Below, in pieces: positions 1 through 45,103 of a stretch of DNA of 45,103 nt. Source of the stretch: Bernardetia sp. (lineage in GTDB: Bacteria > Bacteroidota > Bacteroidia > Cytophagales > Bernardetiaceae); the NCBI RefSeq assembly GCF_020630935.1, contig NZ_JAHDIG010000032.1:7502-52604 (forward strand). Reading direction: 5' to 3'. Below the pieces are notes generated by a model. The model was not told the DNA's origin, did not search any database, and saw only the letters and a list, made by a program, of their open reading frames with translations. Every line of letters starts with the position of its first letter. Positions within the stretch are counted from its first letter, which is position 1. A program made the position numbers and the translations under genes.

Positions 1-974
1 TCTGTTGTATCTGTTCCCTTGTCCATGTGTGTGTAGGATTTGATAGACTGCACTAAATGTCCTATTCTTTCAGAAGCATCTTTAATTTCTTGAACAGTAT
101 TTTCAGTAATCAGATTATTACAAATCCAATTCAAGACTGGACTGAGATGCGTTTCTGAAACAATTTCTTCTACCTTTTCCAAATCGCTCGCTGAAAAATT
201 ATATTCTACAAAAGTAGGGGCAATATCAAAGGCATTTTTTACGTCTCGGTCTTCCATGTAATCTAAAAGTTCATCTTCTAAGTTACTTTTTTGAAGAATA
301 GATTTTTTTGTTTTATTAGAGGTATTTTTATCTCTACATTGATGTGAATTTATTTTTTCAAATAAAAAATCATTAAGTTTATCTACCTGTTGAGGATTTA
401 CTTTTATAGAAATAACATCTTTAAACTGCTCAGGTGTATTTTTTAAATGTTTTTGTAGAGCATCTGCACTTCTGACAACTGCCGAAGCAGGGTTGTTAAG
501 CTCGTGAGCAAGTCCAGCTGAAAGTTTTCCTAAAGAAATCATTTTTTCAGTCATTTGCTGGTTTTTTGTAAACTCCCTTACTCGTGTTGTCATTCTTCTG
601 ACGAGGGCTTCTGTAAGTTCGTAATTTTCTTTAATTAGAGTTTTGAATTTATCTTTATCAAAACACAAAAGTTTTGTAGGTTCTAATGCAATACCGTACC
701 CAGATGATTTTGTCATACGTGAGAAGGGAAGCTGACCTGTAATTTCATGAGGTTCGTAGATAGCAAGCTGACGCATTTGTCCATTTTGAGCGATATAGAG
801 GCGAATTTTGCCACACAAAATAATGTGCATACAGTCAATTTCTTGTTCTGGTTGAAATAAAAATTCTCCCTCTGCCAAGTCTTGACAGTCTGATTCATCT
901 AAAAGCCACTGTAATTGACTTTCAGGAACTTCTTGAAAATATGGATTTTCTTTTAAGTATTCTAAGTTGCTCAT
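1..974 (-). CDS. Cyclic-nucleotide-domain sensor histidine kinase (partial, C-terminus outside window)
   Basis: Reading from an ATG at 974 towards base 1 gives 324 uninterrupted residues that run off the window. Residues about 10-135 look like a Crp/Fnr-type cyclic-nucleotide-binding beta barrel (EGEFLF, then IILCGKIRLY, then ITGQLPFS). A histidine-kinase dimerisation segment follows, with the H-box KLSAGLAHELNNPASAVVR at about 150-168 and His157 as the expected phosphorylation site. The region after it (about 175-324) is a longer helical stretch than usual and ends in ERIGHLVQSIKSYTHM, a segment typical of the approach to the ATPase domain. The ATPase domain is therefore inferred, not seen. 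No membrane segment is visible, so the protein is probably cytoplasmic and senses a small ligand or redox state. It is divergent from the STAS gene, with 275 bases between them. Family assignment is firm; ligand and partner are unknown. Confidence 0.85.
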   Translation of the reverse strand, partial: MSNLEYLKENPYFQEVPESQLQWLLDESDCQDLAEGEFLFQPEQEIDCMHIILCGKIRLYIAQNGQMRQLAIYEPHEITGQLPFSRMTKSSGYGIALEPTKLLCFDKDKFKTLIKENYELTEALVRRMTTRVREFTKNQQMTEKMISLGKLSAGLAHELNNPASAVVRSADALQKHLKNTPEQFKDVISIKVNPQQVDKLNDFLFEKINSHQCRDKNTSNKTKKSILQKSNLEDELLDYMEDRDVKNAFDIAPTFVEYNFSASDLEKVEEIVSETHLSPVLNWICNNLITENTVQEIKDASERIGHLVQSIKSYTHMDKGTDTT

Positions 975-1249
975 TGGTTTTCTTTGTTTATAATACAATA
1001 AAGTATTACCAATTTATAAATTTTCACGTACTTGGCACTTGGAAAATTTATTTTTTCTAAAAACTTGAAAACTCTCATTAAGAATGGTAAATTTGTCCAT
1101 TCAAAATAAAAGCATATAAAAGACACAGATAAAGCATTTTTTATGTTGATTTTATCAATATTTTAGCTAGTCGTGTTAAACTAAAAGTGTTTTTATTTAT
1201 TATTTATTACTGATAGTAAACCTATTGCAATTATTTTTCGTAAGATATA

Positions 1250-1585
1250 ATGGAAGTCAAATTTACCGAAGAAGGCAGAAACTATATAATTAGTATTGAT
1301 GGAGATTTAGATGCTTCTTCTTCAATCAAACTAGATAAAGTGCTTGCTAAAGCCATTGGAGAAAATCGTAATCCAATTTTAGTGGACTGTACACAATTAG
1401 ACTATATTTCCTCACCTGGAATTGGAGTTTTTACCTCTCACTTGCAAGAGTGTGAGGCTAGAAATATTAGTTTAGTATTGTATGGTATGAACGATAAAGT
1501 ACTTAAAGTTTTTAGAATCTTGGGTTTAGATGAAATCATTCCAATTACTAAAACAAAAGAGGAAGCCAAAAGTAGAGCAAAGTAA
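1250..1585 (+). CDS. STAS-domain anti-sigma factor antagonist-like protein
   Basis: A 111-residue single-domain STAS protein of the SpoIIAA/RsbV type. It opens with a beta strand (YIISIDGDLDASSS) and has the conserved loop LDYISSPGIGVF at about 50-61. Ser55 aligns with the serine that is phosphorylated in SpoIIAA, where the motif is D-S-S-G-L-G-V; here the preceding Asp is Ser and the following Ser is Pro. Such proteins normally bind an RsbW-type kinase when unphosphorylated and release whatever the kinase holds. The next gene, 74 bases downstream on the same strand, encodes just such a kinase, so the two form a likely module. No sigma factor gene is adjacent. Assignment to the family is confident. 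That Ser55 is phosphorylated is inferred from alignment. Confidence 0.88.
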   Translation: MEVKFTEEGRNYIISIDGDLDASSSIKLDKVLAKAIGENRNPILVDCTQLDYISSPGIGVFTSHLQECEARNISLVLYGMNDKVLKVFRILGLDEIIPITKTKEEAKSRAK

Positions 1586-1659
1586 CATCCAAGTAAAAAA
1601 TATTAGTGTATGTAGAATATTTTATAATAGATACTTACTAGCGATATAATAAATAATAA

Positions 1660-2076
1660 ATGATTCACAGCATTCGAATTTCTTGTCTGAAAAACAACCT
1701 AAGCAGAGTTCGTAACTTTGTAGAAGGGGCATTAAAGCAACATTCTATCTCGCCAATCGACATAAATTTAATGGTTTTGGCAGTAGATGAACTTTGTGCC
1801 AACCTTATTATTCATTCGCACAAATGTAATCCTAAGGAAGATATAGAGGTAAGCGTGAGCAGAAAAGACAATCAGTTTGTATTTGAAATAAAAGATGAGA
1901 GCGCACCAAGTTTTGATTTGCTTTCTTATAAAGAACCAGATATGAAACAAATTATTGCAGAAAAGCGAAGTGGAGGAATCGGACTCATATTGGTAAAGAA
2001 AATAATGGATGAGATTCAATATGAAAGAAATGGTTCTGCCAATATTTGTAGAGTTTCTAAAAGATTGGCTACATAA
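1660..2076 (+). CDS. RsbW/SpoIIAB-like ATP-binding serine kinase (anti-sigma regulatory factor family)
   Basis: The 138-residue product is a stand-alone GHKL ATPase. The N-box is VDELCANLIIHSH (about 42-54, with Glu44 and Asn48 as the expected catalytic and Mg-binding residues). The G1 region is FEIKDESAPSFD (about 75-86) and the G2 box is RSGGIGLILVKKIMDEI (about 103-119). Length and motif order match RsbW/SpoIIAB rather than a histidine-kinase C-terminus. The family phosphorylates STAS proteins and sequesters sigma factors or other partners. The STAS gene directly upstream is the probable substrate. The G1 box lacks the usual D-x-G-x-G glycines (it reads DESAPSF), as is common in this branch. 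A strong terminator follows at 2128, so the STAS-kinase pair is probably one transcript. Which protein it controls cannot be read from this window. Confidence 0.85.
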   Translation: MIHSIRISCLKNNLSRVRNFVEGALKQHSISPIDINLMVLAVDELCANLIIHSHKCNPKEDIEVSVSRKDNQFVFEIKDESAPSFDLLSYKEPDMKQIIAEKRSGGIGLILVKKIMDEIQYERNGSANICRVSKRLAT

Positions 2077-2127
2077 ATAATATAGATTTATTTTACTCAC
2101 TGTTATTTATTTGAATAATAGCACTGT

Positions 2128-2158
2128 AAAAAGCAACTTTTTTCAAGTTGCTTTTTTT
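2128..2158 (+). terminator. Rho-independent terminator after the STAS/kinase pair
   Basis: A 12-bp perfect stem (2128-2139 with 2145-2156, core AGCAACTT/AAGTTGCT) with a 5-base loop runs into seven T residues. It lies 51 bases after the kinase stop and separates the module from cysQ. Confidence 0.85.
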
Positions 2159-2211
2159 ATTTCTCAATACATCAAATAATTTTTTAGTTTTAATTTCTCA
2201 TTATCCAACTT

Positions 2212-3042
2212 ATGATAAAAACAGCCATTATAGCAGCCGTAAAAGCGGGACAAAGAATTAAAGAAATCTACGACAAATTTGATAATGAAAAAGATACAGA
2301 TTATACTAAAGACACAATCGTAACCTATAAGTCTGATAATTCGCCCCTCACGCTTGCAGACAAGGAAGCAAACAAAATCATAGAAAAACATTTGAAACCT
2401 CTTGGGTTACCTATTTTGTCGGAGGAAGGAAAAATTATTCCTTATGCTGAACGTAAAAATTGGGGGAAATTTTGGCTCATAGACCCACTAGATGGAACAA
2501 GAGAGTTTGTCAAACGCAATGGAAATTTTACGGTAAATATTGCCCTTATGGAAAATAATATGCCTGTGGTAGGAGTAATTTATGTTCCCGTTTCTGGTGT
2601 TTTGTATGTGGGAGAAATTGGCAAAAATTCATACAAGCAGACTCTAAATATGAAAAATGAAGTGGAAAATGAATTAGATGTAGCCGAAAAAACTCTAATA
2701 GAGGTAAGCCAAAGAAAAAATCAAGATGGTATTATTGCTTTCAAGAGCCGTTCACACTCCAATGCAAAAGACAATAATTATTTAGATAGATTTAATGTCA
2801 AGGAGATTCGTAAGAAGGGAAGTTCTGTTAAGTTTTGCTTATTAGCTGAAGGAGTTGCTGATTTGTATTATCGTAATGGAACAACGATGGAATGGGATTC
2901 GGCAGCAGGAGAAGCAATTCTAAAAGCTGCTGGAGGCAAAATAATAAATGCAGAAACAAACACGCCACTAAAATACAATAAAGAAAATTTAGAAAACCCT
3001 TCTTTTTGTGCGATGAATGCTCTCATCTATGAAGACTTTTGA
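2212..3042 (+). CDS. cysQ: 3'(2'),5'-bisphosphate nucleotidase CysQ
   Basis: A 276-residue member of the inositol-monophosphatase superfamily, normal length for CysQ. It removes phosphate from 3'-phosphoadenosine 5'-phosphate, the toxic by-product of sulfate activation, and is a cytoplasmic Mg-dependent enzyme sensitive to Li+ or Na+. The metal-binding set is complete: Asp50 in TLADKEAN, Glu71/Glu72 in LSEEG, the signature WLIDPLDGTREF (Asp91, Asp94) and Asp229 in MEWDSAAGEA. The residues KRNGNFTVNIALME after the signature are characteristic of CysQ rather than SuhB. The gene stands alone between a terminator upstream and a 488-base gene-free stretch downstream; no sulfate-assimilation gene is next to it. 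High confidence in family, good confidence in the CysQ subgroup. Confidence 0.92.
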   Translation: MIKTAIIAAVKAGQRIKEIYDKFDNEKDTDYTKDTIVTYKSDNSPLTLADKEANKIIEKHLKPLGLPILSEEGKIIPYAERKNWGKFWLIDPLDGTREFVKRNGNFTVNIALMENNMPVVGVIYVPVSGVLYVGEIGKNSYKQTLNMKNEVENELDVAEKTLIEVSQRKNQDGIIAFKSRSHSNAKDNNYLDRFNVKEIRKKGSSVKFCLLAEGVADLYYRNGTTMEWDSAAGEAILKAAGGKIINAETNTPLKYNKENLENPSFCAMNALIYEDF

Positions 3043-3530
3043 TAGTAACAAAAAAAAATACAAAAATCTAATTTTTTAAAGTGTTTAATTTTTTCTTAAA
3101 AGAAGTAAACATTTTTGTGTTTTTTAAGGTAATATACTGTAAAGTATTTGCTCTCTTGGACAGGTATAAGCTAATAAATAAAAAATATTGTAGAATTTGT
3201 AGGGGTAAGTACAAAAAAAATCGTCTTTACTTTATAATGGAAAGTGAAAAAAATAAAATTTTTTGTTAAAATTTGTAAGTTTTTTGGAAGAAATGCTACT
3301 TATTTTATGAAAAAACATTCGTAAATTGCAGCTTCAAGGAAAATATAACAACCTTTTGCTTAATTTTTTCACTTTTTTCTCTAATTTTTTTGAAGAAGAT
3401 GCAACGTTTGTTAAAAAAAACTGTCTATATAAATAGATACTTGTAACAGAACTTAATTTTTAAGTTTTGAACAGAGCTATGAAAGCTGTATCAAGTTATA
3501 AATTAGGACTCTTACTTAATTAGTATAATT
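3043..3530. other. Gene-free AT-rich stretch
   Basis: Very AT-rich DNA with long A and T runs. One small open frame (3081-3269) has the composition of random AT-rich DNA, with Phe, Lys and Ile runs, no recognisable domain and no distinct start context, so it is not called. The only structure seen is a possible promoter near the downstream end (3441-3469). No RNA gene is recognised. Confidence 0.6.
3441..3469 (+). promoter_or_regulatory. Possible Bacteroidota-type promoter for the small exported protein
   Basis: TTG at 3441-3443 is followed 17 bases later by TAAGTTTTG (3461-3469). This is one base longer than the exact TAnnTTTG -7 element. It would start transcription about 55 bases before the gene at 3531. 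Weak because the -7 box is imperfect. Confidence 0.25.
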
Positions 3531-3944
3531 ATGAAAATTAAAATATGTATTCTTTTTTTGCTCGTCTTTGCAGCGATTGGACAAACTATATTTCTCAATA
3601 TAGATGCCAAAAGTAATTTTTTTGATGAGCAAAAACTAGAAAATAGCCATACAACATTGGATAAAATGTCTGAAGAAAATGCAGTACAATCTCCAGAAGT
3701 AGTTGTAACTATTCGTCAGCACGAGACACAAAATGATGAAAATTTTATGAATGTAGGCTTAGATGCAAATGCCGATGATGAAAGCTTGGAAGTTTCTACT
3801 TCATCAAAAACAAAGAAACCTTGTAGTCAAACAACAAAAAAGGAACGTCTGATGTGTCAGAAAGCAAAGGAAGCTGAAGAACAAAAACGTGTAATGGGTA
3901 GTAACTTTATGAAAAATAGTACTATCCAAACGCCAATGCCTTAA
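3531..3944 (+). CDS. Small exported protein of unknown function
   Basis: I do not recognise this 137-residue protein. It begins with a short positively charged stretch and a hydrophobic segment (ICILFLLVFAAIGQTIFL, about 5-22) that can serve as a signal peptide or single anchor. There is no lipobox cysteine. The rest is hydrophilic and low in aromatic residues, acidic in the middle (about 80-90, NADDESLE) and basic towards the end. Two cysteines (about 98 and 109) sit either side of a lysine-rich patch (TTKKERLM) and could form a disulfide in the periplasm. It is flanked by an AT-rich spacer upstream and a terminator downstream, so it is probably transcribed alone. Coding status is supported by length, a sensible signal segment and the flanking signals. 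Confidence 0.6.
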   Translation: MKIKICILFLLVFAAIGQTIFLNIDAKSNFFDEQKLENSHTTLDKMSEENAVQSPEVVVTIRQHETQNDENFMNVGLDANADDESLEVSTSSKTKKPCSQTTKKERLMCQKAKEAEEQKRVMGSNFMKNSTIQTPMP

Positions 3945-4028
3945 TAAATAACACATTAGCTTTAAGCTTTTTTGTTTTATACGCATACAAAAATTTTATA
4001 GTATATGGTACTTACTTTTATTTAGTAG

Positions 4029-4057
4029 CCGAACATTTTTAAAGTGTTCGGTTTTTT
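4029..4057 (+). terminator. Rho-independent terminator after the small exported protein
   Basis: Stem CCGAACATTT / AAAGTGTTCGG (4029-4038 with 4042-4051, one T-G wobble) followed by TTTTTT. Confidence 0.8.
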
Positions 4058-4126
4058 CTTTTAAAAAATAAAAAACTATACTGTTATACTATTAAACAAT
4101 GCACAAATTTTGTAGTTTTATAGTAT

Positions 4127-4687
4127 ATGAAACCCTCAAAAAATCGCTTACAGATTCAAGACAAATACTTTGTACCCTATTTGTCGGAGCAAGAAATGCA
4201 ACAGCGTGTACAAGAGTTAGGAAAGCAAATTGCAACTGATTATTCAGATAAGAAACCGTTATTGTTATGTATTCTGAACGGTTCGTTTGTTTTTGCTGCC
4301 GATTTAGTCCGAACTATGGATACTGTTTGTCAAGTTTCCTTTCTAAAATACTCTTCTTATGTAAAAGATAAATCTTCTGAAGAGGCTAAGGATTTATTAG
4401 GCATTAAAGGCTTAAATGAAGAATTGAAAGACAGACATTTGATAGTGGTAGAAGATATTGTCGATACAGGAACGACAATGAATAAACTATTAAAGGAACT
4501 TGATACCCATCACCCTGCTAGTATAGAAATAGCTACTTGTCTTTTTAAACCTGATGCTCTCAAATTTGATATTTCTCCAAAATATGTCGCTTTTTCTATT
4601 CCAAATCACTTTGTTATTGGTTATGGATTAGATTATGACAATTATGGAAGACATTTGTCTGGCATCTATATTGTCGACGAAGATTGA
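4127..4687 (+). CDS. hpt: Hypoxanthine phosphoribosyltransferase
   Basis: A 186-residue type I phosphoribosyltransferase of usual length. It salvages hypoxanthine (and often guanine) to the nucleotide using PRPP in the cytoplasm. The PRPP loop is VVEDIVDTGTTMNKLL (about 107-122) with the acidic pair Glu109-Asp110. An N-terminal substrate loop reads LLCILNGSFVFAADLVR (about 46-62), and the flexible-loop region contains FLKYSSYVKD. The C-terminal segment FVIGYGLDYDNYGRHL is typical of HPRT enzymes and includes the residues that contact the purine. It starts with an ATG 70 bases after a terminator and is followed by a 147-base spacer, so it is probably transcribed alone. High confidence. Confidence 0.93.
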   Translation: MKPSKNRLQIQDKYFVPYLSEQEMQQRVQELGKQIATDYSDKKPLLLCILNGSFVFAADLVRTMDTVCQVSFLKYSSYVKDKSSEEAKDLLGIKGLNEELKDRHLIVVEDIVDTGTTMNKLLKELDTHHPASIEIATCLFKPDALKFDISPKYVAFSIPNHFVIGYGLDYDNYGRHLSGIYIVDED

Positions 4688-4783
4688 AAGAAATTAATAC
4701 AATCTGAAGGAACTATAAGAGTTTCTTTTTCCTTTTATTTTTTAGTGAATAATACGCTGAGAAGGCGATTTGATATAGTTGTA

Positions 4784-4817
4784 TTATTCTATTGTCCACA
4801 TTATTCTATTGTCCACA
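4784..4817. repeat. Perfect 17-bp tandem direct repeat upstream of the AlbA_2 gene
   Basis: TTATTCTATTGTCCACA occurs at 4784-4800 and again, with no spacer, at 4801-4817. It ends 17 bases before the downstream start codon. It could be a pair of protein-binding sites in the leader or promoter of the gene at 4835, or a simple replication-slippage duplication. Confidence 0.9.
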
Positions 4818-4834
4818 CTAAAATATGAGTTGCT

Positions 4835-5515
4835 ATGGTATATACTATGAGATATAAAGACCTTAAAAATTTGGTTGCAGAAGGTGAGGGACTGCATATA
4901 GAGTTCAAACGAAAAGTATATTATCCTCAAAAAATATTACGTGAAGTAGTAGCTTTTGTCAATACAGAGGGAGGAAAACTGTGTATTGGTGTATCAGATA
5001 ATGGCGAAATTCCTGGTTTAAAATATCCTGATGAGGCAATTTATATGATGGAAAAGGCAATGGAAGATTTTTGTAAGCCTCTCGTAACTTACGATATTTA
5101 TAGAGTACACGTTCCTTACACAAATGGATGTGAGGTAGTTGTTTTTGATTTCAAGCCACATCCAAAACGTCCTGTTTATTTACTTTATAAGAAAAATACA
5201 CGAGTGGGCAAGGCGTATGTCAGAATTGCAGACAAGAGCGCACAAGCAAGTAAAGAAATGCGTAAAATCATAAAGGCTAGAGCTAATGAAAAAGATGTTT
5301 TGTTGCAGTATGGACAGCACGAAAGAACTCTTTTACAATATTTAGGTTCTCACAAACACATCAATTTGGAAGAATATGCTGATTTGGTAAATATATCCCA
5401 AGATGAAGCCTCTGCCATTTTGGTTAATCTTACTGTGGCAAATATTATAGAGGTTAAGCCACAAGAAGGAGGATACGATTTTTTTGTACATGGAAGAACT
5501 GGCTTTAAGGCATAA
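4835..5515 (+). CDS. AlbA_2 (Schlafen-like) domain putative regulator
   Basis: The 226-residue product has an AlbA_2 (formerly divergent AAA-4) domain at about 8-130. Its hallmarks are EGEGLHIEFKRK, then EVVAFVNTEGGKLCIGVSDNGEIPGL, and later RVGKAYVRIADKSAQAS. The remaining 90 residues (LLQYGQHERTLLQYLGSHKHINLEEYADLVN onward) look like a winged-helix domain. This order is common in putative transcriptional regulators and in some defence-associated proteins. No nuclease motif is evident. Two starts are possible, ATG at 4835 or ATG at 4847 (MRYKDLKNL); the second fits family alignments equally well. A 17-bp tandem repeat lies just upstream and may mark self-regulation. Cellular role unknown. 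Confidence 0.8.
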   Translation: MVYTMRYKDLKNLVAEGEGLHIEFKRKVYYPQKILREVVAFVNTEGGKLCIGVSDNGEIPGLKYPDEAIYMMEKAMEDFCKPLVTYDIYRVHVPYTNGCEVVVFDFKPHPKRPVYLLYKKNTRVGKAYVRIADKSAQASKEMRKIIKARANEKDVLLQYGQHERTLLQYLGSHKHINLEEYADLVNISQDEASAILVNLTVANIIEVKPQEGGYDFFVHGRTGFKA

Positions 5516-5517
5516 AA

Positions 5518-5558
5518 ACAAAAAAGGTAGTGATAAGAACATTTATCCTACCTTTTTT
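5518..5558. terminator. Bidirectional terminator between convergent genes
   Basis: A long hairpin: AAAAAGGTAG (5521-5530) pairs with CTACCTTTTT (5548-5557), and an inner GATAA/TTATC extends the stem past a one-base bulge. A runs lie on the left and T runs on the right. It serves the AlbA_2 gene on the plus strand and the TMTC-like gene on the minus strand. Confidence 0.85.
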
Positions 5559-5565
5559 ACTTCAC

Positions 5566-7782
5566 TTATTTTTCATTTAGTGCTGAAACAGAATCTGCCT
5601 GCTTTATGTAAGATTGTTTTTTCTCTTCGTTCTTTTCTATATCATAAAGCCTAGCGATAGTTCTATATAATTTCTCTGATTTTGGAAAATATATAATTGC
5701 ACCCTCAAGAGTATAAATAGCTTTACTTACCTTGCCTTGTTGCTCATATAATCTACTTAGTTTTAGATAAGCGTCTAGGTTTCTTTTATTTTTGCTAACA
5801 GCTTTCAAATATAAATCAATGGCATCTTTTGTTTTGTTAGTCGTAGAATCATTTTGACTTTGTTCTACATAAATGTTTGCCATTCTGTAATAGGCATCAC
5901 CCACCACATTATTGTAATCTGAATCTTTGAAGGAAACAACTAAACCATAAGCTGCCGTAGCCGAATCGGGTTCTTCTAAAAATTCATACGTTTTTCCTAG
6001 ATACAAAAATGCTTCTGGATTCATATCTATGATTCCCCATTTTTTGAAACACTCTACTGCTTGGTGATAATCTCCATTAGCTAAACACATCTTTCCGTAT
6101 TCTTCTTGCGTAACAATAGATTCTGGGTTTATCTGAATAGCTCGTTTATAATAACGACCAGCTTTATCTTCTTGTCCTAAGTCAGTGTAAACTGTTCCCA
6201 AAAGAGCAATCGCATCAGCATAACTTGGATAAATTGTAACAGCTTTTCTAAGTTGGTCGGCTGCTTTTTCCAAATATCTAGCTTTCTGTCTGAAAGAAAC
6301 TGTACTATCTGCTTCAATAATATAACTTCTTCCTAACATGTAACGAAGACGAACACTATTTGGAGAATTGTGTATGTCAGCTTTCATGAGGGTTAGGTCA
6401 TTTTTCCATGCTTCGTTTCTTATTACTGTCTTAATACTGTATAAGACCATTACAAGAGAAGTTCCTAAGAAAGTATAGGTATAAACCCATCTTGCAGCTC
6501 TTTTTCTATTAGAAACCAACCAACCAAATAAATCATATAACCCAAAAGCTGTTGCAATACAGAAAGCTAAAGAAGGCAAGTAGAGAAGTCTTTCTGAAAT
6601 TATAGTACCAGGGGAGAGGAATACAAACTCGTTAGGATTGATTAAAAATTCTGTAATGTAGATAAAAAGTAAATAACCAATGAAATAAAAATAAGCAAAA
6701 GTATAAATACCTTTTTTCTTAATATTAGCTACTGAAATAATGCCAGCTCCAACTATTGCTAAAAAAGTCATTACTATGCGTACATCTGTCCATTCTTTGA
6801 GTGTAATCTGATTGAAAGAATAATCATGAGAAAGATTGATAGGCGCAATCAAGAGTTCTATATATTTTGCAAAGGCAAAAATAAGAGTGCTTATTTTTTG
6901 AGATAGGTCAGCATAAACAAAAGGATTGTTCAAGACACTGTGCATCAAATGAACTTGATTTATATCTTTTGTGAAAAATTCCCTTAGTTGCCAGTAGGCG
7001 AGTGCTGTTAGTAAGACAGGAATAGCTAAGACAAAAATATCTACTTTACGGAGTGGAATAAAGTAATATAGAATGAGTGGCAAAATAAACAAAAATGAGA
7101 TTGCTGTCTCTTCTGTCAAGAGTGCTAAGAAAAATGAAATAGCTACCAAAGGAAGATATACAAAACGAATAGCACCTCTTGCATACGCCGTACGAAGAAG
7201 TAAATAAGTCATCAAGAGTAGCCAAAAAAATGAAAGAAGTTCGTTGCGTCCTTTTATACTTGCTACAATTTCAGTATGTACAGGGTGAGCTATAAAGATA
7301 AGCGTAGCTACAAAAGCTAGAATCTTGCGAGGTCGTTCTTCTAAATAACCAGAAAAAATACGATTCAAGACTGAAAGCAAAAGCATCCCTGTAAGTGCAT
7401 ATAGAAGTACATTTATAATATGACTAATATTAGGGCTTTCTCCGAATAGTGTATATTCAATAGCAAAAGTCAGTAGGGTAACAGGCTGGTAGTGTTCGTT
7501 GGCTGGAATAAATTTGGATTGGCTATCCTTTGCATCTGCATAGCTATCTTGCTTAAAGATATTCATTATTCCATCTACTCCCAATCCTTTGTGGGCTACA
7601 TCGCTTTGAGAAAGCAAACGAGAACCTTCAGTAGCATATTCGTGTGTAAATGTATTAGCATAGAGTCCAATAGCAAACACTACTAAAAAAATACGCTGAA
7701 AAAGAAGGCTAGAAAGCCATTCTCTGCCCAAATAACGAGTAAATTTTTGAAGAGATAGAAGAAAGGTAGAGCGTTGTTTCAT
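5566..7782 (-). CDS. TMTC-like polytopic membrane protein with C-terminal TPR repeats
   Basis: A 738-residue protein in two halves. Residues about 25-450 hold roughly ten or more membrane segments. Residues about 470-738 are tetratricopeptide repeats (for example YADAIALLGTVYTDLGQEDK and AFLYLGKTYEFLEEPDSA). The layout and several local motifs resemble the TMTC family of GT-C glycosyltransferases, known in animals as protein O-mannosyltransferases: ANTFTHEYATEG in the first loop, YQPVTLLTFAIEYTLFGESP before the second membrane segment, HPVHTEIVASIKGRNELLS, and SERLLYLPSLAF. The family fold suggests sugar transfer from a polyprenyl-phosphate donor on the outer face of the inner membrane. The acceptor is unknown and enzymatic activity is inferred only. 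It is transcribed alone, ending at the bidirectional terminator. Confidence 0.75.
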   Translation of the reverse strand: MKQRSTFLLSLQKFTRYLGREWLSSLLFQRIFLVVFAIGLYANTFTHEYATEGSRLLSQSDVAHKGLGVDGIMNIFKQDSYADAKDSQSKFIPANEHYQPVTLLTFAIEYTLFGESPNISHIINVLLYALTGMLLLSVLNRIFSGYLEERPRKILAFVATLIFIAHPVHTEIVASIKGRNELLSFFWLLLMTYLLLRTAYARGAIRFVYLPLVAISFFLALLTEETAISFLFILPLILYYFIPLRKVDIFVLAIPVLLTALAYWQLREFFTKDINQVHLMHSVLNNPFVYADLSQKISTLIFAFAKYIELLIAPINLSHDYSFNQITLKEWTDVRIVMTFLAIVGAGIISVANIKKKGIYTFAYFYFIGYLLFIYITEFLINPNEFVFLSPGTIISERLLYLPSLAFCIATAFGLYDLFGWLVSNRKRAARWVYTYTFLGTSLVMVLYSIKTVIRNEAWKNDLTLMKADIHNSPNSVRLRYMLGRSYIIEADSTVSFRQKARYLEKAADQLRKAVTIYPSYADAIALLGTVYTDLGQEDKAGRYYKRAIQINPESIVTQEEYGKMCLANGDYHQAVECFKKWGIIDMNPEAFLYLGKTYEFLEEPDSATAAYGLVVSFKDSDYNNVVGDAYYRMANIYVEQSQNDSTTNKTKDAIDLYLKAVSKNKRNLDAYLKLSRLYEQQGKVSKAIYTLEGAIIYFPKSEKLYRTIARLYDIEKNEEKKQSYIKQADSVSALNEK

Positions 7783-8150
7783 TAAAAAGAAGATTATGCT
7801 ATTAAAGGTCGCTATCTATGCTGTAAAAGTCTTTCTAACTATAATTTGTTTTAAGACCTTGCCTAAATAGCTTTAAAAATAGTAGATAGATACTTATTTT
7901 CCTAAAGTAAATCTGAATTAATTAACTGTATAAATCTTTATTGCTACTGTTTTTAATTGGTATGAAGTTAAATAGTGTTTAATTATTAGCAAATAGTGTT
8001 TTAAAACTAACCAAACAAAGTTCAATTCGTTTACCAAAAAGAATTTATCAATCGGCTTTTCTAGTTTACTCGTCGAAATAAATTAAAGCTTTATACTTTG
8101 ACTTCTCTAAAAGTAATCTCTCAACTTATTTTCCTACTTTTCCATTTCTT
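7783..8150. other. Divergent promoter region without genes
   Basis: 368 bases between the TMTC-like gene (minus) and the metallophosphoesterase (plus). AT-rich, no hairpin or RNA gene recognised. TATACTTTG at 8092-8100 resembles a Bacteroidota -7 box for the plus-strand gene, but no TTG is suitably spaced upstream, so no promoter is called. Confidence 0.55.
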
Positions 8151-9494
8151 ATGAACCGACAGTTATTCTCCTTAGTTTTTGTTTGCATACTTCTTTTGTT
8201 AGATGTATATATTTTTCAACTTATCAAAACCCTAACACTTTCTTCAACAGAAACTACTCGCAGAACTATACATTTTATCTACTGGGGAATAAATTTTCTC
8301 ACGCTTGGAGGTATTATTTTCTATAATTTTTTCCCAGCCGACCAAATTCCTTATACATTCAGACAGTTTTTACTCACTTGGGCATTTATGCTCTATTTTT
8401 CTAAATTGTTTGGTGCATTGGTGCTTCTTTTAGATGATTTTATTCGTCTTTGTATTTGGATTTATCAAAAAATAACGCCTAATGAAGTTTCTCAAGTTGT
8501 AGAAAATGGAAAACAAACTTTAGAAGAAATAGAAGATGATACAAATAAAATTCCTCGTTTGGAGTTCTTGATGAAAGCAGGCGTAGTAGCAATGGCAACA
8601 CCACTCGTTACGATGAGTTGGGGAATTGTTTCTGGAGCGCATGACTATACAGTCAGAAAAAAAACACTTGTTTTGCCTAATCTACCCAAAGCATTTGATG
8701 GAATCAAGATAGTGCAGATTTCGGATGTACATTCTGGAAGTTTTTTTAATAAAAAAGCCGTAGAAGGTGGCGTAGATTTGATTTTGAAGCAAAAACCAGA
8801 TGTAATCTTATTTACTGGCGACTTAGTAAATAATATGGCAAAGGAAATGAAAGACTATCAAGATATTTTTAGTAAGCTCAAAGCTCCAATGGGAGTGTAT
8901 TCTACATTAGGAAACCACGATTATGGAGACTATGTACGTTGGGAGTCAGTAGCAGCCAAGCGAAAAAATTTGGAAGACCTCAAGCAAACTCACGGAAGAA
9001 TGGGCTGGAAACTTCTTATGAACGAACATCATTTTTTAGAAACGAATAATGAAAAAATAGCACTTATCGGAATAGAAAATTGGGGCGCAAAAGGAAATTT
9101 TGCTCGTCATGGAGATTTAGAAAAAGCCTATCAAGGTTCGCAAGATGCGCCAGTAAAAATATTGCTCTCGCACGACCCTAGTCATTGGGATGCACAAGTA
9201 AATGGTTCAAAGGCGCATCTTTATAAAGAGTATTACGATAAAATGAATATTCAAAAAAGAGCCTTCAAAGATATTGATTTGATGTTGGCAGGACACACAC
9301 ACGGAATGCAATTTGGCGTAGATACAGAGGTTTTTAGATGGAGTCCTGTAAAGTATATGTATGAGCAGTGGGCAGATTTATACAAGCATGAAAATCAGTA
9401 TTTATATGTCAATCGTGGTTTTGGCTACATTGGCTACCCAGGTAGAATTGGAATTTTGCCTGAAATTACAGTTTTGGAACTCAAATCTGCATAA
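8151..9494 (+). CDS. Membrane-anchored calcineurin-like metallophosphoesterase (YkuE/YaeI type)
   Basis: The 447-residue protein has hydrophobic segments at about 6-27, 42-62, 72-104 and 140-160, then a calcineurin-like phosphoesterase domain from about 185. All five metal-binding blocks are present: QISDVHSG (Asp192, His194), LFTGDLVNN (Asp224), STLGNHDYGD (Asn255, His256), LLSHDPSHWD (His341) and LAGHTHGMQFG (His382, His384). This is the arrangement of the YkuE/YaeI branch, some of whose members act on phospholipid or UDP-diacylglucosamine-like substrates. The substrate here cannot be told. The catalytic domain follows the last membrane segment. The gene stands alone and is followed by two terminators. 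Family confidence is high. Confidence 0.9.
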   Translation: MNRQLFSLVFVCILLLLDVYIFQLIKTLTLSSTETTRRTIHFIYWGINFLTLGGIIFYNFFPADQIPYTFRQFLLTWAFMLYFSKLFGALVLLLDDFIRLCIWIYQKITPNEVSQVVENGKQTLEEIEDDTNKIPRLEFLMKAGVVAMATPLVTMSWGIVSGAHDYTVRKKTLVLPNLPKAFDGIKIVQISDVHSGSFFNKKAVEGGVDLILKQKPDVILFTGDLVNNMAKEMKDYQDIFSKLKAPMGVYSTLGNHDYGDYVRWESVAAKRKNLEDLKQTHGRMGWKLLMNEHHFLETNNEKIALIGIENWGAKGNFARHGDLEKAYQGSQDAPVKILLSHDPSHWDAQVNGSKAHLYKEYYDKMNIQKRAFKDIDLMLAGHTHGMQFGVDTEVFRWSPVKYMYEQWADLYKHENQYLYVNRGFGYIGYPGRIGILPEITVLELKSA

Positions 9495-9510
9495 ATGAGA
9501 GAGAAATAAT

Positions 9511-9543
9511 AAAACCATAATTCAGAGATAGAATTATGGTTTT
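9511..9543 (+). terminator. First of two tandem terminators after the metallophosphoesterase
   Basis: A 13-bp perfect stem AAAACCATAATTC / GAATTATGGTTTT (9511-9523 with 9531-9543), seven-base loop, T-rich 3' side. Confidence 0.8.
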
Positions 9544-9553
9544 ATTGTTCTAC

Positions 9554-9587
9554 AAAAAAAGCAAATTTATAAAGTTTGCTTTTTTTT
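9554..9587 (+). terminator. Second tandem terminator
   Basis: AAAAAAAGCAAA (9554-9565) pairs with TTTGCTTTTTTT (9575-9586) and ends in an eight-base T tract. The A/T symmetry would let it work in both directions. Confidence 0.75.
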
Positions 9588-9588
9588 C

Positions 9589-9653
9589 GGTCTGCTCTAC
9601 GAGGCTGACCTTATTATCATCTGTTAGGTCAGCCCGATAGGGCAGCACCGATA
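9589..9653. repeat. Long-stem palindromic repeat, copy 1
   Basis: The left side GGTCTGCTCTA-CGA-GGCTGACCT (9589-9611) folds onto AGGTCAGCC-CGA-TAGGGCAG-C-ACC (9626-9649). The inner stem is 9 bp perfect, the middle CGA/CGA is an internal loop, and the outer stem is 8 bp with one T-G wobble plus a 3-bp end. A second, shortened copy lies at 20010-20058, more than 10 kb away. It is not followed by a T tract on either strand, so it is not an ordinary terminator. It is more like a dispersed REP-type element or an RNA stabiliser. Confidence 0.75.
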
Positions 9654-9687
9654 CATTTTTAGGTGTAATTGAGTTTTTATTTTGGTA

Positions 9688-10023
9688 TTAGTTAGAGTGA
9701 TTGTCTCCCCCTAGGCTGTAATAATTGTTTTCTTCGTCTTCCGAACCAATGCTCTCTTGTCTATCATCCAGTTCAGAACCAGGAACATCGATGGTTTCGC
9801 CTTCAAAATTAGACTGTGCATTATGAGGTGGTGTTTCTTGATAAAATTCGTTGCTACTATTTGGAGTAGGAATATGTTTATCTACAACCAAATCATTTTC
9901 ATTATCGATAGGAGCTACTTTTTTTCCTTTGTTGTAAATATCCTCCTTTGGGTCGTAATCAAATTTATCCTTAAAGTATTCTTGTGAGTTAGATGAATTT
10001 CTTTCTTTATTTTCGGTCTTCAT
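9688..10023 (-). CDS. Conserved acidic, disordered small protein
   Basis: The 111-residue product is very hydrophilic, with many Asn, Glu, Asp and Ser and no hydrophobic core or signal peptide. It is expected to be largely unfolded. The C-terminal part IDVPGSELDDRQESIG followed by SEDEENNYYSLGGDNHSN resembles a short motif I recall from small uncharacterised proteins in other Bacteroidota, which supports it being a real gene. The opposite-strand open frame in the same place has no recognisable feature. The gene ends 35 bases from the hairpin repeat and is separated by 116 bases from the terC gene upstream. Function unknown. Confidence 0.7.
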   Translation of the reverse strand: MKTENKERNSSNSQEYFKDKFDYDPKEDIYNKGKKVAPIDNENDLVVDKHIPTPNSSNEFYQETPPHNAQSNFEGETIDVPGSELDDRQESIGSEDEENNYYSLGGDNHSN

Positions 10024-10139
10024 AATAATAAAAGTTTTAGATTAAAAAATGAGAGATTCCGAATCTCCTTTCATCTAATAAACACTAAAAACGATATGAA
10101 TGTTGAAAATAATTTGAAAAATAAGTTGTAAAGCCTATT

Positions 10140-11327
10140 CTAGCCTACATTTTTAATGTCTCCTTTATCCTCTTTTTGGGGAAGCACTGGTTCTTTTTGA
10201 GGGAATAGTACAGAAGCCAAAATACTTAGAGCTAGAATCCCTAAAATAATAAAAATAGAGTGCTGATTGGTAAAACCGAGCGTTTTGAGCCAACTGCCTG
10301 CCAGCATTTTCAAACCGATATAAGTTAGTAAGAATGCCAAGCCAAGTTTGAGATAATGGAAAAGGTGCATAATGTTCGAAAGGAAAAAGAACATAGAACG
10401 CAAGCCTAAAATGGCAAAAATATTTGAGAAAAATACCACATAAGGGTCTTGTGTAACAGCAAAAATAGCTGGAATAGAATCGACAGCAAAAATCAAATCT
10501 GTAAATTCAATTACCAATACGACAATGAAAAGAGGAGTTACTGCCCAAACAATTCTTTTATTTCGCACTCTATTTTTATTGGCTATTATTTTTTTATTGG
10601 AAATGCTTTTTGTGAGGAGTGTATCTTCATACGTAGGCAACGGAATAAAAAAATGAGAACCTACATAACGTGGATAAACATTGAAAACTTTAGAAGCCCA
10701 CTTTACAACAAAATTATCATCTTTATCAATTTCTTCTTCCTCTTCTCCTTTTACAAACTCATAAAACATTTTGCCTCCTGTAAAAATCAAAAATATTCCG
10801 AAAATATATAATACCCAGTGAGCGTGTTCGATAATAGTTGCGCCAAGGAAAATAAAGAGAAAACGCATTATGATAGCTCCCAAAATCCCCCAAAAAAGTA
10901 CTTTTTTATAATATTTTTCAGCTACTCCAAAGGAGCTAAAAATCAAGATAATGACAAAAATATTATCTACCGAAAGCGAATATTCTAGTAAGTAGCCTGT
11001 AATGAAGTCTAAAGACATTCGGTCTCTATAATTCTGAACACTTTGTGCAAAGTCTCCTTCTACCAAAATAGCAGCTCTGTCTTCTTCTGGAATATATTTT
11101 TGCACTACTGCTACTACATCTTCATAGTTTTCTATGCCGTGTACTAGGTCGCCATAAAAATCTAAGAACACCCAAAAACCAAGTGCCAAACATACCCAAA
11201 AAATACTCCAAATAGTAGCTTCTTTAAACGAAATGATATGATTTTCTTTCGAAAAAACACCCAAATCAACCAAAAGAATAAGGACTATAAAGACAGTGAA
11301 GACACCAAAAAATATATATTCGTTCAT
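10140..11327 (-). CDS. TerC/Alx family membrane protein
   Basis: A 395-residue polytopic protein with about nine membrane segments. The family signature TGYLLEYSLSVDNIFVIILIF appears at about 110-130 and a second signature, EFTDLIFAVDSIPAIFAVTQDP, at about 270-290; both carry intramembrane acidic residues typical of TerC proteins. Members related to Alx/MeeF take part in manganese export, often tied to alkaline pH. The name TerC comes from tellurite resistance, which is not shown here. The central loop (EEEEEIDKDD) is acidic and cytoplasmic by inference. It lies downstream of the NhaC gene on the same strand, but 290 bases of gene-free AT-rich DNA separate them, so it probably has its own promoter. 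Confidence 0.9.
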   Translation of the reverse strand: MNEYIFFGVFTVFIVLILLVDLGVFSKENHIISFKEATIWSIFWVCLALGFWVFLDFYGDLVHGIENYEDVVAVVQKYIPEEDRAAILVEGDFAQSVQNYRDRMSLDFITGYLLEYSLSVDNIFVIILIFSSFGVAEKYYKKVLFWGILGAIIMRFLFIFLGATIIEHAHWVLYIFGIFLIFTGGKMFYEFVKGEEEEEIDKDDNFVVKWASKVFNVYPRYVGSHFFIPLPTYEDTLLTKSISNKKIIANKNRVRNKRIVWAVTPLFIVVLVIEFTDLIFAVDSIPAIFAVTQDPYVVFFSNIFAILGLRSMFFFLSNIMHLFHYLKLGLAFLLTYIGLKMLAGSWLKTLGFTNQHSIFIILGILALSILASVLFPQKEPVLPQKEDKGDIKNVG

Positions 11328-11617
11328 AAAAATTGCTGACTACAAACACCTGTGTAAGAAAGGTGTGCTTATATGTATTGAATAGGCTTTTTTTGTAAAT
11401 ATTGTTTTCTACAATGCGTATTCGTTATTTTAATTTAATAGATTTTGATGGATAGTACGTTGCTAAACGGAAATTCAACTAGACGTGAAATTGTATAGTT
11501 TTAGAATACTTTTAACAAAGAAAGTCAAAAAATGTGATAATTCTATGTATAATTTTGAAAAAATACCAAAACTAGAGTTTTTGAATGGCTATATGAAAAT
11601 TTGAAGTTGAGTTAAAC

Positions 11618-13156
11618 TTATTTTTTTTCTATAGTTTCGCCTGTTTTGGGGTCTATCTTCCTAATCTGTATTCCTACATAGCCAAATATAATACTCATAA
11701 ATGGACTAATAATATTGAAAAAACAGTAAGGAGCATAATCTAAGGTGGCTACTTTCAAAACTCCTGCTTGTGTTGCACCACACGTATTCCAAGGAATCAA
11801 CACTGAAGTAACTGTTCCAGAATCTTCAAGTGTTCGGCTTAGGTTTTCTGGGGCAAGTCCTTTTTTACGAAACGCATTAGCATACATTTTTCCTGGTACA
11901 ACGACAGCCAAATACTGGTCTGAAGCAGTAAGGTTAAAAACTACACAAGTACCCACAGTAGCTGCAATCATTGAGCCTGTGGAGTGCGCCAAAGAAATAA
12001 CAGCATTACTAATACGAGCCAACATTCCTGCCGAATCCATTACTCCTCCAAAAATCATGGCACATAAAATTAGCCAAATTGTGTTCAGCATTCCACTCAT
12101 TCCACTACTAGAAAGTAATCCGTTTACTGTTTCACTATCTGTAACAAGACTTACATCTCCAAACATTGCCATCATAACAGCCGTATAACCTCCAAAGTTT
12201 TCTAAGGCAAAAAGTCGCATATTTCTGTATGTTGTTTCAGGCTCTTTGCTCAAAGCTTCTAAGATAGGAGCAACGTTGGCTACTTGCTCTACAACTTCGG
12301 GTTGAAAAATAAGGGCAAATATGCCTCCTAAAAGACTTCCAATCAAAAGTGAAGGCAAAGCAGGAACTTTACGAACAATCAAAGCAATTACAATAACAGG
12401 CACTAAAAAAAGAAGTGGACTTACATTGAACTTCCCTTCAATCGCAGCTAAAATTTCATTGATGTTATCAGAAGAAGCCGTATTATCGCTTGTTAATCCA
12501 ATAATTAGAAATAAAATGAGCGTAATTGTAAAAGATGGAACAGTTGTATAAAGCATATAGCGAATATGCGTAAAGAGGTCTGTTCCAGCCATAGCAGGTG
12601 CAAGGTTAGTAGTATCAGAGAGAGGAGACATTTTATCTCCAAAATAAGCTCCTGAAATAATTGCTCCAGCAACCAAACCTTCGCTAAAACCAAGTGCAGC
12701 ACCGATGCCTAAAAGGGCAATTCCTACAGTGGCTATCGTCGACCAAGAACTTCCTGTTCCCAAAGAAACTAAAGCACAAACAATACAAGAGGCAACTAAA
12801 AAAAATGTAGGTGTCAGAACTTGCAAGCCATAATAAATAAGAGCTGGAACAATTCCACTAAGCATCCATGTTCCTGCCAATGCTCCAATCATTAGCAAAA
12901 TCAGAACGGCTGACATAGCCGAATTAATGCTATCTAAAACGCCATCCATGACTTGATTCCAAGTCATTTTAAGATACCAAGCAATCAGTCCTGCTACTGC
13001 ACCAGCCAAAAGTAAAGCCACTTGGTTTGCACCTCCAGTAGCATTGTCTCCAAAAATCAGAACGTTTAAAACCAATAAAACGACAAGAGATAAAATAGGA
13101 ATAAGCGATTGAAAAAGTGTAGGAGTAGGTGTGTTTGTTTCAGAAGGAGTGGACAT
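11618..13156 (-). CDS. nhaC: NhaC family Na+/H+ antiporter
   Basis: A 512-residue inner-membrane protein with about twelve hydrophobic segments. The NhaC-type features are LALGTGSSW-like SLGTGSSWSTIATVGIALLG (about 133-152), GAYFGDKMSPLSDTTNLAPA (about 172-191) and the late LIPWNTCGATQAGVLKVAT. The family exchanges Na+ for H+, sometimes coupled to organic acids such as malate and lactate. Conserved Asp and Ser residues in GDKMSPLSDTTN are the expected ion-binding region. The gene begins at ATG 13156 and follows the membrane-protein gene at 13208 by 51 bases, a spacer filled by a short heptad repeat tract. Substrate preference within the NhaC family is not readable from sequence. Confidence 0.92.
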   Translation of the reverse strand: MSTPSETNTPTPTLFQSLIPILSLVVLLVLNVLIFGDNATGGANQVALLLAGAVAGLIAWYLKMTWNQVMDGVLDSINSAMSAVLILLMIGALAGTWMLSGIVPALIYYGLQVLTPTFFLVASCIVCALVSLGTGSSWSTIATVGIALLGIGAALGFSEGLVAGAIISGAYFGDKMSPLSDTTNLAPAMAGTDLFTHIRYMLYTTVPSFTITLILFLIIGLTSDNTASSDNINEILAAIEGKFNVSPLLFLVPVIVIALIVRKVPALPSLLIGSLLGGIFALIFQPEVVEQVANVAPILEALSKEPETTYRNMRLFALENFGGYTAVMMAMFGDVSLVTDSETVNGLLSSSGMSGMLNTIWLILCAMIFGGVMDSAGMLARISNAVISLAHSTGSMIAATVGTCVVFNLTASDQYLAVVVPGKMYANAFRKKGLAPENLSRTLEDSGTVTSVLIPWNTCGATQAGVLKVATLDYAPYCFFNIISPFMSIIFGYVGIQIRKIDPKTGETIEKK

Positions 13157-13160
13157 TTAT

Positions 13161-13183
13161 TAGTTATGAATGGTGAATGTTAG
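13161..13183 (-). repeat. Short heptad repeat tract
   Basis: Read on the minus strand this spacer gives TAACATT CACCATT CATAACT, three 7-base units of which the first two end in ATT. It matches the pattern of longer tracts at 22387-22428 and 22511-22552. Confidence 0.5.
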
Positions 13184-13207
13184 GTAATTTAGATGTACAA
13201 TACATCA

Positions 13208-14647
13208 TTATTTTTGAAGCAAATTAATAAAAAATTCATCTAAACGCATAATAATCCCAAAAATAAAAAAGGGTAAGAAACCAACCTTGTACCTAATAAT
13301 AGCTCCAACATTGGGCGCAGAAAGAGCTAAAAGTGTTGCCATTCCAAGGCAAAAAATAATTCCTAAACACCACAAAACAATTAAAGTATTAGGTTTTGAT
13401 TTTGGAGAAAATAAAAACCGAATCTGATAGGCTAACTTCTTGATAGAAATAGTTTGTATGAGTAAAAATAAGATAACCCAGTTTTCAATGGCAGAAGCCA
13501 ATTTGTAATAGTTGAAATCAGATGTGCCAAAGGAAGAAAAGTCTATTGCTAAAGGAAAAAATAGTCCTGCCAAGAGTGCTTTTGGACTTTGTTCAAAGAG
13601 TTGAAAAAGACTAGGGTAATTTTTGTAAGCTCGGTGTCCATACTGGTCTTGAAAATAATTTTGATGAAGAGGCTCAAAATCGTAATCATATACAAAATAT
13701 ATTTGACTATCAAAGTCAGATTTGGATAGGATATTTTGTTGATTGATAAAAATAGCTTCTGAAATGCGTGAAAGCCATAAATTAGGATGAAGATTGGAAG
13801 CTAAACCAACAATACAAACAAAGCTGCCTAAAAATACAAGTAACTGAAAGCGAATACTTTTTTTGAAAAAATAAACAGTAAAAAAACTGACTCCAAAGGC
13901 GATAAGAAGAGGAACAAGTAGAGCAAAATAATAGTATTTGAGCAAAAAAAGACAAACACATAAAATTAGAAATGAAATTGATTTTATAACAATTCCTGTA
14001 AAGGATGATTTTTTGCTTTTTGTATCTTCATACTCTTTGAAGTATTCCAAGATATCTAAAAAGAAAGCTATTAGTAATCCCATAATGAACCACATAAAAC
14101 TCTCTTTCATCAGAGAAGATGACCAAAAAGCAACGGAAGGACTAAAGAAAAATCCAATGTAGAGAGCAAGTTTGATTTGTCTTGCTTTATTTTTTGAGTT
14201 ACTCTCTTGAATAAACCAATTTGCCAAACGGTTTGCACATGCCCAAAGCCCAATAAAGGCTATAAAAGAACTGTAAAGGCTAGTCAAATACATATTTTGT
14301 GCTGCTAAAAGATTCAGAAGACTCAAATAACGTACAAAGAAAAATGCTCTTTCGCCTTCAGTAGCAAAAACATACTTCCAAGCAGGATTGAGCTTTCCTG
14401 TTAGTAGGAAGTTGAGATAACCTATAGTATCACTCCAAAAATAATTGCTTAGTCGGACAATATCTTGTTTGTAAAAAATAAGGTCTGGAAGAATAGCAAA
14501 ACTCAAATGAAGTTGGTACAACAAAAACCCACAAAAAAGTTTGAAGCCTAAAGCGAAAAAATATGTTTTTGATAAAATCTCATTTATATTACAGTAATAA
14601 TGAGTAGAAATAATTCCTAGAAAAAGCAGTGTGGATAGTAATATCAT
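13208..14647 (-). CDS. Polytopic membrane protein of unknown function (glycosyltransferase/polymerase-like topology)
   Basis: I cannot name this 479-residue protein. It has about ten to twelve hydrophobic segments and no soluble domain of note. One long loop (about 290-345, with many aromatic residues such as FVYDYDFEPLHQNYFQDQYGHRAY) is probably periplasmic. The stretch FFSPSVAFWSSSLMKESFMWF (about 170-190) resembles a motif seen in Bacteroidota membrane proteins linked with exopolysaccharide or lipid-linked sugar work, such as Wzy-like or GT-C-like proteins. That is similarity of topology, not proof. It starts at ATG 14647 and lies 51 bases upstream of nhaC on the same strand, so the two could be cotranscribed. 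Confidence 0.6.
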   Translation of the reverse strand: MILLSTLLFLGIISTHYYCNINEILSKTYFFALGFKLFCGFLLYQLHLSFAILPDLIFYKQDIVRLSNYFWSDTIGYLNFLLTGKLNPAWKYVFATEGERAFFFVRYLSLLNLLAAQNMYLTSLYSSFIAFIGLWACANRLANWFIQESNSKNKARQIKLALYIGFFFSPSVAFWSSSLMKESFMWFIMGLLIAFFLDILEYFKEYEDTKSKKSSFTGIVIKSISFLILCVCLFLLKYYYFALLVPLLIAFGVSFFTVYFFKKSIRFQLLVFLGSFVCIVGLASNLHPNLWLSRISEAIFINQQNILSKSDFDSQIYFVYDYDFEPLHQNYFQDQYGHRAYKNYPSLFQLFEQSPKALLAGLFFPLAIDFSSFGTSDFNYYKLASAIENWVILFLLIQTISIKKLAYQIRFLFSPKSKPNTLIVLWCLGIIFCLGMATLLALSAPNVGAIIRYKVGFLPFFIFGIIMRLDEFFINLLQK

Positions 14648-14947
14648 TCTATAAAACTAAACTTGTTTTTTGTAAAGACACTTTTTTTAAACATTTTTGT
14701 AAAAGTTAGAAAATACTATAACAGAATTTCTATAAAGCCTTTTCCTACAAAGCAAAATACTATTTTCTTTTTTAGCAAAAGTTTTGAAGGTGAAAATACT
14801 GCTAATGAAATTTCTAAAGTCATCAAATTCCTAAAAAAATAAAAAAGAACGTTTTTTGCTTACCATTAAAAGAAATCAGTAGAGCAACTTTATAAGTTAT
14901 TTTATGTGATTTGAAAGAATATCCTACCCAAAATAAGTCCATTTTAT

Positions 14948-16237
14948 ATGAATAAAGAATTACGACTGCACCAGCTATTGAGAAAAAAAGTGTTCCTACT
15001 CACTTATGTTTGTTTTTTACTTACCTTTTCTTCATTTATATTTTCAAACAGCACTACCAATAACAACTGTTCTTATTTTTCAGAAAGTGGAAACAGAAAT
15101 GCTATTTTTCCTCTAAGTTATCTTCCCAATAGTGTGAATTTTGTTCTGAATAGTCCTTCAGATGAACTTATCGACGGACGCTTTACCATAGGCTATGGAA
15201 ATAAAAGTATTTTATTTGGCTATCCTTATTCTTTTTCTACCTCACATTTTGTCTTACAATCAAGTGGGAAATACGCTTCCAATAATCCAGAACTATCACA
15301 AACAAAAGCATTAAAAGGAGTTTTGGTTTCAGAAATTGATGAATATTCAAATACTATTTTTACTTCTAAGGTTATTTATACGTATGACAATTTACTCATC
15401 ACACAAACCTTAGAGCCTGTGGGAGAAAATTTGGAAGATTTGGAAAATACATCGAAGGGAAATTTCTACAAAATAGAATATGAAATAGAAAATCAGTCGG
15501 ATGCACCTAGAGATATAGAGTTTACACTGCTATTAGACCCTATGATAGATGCTGATGATGTTTGTAAAATGTCAGCAAATGGTTCTAATATTAAGATGGA
15601 TAAAAAATTTGAGAGTGAGAATATTCCTTTTCATTTTTCATTTTATAATGGAGACTTACAAGCACAACTCATAACAAAACACCAAAAAGCTATCAGCCCA
15701 GATTTAGCTTATATTGGTCAGTGGGCATATCTGACCAGTGTTTTACAGTTAGAACAACAAGACGTAGGAAAATATACTGATGATAGTGCAATTATTTTGA
15801 GATGGAACTCACAGCCTTTGAAAAAAGGAGAATTACGCACTTTTAGAGTATTTTATGGAGTTCCGAAAGGAAAATCTGGAATCAATCTGCAACATCACAA
15901 TCCTAATAAAAAATCTCAAATTACACTGTATTTTGATGCCAATGAAAGTGTTTTAAGCGATACAGAAGAAGCTCGCTTGAGAGATTTTATTGGCGCAAGG
16001 CGTTGGAAAGCAGCTTTAGTAGAAGGTTACACAGATGCTAAAGGTTCTGAAAAGCTAAATTTAGAGCTTTCTAAAGATAGAATTAGTGGCGTAAGTTATG
16101 CCTTACAGATGTTTGGAATCAAGTACGAAAAAATATTGCGAAAGTCTCACGGAGAATTTTTTGCTCGTGATGATTCTGCTGCCAGAGGAAAAGGAGAACA
16201 ATCTGATAGAAAAGTAGTGGTAACAGTGTGGAGATAA
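14948..16237 (+). CDS. OmpA-family outer-membrane/peptidoglycan-linking protein
   Basis: The 429-residue protein starts with a signal segment (KVFLLTYVCFLLTFSSFIF, about 14-32). The C-terminal 110 residues are an OmpA-like peptidoglycan-binding domain: ITLYFDANESVLSDTEEARL at about 319-338, then VEGYTDAKGSEKLNLELSKDR, and a final arginine-rich segment GKGEQSDRKVVVTVW. The Asp and Arg residues that hold diaminopimelate in OmpA domains are in place (GYTDAKG and SDRKVVV). The N-terminal 290 residues are a beta-rich domain I do not recognise (IEYEIENQSDAPRDIEFTLL, LDPMIDADD). They do not look like an eight-stranded barrel, so this may be a periplasmic or surface lectin-like domain tethered to the wall. 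It is transcribed alone. Confidence 0.8.
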   Translation: MNKELRLHQLLRKKVFLLTYVCFLLTFSSFIFSNSTTNNNCSYFSESGNRNAIFPLSYLPNSVNFVLNSPSDELIDGRFTIGYGNKSILFGYPYSFSTSHFVLQSSGKYASNNPELSQTKALKGVLVSEIDEYSNTIFTSKVIYTYDNLLITQTLEPVGENLEDLENTSKGNFYKIEYEIENQSDAPRDIEFTLLLDPMIDADDVCKMSANGSNIKMDKKFESENIPFHFSFYNGDLQAQLITKHQKAISPDLAYIGQWAYLTSVLQLEQQDVGKYTDDSAIILRWNSQPLKKGELRTFRVFYGVPKGKSGINLQHHNPNKKSQITLYFDANESVLSDTEEARLRDFIGARRWKAALVEGYTDAKGSEKLNLELSKDRISGVSYALQMFGIKYEKILRKSHGEFFARDDSAARGKGEQSDRKVVVTVWR

Positions 16238-16583
16238 ATGGGAAGCATAACGAAGCACCAATTTTTATATCTTAAAAAATAAAAATCTACTTTAAATTCT
16301 AATTAACTTTAGCTTTTCTTTTTTAATTTTTCTTGTTTCCTAACTTTAGAAACTTAACTTTGCAGTAGATTTTTCCAAATCTATCTATACTATGTGTGCT
16401 TTTTTTATTTTTTTTACTTATAAAGTATGCTTTTTTGAGCATTACAAGAAATAATTAATGTTTTTAATATAATTATTTTAAATAAGAGTATAAAAATACA
16501 TAAAAACAAGAAAAGGCAATATTTTTTACCTTTTCTATTCTGTATCCTTATTTTGGCTATTTTCTAATCATTTTTAAAAATCT
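16238..16583. other. Gene-free region holding the nhaD promoter and long leader
   Basis: 346 AT-rich bases between the OmpA-family gene and nhaD. A good promoter is seen at 16333-16362. If it is used, the nhaD transcript has a leader of about 215 bases containing several T runs (16391-16410, 16432-16437) and a short inverted repeat ATGC/GCAT around a T run (16427-16442). No known riboswitch class was recognised. Confidence 0.55.
16333..16362 (+). promoter_or_regulatory. Bacteroidota-type promoter for nhaD
   Basis: TTG at 16333-16335, a 19-base spacer, then TAACTTTG at 16355-16362, an exact match to TAnnTTTG. The same -7 octamer is found in the minus-strand promoter at 36947. Transcription would begin near 16369. 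Confidence 0.5.
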
Positions 16584-17960
16584 ATGTCTTACGAGATTGT
16601 CGTTATTATAATTTTTGTCTTGGGTTATCTTGCTATTGCCCTTGAACATAATATTAAAGTTGATAAAGCTGCACCTGCGCTTCTGATAGCTGTTCTTTGC
16701 TGGACAGTATATATTGTTTCAGAAGGAATACTCCCCCACGATGAGAGTATGATTCACAAAATCGTTCACGGACACGACCAAGGACTACTCACACACCTTG
16801 CCGAAACCTCACAAATTCTCTTCTTCCTGCTTTGTGCCATGACGATTGTGGAAGTAATCGATGCCCATCAAGGTTTTGAAGTCATTACAAAGCGAATCAC
16901 AACAAAAGACAAAAGAAAACTTATTTGGATTATTTGTTGGGTAACCTTCTTTTTATCAGCAGCTTTAGATAACCTTGCTACTACGATTGTAATGGTTTCT
17001 ATGCTTCGTAAGCTCGTAAAAGATAAAAACGATCGTCTTATTTATGTCAGTATGGTAGTTATTGCTGCCAATGCTGGAGGTGCTTGGTCGCCTATCGGAG
17101 ACGTTACAACAACCATGCTTTGGATTGGTGGACAAGTAACGACTACAAATATTATCTCCAAACTAATGCTTCCTAGTATTATATGTTTGTTTGCACCTCT
17201 TACAATTATCACTTTTATGCTCAAAGGCGATTTGAAAGTCGATGAAAACTCAGCAGACTTAGATACTACTCATGGGCACGGTGGACATGCTCCAGTTAAA
17301 GTAAGAGAAACAGACAGAAACTTAGTCTTTGGAATTGGTTTAGCAGGGCTTTTATTTGTTCCTATTTTCAAAACCATTACACATTTGCCTCCTTTTATGG
17401 GAATGTCATTTAGTTTAGGTATTATTTGGCTTACTACTGAAATTCTTCATAACCGTAAGAAAGCAGAAGAAGGTGCACACGGCAAACTTTCGGTAGTTGC
17501 TATTTTGGAGCGTGTAGATGTTCCTAGTGTTTTATTTTTCTTCGGAATCTTATTAGCAGTAGGTTGTTTACAATCTATGGGAACGCTTAATAAACTAGCT
17601 GCATTTTTAGATACAACTTTCTCTGGAGATGGTGGAGTATATATTATAGGTCTTATTTTAGGATTACTTTCAGCCATCGTAGATAATGTACCGTTAGTTG
17701 CAGCAGGTATGGGAATGTACGATATTTCAACAGTAGCTGGTTCTCCTTATGCTGTGGATGGAGTATTTTGGGAGTTTATAGCTTACTGTGCAGGAACTGG
17801 AGGAAGTACGCTTATTATTGGTTCTGCTGCTGGTGTAGCTGCTATGGGAATGGAACACATCAATTTTATGTGGTATCTTAAAAAAATTGCTTGGCTTGCC
17901 CTCATCGGCTATATTGCTGGTGCTGCTGTATTTATGGCAATGCAGTTGTTCTTACACTAA
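16584..17960 (+). CDS. nhaD: NhaD family Na+/H+ antiporter
   Basis: A 458-residue member of the ion-transporter superfamily with about twelve membrane segments. Motifs typical of NhaD are LSAALDNLATTIVMVSMLRK (about 127-146), ANAGGAWSPIGDVTTTMLWI (about 160-179) and, in the second repeat, GLLSAIVDNVPLVAAGMGMY; the two D-N pairs are the inverted-repeat half sites. NhaD proteins from marine and alkaliphilic bacteria exchange Na+ or Li+ for H+ at alkaline pH. A histidine-rich loop (HGHGGHAP, about 225-240) between the halves might sense pH or metals; this is inference. A promoter is seen upstream and a strong terminator downstream, so the gene is monocistronic. Confidence 0.93.
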   Translation: MSYEIVVIIIFVLGYLAIALEHNIKVDKAAPALLIAVLCWTVYIVSEGILPHDESMIHKIVHGHDQGLLTHLAETSQILFFLLCAMTIVEVIDAHQGFEVITKRITTKDKRKLIWIICWVTFFLSAALDNLATTIVMVSMLRKLVKDKNDRLIYVSMVVIAANAGGAWSPIGDVTTTMLWIGGQVTTTNIISKLMLPSIICLFAPLTIITFMLKGDLKVDENSADLDTTHGHGGHAPVKVRETDRNLVFGIGLAGLLFVPIFKTITHLPPFMGMSFSLGIIWLTTEILHNRKKAEEGAHGKLSVVAILERVDVPSVLFFFGILLAVGCLQSMGTLNKLAAFLDTTFSGDGGVYIIGLILGLLSAIVDNVPLVAAGMGMYDISTVAGSPYAVDGVFWEFIAYCAGTGGSTLIIGSAAGVAAMGMEHINFMWYLKKIAWLALIGYIAGAAVFMAMQLFLH

Positions 17961-17994
17961 GTCAAGATAAAAAATATTGTAAACAGGTAAAACG

Positions 17995-18027
17995 AAACGC
18001 TACAAAACCACTTTGTAGCGTTTTTTT
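17995..18027 (+). terminator. Rho-independent terminator after nhaD
   Basis: A 12-bp perfect stem AAACGCTACAAA / TTTGTAGCGTTT (17995-18006 with 18012-18023), five-base loop, ending in seven T residues. Confidence 0.9.
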
Positions 18028-18086
18028 ATGCAGAGTGGTTTCAGTTATCTAAAATACCGTTTTCTTCAGTATGCTGTGATTGTATT

Positions 18087-18405
18087 GGGTGTACGATAAA
18101 AAATCTCTTCTTGTTTTATAGCAAAAAAATATCTTTTACATTTCGTTGCGCTGCAACTTCCAAATAAATTATGACAATCCATTCTACAAATAGGGTGTTG
18201 CGCTGCAACTTTTTCTATGTTTTTTTTACAAAAAACACATTTTTATTAGCTTTTAGCTTAAAGTAGCTGGCATTTCTGCCCTTATACAACACAAGTTGCA
18301 GAGCAACGTTCTGTTGGTAGAATAAAACAAATTGCAGAAAAAAGTAGAGTTGCAGAGCAACGAAATATTGAATGTTTTACGAGAAGTAAAATTTATCGTA
18401 CACCT
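18087..18405. mobile_element. MITE-like palindromic element with terminal inverted repeats and 8-bp flanking direct repeat
   Basis: A 13-bp perfect terminal inverted repeat, GGTGTACGATAAA at 18088-18100 and its complement at 18392-18404, bounds the element. The octamer ATTGTATT lies directly outside both ends (18079-18086 and 18406-18413), as a target-site duplication would. Inside, the halves mirror each other. ATTTCGTTGCGCTGCAACT (18140-18158) matches the complement of 18348-18366 at 18 of 19 bases. GTTGCGCTGCAACTT (18197-18211) matches the complement of 18293-18307 at 14 of 15. Each of these is itself a small palindrome of the form GTTGC-NNN-GCAAC. There is no open frame of note, so the element is non-autonomous. 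The centre (18212-18292) is not palindromic. No family name is claimed. Confidence 0.7.
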
Positions 18406-18450
18406 ATTGTATTTTATTTATTTCTCTCTTTAATGTCTAAATTTTGGTAT

Positions 18451-18489
18451 AAAAAAACACTCTATTTTTATATGAAAACAGAGTGTTTT
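18451..18489 (-). terminator. Rho-independent terminator for UDP-glucose dehydrogenase
   Basis: AAAACACTCT (18454-18463) pairs with AGAGTGTTTT (18480-18489). On the minus strand the stem is followed by a run of seven T residues (18457-18451), placing it downstream of the gene that ends at 18589. Confidence 0.7.
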
Positions 18490-18552
18490 ATGAAATTTTG
18501 AGTTATTCCTTCAAGAACAATTTATAAAAATATAATTCTCAATTTTTAACCT

Positions 18553-18570
18553 TTAGCTCAGCGAAGCTAA
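18553..18570. repeat. Short palindromic repeat downstream of ugd
   Basis: TTAGCTCAGCGAAGCTAA has TTAGC/GCTAA arms. Read in the direction of the upstream gene (minus), it is TTAGCTTCGCTGAGCTAA. A shorter version, TTAGCTTCGCTAA, lies downstream of the last gene in the window (45088-45100) in the same orientation relative to that gene. Confidence 0.5.
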
Positions 18571-18586
18571 TTGTTTATTATTCATT
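18566..18586 (+). repeat. Heptad repeat tract after ugd
   Basis: GCTAATT GTTTATT ATTCATT: three consecutive 7-base units ending in ATT. The last ends two bases from the ugd stop codon. It shares units with the tract at 22511-22552, which ends GTTAATT ATTCATT. Confidence 0.55.
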
Positions 18587-18588
18587 TA

Positions 18589-19938
18589 TTATGCCTCTTG
18601 AGGAATTTGTTTTTTCTCTCTTGTATCTACAACTTGTCTTCCGATGCTGTTGTAATATGTCTTCAAATCTGCCATTTGTTCTAAATCAAATACATTTCTA
18701 CCATCAAAAATAACACGTTCTTTCATAATAGAAAATGTTTTTTCGAAGTTTGGTGTACGGAAAACATTCCATTCTGTAACAATGATTAAGGCATCTGCAT
18801 TTTTGAGAGTATTGTACTGGTTTTCTTCAAAGGAAACTCTATCATCTCCTTCATAGATTTCAAGCACATTTTCCATTGCTTCAGGGTCAAAGGTAGAAAT
18901 AGTTGCGCCAGCTTCTAAAAGCTCATCAATTATATATAGGGCTGGAGCTTCTCTGATGTCGTCTGTATTTGGTTTAAACGCAAGTCCCCACATTGCAAAG
19001 TGTTTTCCTGTCAAATCTTCGCCATAAAAAGATTTTATTTTGTCTATCATAACTACTTTTTGGCGTTCGTTTACTTTCATTACTGAATCCAAAATCTTGA
19101 AGTTATAATTGCTTTCGTTGGCAGTTCTTTCTAAAGCCTGTACGTCTTTTGGAAAACAGCTTCCTCCATAACCCACACCAGCAAACAAGAAACGCTGACC
19201 AATACGGTTGTCTGACCCCATTCCTTTACGAACAAAGTCTACATTTGCACCAACAAGCTCACAAATATTAGCAATTTCATTCATAAAACTAATACGAGTT
19301 GCGAGGTAAGAGTTGGCAGCATATTTTGTCATTTCAGCCGAACGCTCATCCATAAAAATTACTGGATTTCCTTGTCGTACATAAGGACTATACAGTTTCT
19401 CCATGAGTTTCTTTGCCTTTTCAGAAGATGTTCCCACAACAACTCTATCTGGCTTCAAGAAATCATCGACAGCTACTCCCTCTCTTAAAAATTCTGGATT
19501 AGAAACTACATCAAATTCTGTTTTTGCATTTTTAGCAATTGCAGCGTGTACTTTTTCAGCCGTTCCGACAGGAACAGTGCTTTTATCAACAATGACTTTA
19601 TAATCTGTAATTATTTTTCCTAATTGCTCTGCCACACCCAATACATACGAAAGGTCAGCCGAGCCATCTTCTCCTGGAGGTGTAGGAAGAGCCAAGAATA
19701 TAATTTGAGCATCTTTTACAGCTTCTTCTAAATCAGTAGTAAATAAAAGACGTTCTTGTTTGATATTTCTCTCAAACAAAACCTGTAAACCTGGTTCGTA
19801 AATCGTTAGTTTTCCAGATTTGAGGCGATTGATTTTATTCTCATCAATATCGACACACATCACTTGATTACCTGTTTCGGCAAAACAAGTTCCCGATACC
19901 AAACCTACATACCCTGTACCAATGACTGCTAACTTCAT
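18589..19938 (-). CDS. ugd: UDP-glucose 6-dehydrogenase
   Basis: A 449-residue enzyme of usual length that oxidises UDP-glucose to UDP-glucuronate with two NAD+ in the cytoplasm. This feeds glucuronate- or xylose-containing polysaccharides. The NAD-binding start is MKLAVIGTGYVGLVSGTCFA. VDKSTVPVGT and NPEFLREG follow. The catalytic cysteine is Cys261 in GVGYGGSCFPKD, and the UDP-binding C-terminal domain contains MWGLAFKPNTDDIREAPA. It is the last gene of a minus-strand run, but the 275-base gap from the GH3-like gene upstream, holding a hairpin repeat, suggests a separate transcript. A possible minus-strand -7 box (CAAAGATA on the plus strand, 20182-20189) exists, but its -33 partner is 25 bases away, slightly too far. 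No other capsule genes are adjacent. Confidence 0.95.
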   Translation of the reverse strand: MKLAVIGTGYVGLVSGTCFAETGNQVMCVDIDENKINRLKSGKLTIYEPGLQVLFERNIKQERLLFTTDLEEAVKDAQIIFLALPTPPGEDGSADLSYVLGVAEQLGKIITDYKVIVDKSTVPVGTAEKVHAAIAKNAKTEFDVVSNPEFLREGVAVDDFLKPDRVVVGTSSEKAKKLMEKLYSPYVRQGNPVIFMDERSAEMTKYAANSYLATRISFMNEIANICELVGANVDFVRKGMGSDNRIGQRFLFAGVGYGGSCFPKDVQALERTANESNYNFKILDSVMKVNERQKVVMIDKIKSFYGEDLTGKHFAMWGLAFKPNTDDIREAPALYIIDELLEAGATISTFDPEAMENVLEIYEGDDRVSFEENQYNTLKNADALIIVTEWNVFRTPNFEKTFSIMKERVIFDGRNVFDLEQMADLKTYYNSIGRQVVDTREKKQIPQEA

Positions 19939-20009
19939 ATATAAAAAATGATTTTGAAATAAATGATAATAATGAAAAAGTTGTTTAAGAATAGAGAAAT
20001 AATATTTAT

Positions 20010-20058
20010 GGTCTGCTCTAACGAGGCTGACCTAAATAAATTAAGGTCAGTACCGATA
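20010..20058. repeat. Long-stem palindromic repeat, copy 2 (shortened)
   Basis: GGTCTGCTCTA-A-CGA-GGCTGACCT (20010-20033) repeats the left arm of the element at 9589 with one extra A. The right side AGGTCAG-T-ACCGATA (20044-20058) matches copy 1 except that 14 bases (9633-9646 in copy 1) are replaced by one T. The loop between the arms is different in sequence. A 7-bp inner stem CTGACCT/AGGTCAG is retained, but the outer stem is lost. It lies upstream of ugd. Confidence 0.7.
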
Positions 20059-20213
20059 ATTGTATAAAATATATTCTTAAACACCTTCGAACAATGAATA
20101 ACAGGTTTGATATGTCATCAACTGGCTATTTATGTCCTTTGAAAAATATTGAAATGATTTTTCATTAAATTTTAATAAAAGCAAAGATACAAAAAGTAGA
20201 TTGTATTTTAGTG

Positions 20214-21707
20214 TCAAACAATCTTTTCCAACTCATTAGCAATTTTTCTATCGTTCGAAAGACGAGGTACTTTATTTTGTCCTCCTAGTTTTCCAATAGA
20301 TTTCATATAGGTTTGGAAACCGTCAGCAGGAAGAGAACGAACAACCAACCTTCTCAAAATAGAGCCACGTATCAAATCATCGTAATACGAATTGAGTTCT
20401 TGTAATCTATTATCTAAATCTGTGGCAAACTGTTCTATATCGTTGGGCTGATTTTCAAAGGCAATAAACCATTCGTGATAAGGCAATCCTTCTTTTGGTG
20501 TAACCTGTGGCGCAACCGTAAATTCTGTTGTTCTAGTTTCTGGATGCTTATCTAAAGCATAGCGTAAGGCTTGTTCTACCTCGCTTCCAATAACATGTTC
20601 TCCGAAGGCTGAAATAAAGTGTTTGATTCTGCCAGAGAAAATAATTTTGTATGGATTTTTACTCACAAACTGAATTGTATCTCCAATACTATATCCCCAA
20701 AGTCCTGCATTGCTATTCAGAATAAGAGCATAGTTTTTTCCTAGTTCTACTTCCGAAATGCTTAGGCGTGGAGGATTTTCGTCGTAATAATTCTCTGCTG
20801 GAACAAACTCAAAGAAAATTCCACTATTTAAAAGTAAAAGAAGAGAGTTGTCGTGTTGAGAGTTTTGATAAGCAAAAAAGCCTTCCGATGCAGGAAATGT
20901 TTCGATAGAATCTATCTTTTCTCCAATAGACTCATAGATTTTGTTTCTATACGGCTCAAAATTTACTCCTCCATAAACGAATAAAGAAAAGTTGGGGAAA
21001 ATATCTTTGATATGCTTTCCTCCTGTTCGTTCTTGGAGTTTATCAAAATACATCTGTACCCAAGGTGGAATCCCAGAAATGAGCGACATATCTGAATGGA
21101 TAGTTTCGTCTATGATTTTATCTAGTTTTTGCTCCCAATCTTCAATGCAGTTGGTCTGATAAGAAGGTTTTTGATTGGTTCTCAAATAAGAAGGCACATG
21201 ATGATTTACGATTCCTGAAAGTCTACCAAGTGGAACACCTGCTTTTTCTTCTAAAACTGGGCTACCCGAAAGAAAAATCAGACTTTTATCTAAAAATTGG
21301 CTCTTTCCTGTCTCATTAATATAACACAAAAGCGCATCTCTAGCCGAACCTATATGATTTGGGATAGAATCCTTTGTAATGGGAATATACTTTGTCCCAG
21401 AAGTTGTTCCAGAGGTTTTGGCAAAATAAAGAGGCTTTCCTTTCCACAAAATATCTTGTTCTCCCTTTAAAATACGTTCTATGTAGGGTTTCAAACCTTC
21501 ATAGTCATTGATGGAAACATTTTTTTTGAAGTCTTCATAATTTTTGATGTCTCCAAAGTTATGGTCTTTTCCAAAAGCTGTATGCTTGGCTTCTGCTACC
21601 AATTTTTGTAACCATTGATGTTGTATTTTTTCTGAATTTTGAATCCATTTTTTTTGCTGACTAACAATATAAGCAGCGAACGGACGAGAAAGAAGAGAAC
21701 GAATCAT
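20214..21707 (-). CDS. GH3-family acyl-adenylase (auxin-responsive GH3-like)
   Basis: The 497-residue product matches bacterial GH3 proteins, relatives of plant enzymes that join amino acids to jasmonate or auxin through an acyl-adenylate. The adenylation motif YFAKTSGTTSGTKYIPIT (about 108-125) is the ATP/phosphate loop. FVYGGVNFEPYRNKI and the block ETFPASEGFFAYQN (about 288-303) are the second family block. YALILNSNAGLWGYSIGDTIQF is the third. The C-terminal lid includes FGEHVIGSEVEQALRYAL. Substrates in bacteria are mostly unknown. The gene follows yqgE on the same strand after 97 bases that contain repeat-like DNA. Assigning an amino-acid-conjugating reaction here would be a guess. Confidence 0.9.
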   Translation of the reverse strand: MIRSLLSRPFAAYIVSQQKKWIQNSEKIQHQWLQKLVAEAKHTAFGKDHNFGDIKNYEDFKKNVSINDYEGLKPYIERILKGEQDILWKGKPLYFAKTSGTTSGTKYIPITKDSIPNHIGSARDALLCYINETGKSQFLDKSLIFLSGSPVLEEKAGVPLGRLSGIVNHHVPSYLRTNQKPSYQTNCIEDWEQKLDKIIDETIHSDMSLISGIPPWVQMYFDKLQERTGGKHIKDIFPNFSLFVYGGVNFEPYRNKIYESIGEKIDSIETFPASEGFFAYQNSQHDNSLLLLLNSGIFFEFVPAENYYDENPPRLSISEVELGKNYALILNSNAGLWGYSIGDTIQFVSKNPYKIIFSGRIKHFISAFGEHVIGSEVEQALRYALDKHPETRTTEFTVAPQVTPKEGLPYHEWFIAFENQPNDIEQFATDLDNRLQELNSYYDDLIRGSILRRLVVRSLPADGFQTYMKSIGKLGGQNKVPRLSNDRKIANELEKIV

Positions 21708-21714
21708 AAAAAAT

Positions 21715-21741
21715 CAATTACGAATTGGACAATTACGAATT
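21715..21741 (+). repeat. 12-bp direct repeat within a heptad-like tract
   Basis: CAATTACGAATT occurs at 21715-21726 and again at 21730-21741. ATT recurs every 7 or 8 bases across the spacer, fitting the heptad tracts elsewhere in this gene run. Confidence 0.55.
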
Positions 21742-21804
21742 ACAAAGTAATCAGTGAAGATAATTATGAATGCATTACAGTTTGTAATCATTGATAATTT
21801 AATT

Positions 21805-22380
21805 TTAGTTTAGACGTGGGTCGGTAGGATAGTTGGAATAGATTTTATATTTCCCTCCCATTTCTTTCAATATCGCATTCCAAAGTTCTTGAGGTTTGTG
21901 TTCAAACATGATTTTAGGATTTACTTTTGAAATAATCCATGTATTATTTTCTAGTTCTGCTTCTAGTTGGAGTTCTGACCAACCACTATACCCTACAAAA
22001 AAACGAGCGTTTTGGTCAGTAATCTTTCCCTTTAAAGCTAAATTTTGAAGACTGTCAAAATCTCCTCCCCAAAAAATATCTTTTGAAATGATAAGAGAAT
22101 CGTCAAGCTCAGAAATGGTATGTAAAAAGTGCATTGTAGTTTGCTCTACAGGACCACCCACAAAGAGTTTGTTTTCGATTTCCAATAGGTCTGTAGCCTC
22201 ACTCACACTAATTTCTGTTGGGCGATTTACTATCAGACCAAAAGCTCCTTCTTTACTATGCTGACACACTAAAATAACAGTTCGGTCAAAATTTGGGTCT
22301 TCTAATAGAGGCTCTGCTAATAGAAAATAACCTGCCTGTATAGAATTATCATCATTGAACGGAGAATCAAAAAATTGCAT
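21805..22380 (-). CDS. YqgE/AlgH family protein
   Basis: A 191-residue protein of the DUF179 (YqgE/AlgH) family at normal length. Diagnostic blocks are AGYFLLAEPLLEDPNFDRTV (about 17-36), GAFGLIVNRPTE (about 47-58) and LFVGGPVEQTTMHFLH (about 72-87); FFVGYSGWSELQLEAELENN (about 127-146) is especially typical. The family is cytoplasmic and broadly conserved with no settled function. AlgH was named for an effect on alginate genes in Pseudomonas. It sits between the GH3-like gene and the periplasmic-binding protein gene, with 179 bases and two heptad tracts separating it from the latter. No regulatory site is clear. Confidence 0.93.
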   Translation of the reverse strand: MQFFDSPFNDDNSIQAGYFLLAEPLLEDPNFDRTVILVCQHSKEGAFGLIVNRPTEISVSEATDLLEIENKLFVGGPVEQTTMHFLHTISELDDSLIISKDIFWGGDFDSLQNLALKGKITDQNARFFVGYSGWSELQLEAELENNTWIISKVNPKIMFEHKPQELWNAILKEMGGKYKIYSNYPTDPRLN

Positions 22381-22386
22381 AGAAAA

Positions 22387-22428
22387 GAATTGACAAGTGT
22401 TAATGGATAATTGATAATTAATTACTCA
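22387..22428 (-). repeat. Heptad repeat tract (six units)
   Basis: On the plus strand: GAATTGA CAAGTGT TAATGGA TAATTGA TAATTAA TTACTCA, phased at exactly 7 bases. On the minus strand the phase NNNNATT appears (ATCAATT, ATCCATT, GTCAATT), the same pattern as 22511-22552 but inverted with respect to it. Confidence 0.6.
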
Positions 22429-22510
22429 CATTCAAATTATCAGCGTATTGTTCAAAAGATAAATTTATCTTAATTAACTGAAAATATGAATGATTTTAAT
22501 TAAAAAAAAC

Positions 22511-22552
22511 GATAATTCTGAATTATCAATTTTCCATTGTTAATTATTCATT
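22511..22552 (+). repeat. Heptad repeat tract (six units, all ending ATT)
   Basis: GATAATT CTGAATT ATCAATT TTCCATT GTTAATT ATTCATT run with no break. Every unit ends in ATT while the first four bases vary. The tract ends seven bases before the stop codon of the minus-strand gene at 22560. Confidence 0.65.
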
Positions 22553-22559
22553 AAAAAAA

Positions 22560-24320
22560 TTAGTCTTTATAAAAATGATTTACTATTTCTAAACGGTTAT
22601 TGAGAAAACGTAATAAAGGAACAAGTTGATTATCATTCGAACCAAAATAATTTTGACCTATCATTACTTTTCCATCTCTAAAACGCTCTTTTTGTAACTG
22701 ATTTTGGAAATTTACACCGTATTTGTGCATTGTCTTTCCAAAAAAGTAAAGTGACTCATAACCTATATAGGCATATTCAGAAGGTAAAAGATTTGTCTTT
22801 TCTATATATTTTTTGATAAAATCATCATTTTTCAACGGACTGATATAATCTGTATAAATAAAGAACACAGACCTGTCCATAAAATCATTCATATCAATTT
22901 GTTCGAACTTTAGCCAATCTTTATCTATAAAAAGAGGAATATCTACCATAGAAGTTTTCAAAACACTAATAACAGAACCAGCTACTGCCAACTCTGAACT
23001 TGCTACAAAAATATGAGATGTGGTGTCACCTTCTGGTTTTTTAAAAGTTTGACCTTCTTTTGGTCTTTGTGGTTTAGAAGCTATTGGGCTCAAGACATTT
23101 CTAATTTTATTAAATGTAGATTTACCTGCTTCTATCTGTTCGAAAGCCATTACTTTACCTCCTCTTTCTTCTACTATTTTTTTATAGGCATTTGCCATAA
23201 TTTCGTCTTTACGAGATGTGCCATAGATAATATATGCTTTGTCTGCATTGAGAGAATCAAAGGAATAATCTGCAACAGCTTTCGCCTGTGTTGTATAACT
23301 TGGTTCGAAAAGGTAAGTATTCTTTTTCCCTTCAATCAAATCTGGCGTATAAGAAAGAGGATTTACCATATTTATGTTATTCTCTTGTGCAAATTCTGAA
23401 ACTATTGGAAATGTAGTTGGATATAAAGGACCAAAAAACATATCTATATTTTTCATAGCTGGAAGTTCTATCAAACTTCTAACATTAACAGCATCGTTTT
23501 CTGTATCAAAAGGAAGTAGATTTATTTTTATGCCTTCACTTTCTAAATCTTGTTGTGCTATTTTCATTCCTTCATACAAATCTAAGAAAGACTGTACTTC
23601 ACGAGCCGAACTCTCATTTTTCAACTTAAAAGGCAACATCACAGCTACATTGTATTTGTCTTTTTTTATAGCTTTTTCCGTGCTTATATTGTTTGTCTTT
23701 TTTGCATAAGGAGACGTATACCCATAAGCAAATTCAATATTTTTTAGCAACTTTTGCTCTTCTTCTGAAATTTCTTGTTGCATTGCCATTTTATCAGCTA
23801 AAGCCTCTGATAAAATACGGTCTTTTGAAAATTGTTGGTACAACAGTTTTAACTCTGCAAGCGATTTTTTAGGTAAAAAGGTTGCTTTTAAATTTTGTAT
23901 AGAAGCACGTATTTTAGAACCTTTAATATTTTCTAACCAAGTCATAGCTTGTAAAGATTGGTCTGATTCGAAGGCAATTACACCACCCAAATAGAGCATT
24001 TCTTGAAATTGGTCAGCTGGAAGAGTAGCACCTTTTGCTTTTTCTATCAGCTCACTAATTTTTGTATAAGCTGTTTTGAGGTCACCACCTTTATAGCTTG
24101 CCATCGAATAGAGATAACTGGCAGGGAAGAAAAATCCATTTTTTGGGTCTTCTTGCATTACCATAATTAGGCTTTGGCGAGCTGCTGAGTAATCTTTATT
24201 AGCAAGCTGTGTTTTGCCTTTCTGATAATAGCTCTGATAATCTACTTGTGCAGAAGAATAATTTGTAAGAAAAATAAATAGCAAACTAGCTATTGTATTT
24301 AAAAATAAACTAAAACGCAT
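22560..24320 (-). CDS. TPR plus periplasmic-binding-fold (LivJ/LpoA-like) exported protein
   Basis: The 586-residue protein has a signal peptide (FSLFLNTIASLLFIFLTNYSSA, about 3-24; probable cut after SSA). A helical TPR/Sel1-like region follows at about 28-200 (YYQKGKTQLANKDYSAARQSL, AYTKISELIEKAKG). From about 222 there is a type 1 periplasmic-binding fold (KYNVAVMLPFKLKN, VRSLIELPAMKNIDMFFGPLYP, DKAYIIYGTSRKDE, EYAYIGYESLYFFGK). A TPR domain joined to this fold is the arrangement of LpoA, the outer-membrane activator of peptidoglycan synthase in gammaproteobacteria. No lipobox is present here. No ABC-transporter genes are adjacent, so a plain transporter role is less likely than the annotation 'ABC substrate-binding' would imply. 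It lies 59 bases after coaD. Confidence 0.75.
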   Translation of the reverse strand: MRFSLFLNTIASLLFIFLTNYSSAQVDYQSYYQKGKTQLANKDYSAARQSLIMVMQEDPKNGFFFPASYLYSMASYKGGDLKTAYTKISELIEKAKGATLPADQFQEMLYLGGVIAFESDQSLQAMTWLENIKGSKIRASIQNLKATFLPKKSLAELKLLYQQFSKDRILSEALADKMAMQQEISEEEQKLLKNIEFAYGYTSPYAKKTNNISTEKAIKKDKYNVAVMLPFKLKNESSAREVQSFLDLYEGMKIAQQDLESEGIKINLLPFDTENDAVNVRSLIELPAMKNIDMFFGPLYPTTFPIVSEFAQENNINMVNPLSYTPDLIEGKKNTYLFEPSYTTQAKAVADYSFDSLNADKAYIIYGTSRKDEIMANAYKKIVEERGGKVMAFEQIEAGKSTFNKIRNVLSPIASKPQRPKEGQTFKKPEGDTTSHIFVASSELAVAGSVISVLKTSMVDIPLFIDKDWLKFEQIDMNDFMDRSVFFIYTDYISPLKNDDFIKKYIEKTNLLPSEYAYIGYESLYFFGKTMHKYGVNFQNQLQKERFRDGKVMIGQNYFGSNDNQLVPLLRFLNNRLEIVNHFYKD

Positions 24321-24376
24321 TAGCTAATGATTAGTGTTTAATGATAAATTATAGAAAACAGCAAAGTTTAAAAAAC

Positions 24377-24397
24377 TGGTTACTGGTTACTGATTAC
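24377..24397. repeat. Three tandem heptamers overlapping the coaD stop codon
   Basis: TGGTTAC TGGTTAC TGATTAC on the plus strand; on the minus strand GTAATCA GTAACCA GTAACCA. The last codons and the TAA stop of coaD (24382-24380) are made from this repeat. Confidence 0.8.
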
Positions 24398-24871
24398 TGG
24401 AAGTTGATAAGGAACAAATTTACTAACATCTTGTCCATAACGATACAATTCTCTTACGATAGAAGAACTAATAAACGTATATTGAGGCGAAGTAATCAAG
24501 AAAACGGTTTCGATATCTGAATCTACATGCTTATTGGCTTGTGAAATGGGAGTTTCGTATTCAAAATCTGTTGTATTTCTGATTCCACGAAGAATAAACC
24601 TTGCTCCATTTCGTTTGGCAAAAAGTGCTGTAAGTTCGGAATAGGTCTGAACTTCTATTCTATCTTCATCCTTAAAGGTCTCTTGTATCATCTTTTCCAT
24701 TGTTTCTAGTTCAAAAAAACGCTTCTTTTGGCTATTAAATCCAATAGAAATAATGATTTTGTCAAAAAGATGAAGTCCACGTCTCACAACATCTTCATGT
24801 CCTTTTGTGAATGGGTCAAAAGAACCAGGGAAAATGGCGATACGTGGAATATGTTGTGTATTATCTTCCAT
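24380..24871 (-). CDS. coaD: Phosphopantetheine adenylyltransferase
   Basis: A 163-residue nucleotidyltransferase that makes dephospho-CoA from 4'-phosphopantetheine and ATP, the penultimate step of coenzyme A synthesis. The N-terminal motif IAIFPGSFDPFTKGHEDVV (about 11-29) contains the TxGH site (Thr22-His25). RFILRGIRNTTDFEYE (about 91-106) and the adenylate-binding YTFISSSIVRE (about 131-141) are all present. The C-terminus (PVISNQ) is encoded by a tandem heptamer, so the very end is probably not under strong constraint. It starts 34 bases after the pseudouridine synthase gene and is likely cotranscribed with it. Confidence 0.96.
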   Translation of the reverse strand: MEDNTQHIPRIAIFPGSFDPFTKGHEDVVRRGLHLFDKIIISIGFNSQKKRFFELETMEKMIQETFKDEDRIEVQTYSELTALFAKRNGARFILRGIRNTTDFEYETPISQANKHVDSDIETVFLITSPQYTFISSSIVRELYRYGQDVSKFVPYQLPVISNQ

Positions 24872-24905
24872 AAATTAAGTTATTGTCGTATTTCAAAGTT
24901 TGAAT

Positions 24906-25646
24906 TTACATAGAATATAAATATTCTAGCTGTTTTTCTTTGACTTTAAAATCATCTATGGTCAAAAATTCTTCCCAAAAAGGATTTTGAGGAACACCAG
25001 CCAAACAAATTAGAGGTTCTTTTTTTACTGGATGAATAAAATTTATTCTACGTGCATGAAGGTTGATATTTCCATCTTCATTGGCTTTTTTATAACCATA
25101 TTTCACATCACCACGAATAGGACAACCCATAGCTGCTAACTGCACACGAATCTGATGAGGTCTGCCTGTCAGAGGGGTAACTTCTAACAGATGAAAGAGA
25201 TTTAATTTTCCAATGTATCTGTATTTGAGTTCAGCACGCTGCGCTTTTCCAGTGGGTTCATCATACACTTTTACAGTATTTGTTTTAGAGTCTTTTTCAA
25301 GATAATGAACCAATTTGTCTTCTTTATTGGGTGGTCTGCGCTTCACCACAGCCCAATACACTTTATTGATTTCTCGGTTTCTAAAAAGTTTGGACATACG
25401 TTCCAATCCCTTAGACGTTTTTCCCAACACTACTACTCCACTTACAGGACGGTCTAGGCGATGCACCAAACCACAGAAAACATTTCCTGGTTTGTCGTAT
25501 TTTTTTCTGATATATTCTTTTGCCAAGTCCACCAACGAATCATCACCTGTATTGTCGCCTTGAGAAAGCAAACCTGCTGCTTTATTGACGATAAGCAAAT
25601 GATTGTCTTCATAAATAACTCGGAACGGTTTTTCTGTAATTGCCAT
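24906..25646 (-). CDS. RluA-family pseudouridine synthase
   Basis: The 246-residue protein lacks an N-terminal S4 domain and begins directly with the catalytic fold (FRVIYEDNHLLIVNKAAGLLSQ). The catalytic block is FCGLVHRLDRPVSGVVVLGKT (about 57-77) with Asp65 in HRLDR as the nucleophile, followed by YWAVVKRRP, then LLEVTPLTGRPHQIRVQLAAMG and DVKYGY. It isomerises uridine in rRNA or tRNA. The target site cannot be told; RluC/RluD-type or TruC-type are both possible. It heads a minus-strand run with coaD and probably has its own promoter in the 142-base divergent gap shared with the thioesterase at 25789. Confidence 0.93.
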   Translation of the reverse strand: MAITEKPFRVIYEDNHLLIVNKAAGLLSQGDNTGDDSLVDLAKEYIRKKYDKPGNVFCGLVHRLDRPVSGVVVLGKTSKGLERMSKLFRNREINKVYWAVVKRRPPNKEDKLVHYLEKDSKTNTVKVYDEPTGKAQRAELKYRYIGKLNLFHLLEVTPLTGRPHQIRVQLAAMGCPIRGDVKYGYKKANEDGNINLHARRINFIHPVKKEPLICLAGVPQNPFWEEFLTIDDFKVKEKQLEYLYSM

Positions 25647-25788
25647 TTTGATATTAAATGATTTTTAAGCTCGCACAAAAATACAGATTATTTGTTTAAG
25701 AAAATAGATAAGATTAAATTTAGAGTTGAGCTAAAGTATGAGGTAAGAAATATTTTAGAGTTCAACAATTTATTTTATTTCAGAATAT

Positions 25789-26262
25789 ATGAACAAATTA
25801 GAAAAGACTGTTCACAAATTACAAAAATATCCTACTTGGGTTTTATCTTTTGCCATTGGTAGAGTAGTGAAATTTGTAGGAACGGCTAGTTGTAGCTTTG
25901 ATGTAATGACAAAAGAAAAAGTGGTAATTTCTTTAAGAAATAAGCCTAAAGTAAGAAATCATATTGGGCAAATTCACGCTGCTGCAATGGTTTTACTTGC
26001 CGAAACAGCCACAGGAATGGTTGTGGGAATGAATATTCCAGATGATAAATTACCTTTAATGAAATCTATACAATCAAAATTTGTCAAGCGTTCACAAGGA
26101 AAAATGCAAGCAGAAGCCACCCTGACAGCCGAGCAAGTCCATCAAATCAATACATTAGACAAAGGGGAAGTAACTGTACCTGTCAAAGTAACTGATGAAA
26201 TAGGTCAAGAGCCTGTTATCTGTGAAATGGTTTGGGCTTGGATTCCTAAGAAGAAGAAGTAA
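25789..26262 (+). CDS. DUF4442 hotdog-fold thioesterase-like protein
   Basis: A 157-residue single-domain protein of the hotdog superfamily, DUF4442 type, related to PaaI-like thioesterases. VVISLRNKPKVRNHIGQIHAA (about 45-65) ends in the conserved H-x-A segment before the central helix (AMVLLAETATGMVVGMNIPD). The second half has PLMKSIQSKFVKRSQGKMQAEA. The family is expected to act on acyl thioesters in the cytoplasm, but activity is unproven. It converges on the minus-strand gene that ends only four bases away (26267), so the two transcripts may overlap. No terminator is visible between them. Confidence 0.8.
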   Translation: MNKLEKTVHKLQKYPTWVLSFAIGRVVKFVGTASCSFDVMTKEKVVISLRNKPKVRNHIGQIHAAAMVLLAETATGMVVGMNIPDDKLPLMKSIQSKFVKRSQGKMQAEATLTAEQVHQINTLDKGEVTVPVKVTDEIGQEPVICEMVWAWIPKKKK

Positions 26263-26266
26263 ATAT

Positions 26267-26725
26267 TTATTTACTATACTTTTCTATAAAGTCTTTTCCA
26301 TCTTTATATTCTGCTGGATTGAAATATGAAATAACTCCTATTTCAGAGTTTAGGAACTGTTGTAACTCTGAATAATATTTTGCTTCTTTTTTTAGTGTGC
26401 CATCTATTGTTAAGCTAATAACCATCATATTATCTTCTGTTAAGTTTACACCAACCATCACATTATCAAGGTTATTTTCGTTTTTCGTCCAGTAAAATCG
26501 TTGTGCTATGTTTTGTTTAGAAATAAAATAATCTATGACTTCCAATTCAGATTTAAAAACATAATCTTCATTATCAAATTTTGAATAAACAGAAATATCT
26601 AGTACATCATAATTTGGTAGAAATTTATTTAAAGTGTCATAAATAGTTTTTGCTGATTTATTCTTAACCAAAACTTGTATAACAATATCCTTTATAATCT
26701 CTTCGTTGGTTATGCTTTTATTCAT
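26267..26725 (-). CDS. Unknown small cytoplasmic protein translationally coupled to the thioesterase
   Basis: I do not recognise the family. The frame stays open to 26851, but the likely start is ATG 26725, giving 152 residues (MNKSITNEEIIKDIVIQVLV). It overlaps the last eight bases of the thioesterase gene so that the stop and start codons interlock, a usual sign of translational coupling. The upstream extension would encode a basic stretch that is the thioesterase gene read in another frame. The protein has no signal peptide. It is acidic to neutral, with alternating helices and strands (DVLDISVYSKFDNEDYVF; VMVGVNLTEDNMMVISLTID) and one central aromatic motif AQRFYW. It may be a small immunity- or chaperone-like protein, but nothing visible supports either. 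Confidence 0.6.
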   Translation of the reverse strand: MNKSITNEEIIKDIVIQVLVKNKSAKTIYDTLNKFLPNYDVLDISVYSKFDNEDYVFKSELEVIDYFISKQNIAQRFYWTKNENNLDNVMVGVNLTEDNMMVISLTIDGTLKKEAKYYSELQQFLNSEIGVISYFNPAEYKDGKDFIEKYSK

Positions 26726-27272
26726 CTTCCAACTCCATTTTAGAATTACTATCTTCAAGAAGGTGTAAGTAGTCTTCCACTTTAAAAATCTTTTCATTAA
26801 ACCTAGAGGTTCGGTTTCTGCCTTCTTGTTGTCTTGTGATACTTCTAGCAAAACGTCTAATTTCCTCCTTTGTCGTGAGGATAATCCCTGGGACTGGCGT
26901 ACTTTTTCCGTTTTCGTCTTTTGCCACCATCGTAAAATATGAGGAATTACAATGTTTGATAATACCTGTTCGGATATTTTCAGAACTTACTTTCAATCCA
27001 ATTACCATAGAAGTTCTGCCCGTAAAATTGACGGAGGCTTCTAGCGTAACCAAGTCTCCTACTTCTATCGGATTTAGGAAATCTACTTTATTGACAGAAG
27101 CTGTTACACAGTAGTTGCCAGAATGTTTGGAAGCACAAGCAAAAGCAATCTGATCCATAAGGTTGAGTATATGTCCTCCGTGAATTTTGCCACTAAAATT
27201 AGAATGTGAAGGTAGCATCAGTTCTGTAATCGTAACTTGTGATTCGCTGACGTATTTGAATTTTTTGTTCAT
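26718..27272 (-). CDS. Acyl-CoA thioesterase, YciA/BFIT hotdog family
   Basis: The 184-residue protein is a hotdog thioesterase that hydrolyses acyl-CoA. Key blocks are TELMLPSHSNFSGKIHGGHI (about 16-35), in which the active-site H-G-G-H segment precedes the catalytic helix LNLMDQIAFACASKHSG, then NKVDFLNPIEVGDLVTLEASV and GRTSMVIGLKVSSENI. The start of the active helix carries Asp at the family position (MDQIA). The tail of about 45 residues (ARSITRQQEGRNRTSRF onward) is charged and probably a small extension. It is upstream of, and overlaps, the small unknown gene at 26267. A role in trimming or recycling acyl-CoA would fit with the acyl-CoA ligase further along, though they are not in one operon. 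Confidence 0.9.
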   Translation of the reverse strand: MNKKFKYVSESQVTITELMLPSHSNFSGKIHGGHILNLMDQIAFACASKHSGNYCVTASVNKVDFLNPIEVGDLVTLEASVNFTGRTSMVIGLKVSSENIRTGIIKHCNSSYFTMVAKDENGKSTPVPGIILTTKEEIRRFARSITRQQEGRNRTSRFNEKIFKVEDYLHLLEDSNSKMELEDE

Positions 27273-27443
27273 TTTATCTTTCTTAAAAGTAAGTAACTAG
27301 AGTAGCTTGTAAATTTATAAATTTTCAGAACCAATACACGTTTGCTGATGACAATAAATTAGAATGAAGTTGTTTTTTTTCATATCCTTTGCCTAATTTT
27401 AGGTTCTAAATACACACTAAAACAGCTATTAACCTCACTAAAT

Positions 27444-28166
27444 ATGAAAAAGAAAGTTATCAACTTTACCTATTATTTTTGGTTTTTTGTTTTGCTATTT
27501 GCTATTCCTATCAGTTGTGCGCTTTTTGCTGGTGGAATTGCCGAACTTATTCGGTCTAAGAATGAGTATGTTAGTTTTTTTTTAGGTAAAAAAGCAATAG
27601 ATTATGGTTATCCTTATTTTATATCTCTTGTCTTGAGTCTGATAAGTAGTATGCTTGTAGTTGTATATTTAAAAAAACGTTTTATGCTCTTTGAGATAGA
27701 AAAAAATAATCATGGAACGCTCTTTTGGATGATAATTGCCTGTTATCTGATTACACAACATATTCAGATTTATTTTTATCCTAACTGGTGGGTAGATAAT
27801 GTAAAGGAAAGCCTAGATTATGAGTTACTTGGTAATGTTACAAAAAAAACGAGCAACTTGTATGTCTATATTCTACCTCATCTGCTAAATACTTTTTTCC
27901 TGTTTTTTGCTATCCAACTTCTAATATGGATTTCAGATATTGAAAAAAGTTTTAAAGAGGTACGACTATTATTTAAAAAACTGTTTTTTACTAAGGAAGA
28001 ACTACAAAAAATAATAGATTACAAAATAGAAGTTCCAATAGAAAATAAAGATGAGTTTGAAGAACAAAAAGAATTTTTTTTGAATCAGAAAAAATACTTT
28101 ACCTATTCTGACTACAAGCATTTTCGCAAAAAAATACAATTTGAAAATTCAGAAGTATTGAATTAA
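27444..28166 (+). CDS. Four-segment membrane protein of unknown function
   Basis: I cannot assign this 240-residue protein. Hydrophobic segments lie at about 8-33, 52-75, 88-110 and 143-167, followed by a cytoplasmic, highly charged tail of about 70 residues (KEVRLLFKKLFFTKEELQKI, then EVPIENKDEFEEQKEFFL, then a lysine-rich helix). The first segment is followed by an acidic and aromatic loop. The tail could contact other proteins or nucleic acid. It is placed 183 bases before the large PAS/SpoIIE protein on the same strand. No terminator is seen between, so joint transcription is possible but unproven. Confidence 0.6.
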   Translation: MKKKVINFTYYFWFFVLLFAIPISCALFAGGIAELIRSKNEYVSFFLGKKAIDYGYPYFISLVLSLISSMLVVVYLKKRFMLFEIEKNNHGTLFWMIIACYLITQHIQIYFYPNWWVDNVKESLDYELLGNVTKKTSNLYVYILPHLLNTFFLFFAIQLLIWISDIEKSFKEVRLLFKKLFFTKEELQKIIDYKIEVPIENKDEFEEQKEFFLNQKKYFTYSDYKHFRKKIQFENSEVLN

Positions 28167-28349
28167 AGGAGTTTAGCGTGAAGAAACTAAGATAAAGCCT
28201 GTTTAAAATACTATTTTAAGTTTCAATATTATTGTTTATATTGGCTATGTATTTGTACATCCCTATCTATACAAATACAATTATTAAATAAAGTTCCCCC
28301 TTAGAGCTTTCCAAATAGAATTCTCTAAACATCTTATTCTAATATCTAT

Positions 28350-31300
28350 ATGAATAATACCATAAAATATGCTTTTGGTGGTATGTTGTTTGGCTTATTT
28401 TTTCCTCTTTTTGCTTGGGTTTTAGATGGTGTGTTCTTCAAACAACTAGCTTTTAATTGGGCTATGGTTGTCGAACTTCACAAAGTAAACCCAATTCACT
28501 TTGTTATTGATGTTGCTCCTATAGTATTGAGTGCTGTCTTTGCTGTGATGGGGTATTATTTAGATAGGCTTATCAAGACATACAAGCAGAAGCAAGCAGA
28601 TTACGAGCAATATTCTCAAGATAGTAAAGTCATAGTGCGTCGTATGCGTATTGGAAGTTTTGTAGTGCCTGCTATATGGATTGTACTTCTCTTGAGTAGT
28701 TATGTGTTTTTGCAACAATTTTTATCTAGTCGCCAACACGATGCTAGTGTTATCAATACGGCAGGTAGGCAGCGAATGCTAAGTCAAAAAATTGCAAAAA
28801 GTGCTTTGTACTTATCCATTACAAAAGGAGAAGAACAAATGCCCTACCTTAATGCATTAGATGAAAACGTAAGAGAATTTAAAGAGGCGTACCAGAATCT
28901 AACAGGAGAAGAAAGTACAATGGATTTTAGTAATGGGCATACCAATTCTGAAAAAGTAAAATTATTGTATGATTCTATTGCTCCAGAATACCACGGAATT
29001 TTGTCTGGAGTAGAACAACTTTTGGAGGCTAATAATCTCAGAGAAGGCAACGAAGGTAAAGAGGCAAGTCTAAGAGATGCTGTTGATAGAATAAGACGCT
29101 ACGAAAGTAGATTTCTTCCTATTATGCAAGAAATTGTTTCTACTTATACAGATGAAGCAAGTGAAAAAGTTACCACAATAGAAAGTGTTCAGCTTTCTGT
29201 TATTATGGTGTTAATACTACTTGTCATTGCTTTAGCATTTGCTGTGAAGCCAACAATAAGTAGAGTAGAATCAGCATTCATAGATGTTGAGGTGGCTGCC
29301 AAAGAAATTGCAGAAAGAAATCAAGAATTACAAGCGTCAGAAGAAGAGTTGCGTCAGAATGCAGCAAGCCTAGAATCTTCTAATAAATATTTAGAAAAAA
29401 CACAAAAAGATTTAGCGGGTTATGTTCAGCGTGTTACAGAAGCCAAAAAAATGGCGAAATTGGCAGCTTATGAGCTTTATCCAAAGGAAAACAAAATTAT
29501 TCATACTGAACACTTAAATTTTGTCTTGAATATAGATGAAGATAAGAAAATTACACCTAATTTATTAGAAAGTTATATCCATAAAGACGATTATGATAAG
29601 GTAATTGAGTATCAGCAAGAAGCTATTAAGCATAAAAAAGATAATTTCTATCGTTTGCGTTTGAAAACAGAAGGGTTGAAAGGTTGGCATTGGTTTCAAG
29701 GAGCAACACACTGTATTTTGAATAAAAAAGGAGAAGTAGCCTATATTGTTAATAGTTTACAAGACATTACGGAAAGAGTCAATAAAGAAAATCAAGTAGA
29801 GAACTTATTACAAGAGGTAAATGCACGAAACCAAGAATTACAATCCTCAGAGGAAGAACTACGCCAAAACTCTGAACAACTACAACTCATCAATGATAAT
29901 CTTTTTGTAGCTCAAAGAGAGGTAGAAGAAAGACAAAAACTTTTGGTACGTGCCGAAGAACTTGCCCAGATTGGAAGTATAGATTTTATAATTGCTAACA
30001 ATACCTTCTCTTACTCCAAGAATTTATCAAAAATATATGGTTTGGATGAGGAAGAGATGAAGGATGTAAGAACACATGATAAATATTATAACAAGGAGTT
30101 TAGAAAAGAATTTCGTAATAATATAAAACAAATTATAGCAGGTAAAATAGATCATTTTTCTATAGTAGGGTATTTTGACAATTCAAAAGAAAAGATACAA
30201 AAAGTACTCAGACTTGAAGCCAACCTTATTAGAGATGTTATTGGGAAGCCAGAGCGTGTAGTGGGAGTAGTACAAGATGTTACACAAGATACACGTCAGA
30301 AGGAAGAAATAGAAAGTGCAAGAAAACAGTTAGAGTCGCTTAGTAATAATTTACAAGGAATAATGTATCGTGCCTTGATAGATGAAGACTGGACAATGAA
30401 ATTTATTTCGAACGGAGTAGAACGCATTACAGGCTATCCAGCTTCTGATTTTATAGACAATAAAGTACGCTCTTTTTCTAGCATCATACATCAAGAAGAT
30501 AACTTTATCGATGCTGAAATAGAGCAAGCTATAAAAGACAAACAGCCATATAAAGTAGAATATAGACTAGTTCATAAAAATGGTTCTGTAATATGGGTAG
30601 AGGAAACTGGGCAAATAGTAGAAGATGAGATAAACAAAGTAGCTTATATCGATGGAGTATTGATGGATATAACTCAAAGAAAAGAAGTAGAAGAGATTAT
30701 AGAACAACAAACACAAGAATTACTAGACTCTAGTAAGGAATTACAACTACAACAACAACTTCTCTCTGATGCTGAAAGAATGGCAAAAATGGGAAGCTAT
30801 GTTTGGGATTTACAAACCAGAGAAATAAAACACTCTACAAACCTTCCAAATATTTATGGATTGAGCGAAGATACCCTCATCGACCAAATTATTTTTGATT
30901 CTATCATACATCCTGAAGAAAGAGAAGAGCATCAAAGAGCCATTGCAGAAGCGATGATGAAAGGAGATAGACAAGTTTTTACTACTTATAGAGCGAAGCC
31001 AAAAGAACTTTCAGACGAACATTGGAAACATTTCCGTACGTATGCCATAATAGAATACAATGAGCAAGGTGAGCCTATTGCAATAATAGGAACAGTACAA
31101 GATATTACAGAGGAGGTTCTACAACAGCAAACTACTAAGGAACTTTTAGAGTATCTGACAGAAAACAAGAAGAGTTTAGACGAATCACAACTTTTAGCTC
31201 GTGTGGTAAGCTACGATATGGATATCATAACTAAGAAAATTGAATGGTCAGGGAGTTTTGATAATATATTTAAAGTAGAAACTGGGCAAATACCAAAAGA

Positions 31301-32357
31301 TACCATAGTATTTCAAGAGTGGATAGAACAAGAAGATGTAAAAGAACTCAACGAGGCGTGGACTGTTGCTGTCAATGAAAAACAAGAATTCAATGCTGTA
31401 TATCGTATAAACACACCAAATGAAAAAGTATTTTATGTGAGGGAAAGAGGCTATCCTATCTTTGATAACGAAGGAAGCCTAATAACAATGAAGGGAACAC
31501 TGCAAGACATAACTCCTTCTGAAGTAGCAAAGAAAAAACTAGAAAGAACTTCGAAACAGTTAGAAAAACAGAATCACAATCTTCTTTCTAGTATCAACTA
31601 CGCCCAACGTATTCAGTCAGCGATGTTGGGAGGAACACAAGAACTAAACGCAGTTTTTGAAGATGCTTTTGTTTTCTTTGAGCCAAAAGATGTAGTTTCT
31701 GGAGATTTTTATTGGTACAATCAAGTAGGAACACGAAAAATAGTTATTGTAGGAGACTGTACAGGACACGGTGTACCAGGGGCTTTTATGTCTTTGTTGG
31801 GAACAACACTCTTAAACGAAGCCATTCTGCAAAAACAAATCACTACACCTAGTAAAATTTTGGACTTTATGCAGGCTGAAATTAGAAGAATCTTAAAACA
31901 AGATACTACTGGAAACCGTGATGGAATGGATATGGCTATCGTTGTTGTTGATGATTCGGTGGGAATGATGGAGTTTGCAGGAGCAAAAAATCCTTTACTA
32001 TACGTTCATAAGAAACGTAAAAAAGGAGGAGCTGAAGAAAACATGACAATGATAAAGGGAGATGTACATCCAATAGGAGGTAGAACAGCGAAATTCATAG
32101 ATGCTCAATATACTAATCATATTATTGAGCTAGAAGATATAGAAACCTTTTATATTTATTCAGATGGCTATCAAGACCAGTTTGGAGGAGAAGAAGGTAG
32201 AAAGTTTTTATCCTCTAAATTTAGACAACTTCTCTATGATACTCATGAAAAATCTATGCGTCGCCAAAGAGTTGCCTTGAAAAGAAATCTAATGGATTGG
32301 GTGGGTACAGACTATGAACAAACCGACGATATTTGTGTAATGGGAGTAACTGTATAA
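28350..32357 (+). CDS. Membrane sensor with PilJ-type region, five PAS domains and SpoIIE/PP2C phosphatase
   Basis: A 1335-residue multi-domain signalling protein. Membrane segments lie at about 5-28, 50-72, 100-124 and 278-298. Between the third and fourth is an extracytoplasmic PilJ-type sensor with INTAGRQRMLSQKIAKSAL (about 137-155). Then come coiled-coil linkers and about five PAS/PAC units (roughly 365-480, 525-655, 660-785, 805-930, 940-1060). A linker coil RNQELQ-SEEELRQN occurs at 323-337 and again at 493-507. The C-terminus (about 1075-1335) is a SpoIIE-type PP2C phosphatase: NYAQRIQSAML, GDFYWY (Asp1119), GDCTGHGVPGAF (Asp1136), YSDGYQDQFGGEEG (Asp1272) and DDICVMGV (Asp1326, Asp1327). 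Enzymes of this class dephosphorylate STAS proteins. The STAS/kinase pair at 1250-2076 offers a possible substrate. No histidine-kinase domain is present. Confidence 0.9.
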   Translation: MNNTIKYAFGGMLFGLFFPLFAWVLDGVFFKQLAFNWAMVVELHKVNPIHFVIDVAPIVLSAVFAVMGYYLDRLIKTYKQKQADYEQYSQDSKVIVRRMRIGSFVVPAIWIVLLLSSYVFLQQFLSSRQHDASVINTAGRQRMLSQKIAKSALYLSITKGEEQMPYLNALDENVREFKEAYQNLTGEESTMDFSNGHTNSEKVKLLYDSIAPEYHGILSGVEQLLEANNLREGNEGKEASLRDAVDRIRRYESRFLPIMQEIVSTYTDEASEKVTTIESVQLSVIMVLILLVIALAFAVKPTISRVESAFIDVEVAAKEIAERNQELQASEEELRQNAASLESSNKYLEKTQKDLAGYVQRVTEAKKMAKLAAYELYPKENKIIHTEHLNFVLNIDEDKKITPNLLESYIHKDDYDKVIEYQQEAIKHKKDNFYRLRLKTEGLKGWHWFQGATHCILNKKGEVAYIVNSLQDITERVNKENQVENLLQEVNARNQELQSSEEELRQNSEQLQLINDNLFVAQREVEERQKLLVRAEELAQIGSIDFIIANNTFSYSKNLSKIYGLDEEEMKDVRTHDKYYNKEFRKEFRNNIKQIIAGKIDHFSIVGYFDNSKEKIQKVLRLEANLIRDVIGKPERVVGVVQDVTQDTRQKEEIESARKQLESLSNNLQGIMYRALIDEDWTMKFISNGVERITGYPASDFIDNKVRSFSSIIHQEDNFIDAEIEQAIKDKQPYKVEYRLVHKNGSVIWVEETGQIVEDEINKVAYIDGVLMDITQRKEVEEIIEQQTQELLDSSKELQLQQQLLSDAERMAKMGSYVWDLQTREIKHSTNLPNIYGLSEDTLIDQIIFDSIIHPEEREEHQRAIAEAMMKGDRQVFTTYRAKPKELSDEHWKHFRTYAIIEYNEQGEPIAIIGTVQDITEEVLQQQTTKELLEYLTENKKSLDESQLLARVVSYDMDIITKKIEWSGSFDNIFKVETGQIPKDTIVFQEWIEQEDVKELNEAWTVAVNEKQEFNAVYRINTPNEKVFYVRERGYPIFDNEGSLITMKGTLQDITPSEVAKKKLERTSKQLEKQNHNLLSSINYAQRIQSAMLGGTQELNAVFEDAFVFFEPKDVVSGDFYWYNQVGTRKIVIVGDCTGHGVPGAFMSLLGTTLLNEAILQKQITTPSKILDFMQAEIRRILKQDTTGNRDGMDMAIVVVDDSVGMMEFAGAKNPLLYVHKKRKKGGAEENMTMIKGDVHPIGGRTAKFIDAQYTNHIIELEDIETFYIYSDGYQDQFGGEEGRKFLSSKFRQLLYDTHEKSMRRQRVALKRNLMDWVGTDYEQTDDICVMGVTV

Positions 32358-32396
32358 TCTTTTTAGGATACTCCCCTCCCTTGAATTTTGGTATTT

Positions 32397-32412
32397 CTCT
32401 GTGAACTCTGTG
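32397..32412. repeat. Short tandem CTCTGTG unit between convergent genes
   Basis: CTCTGTG-AA-CTCTGTG (32397-32412) in the 72-base spacer between the SpoIIE-domain gene and the lipoprotein phosphatase. No terminator hairpin is evident in this spacer. Confidence 0.5.
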
Positions 32413-32429
32413 GTTTAAAAATTATTTAC

Positions 32430-33584
32430 TTACCACGCATCAGAATACAAAACTTGTCCATTCTGATTGTAATAATAAACAACGGTTTTTCCATTTTTTA
32501 AGTAATCCAAACGAGCAAAACCATAATCAGCATAAGCAAAAAAAGCTTTTTTGTCTTTTTTGTAATTCTGATTAATAAAGGTTTTTTTTGAGCCTGCTCC
32601 ACTATTAACTTGTCGCCAGACATTTTTATTTTCAGATTCAAGATTAAATTTATGATACTGTAAAGTGTGTTCGTGTCCACAGGCATACACTAAGTTCGAA
32701 TGTTTTTCAAAAATAGCAGATAGACTTTTCTTTACATCTCTATAACGAGAATTTGAAATATCTTGCTCTGAAAAGCCTGCTTTTCGCATCAAAACATAAG
32801 CTGTTCCCAAAAAAGGTAACGGAATATATAGTTTTTTCTTCAAATCTACTGATGGAAACAAGTGAGGACGAAGTGGAAATTTTCCTCCATGTGAACTCTC
32901 ACTTTCTAAGAGGTGGTGTGCTGCCACAATGATTTTTTTCTCTTGATTCGCAACAATAATACTATCCAAACGAGTATAGATTTCTTGATTGGTTTCTAAC
33001 TCACAATTAGAGTTTTTCTGTTTTTGAATTAGATATTGTGTGTCTAGACAAATGAGAAGTGTATTTTCTGATAAATGAAGTATTTCTGGTGTACTACACC
33101 CACTTGTAGGTAGATAGTGATAACCTTTTTTTGTAATGTAGTTTTGTTCTTCTTTTATGAAAGATAGTTTTTTTTCGTGTCCCCAATCGTGATTTCCTGC
33201 TACAAAAATCACGTTTTCTTTTTTATGATTTTCTACAATTTTGAGTTGTGAGTTGATATGAATTTCAGCTTCTTTTCGCTCTAACATCAACTTGGGATTA
33301 TTTTTTATTTTTTCTTCTGGAATTAGCCCATAAGGATAAATATTATCACCTAAAAAAATAAGTGTAGAAAACGGATTTTGCTCAATTTCCTTTTTTAAGG
33401 AGATGAAAATAGGTGTAAGTGAATCGCTATTCCCTGCATCTCCTAAAAGAAAAATTGTTTTTTCAATATCTTCTTTGCCATAATTAATAGAGAAATTAGG
33501 AATTGGCTCAACTCTGACTGATTTGCAAGAATATAAAAATGGCAGAATAAGAATAATTAAATAGTCTTTTATTATTTTCATCAA
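32430..33584 (-). CDS. Lipoprotein metallophosphoesterase (purple-acid-phosphatase-like)
   Basis: The 384-residue protein has a lipoprotein signal (LIILILPFLYSC, lipobox cysteine Cys20), so it should be anchored in a membrane on the periplasmic side. The calcineurin-like domain has the metal set LLGDAGNSD (Asp49), LGDNIYPYGL (Asp80, Asn81), AGNHDWGHEK (Asn131, His132), VAAHHLLES (His223) and CGHEHTLQY (His304, His306). The spacing and GDNIYP motif resemble the purple acid phosphatase/TartrateRAP branch more than the YkuE type at 8151. The substrate is unknown; phosphate scavenging is a reasonable inference. A region at about 235-275 (FPSVDLKKKLYIPLPFLG) is hydrophobic and may sit near the membrane. 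It converges on the SpoIIE-domain gene. Confidence 0.87.
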   Translation of the reverse strand: MMKIIKDYLIILILPFLYSCKSVRVEPIPNFSINYGKEDIEKTIFLLGDAGNSDSLTPIFISLKKEIEQNPFSTLIFLGDNIYPYGLIPEEKIKNNPKLMLERKEAEIHINSQLKIVENHKKENVIFVAGNHDWGHEKKLSFIKEEQNYITKKGYHYLPTSGCSTPEILHLSENTLLICLDTQYLIQKQKNSNCELETNQEIYTRLDSIIVANQEKKIIVAAHHLLESESSHGGKFPLRPHLFPSVDLKKKLYIPLPFLGTAYVLMRKAGFSEQDISNSRYRDVKKSLSAIFEKHSNLVYACGHEHTLQYHKFNLESENKNVWRQVNSGAGSKKTFINQNYKKDKKAFFAYADYGFARLDYLKNGKTVVYYYNQNGQVLYSDAW

Positions 33585-33767
33585 TGTTATTTAATGGATT
33601 GTATTACAGTTTTTTAAAAAATTAAGATAACGCAATTCTTACAAAATTTTACCAAGAATTTAGCAAAAAAACACGCATTTTGTTTGCTTTTTCTATAAAA
33701 AATAAGAATATTGTTAGTAATTATCATAACTAGCATAACCCACAACAAAAAAAACAAATTATCATTT

Positions 33768-35456
33768 ATGGAAGCAATTTGGAAAAAACACTATCCAGAA
33801 GGAGTAGTAAAAGATATTAATCCAGACCAGTATGGTTCATTGATAGAATTAATTGAGGAAAGTATAGAAAAATATGGAGACAAGACAGCCTATATTCACA
33901 TGGGGGTAGAGATGACCTTCAAACAAATTGGCAATTATTCAGCTAATTTTGCAGCTTTCTTACAAAACGAAACCAATCTAAAAAAAGGAGACCGAATTGC
34001 TATCCAAATGCCAAACGTAATGCAATATCCGATTGCGCTTTTTGGGGCAATTCGTGCAGGCTTAGTAGTAGTAAATACAAATCCACTGTACACAGTGCGT
34101 GAAATGGAACACCAATTTACAGATGCTGATATAAAAGCAATAGTAGTTTTAGCCAATTTTGCTAAGGATGTAGAGAAGGTACTGCCTCATACCAACATTG
34201 AAACAGTAATAGTTACAGAAGTGGGAGATATGATGGGAATGTTTAAGCGCACACTAACTAATTTTGTAGTGAAGCGTGTCAAAAAAATGGTGCCTTCATA
34301 CAACTTGCCAAAAGCATTACCCTTCCGTTATGTATTGGCAAAAGGCAGAAAATATCCATTTACTCCTGTAAAAGTAAAAAATTCTGATAATGCTTTCATT
34401 CAATATACAGGAGGAACAACTGGTGTAGCTAAAGGGGCAGAACTTACACATAGAAACGTAATTGCTAATGCAGAACAGATAAAAGCATGGATGAAACCAC
34501 TTGTTAGAGAAGGACAAGAAGTTGTTTTGACGCCACTTCCGATGTATCATATTTTTTCACTTACAGTAAATACATTTATCTTTTTTGCTTACGGATGTAG
34601 TAATGTCTTGATTACGAATCCTAGAGATTTGCCAGCACTTATTAAGGAAATGGCAAATAATAAGATTACAGTCATGACAGGTGTAAATACGCTTTTCAAT
34701 GGGCTTGCTAATCATCCAAACATCAATACTGTTGATTTTACAAGACTCAAAATTGCAGTCGCTGGAGCAACTGCTGTACAAAGTGCCGTAGCGAAAAAAT
34801 GGAAAGAAGTTACAGGAAACTCATTGGTAGAAGGTTTTGGTCTGACAGAATGTTCGCCAGTTGTGAGTTGTAATCCAGTAGTAGGAGAGGTACAAATTGG
34901 AACTATTGGAATGCCACTTCCAACTACAGAAATTAAATTGGTCGATGATGATGGAAATGATGTTACTGACTTTAACAAACCAGGAGAACTTTGTGTAAAA
35001 GGACCCCAAGTAATGAAAGGTTATTGGCAGCGTCCAGATGAAACAGCTAAATGTTTGGCAGACGATGGTTGGCTCAAAACAGGCGATGTAGCAGAGCTTC
35101 AAGAAGATGGTTTCCTCAAAATTGTTGATAGAAAGAAAGATATGATATTGGTTTCGGGCTTCAATGTATATCCGAATGAAGTAGAAGATACGATTGCACT
35201 TTACCCTAAAGTTATGGAAGTAGCTGCTATCGGAATTGAGGATGAAAAGTCTGGAGAAGCTGTAAAGGTATTTATTGTCAAGAAAGATGATTCCTTAACA
35301 GTAGATGAAATCAAGAAATATTGTAAGGAAAACATGACAGGCTACAAAGTACCGAAACACTACGAGTTTAGAGATGAACTGCCTAAATCTAATGTAGGAA
35401 AAATCTTGCGCCGTGTCTTGAAAGATGCAGAAAAGACCAAAATGGCAAGTGTTTAA
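33768..35456 (+). CDS. fadD: Long-chain fatty acid-CoA ligase
   Basis: A 562-residue adenylate-forming enzyme that activates long-chain fatty acids to acyl-CoA. The frame is open to an ATG at 33711, but ATG 33768 (MEAIWKKHYPEGV) is preferred. It gives the usual FadD length and first residues, and the 19 extra residues would be hydrophobic and Asn/Lys-rich leader-like sequence. The ATP loop IQYTGGTTGVAKGAELTHRN lies at about 211-230 from the chosen start. LVEGFGLTECSPVVSCNP and DGWLKTGDVAELQEDGFLKI are the second and third adenylation motifs. DRKKDMILVSGFNVYPNEVED contains the FadD signature, and the C-terminal lysine is in KSNVGKILRR. The gene has terminators downstream and a long AT-rich leader with no clear promoter. 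Confidence 0.93.
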   Translation: MEAIWKKHYPEGVVKDINPDQYGSLIELIEESIEKYGDKTAYIHMGVEMTFKQIGNYSANFAAFLQNETNLKKGDRIAIQMPNVMQYPIALFGAIRAGLVVVNTNPLYTVREMEHQFTDADIKAIVVLANFAKDVEKVLPHTNIETVIVTEVGDMMGMFKRTLTNFVVKRVKKMVPSYNLPKALPFRYVLAKGRKYPFTPVKVKNSDNAFIQYTGGTTGVAKGAELTHRNVIANAEQIKAWMKPLVREGQEVVLTPLPMYHIFSLTVNTFIFFAYGCSNVLITNPRDLPALIKEMANNKITVMTGVNTLFNGLANHPNINTVDFTRLKIAVAGATAVQSAVAKKWKEVTGNSLVEGFGLTECSPVVSCNPVVGEVQIGTIGMPLPTTEIKLVDDDGNDVTDFNKPGELCVKGPQVMKGYWQRPDETAKCLADDGWLKTGDVAELQEDGFLKIVDRKKDMILVSGFNVYPNEVEDTIALYPKVMEVAAIGIEDEKSGEAVKVFIVKKDDSLTVDEIKKYCKENMTGYKVPKHYEFRDELPKSNVGKILRRVLKDAEKTKMASV

Positions 35457-35481
35457 ACATTTTCTTAGTTTTTAAACGTAT

Positions 35482-35513
35482 AAAGCGATATGGATTTTGT
35501 TCCATATCGCTTT
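35482..35513. terminator. Terminator between convergent genes (first hairpin)
   Basis: A 13-bp perfect stem AAAGCGATATGGA / TCCATATCGCTTT (35482-35494 with 35501-35513), six-base loop. It lies 26 bases after the fadD stop codon. Its A/T ends could serve both strands. Confidence 0.8.
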
Positions 35514-35533
35514 TAAAATTCTAAACAAAAAAA

Positions 35534-35559
35534 GCGATGCAAACTGCATCGCCTTTTTT
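35534..35559. terminator. Terminator between convergent genes (second hairpin)
   Basis: GCGATGCA / TGCATCGC (35534-35541 with 35545-35552), three-base loop. A run of A residues precedes it and TTTTTT follows a single C, so it may terminate in both directions. Confidence 0.75.
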
Positions 35560-35621
35560 CAGCTATCTTCCAAAACCCGATCACTCGGTTATCTTCAAGT
35601 CTTTTTTATTTGTACAATAAT

Positions 35622-36803
35622 TCAATGGTCTAAAAGATGTAATTGATATCTTTTGATAATCTTTTTTAAAAGCTCTCCATAGAGAGGAGAAGTGGCATAA
35701 CCTACGCCTCCAGTGCGTTCAGAGCCAATTTTATCAGCCCAGTCTTCGTAGTTTTTTCCTTTAGTAAAGAGTGGCGCATAACGTTTGTTGTTTACCAAAA
35801 ATTCAGAATGCCCTCTAAAAGATTCCCACGCACTGCGATATTGTGTAAAATAATCTTGCACTTTACACTCGTACAAAACATTTCCATTCTTGATAAATGG
35901 CTTTTGTGTAAGAATAATATCTTGATTCATTGAGGCTTCTTCAGCTGTGAAATATTCAGTAGTGATAGTTTTGTTACCACTTTTATTTTTATCTTTTATT
36001 CCAAAGTAATTATTGTGAATTACTCGTGAACCATAAGCTGTTTCTAAGGCAGATTGTGCGAGCTTTATAGAAACAGGAACATTGTATTTTACCTGCTCCA
36101 TAAGTGCAGTTTCTATTTTTCTTAGATGTACGGTATCTGTAAAATAGCTCCAAACATGAGGAGGAGCATTCAAATTTTGTAATACCAAACTCATAAATAA
36201 GCGACTGATATTCTTATTCATCTCTAAAAGTACACTATCTTCTAGTTGGTCTAGGCGAGAGACTTTATTTTGAATAAGTGCCTTTGTAATATGAATTTGT
36301 TTCTGTATCATAAACTCTTCCATCGTATTCTCACTCTTAGCCAGATTGGCTAAGTTGTCATAATCAGCTACAGAATGAACAAAAATAGGAAGCCCATTTT
36401 TTGTGTCTTTATCTTTCTTTTTATCTACATTATGAGAAGCTAGTTTCATTAGCTCTAAAGTAGGCGAATTTGTATTTTCAGTACTTGGAAAAATACTTGC
36501 AGATGCCATTAGTGGAGCTTCCTCCATTTTCCATAATTCAAAAGGTACTTCTTGTCCAACCTGTACCCACAGATTTTTTATATAGGTACTTTGCCTATCA
36601 CCCCAACTGCCATACAGAGCTACTGCTACTAAAAATATAGTAGCCAATACGAGCATGTAATTTTGAATGATAAATGAGATGTTATATTCAAAATATTTCT
36701 CTCCAATCAGTATTTTGATAGGAATTTGTATATGTCTGTTGTTTCTTATTTTCTCCAAATTAATAGAGATAGGTAAAAAACGATTCGTAAAATTAGTTTT
36801 CAT
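35622..36803 (-). CDS. Membrane-anchored glucosaminidase-domain peptidoglycan hydrolase
   Basis: The 393-residue protein has a single membrane segment at about 45-65 (NYMLVLATIFLVAVALYGSW) after a basic, cytoplasmic N-terminus. The catalytic domain is a FlgJ/AcmA-type N-acetylglucosaminidase (GH73-like) at about 240-393. VSIKLAQSALETAYGSRVIH holds the catalytic Glu254, followed by NNYFGIKD, a YFTAEEASMNQ insertion, YRSAWESFRGHSEFLVNNKRYAPLF and YATSPLYGELLKKIIKRYQL. It cleaves the glycan strand of peptidoglycan. The region between the anchor and the enzyme (about 70-235) is an uncharacterised helical part. A promoter with a good match lies about 145 bases upstream. The gene is transcribed alone, with convergent terminators downstream. 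No LysM wall-binding repeat is seen. Confidence 0.88.
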   Translation of the reverse strand: MKTNFTNRFLPISINLEKIRNNRHIQIPIKILIGEKYFEYNISFIIQNYMLVLATIFLVAVALYGSWGDRQSTYIKNLWVQVGQEVPFELWKMEEAPLMASASIFPSTENTNSPTLELMKLASHNVDKKKDKDTKNGLPIFVHSVADYDNLANLAKSENTMEEFMIQKQIHITKALIQNKVSRLDQLEDSVLLEMNKNISRLFMSLVLQNLNAPPHVWSYFTDTVHLRKIETALMEQVKYNVPVSIKLAQSALETAYGSRVIHNNYFGIKDKNKSGNKTITTEYFTAEEASMNQDIILTQKPFIKNGNVLYECKVQDYFTQYRSAWESFRGHSEFLVNNKRYAPLFTKGKNYEDWADKIGSERTGGVGYATSPLYGELLKKIIKRYQLHLLDH

Positions 36804-36946
36804 CGTATTTGTAAGTCAAATGCCCACAGATGAGAGCGTTACTATTGTTTGCTAAATTTATTATCTAAAAGAACTCCTAAGGAAAGGTTGTTCTATTTTA
36901 ATTATCTGATTTTTAGGTGATAATCTATTTGTGCTATTATTTTTAG

Positions 36947-36977
36947 CAAAGTTAATCAACAAACTCTATAATTCCAA
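36947..36977 (-). promoter_or_regulatory. Bacteroidota-type promoter for the glucosaminidase gene
   Basis: On the minus strand: TTG (36977-36975), 20-base spacer, TAACTTTG (36954-36947). This is an exact match to TTG-N17-23-TAnnTTTG. Transcription would begin near 36940, leaving a leader of about 135 bases. Confidence 0.5.
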
Positions 36978-37276
36978 TATTTTTAGAAAAAATAAACTAA
37001 AAATTTGAGCATATTTGTAAGGTGTTGTAAATCAAGTGGCTATGATTGTCTAATAGATGTAAATAGTAAATATATTCTCTAATAAAATATGAATAATGAA
37101 AAAGTGCAATTAATATACTTAACCAATTTTACAAATGCTCTAATTAAAATCATATATTTTTGCTTTTATTAGGTTGATTTATAAGTATTTATCTAAATTT
37201 TAGTGTAAAAAGTAATAATATTAATTTATTTAATTAACTAAATTAAAGTGTTAAAATTAAAAATAAATTATATTTT

Positions 37277-37310
37277 TTGTAGGATTCTAAAAATACACTC
37301 TATACATTTG
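37277..37310 (+). promoter_or_regulatory. Bacteroidota-type promoter for the lipoprotein pair
   Basis: TTG (37277-37279), 23-base spacer, TACATTTG (37303-37310). Directly after it, TTACAAT (37318-37324) and ATTGTAA (37331-37337) form a 7-bp inverted repeat at the expected start of the transcript. This could be an operator or a 5'-end hairpin. Confidence 0.5.
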
Positions 37311-37364
37311 TTCATAGTTACAATAATTACATTGTAATTTATTCACTAAAAAAATAAACATAAA

Positions 37365-38984
37365 ATGAATTTTGCAATCAGAAATTTCAAGGAAAAATCT
37401 AGTAAGTGGCTACTCCTATCAGCTACAGCCCTAACTATCGGACTTTCTTCGTGTGAGAAAGAAGATCAGTTTTTGGAAACAAAAACAAATGATATTACTT
37501 CATTAGATGCTAAAAATGCACAAGGAGAAAATATCTACGATTCACAATCTGAAAACCAGCGTATTTTTGGAAAGGCACTTTTAGAAGCGATGAAAGAATC
37601 ATCAGCTTTGAGAAAGTTTATCAAAACGGAAGCCCTCAAAAAATTTAATCACGATTACGACGTACTTTTTGCTACAGTAAAAAATACTGTGATTGAAGAT
37701 GGCAAGACGTTTAGAGATATTATGCTTGAAAATGTAGCAAACGAAGAGGTATTAAAACAAATTGAGATTACCAATCCACTTCTCACTATTTTTGTGCCTT
37801 CGCTTCCAGACAATTCTTTTTCTGCCGAAACGTGGGACACAGAAAACCAAATCCCAGATGTAGCTTTACGTTTGCACACTACCAATGATGTGCCTTGCTT
37901 TAGCTTAGACAAAGGAAACTACACTTTAGAAGCAAAGTATATTCCTTCTTATCCGATAGTGGTGATAAAGCAAAACGAACGTGTTATATCTTCTTTGAAT
38001 AAAGGATATGAATCTATAACTGACACAAGAATAATAAAAACTATTGAAGGAGTAGAATATAAATTTACTGACTCAAACTATGACAACAGAAAGGTTCTAA
38101 ACAGAGTTATATTTAATTTTCAGATGGATGAGAAAGTAGAAGAAGCCTACAACATATACAAAAATATAGAGGGCTGGCATCGTGATTACATCTATTATGG
38201 CATAGAGCCTTCTAACCCTAATGGTCGTTTTACATTAGACTATAAAGAACATATCACTACTTTTAGAATGAACGAAGGAATAGAAGGATATAACAAAATA
38301 GCAGACCAAACAGGAGATCAACAAATTGTACATATGCTTATTGGAGATGCCAACGGAAATATGACTTCGTCAGGTTGGACAGATGGAGCTTTCGATTTTA
38401 AAGTAGATTTTGTTTTTATCTCTAATGACACAGATGAACCTACAGGTATTGTTCGACAAAAGCGTTTTGGAGCTATAGGAAGTAAGCTATTTGATGTAAC
38501 TTACAGAAGAGAAAGAAGAGCTTTCTACGGTTCAAGTTTGTATCTTTATGTATTAGATAAAATAGAACCCAAAACACTTCATTTAGGAAAAGATGTACCA
38601 CTAATTAACTGGGATTTGAAAAAGTACAGTCTGACTATGGAGATAAAAATAGAAGAAGTAGACTTAGATGAAACTTTTTCTATATCAGAAACCTACAGTT
38701 CTCAGTTTGCTAACAATTTTTCTATCAGCCCTGTATCAGAGAAAGTAGGTTTGCAGTTTGGTGGTGATGCTTCTATAAGCAGTAGTAAAAATGTGTCAGT
38801 AAATTATACAATGCGAAGCGATGAATTAGGTTCAAAGAATATTAATTTTGGTGATGATTTTATTATTAAAAAAGGCTCAATAAATCTTCCTGGAATTGGA
38901 AATCAAACCTATTTTGAAACTAGAGAATACAGTTCAGGAGACTGCAGTATAAGTGTAGAACCTTTAAGAGTTCAAGGGTTTTAA
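37365..38984 (+). CDS. Large lipoprotein of unknown function
   Basis: A 539-residue protein with a lipoprotein signal (WLLLSATALTIGLSSC, Cys30). I do not recognise a family. Residues about 50-145 are helical and polar and resemble the start of several Bacteroidota surface lipoproteins (IFGKALLEAMKESSALRKFI). The middle and C-terminal parts are beta-rich, with a motif-like stretch GWTDGAFDFKVDFVFISND and a final SVNYTMRSDELGSKNINFGD. The C-terminus is not a Por secretion tail. It is followed by a second, smaller lipoprotein after 90 bases containing a hairpin, so the two probably form a transcription unit under the promoter at 37277. The pair may be a surface complex, but no function can be given. 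Confidence 0.7.
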   Translation: MNFAIRNFKEKSSKWLLLSATALTIGLSSCEKEDQFLETKTNDITSLDAKNAQGENIYDSQSENQRIFGKALLEAMKESSALRKFIKTEALKKFNHDYDVLFATVKNTVIEDGKTFRDIMLENVANEEVLKQIEITNPLLTIFVPSLPDNSFSAETWDTENQIPDVALRLHTTNDVPCFSLDKGNYTLEAKYIPSYPIVVIKQNERVISSLNKGYESITDTRIIKTIEGVEYKFTDSNYDNRKVLNRVIFNFQMDEKVEEAYNIYKNIEGWHRDYIYYGIEPSNPNGRFTLDYKEHITTFRMNEGIEGYNKIADQTGDQQIVHMLIGDANGNMTSSGWTDGAFDFKVDFVFISNDTDEPTGIVRQKRFGAIGSKLFDVTYRRERRAFYGSSLYLYVLDKIEPKTLHLGKDVPLINWDLKKYSLTMEIKIEEVDLDETFSISETYSSQFANNFSISPVSEKVGLQFGGDASISSSKNVSVNYTMRSDELGSKNINFGDDFIIKKGSINLPGIGNQTYFETREYSSGDCSISVEPLRVQGF

Positions 38985-39018
38985 TAAAAAAAATATAATA
39001 ATTAAATTAAACTTATTC

Positions 39019-39050
39019 CTTGACGTTAGTTTTGAGAAATGAACGTCAAG
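39019..39050. other. Hairpin between the two lipoprotein genes
   Basis: CTTGACGTT (39019-39027) pairs with AACGTCAAG (39042-39050), a 9-bp perfect stem with a 14-base loop. No T tract follows, so it is not a standard terminator. It could be an RNA-processing or stability element, or a binding site. Confidence 0.45.
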
Positions 39051-39074
39051 TAAAGATAATCTATAAATTAAACT

Positions 39075-39566
39075 ATGAAATATCTTATTTTATTACTATC
39101 AATAATTTTTCTCTCTTCTTGTACAAAAGAAGAACAGAAAAATCCTTTATATGAGCAACTGGTAGGAAACTATTATGCTTCTACTATCTTTGTAGAAGAA
39201 GATATAGACATAAATGGAGATGGTATTTTTTCTCAAAACGTACTTGGTGAGTTTGGAGAACAACTTAATTCATCTAATAATAGGTTAGAAATAAAACCTA
39301 ACGAACTTAGTGGCAAAGAAGTATTAATAATTAATTTCCCTTCTCTTGACCCACAGAGCTTTATTCTTGATACTTTTATCACTAATGCTATTTCTCTTGG
39401 AGGAGAATATACGATAAAAGATAGTTTGCTTATCTCAGAAGATAAGGATATTACTTCTATAAAACTTATGGACAATAATATCTTGGAGGTAAAAGGAACA
39501 ATGGACTACTTGACATATAATGGAACGAAACAGATAACTTATACGGCTCTCTATGAGAGAGAGTAG
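39075..39566 (+). CDS. Small lipoprotein of unknown function
   Basis: The 163-residue protein has a lipoprotein signal (YLILLLSIIFLSSC, Cys16). The mature part begins with a charged stretch (TKEEQKNPLYEQL) and then a predicted beta-rich domain of about 130 residues. The start VGNYYASTIFVEEDIDINGDG is of the type seen in small Bacteroidota lipoproteins with a lipocalin-like fold. DINGDG could bind calcium, but it is a single short motif, so this is weak. It is in the same direction as, and 90 bases after, the large lipoprotein, and a strong terminator follows. Probably the second gene of a two-gene unit. Confidence 0.65.
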   Translation: MKYLILLLSIIFLSSCTKEEQKNPLYEQLVGNYYASTIFVEEDIDINGDGIFSQNVLGEFGEQLNSSNNRLEIKPNELSGKEVLIINFPSLDPQSFILDTFITNAISLGGEYTIKDSLLISEDKDITSIKLMDNNILEVKGTMDYLTYNGTKQITYTALYERE

Positions 39567-39580
39567 TCTTACAAACCTTA

Positions 39581-39619
39581 AAAAACCCCTGTAATCTTAA
39601 AAAGTTACAGGGGTTTTTT
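39581..39619. terminator. Bidirectional terminator between convergent genes
   Basis: A 14-bp perfect stem AAAAACCCCTGTAA / TTACAGGGGTTTTT (39581-39594 with 39605-39618), ten-base loop, A-rich on the left and T-rich on the right. One of the strongest hairpins in the window; it serves the small lipoprotein and the RDD gene. Confidence 0.9.
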
Positions 39620-39630
39620 CTGTCTAAAAT

Positions 39631-40389
39631 TTATCTCGTCAATACAATATAATCTTGCAAAACGGTATGTAAAAACTGTTTGGTCTGCTGTGGACTTGTA
39701 AATTTTTCTACTGAAATATCCATTTTTTTTGCTGCTGAAACGGCTGTCTTTTGCAGAAGTTTGTAAGTATCTTTTTGGTTGGGAAAACGACTAGAACGGT
39801 TCAGAATAGTTTTGATAGCTAACATATCTTCCTCTGAAAAAACAGTAACTCGCTCATACGTAGGTTCATAGTTTCTAAACGAACGAATATTGAGAAGTTC
39901 CTTCATATTTACATGTTGTGTAGATTTTACTTTGATAACCGTTGTACCTGCCAAAATATCTCCTAAACGCTGCCCTTTTTCTGTTCCTGTTATCAGAATA
40001 ACAGCCAAACTGCCAAAAGAAAACATAATATCTACCATTCTGAATGCCCAACGCATAAAATAATCAGAAAGAGAAGGAATATCTCCATTGAGTTTCACTA
40101 CACGTATGCCCATGGCTCGCTTACCTACACTTTGTCCATTAAACATAATTTCACAAAATAAGGAATAAAAAAACCATATTGGCACAAGTACCAAGTACAT
40201 AAAAAGTGTTTCTATTATACTAGACCAACCCATAATGGCAAGCATCCAATAAAATAAAAGTGTCAGTATGCCAATAGTAGCAGAAAGCAAGACTAAATCT
40301 ACTAGCCAAGCAATAATACGTTGGAAGGTAGAAGGCAGTTCGTAATCAATGGTTACATTCTGACTGGTACGAATAGAAATGGTTTTCAT
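39631..40389 (-). CDS. RDD family membrane protein
   Basis: The frame is open to 40515, but the start at ATG 40389 (MKTISIRTSQNVTIDYELPS) is preferred. It gives 252 residues and begins exactly where RDD proteins do, and the longer version would reach the neighbouring gene's start. RDD signatures are QRIIAWLVDLVLLSATIGIL (about 24-43), FNGQSVGKRAMGIRVVKLNG (about 82-101) and TGTEKGQRLGDILAGTTVIK (about 138-157). Three or four membrane segments are followed by a soluble C-terminal part of about 85 residues. RDD proteins are commonly next to SpoIIM-like genes in Bacteroidota, as here (divergent, 125 bases apart). Some RDD proteins have been linked to ion transport. Confidence 0.88.
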   Translation of the reverse strand: MKTISIRTSQNVTIDYELPSTFQRIIAWLVDLVLLSATIGILTLLFYWMLAIMGWSSIIETLFMYLVLVPIWFFYSLFCEIMFNGQSVGKRAMGIRVVKLNGDIPSLSDYFMRWAFRMVDIMFSFGSLAVILITGTEKGQRLGDILAGTTVIKVKSTQHVNMKELLNIRSFRNYEPTYERVTVFSEEDMLAIKTILNRSSRFPNQKDTYKLLQKTAVSAAKKMDISVEKFTSPQQTKQFLHTVLQDYIVLTR

Positions 40390-40514
40390 ATATTTACAAA
40401 GTAATTTTTCAATGAGACTACAAATTACTAAATTAATTAGTATTTTGTAACTTAATACATCCAAACGAGTATAAAATATAATATTGCAACGCAATCTTAT
40501 AAAAAATAGATACA

Positions 40515-42368
40515 ATGAGAGAAAATATTTTTATAGAGCAAAATAAGGAAAAATGGCAAGACTTCGAAGAGCTTCTCAAAGAAAAGCAGCGTAATCCAGA
40601 CAAAGTCAGTGAATCTTTTGTCGAAATTACAGATGACCTCTCTTATGCACGTACATTTTACCCCAATCGTTCGGTACGTTTGTATCTAAATGGAATTGCA
40701 CAGCAAATTTTTAGAGACGTTTATAAAAATAAGCGAGTAAGGTGGCGCAAACTCATAGACTTTTGGACGACAGACTTGCCCGCCACCATGTATATGATTC
40801 GCAAAGATTTATTACTTGCTTTTCTTATATTTTTTGGTGCTTTCCTTATTGGTATTTTCCAAACAGTAGAAGATATTGATTTTGTACGAGTAATTTTTGG
40901 AGATGGCTATGTAGAAATGACAGAAGAAAATATTGCTAACGGCGACCCTATGGGGGTTTATAAAAATAGTAATGAGATTGAAATGTTTTTCCGAATTACG
41001 TTTAATAACCTACGAGTAGCACTTTTGAGTTTTGTTATGGGAGTGTTTTTCTGTGTAGGAAGTATTTTTGTTTCGATGTATAATGGTATAATGCTCGGTT
41101 CGTTTCAGTATTTTTTCTATGCAAAAGATGTATTGATAGATTCTTTGTTTGCTGTTTGGCTACACGGAACATTAGAAATTTCAGCCATAGTAATTTCTAC
41201 AGCAGCAGGAATTACAATGGGAAAAGGACTCTTATTCCCTGGAACGCTTAGTAGGCTAGAGGCTTTTCAAATGAGTGCTAGACGTGGATTAAAGATAATG
41301 GTAGGGCTTGCTCCAATCATTATTTTGGCTGGTTTTATTGAAAGTTTTCTCACTCGTTATACAGAAATGCCATTATTTATTCGTGGTGCGCTTATTCTTA
41401 TTTCACTTGCTTTTATGGTAGGGTATTTTGTTATTTATCCTCAAATATTGGCAAAACGAAATAAGATACAATTAAAAGGACAAAAATTACCAGAAAAAAG
41501 CGAAGACAGTGAATTTGAGCTTTTTCAAATACGAGGTCTTGGAGTTATACTAACCGAATCTATGATGATTCATAGAAGACATTTTGCGCCTATTTTTAGT
41601 GTTTGTGTAGCACTTTTATTCCCACTTTCTATTGGCATGTATCTTTTGGTTTTTGAAGATATTTCTAATTTTGATTTTCCTCGTGATATGCAATACAGAC
41701 TCAAAGAGTATTATCTTTTAGTTATTACAGGAAATTATACAGAAAGCATCCCATTTATAGTGGCTCACGCTCTTATTTGGACAGTCGCACTTACTACACC
41801 TTATTATTTCTTCTCTGAAATTATACAACAAGAAGCTAGAAAAATAACATGGTCACTGAAAGGCTTTGGTAAATTCTTACTTAAAAACGGTTACAAATCA
41901 CTTCTTATAGTTTTGATATTGAAAGCAATTGTCTTTCCTAGTCCGTATATGATATTGGTTGCTCTTTTATTTGCTCCATTATTTATGTTTTTTCTCTATG
42001 CTTGGACAACGCAGACAAACAATCCGTTTAAAGCACTTGGAAAATCTGTAAAACTGTTTTTCTTTCAACCGTTGAACAGCTTTATGATGCTTTTCATTTC
42101 ATTAGCTGTCGGATTTGTGTATTTTGTATTAATCAATTCAGGACTTAGTGCCTTTTTTATTCAAGCTATAGAAATGCACTTTATAGAAGGAGAAACATTC
42201 TTACAAAAAATTATACAAGTTGTCTATTTTGCTGGGCTAATAAGTGTAACAGCTTTTATTCTTCCTATTTTTGTTTATTCCATTGGCATTCAGTATTTTA
42301 GTGTAATGGAGCGTGCTGAAAATACAACACTTAGAAAACGCATAGAAGCAATAGTAGTAGAAGAGTAA
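40515..42368 (+). CDS. SpoIIM-family membrane protein with long C-terminal membrane extension
   Basis: A 617-residue polytopic protein. Residues about 1-320 are SpoIIM-like (DUF95): a soluble start (NKEKWQDFEELLKEKQRNPD, ISYARTFYPN-like LSYARTFYPNRSVRLYLN), then membrane segments with the family block FRITFNNLRVALLSFVMGVF (about 157-176) and the signature LFAVWLHGTLEISAIVISTA (about 213-232). SpoIIM in spore-formers works in septal peptidoglycan remodelling, but here it is a general membrane protein. The second half (about 340-617) holds about six more membrane segments, a family I do not recognise. I recall typical Bacteroidota SpoIIM proteins as about 320 residues, so this looks like a fusion. 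Tandem terminators follow. The gene is divergent from RDD. Confidence 0.82.
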   Translation: MRENIFIEQNKEKWQDFEELLKEKQRNPDKVSESFVEITDDLSYARTFYPNRSVRLYLNGIAQQIFRDVYKNKRVRWRKLIDFWTTDLPATMYMIRKDLLLAFLIFFGAFLIGIFQTVEDIDFVRVIFGDGYVEMTEENIANGDPMGVYKNSNEIEMFFRITFNNLRVALLSFVMGVFFCVGSIFVSMYNGIMLGSFQYFFYAKDVLIDSLFAVWLHGTLEISAIVISTAAGITMGKGLLFPGTLSRLEAFQMSARRGLKIMVGLAPIIILAGFIESFLTRYTEMPLFIRGALILISLAFMVGYFVIYPQILAKRNKIQLKGQKLPEKSEDSEFELFQIRGLGVILTESMMIHRRHFAPIFSVCVALLFPLSIGMYLLVFEDISNFDFPRDMQYRLKEYYLLVITGNYTESIPFIVAHALIWTVALTTPYYFFSEIIQQEARKITWSLKGFGKFLLKNGYKSLLIVLILKAIVFPSPYMILVALLFAPLFMFFLYAWTTQTNNPFKALGKSVKLFFFQPLNSFMMLFISLAVGFVYFVLINSGLSAFFIQAIEMHFIEGETFLQKIIQVVYFAGLISVTAFILPIFVYSIGIQYFSVMERAENTTLRKRIEAIVVEE

Positions 42369-42387
42369 AACTTATTTTACTATTTTG

Positions 42388-42425
42388 AACTGACTTACCA
42401 ACACATCGAACAAAGTCAGTTTTTA
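42388..42425 (+). terminator. Terminator after the SpoIIM-family gene (first hairpin)
   Basis: AACTGACTT (42388-42396) pairs with AAGTCAGTT (42413-42421), 9 bp perfect, with TTTTT at the end. Confidence 0.7.
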
Positions 42426-42436
42426 TAAATCATTAC

Positions 42437-42474
42437 AAGGTTTGTTAAACATAGAGTTTGACAAACCTTTTTTT
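42437..42474 (+). terminator. Terminator after the SpoIIM-family gene (second hairpin)
   Basis: AAGGTTTGTTAAAC (42437-42450) pairs with GTTTGACAAACCTT (42456-42469), 14 bp with a single T-G wobble, followed by a T run to 42474. Confidence 0.8.
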
Positions 42475-42615
42475 ATACATAAAGATTTATTTATTTCGCA
42501 TTTGCAGCAGATTAACAAAATGTTTCGTAAAGAGAACAAAAGGGAGTAAGTTTTCTCTTTTACCCTTATTATTTCCCAAAACTCAAATTATTTATTCTAT
42601 TTCTTTACTAAAGTT

Positions 42616-43905
42616 ATGTGTCATACATTTCAACTACATCATTGTTTTAGAAGTCTCCCCTCAAAATTACTTATTTGTATAACCTTTTTGTTTTCATTTG
42701 CTATTTCTAGCTGTGTATATGAAGATGATTGTAGCTATACTTATATTTCTTATGAGCCTATTTTTATGAGTTACGATGATTTTCGTAATACTCCTGTTGA
42801 ACTTCAAGAACCTCGTCCATTGAAAGAAGTGGGCAAAATTTACTTTTATAACAAATATGTGTTTGTCAATGAAGTCAATAAAGGGATTCATATTATCAAC
42901 AATTCTAATCCTGCTGCTCCTGTTCAAATTGGTTTTCTAAATATTCTTGGTAATGTAGATATGGCTATCTCTGGAAATATCTTATATGCTGATAGTTATA
43001 CAGATTTATTAGTCATTGACCTAGCAGTTGTTACAAACCCAAAAGTAGTACAGCGTATCAACAATACTTTCGACAAGCAGGTTTTTGGAAATAATGGTTA
43101 TGCAGACCCAAATTATGGTGTTATAGTAGATTGGTTAGAAAAAGAAGTAGTTGTGTCAAACGATTGTAGTGGAGGCGATATTCTTTATCATGACGGAGAT
43201 AACTTTGCTCCAAATCAAGGAGCTGGCAATCCGACAGTAGGTGTTGCAGGTTCATTAGCTCGTTTTGCTATTAGTCAAAATCACCTTTATACACTCAATG
43301 GAGACAATCTAAAATCTTATTCTATCACAAATCCTATTTCTCCACAAGAAAAAAATGAAGTAGAACTTGGTTGGGGAATAGAAACACTCTTTCCCTATCA
43401 GAACAATTTATTTATTGGTTCGCAGAGAGGAATGCACATCTACAATTTAGATGCTCCTAGCCAGCCACAGTTCGTTTCTACTTATGAACATATTACAAGC
43501 TGCGACCCTGTGGTAGTTTCTGAAACTACAGCTTATGTAACACTACGCAATGGCACAAATTGCAGAAATGGTGTAAACGAACTACATCTGATTGATATTT
43601 CTGATTTAGAAAACCCTTCACTCATCAATACGCAACCCATGACAAATCCTTATGGGTTAGGAGTAGATTCAAAATACACTAATAAGACGCTTTTTGTCTG
43701 TGATGGAGATGCAGGGTTGAAGGTACTCAACGTTACAAATCCATTGGAGTTAGAGCAAATTGCAGAAGATAATTCCATCAATGGATACGATGTAATTGCT
43801 CATAATGACATTTTGATGATGATAGGAAAAGATGGACTCTATCAGTATAATTATCAAGACCCACAAAATTTAGAGCTTTTGAGTATTATCCCAACAGAGA
43901 AATAA
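42616..43905 (+). CDS. LVIVD-repeat lipoprotein
   Basis: A 429-residue exported protein. The signal region (SKLLICITFLFSFAISSC) ends in a lipobox with Cys33. The n-region is long (16 residues), but ATG 42616 is the only ATG available in this frame. The mature part consists of repeated beta-propeller-like units of about 40-45 residues. GNVDMAISGNILYADSYTDL, then LLVIDLAVVTNPKVVQ, is the clearest; the block L-x-V-I-D-(I/L) followed by N-P is the LVIVD motif, also seen in ELHLIDISDLENPS and LKVLNVTNPLELEQ. Such proteins are common surface lipoproteins in Bacteroidota with no settled function. It is transcribed alone, with terminators on both sides. Confidence 0.88.
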   Translation: MCHTFQLHHCFRSLPSKLLICITFLFSFAISSCVYEDDCSYTYISYEPIFMSYDDFRNTPVELQEPRPLKEVGKIYFYNKYVFVNEVNKGIHIINNSNPAAPVQIGFLNILGNVDMAISGNILYADSYTDLLVIDLAVVTNPKVVQRINNTFDKQVFGNNGYADPNYGVIVDWLEKEVVVSNDCSGGDILYHDGDNFAPNQGAGNPTVGVAGSLARFAISQNHLYTLNGDNLKSYSITNPISPQEKNEVELGWGIETLFPYQNNLFIGSQRGMHIYNLDAPSQPQFVSTYEHITSCDPVVVSETTAYVTLRNGTNCRNGVNELHLIDISDLENPSLINTQPMTNPYGLGVDSKYTNKTLFVCDGDAGLKVLNVTNPLELEQIAEDNSINGYDVIAHNDILMMIGKDGLYQYNYQDPQNLELLSIIPTEK

Positions 43906-43938
43906 AATATTAAAAAGCAATAGTTATTTTTTTTACTG

Positions 43939-43976
43939 ACGTTCCTATATCTGAAATGGATGTAGGAACGTTTTTT
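43939..43976 (+). terminator. Terminator after the LVIVD lipoprotein gene
   Basis: ACGTTCCTA (43939-43947) pairs with TAGGAACGT (43963-43971), 9 bp perfect, ending in a run of six T residues (43971-43976). Confidence 0.85.
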
Positions 43977-44060
43977 GATGAATTTTTTCAAACACAAAAA
44001 ATTAATAAGTTCTTTTTTAAAAAATAAGAAACAAAAACTATCATATCTAAAAAGCATTCA

Positions 44061-45062
44061 ATGCAATCTCCTCCTTTTCTTAAAAAAAATGACACCATTC
44101 ATTTAATAGCTCCTTCTGGAATTGTAGAGCCTCAACATATAGAGCAGGCAGTAAATTGGATTATCGAAAACGGATTTATCCCACAAGTAGGTACACACCT
44201 TACAGATAATTATTTTCGCTTTGCTGCAACAGATAAGCATCGTCTGTTTGATTTACAAAAATCATTAGATTCTGATGAAGCAAAAGCAATTTGGTGTATT
44301 CGTGGAGGATATGGAATGGGACGAATTTTGGATGATATAAATTGGGAAAAGTTTATCAAAAACCCCAAGTGGCTTATTGGTTTTAGTGATATTACAGCTA
44401 TTCATCTCAAGATAAACCAATTAGGTTTTCAGAGTATGCATGGTGTGATGCCTGTTCAGTTTAAATATTTGGTAGAGAATGAAAAAAATCTAGTATCTGC
44501 TTTAAAAGAAGACATTATTAAAAGAGACAACACTCAACCAATTATTCAAAGCCAAGAGATTACAAACATAACCCAATCTCTAAAAAGTTTTTTAGATGCT
44601 ATAAAAGGCAAATCTTATAAAATCAATGCTGATTTTTGTCCAGAAAATAGGCTAGGACAAGCAGAGGGAGAAATTATAGGTGGAAATTTGAGTATGATTA
44701 TCAATAGTCTTGCTACTCCAACAGAAATAGATACAAATAATAAAATTCTTTTTTTAGAAGAAGTAGGCGAAAATTTGTATGCTATCGACAGAATGCTTTG
44801 GCAACTTTACAGAGCTGGAAAATTTAAACATCTGAAAGGATTAGTCATAGGTAGTTTTTCAGGTTCTAAGCAAACCGTAGAACAGTTTGGTTTTTCTGTT
44901 CCTCAAATGATTACAGAGTTGGTAAAAGACTATCATTATCCTGTTGCTTTTGGCTTTCCTATCGGACACACAGCAGAAAATCAAACCGTGATGTGTGGCG
45001 CAACTGTTTCTTTTCAAGTAAATGAAGAAAAATCTGCACTAAACTTTTTCTTACTCCATTGA
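44061..45062 (+). CDS. ldcA: LD-carboxypeptidase (S66 family)
   Basis: The 333-residue protein is a serine peptidase of the S66 family (LdcA/MccF), which removes the terminal D-Ala from tetrapeptides during peptidoglycan recycling. The N-terminal motif DTIHLIAPSGIVEP and the nucleophile block RGGYGMGRILDDINW, then WLIGFSDITAIH (Ser109), are present. The catalytic dyad residues are in FLEEVGENLYAIDRML (Glu234) and FPIGHTAENQTV (His303). Length is typical. There is no signal peptide, in line with the cytoplasmic recycling role. MccF-type members that cleave microcin C cannot be excluded by sequence alone. The gene follows a terminator and is the last in the window; what lies downstream is outside view. 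Confidence 0.93.
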   Translation: MQSPPFLKKNDTIHLIAPSGIVEPQHIEQAVNWIIENGFIPQVGTHLTDNYFRFAATDKHRLFDLQKSLDSDEAKAIWCIRGGYGMGRILDDINWEKFIKNPKWLIGFSDITAIHLKINQLGFQSMHGVMPVQFKYLVENEKNLVSALKEDIIKRDNTQPIIQSQEITNITQSLKSFLDAIKGKSYKINADFCPENRLGQAEGEIIGGNLSMIINSLATPTEIDTNNKILFLEEVGENLYAIDRMLWQLYRAGKFKHLKGLVIGSFSGSKQTVEQFGFSVPQMITELVKDYHYPVAFGFPIGHTAENQTVMCGATVSFQVNEEKSALNFFLLH

Positions 45063-45087
45063 CAAAACTTTAATTTTTTGATTAAAT

Positions 45088-45100
45088 TTAGCTTCGCTAA
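45088..45100. repeat. Short palindromic repeat downstream of ldcA
   Basis: TTAGCTTCGCTAA has TTAGC/GCTAA arms around a three-base loop, 26 bases after the ldcA stop. It is the counterpart of the longer version at 18553-18570 downstream of ugd, in the same orientation relative to the gene. Confidence 0.45.
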
Positions 45101-45103
45101 TCA

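Follow-up and report, generated by a model that had tools for sequence, protein, structure and literature searches.

A MITE with ISKra4-type ends in Bernardetia sp. carries paired hairpins of the kind found beside Y1 transposase genes

The 319-bp non-coding element described here is, with good probability, a MITE of the ISKra4/p-MULT4 (DDE) kind that took up a REPIN-like cassette and spread it, the cassette belonging to an as yet undescribed system made up of a Y1 transposase and two-hairpin units. What this explanation is based on was observed, namely the ends of the element, its target duplications, its copy number and sister loci that lack it and, for the interior, half-units standing beside Y1 (HUH) transposase genes in the host and in a sample of the phylum, and hairpins that are the best conserved part of the family. 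As a MITE the element belongs to a known kind and it is the interior that sets it apart. Sequence comparison suggests in addition that a Y1 transposase would bind the hairpins and cut them as single strands, and that the MITE was presumably transposed in the past by an ISKra4-type transposase. The features are collected in Table 1 with their positions in the window, by which we mean the whole stretch of 45,103 nucleotides that was analysed.

Table 1. Features of the element and its two neighbour genes in the window
Feature	Position	Strand	Remark
NhaD-type Na+:H+ antiporter gene	16584..17960	+	left neighbour, outside the element
Left 8-bp copy of target duplication, ATTGTATT	18079..18086	.	
Whole element, 319 bp, ISKra4/p-MULT4-type MITE	18087..18405	.	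from TIRs, copies and IS ends
Left TIR, GGGTGTACGATAAA	18087..18100	+	matches ends of autonomous ISs
Left half-unit, A - 7 nt - TTGTAG - B	18145..18209	-	A start to B start 52 bp
Hairpin B, left half-unit, GTTGC-GCT-GCAAC	18145..18157	-	
TTGTAG box, left half-unit	18184..18189	-	
Hairpin A, left half-unit, GTTGC-GCT-GCAAC	18197..18209	-	
Right half-unit, A - 7 nt - TGGTAG - B	18295..18361	+	A start to B start 54 bp
Hairpin A, right half-unit, GTTGC-AGA-GCAAC	18295..18307	+	
TGGTAG box, right half-unit	18315..18320	+	
Hairpin B, right half-unit, GTTGC-AGA-GCAAC	18349..18361	+	
Right TIR	18392..18405	-	final base T; mostly C in other copies
Right 8-bp copy of target duplication, ATTGTATT	18406..18413	.	
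Nucleotide-sugar (UDP-glucose type) dehydrogenase gene	18589..19938	-	right neighbour, convergent, outside the element

An earlier note, made from the letters of this DNA alone, had described a 13-bp perfect terminal inverted repeat, one octamer outside both ends and mirrored pairs of small palindromes inside, and all three were found: GGTGTACGATAAA at 18088-18100 and its partner at 18392-18404 are 100% complementary, ATTGTATT matches in 8 of 8 positions on the two sides, and four 5-3-5 palindromes stand in mirrored pairs. A single base, G at 18087 and T at 18405, separates each octamer from the repeat. Comparison with the other copies, where the usual terminal form is GGGTGTACG...CGTACACCC, and with autonomous ISs indicates that the element begins and ends with these two bases, and when they are counted its length is 319 bp. 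The element is overlapped by no open reading frame of at least 50 aa, in agreement with the view that it codes for nothing. It had also been thought that the whole unit could fold, and as single-stranded DNA it reached -59 kcal/mol compared to -31.96 +/- 4.19 for shuffled sequences (z = -6.45), with none of 100 shuffles folding as well. The idea of a structured RNA found no support, the six Rfam matches in 17900-18600 (E 0.24-0.93) being far under the gathering scores. When a detector for the order hairpin, T[TG][GA]TAG, hairpin was run over the 45-kb window it gave two hits only, which are the two halves of the element, and the left half-unit has the layout that is seen beside Y1 genes. A small palindrome, TTAGCT-CAGCGA-AGCTAA, also lies at 18554-18571 in the gap that separates the element from the gene after it, and motifs like AGCGAAGCT recur elsewhere between genes in Bernardetia.

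In the host assembly (G000; 4.75 Mb in 153 contigs, 97.4% complete) 33 matches to the element were found, part of them to the inner blocks only, and because of these matches the element is not a chance arrangement. About 12 further copies or fragments of it were recognised. Both ends were reached in eight copies, which are the window copy, C5, C27, C54, C82, C44, C21 and C6; the left end of C27 is mutated and C6 has an internal deletion, and partial copies are C107 and C36 at contig ends, two in C17 and one in C22. The pairwise identity among the eight full copies is 58-91% and thus the MITE family is not young. The octamers flanking the copies matched in 8 of 8 positions for the window copy and C82, in 7 for C54 and C21, in 4 for C5 and C44 and in 3 for C6, and in 42 mismatched pairings that served as the control the mean was 3.07 and 7 was never reached. 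The expectation that other copies have 8-bp duplications of their own was therefore borne out by C82, C54 and C21 but not by C5, C44 and C6, so that three of the seven testable copies are without a convincing duplication in the fixed register; the flanks of C5, read by eye, agree in 8 of 9 positions when the register is shifted and taken as 9 bp. Within the 3-3.5 kb examined no mirrored partner was found for the lone TIR-like matches at C3:136919, C8, C9, C21:27527 and C22 (two), and beside the lone match at G000:C91:4535 no transposase was found among the ORFs listed there.

The nhaD gene is present in all six other Bernardetia genomes. Downstream of it, in the 513-1500 bp examined, the element, its hairpins and a paired end were absent in all six. 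In G004 (L182) the same convergent gene pair is separated by 82 bp and one unpaired TIR-like match lies downstream of nhaD, and in G005 (L181) the left flank is partly recognisable. An empty site in a sister strain had been proposed as a check, and this was found in so far as the element is missing behind nhaD in the six genomes, but the divergence between the sites is too great to define an empty target to the base.

A genus-wide search with GGTGTACGACAAA, in which one mismatch was allowed, led to an IS at G006:C44 (locus L066, 1803-3046) whose inverted ends are 1244 bp apart and whose TSD is TATGCGTT. Its transposase scored 160.7 bits (E 6e-47) against the NCBIfam ISKra4 model, which is under the curated cutoff of 205, and 85.5 bits against ISLre2. 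A scan of public genomes gave 56 loci, and in 7 of the 19 that were tested for ends these start with GGGTGTAYGACAAW. The seven loci are from Bernardetia, a Bacteroidales MAG, three Niabella contigs, a Saprospiraceae MAG and a Prevotellaceae MAG, and two of them have an 8-bp TSD, TTGAAATG in the case of L093; no such end pair was found in L091, L095 and L097, the remaining Bacteroidota loci in this test. The end of copy C54 is the same as that of the Prevotellaceae IS (L094) in 24 of 24 bases and agrees with the G006 IS in 13 of 14, and the left tip of the window copy, which has diverged, agrees with L094 in 13 of 14 and with L066 in 12 of 14. An IS with matching ends, as had been called for, thus exists in L094 and, with similar ends and an 8-bp duplication of its own, in L066. 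What is required of an ISKra4/p-MULT4 MITE was found here, that is, terminal inverted repeats, 8-9 bp target duplications (8/8 at the window copy and C82, 7/8 at C54 and C21) and a multi-copy, non-coding sequence. The claim of a non-autonomous transposable element is accordingly well founded, as the element is multi-copy and has 8-bp duplications, its TIRs are of an autonomous IS type and sister species lack it at this place.

Neither the L066 transposase nor NF033572 had a match in the host assembly, and such a transposase was also without a match in five of the six other Bernardetia genomes. A MITE does not strictly need an autonomous partner in the same genome. In L066, L088 and L093 the transposase is in two ORFs in the -1 register at a run of nine A, which is a candidate programmed frameshift. 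In L089 the frame numbers put the two ORFs in the +1 register, and in L094, the IS with the best-fitting end, there is a single frame of 426 codons, so that any assignment to a group within the ISKra4 family is tentative. As a separate observation, an uncultured Pseudomonadales chromosome (OY282460.1; L100-L116 and others) has over 20 loci with relatives of the ISKra4-type transposase, part of them with perfect ends of 24-25 bp.

When the eight copies were compared, counting substitutions only, identity in the hairpins was 94.7% (stems 96.3%, loops 89.3%), in the 24-bp ends 85.3% and in the rest 81.4%. The level of the hairpins was reached by 1.15% of random sets of four 13-bp blocks and by 1.3% of shifted sets. 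All four palindromes are perfect in six of the eight copies, none is perfect in C21 and C6 lost two, and the four blocks stand in the same order in seven of the eight aligned copies. This excess of conservation, which is modest (p about 0.01), suggests a constraint on the stems or conversion between the repeats. The pattern GTTGCNNNGCAAC was found 52 times in the host, 75 times in G005, 14 in G004, 12 in G002, 4 in G006 and not at all in G001 and G003, and its reversed form 0-6 times per genome in the same seven genomes. With a TKGTAG box, both strands being counted, there were 24 in the host, 59 in G005, 3 each in G004 and G002, 1 in G006 and none in G001 and G003, and the reversed control with the box had one hit in the seven genomes pooled. 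By their coordinates, 14 of the 24 host box matches are in MITE copies (one is an overlapping chance match), 2 are beside a Y1 gene, 4 are in elements with ACTCTACCCTACTATTTT ends and 4 are in cassettes without these ends. Because most host half-units sit in the MITE family, a Y1 transposase need not have moved them.

The four-block cassette was also found without the ends of the MITE (L029, L322) and in elements with other ends (L031, L034), and taken together the cassette-bearing elements show several ends, GGGTGTACGAC, ACTCTACCCTACTA and CAAYATGAGTGACA. Of 57 half-units in the examined loci of G005, 40 adjoin the end CAAYATGAGTGACA, 6 adjoin AAAACCGTAYAC and 11 neither, and in 33 of the 40 the sequence stops within 160 bp inside, as expected from a recent high-copy repeat. 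The several end types, along with locus L056 of G005 where CAATATGAGTG ends enclose no hairpin units, could mean that the cassette inserts itself by Y1 activity into MITEs that already exist, each MITE family acquiring it separately and repeatedly. We regard this as unlikely, since the copies of the GGGTGTACGAC family share not only the blocks but also the surrounding sequence, for which one capture is enough, and a cassette-free copy of that family was not recognised.

Some other elements were met with in these genomes. At contig ends of G005 (e.g. L040-L044, L047, L048, L051 and L057) there is a near-identical, recent high-copy element with the end CAACATGAGTGACATTTTTAAG that holds the same inner half-unit and breaks the assembly at dozens of places; its transposase was not found. 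L031 (G000:C63), L034 (G000:C58) and L035 (G000:C75) are a small inverted-repeat element with ACTCTACCCTACTATTTT ends, possible 7-8 bp duplications and half-units in the order A-B-B'-A'. Read by eye, L056 holds a nested insertion with the TSD AATGACAC, and L053 and L056 together have nested insertions with GGGTGC/GGATGC ends and the 8-bp duplications AGTRACAT and AATGACAC inside CAATATGAGTG-ended elements, which appear to be more ISKra4-like MITEs in Bernardetia. Elements of G001 and G004 with GGTGTTCGACAAAGTATGAT ends were considered as kin of the window MITE and rejected, as they are another family. This MITE-like family (L070-L072, L076 and L085 in G001, L077-L080 in G004) has an unequal partner, GGTGTTGTACAAAGTATGATAG, which in five G001 loci is 142 bp from GGTGTTCGACAAAGTATGAT.

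Y1 genes were located by PF01797 hits. In the host genome one half-unit adjacent to a Y1 gene has a stem identical to that of the window element, and the cassettes G000:C3:90482-90651 and G002:C1:3803792-3803972 each stand immediately upstream of a Y1 gene, which in the first case is at G000:C3:89983-90447. On the way towards a Y1 gene there come hairpin A, a gap of 7 nt, TTTGTAG, about 25 nt and hairpin B, and downstream of the gene the arrangement is mirrored; both flanks have it at L157 (GCTGC and GCTAC stems) and at L152 (AAGCC, ACACC and ACGCC stems); the stems vary from locus to locus with complementarity retained. Among the Y1 loci of Bernardetia, the stems in the inverted flanks of L188, L156 and L174 are imperfect, and at L148, L149, L151 and L162 no inverted flanks were seen. 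That a transposase binds the small palindromes, as had been guessed, is probable, as the blocks match the paired hairpins that flank Y1 genes, but the transposase in question would differ from the one that owns the ends.

Matches to the Bernardetia Y1 protein were found in 160 of 291 genomes of the order and in 139 of 296 genomes of the phylum sample, not all of which need be subclass 1.2. The 106 loci surveyed are the better-scoring ones of these two lists, the duplicate locus L278 having been removed ahead of the counts, and the strict detector was designed from the Bernardetia loci so that the held-out loci are those of other genera only. It found a half-unit in 69 of 212 flanks and at 52 of 106 loci, these being 5 of 13 in Bernardetia, 34 of 65 in other genera of the order and 13 of 28 in the phylum sample; under the same detector none was found at 54 loci, including 8 of the 13 in Bernardetia. 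In 3100 Markov-shuffled flanks the rate of the detector was 0.0003 and in 890 random windows of other loci it was 0.0022, and of 15 whole Y1 loci outside the group one had a half-unit on either strand. The A stems are of 39 different kinds among the 69 flanks. Hairpin B is next to the gene in 69 flanks and the polarity is opposite in 29; a complete cassette on one side of a gene would give rise to such opposite cases. A looser test for one hairpin was positive in 85 of 212 flanks and at 63 of 106 loci, with a Markov control of 0.6%, and 44 flanks were positive on the opposite strand as well. An inverted-repeat score between the two flanks was obtained for 25 of 35 loci, seven being left out by the ORF filter and the others for short flanks. 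It exceeded the 99th percentile of mononucleotide shuffles at 10 of the 25, but mismatched flank pairs reached up to 70 (95th percentile 31), since one stem may be common to several loci. The signature Y---Q--HH is present at 102 of the 106 loci, and it is by this motif alone that they are assigned to subclass 1.2; half-units stand at 51 of these 102.

Could the hairpins simply be transcription terminators of the host, or stabilisers of mRNA ends, with a likeness to the Y1 flanks that is generic to short GC-rich hairpins? The position of the element between convergent genes and the conservation of the stems are in line with this, but the likeness extends to the spacing (median 52 bp, 49-57 bp from the 5th to the 95th percentile), to the gap of 7 nt between hairpin A and the box in 45 of 69 flanks, to the T[TG][GA]TAG box and to the order of the parts. 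Moreover, four altered boxes were found in only 8, 0, 3 and 3 of the 212 flanks as against 69, and the left neighbour gene has a terminator-like stem of its own at 17995-18023, which the element leaves intact, all of which makes this explanation very improbable. That the element is a plain MITE whose inner palindromes are subterminal sites of the ISKra4-type transposase owning the ends, with no link to Y1, deserves the least credence, for although the palindromes are mirrored and strongly conserved in all members of the family but one, the autonomous IS with these ends (L066) has no such blocks in the stretch read, and the cassette occurs without these ends, with other ends and by Y1 genes.

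If the element is a MITE with a captured cassette, as we prefer to think, then a Mutator-like DDE-type MITE would have been inserted between the two convergent genes, duplicating 8 bp of the target. This would have been the work of an ISKra4-type transposase that acted in trans, recognised GGGTGTACGAC... and is now without a match in the host assembly; a transposase like those of L066 and L093 is the candidate mover of GGGTGTACGACAAAAATC ends. The interior would be an independent module of two inverted two-hairpin half-units of the kind that flanks subclass-1.2 Y1 genes, each with hairpin A and hairpin B separated in turn by 7 nt, a TTGTAG or TGGTAG box and about 25 nt. The module was probably captured ahead of the amplification of the MITE family, because the four blocks have kept their order in all but one of the aligned copies and are perfectly paired in six, and it would then have hitch-hiked with the MITE. 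In general terms, we lean towards the view that in Bacteroidota the substrate of the subclass-1.2 Y1 transposases is a two-hairpin unit (A - 7 nt - T[TG][GA]TAG - B), enzyme and unit together making up an undescribed system of the REPtron type, and that the doublets of Bernardetia spread chiefly inside unrelated DDE MITEs with their stems kept paired. The unit is a likely substrate for a widespread Y1 group that was catalogued without associated DNA structures. It would also mean that one element unites two unrelated transposition systems, the hairpin doublet of an HUH enzyme being carried by a DDE-type MITE, and that carriage by MITEs is a route by which REPIN-like repeats can spread without a transposase of their own.

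According to Guerillot et al. 2014 (PMC3942029), the ISKra4 family makes duplications of 8 or 9 bp and its ISMich2 group has a -1 frameshift. The window element is like ISKra4 family/p-MULT4 elements in its ends and 8-bp duplications, and L066, L088 and L093 are like ISMich2 in the two-ORF, -1 layout of the transposase; unlike them, the window element has no transposase and has a foreign hairpin module. In the open-licence literature no report was found of ISKra4 with a MITE or of Bernardetia with a transposable element, nor a later report of half-units for this Y1 group, and such absence is weak evidence. TnpA-Y1 subclass 1.2 was introduced by Quentin et al. 2018 (PMC6006769), where REP sequences are entered as 'no' for it and typical terminal IS200 structures are said to be generally absent from its members. 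The Y1 proteins here are like that subclass in the Y---Q--HH motif, in their occurrence in Bacteroidota and in the short core protein, whereas paired hairpins adjoin many of their genes. The hairpins at half of the signature-bearing loci contradict the published negative more than they contradict membership, and the two-hairpin unit beside Y1 genes of this protein group seems unreported.

With IS200/IS605 (subclass 1.1) the shared features are a Y1 HUH transposase, an IS200 score above the cutoff (66.5-75.3 bits for five Y1 proteins against the NCBIfam model, cutoff 55) and subterminal hairpins, whereas here there are two hairpins per end, the stems vary with the locus and movement as a unit is not in evidence. 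A canonical RAYT was rejected, because the same five proteins scored 36.1-41.5 bits against NF047646 (cutoff 80) and because GTAG is 7 nt after hairpin A and not at the 5' foot; the definition in PMC6006769 places GTAG/GTGG 0-2 nt 5' of the hairpin. With REPIN/RAYT (REPtron) systems there is likeness in that inverted hairpin repeats stand by a Y1 gene, doublets of the same type are dispersed between genes in the same genome and the GTAG tetranucleotide is shared, and what distinguishes the present system from them is that each unit consists of two short hairpins with GTAG placed 7 nt after hairpin A.
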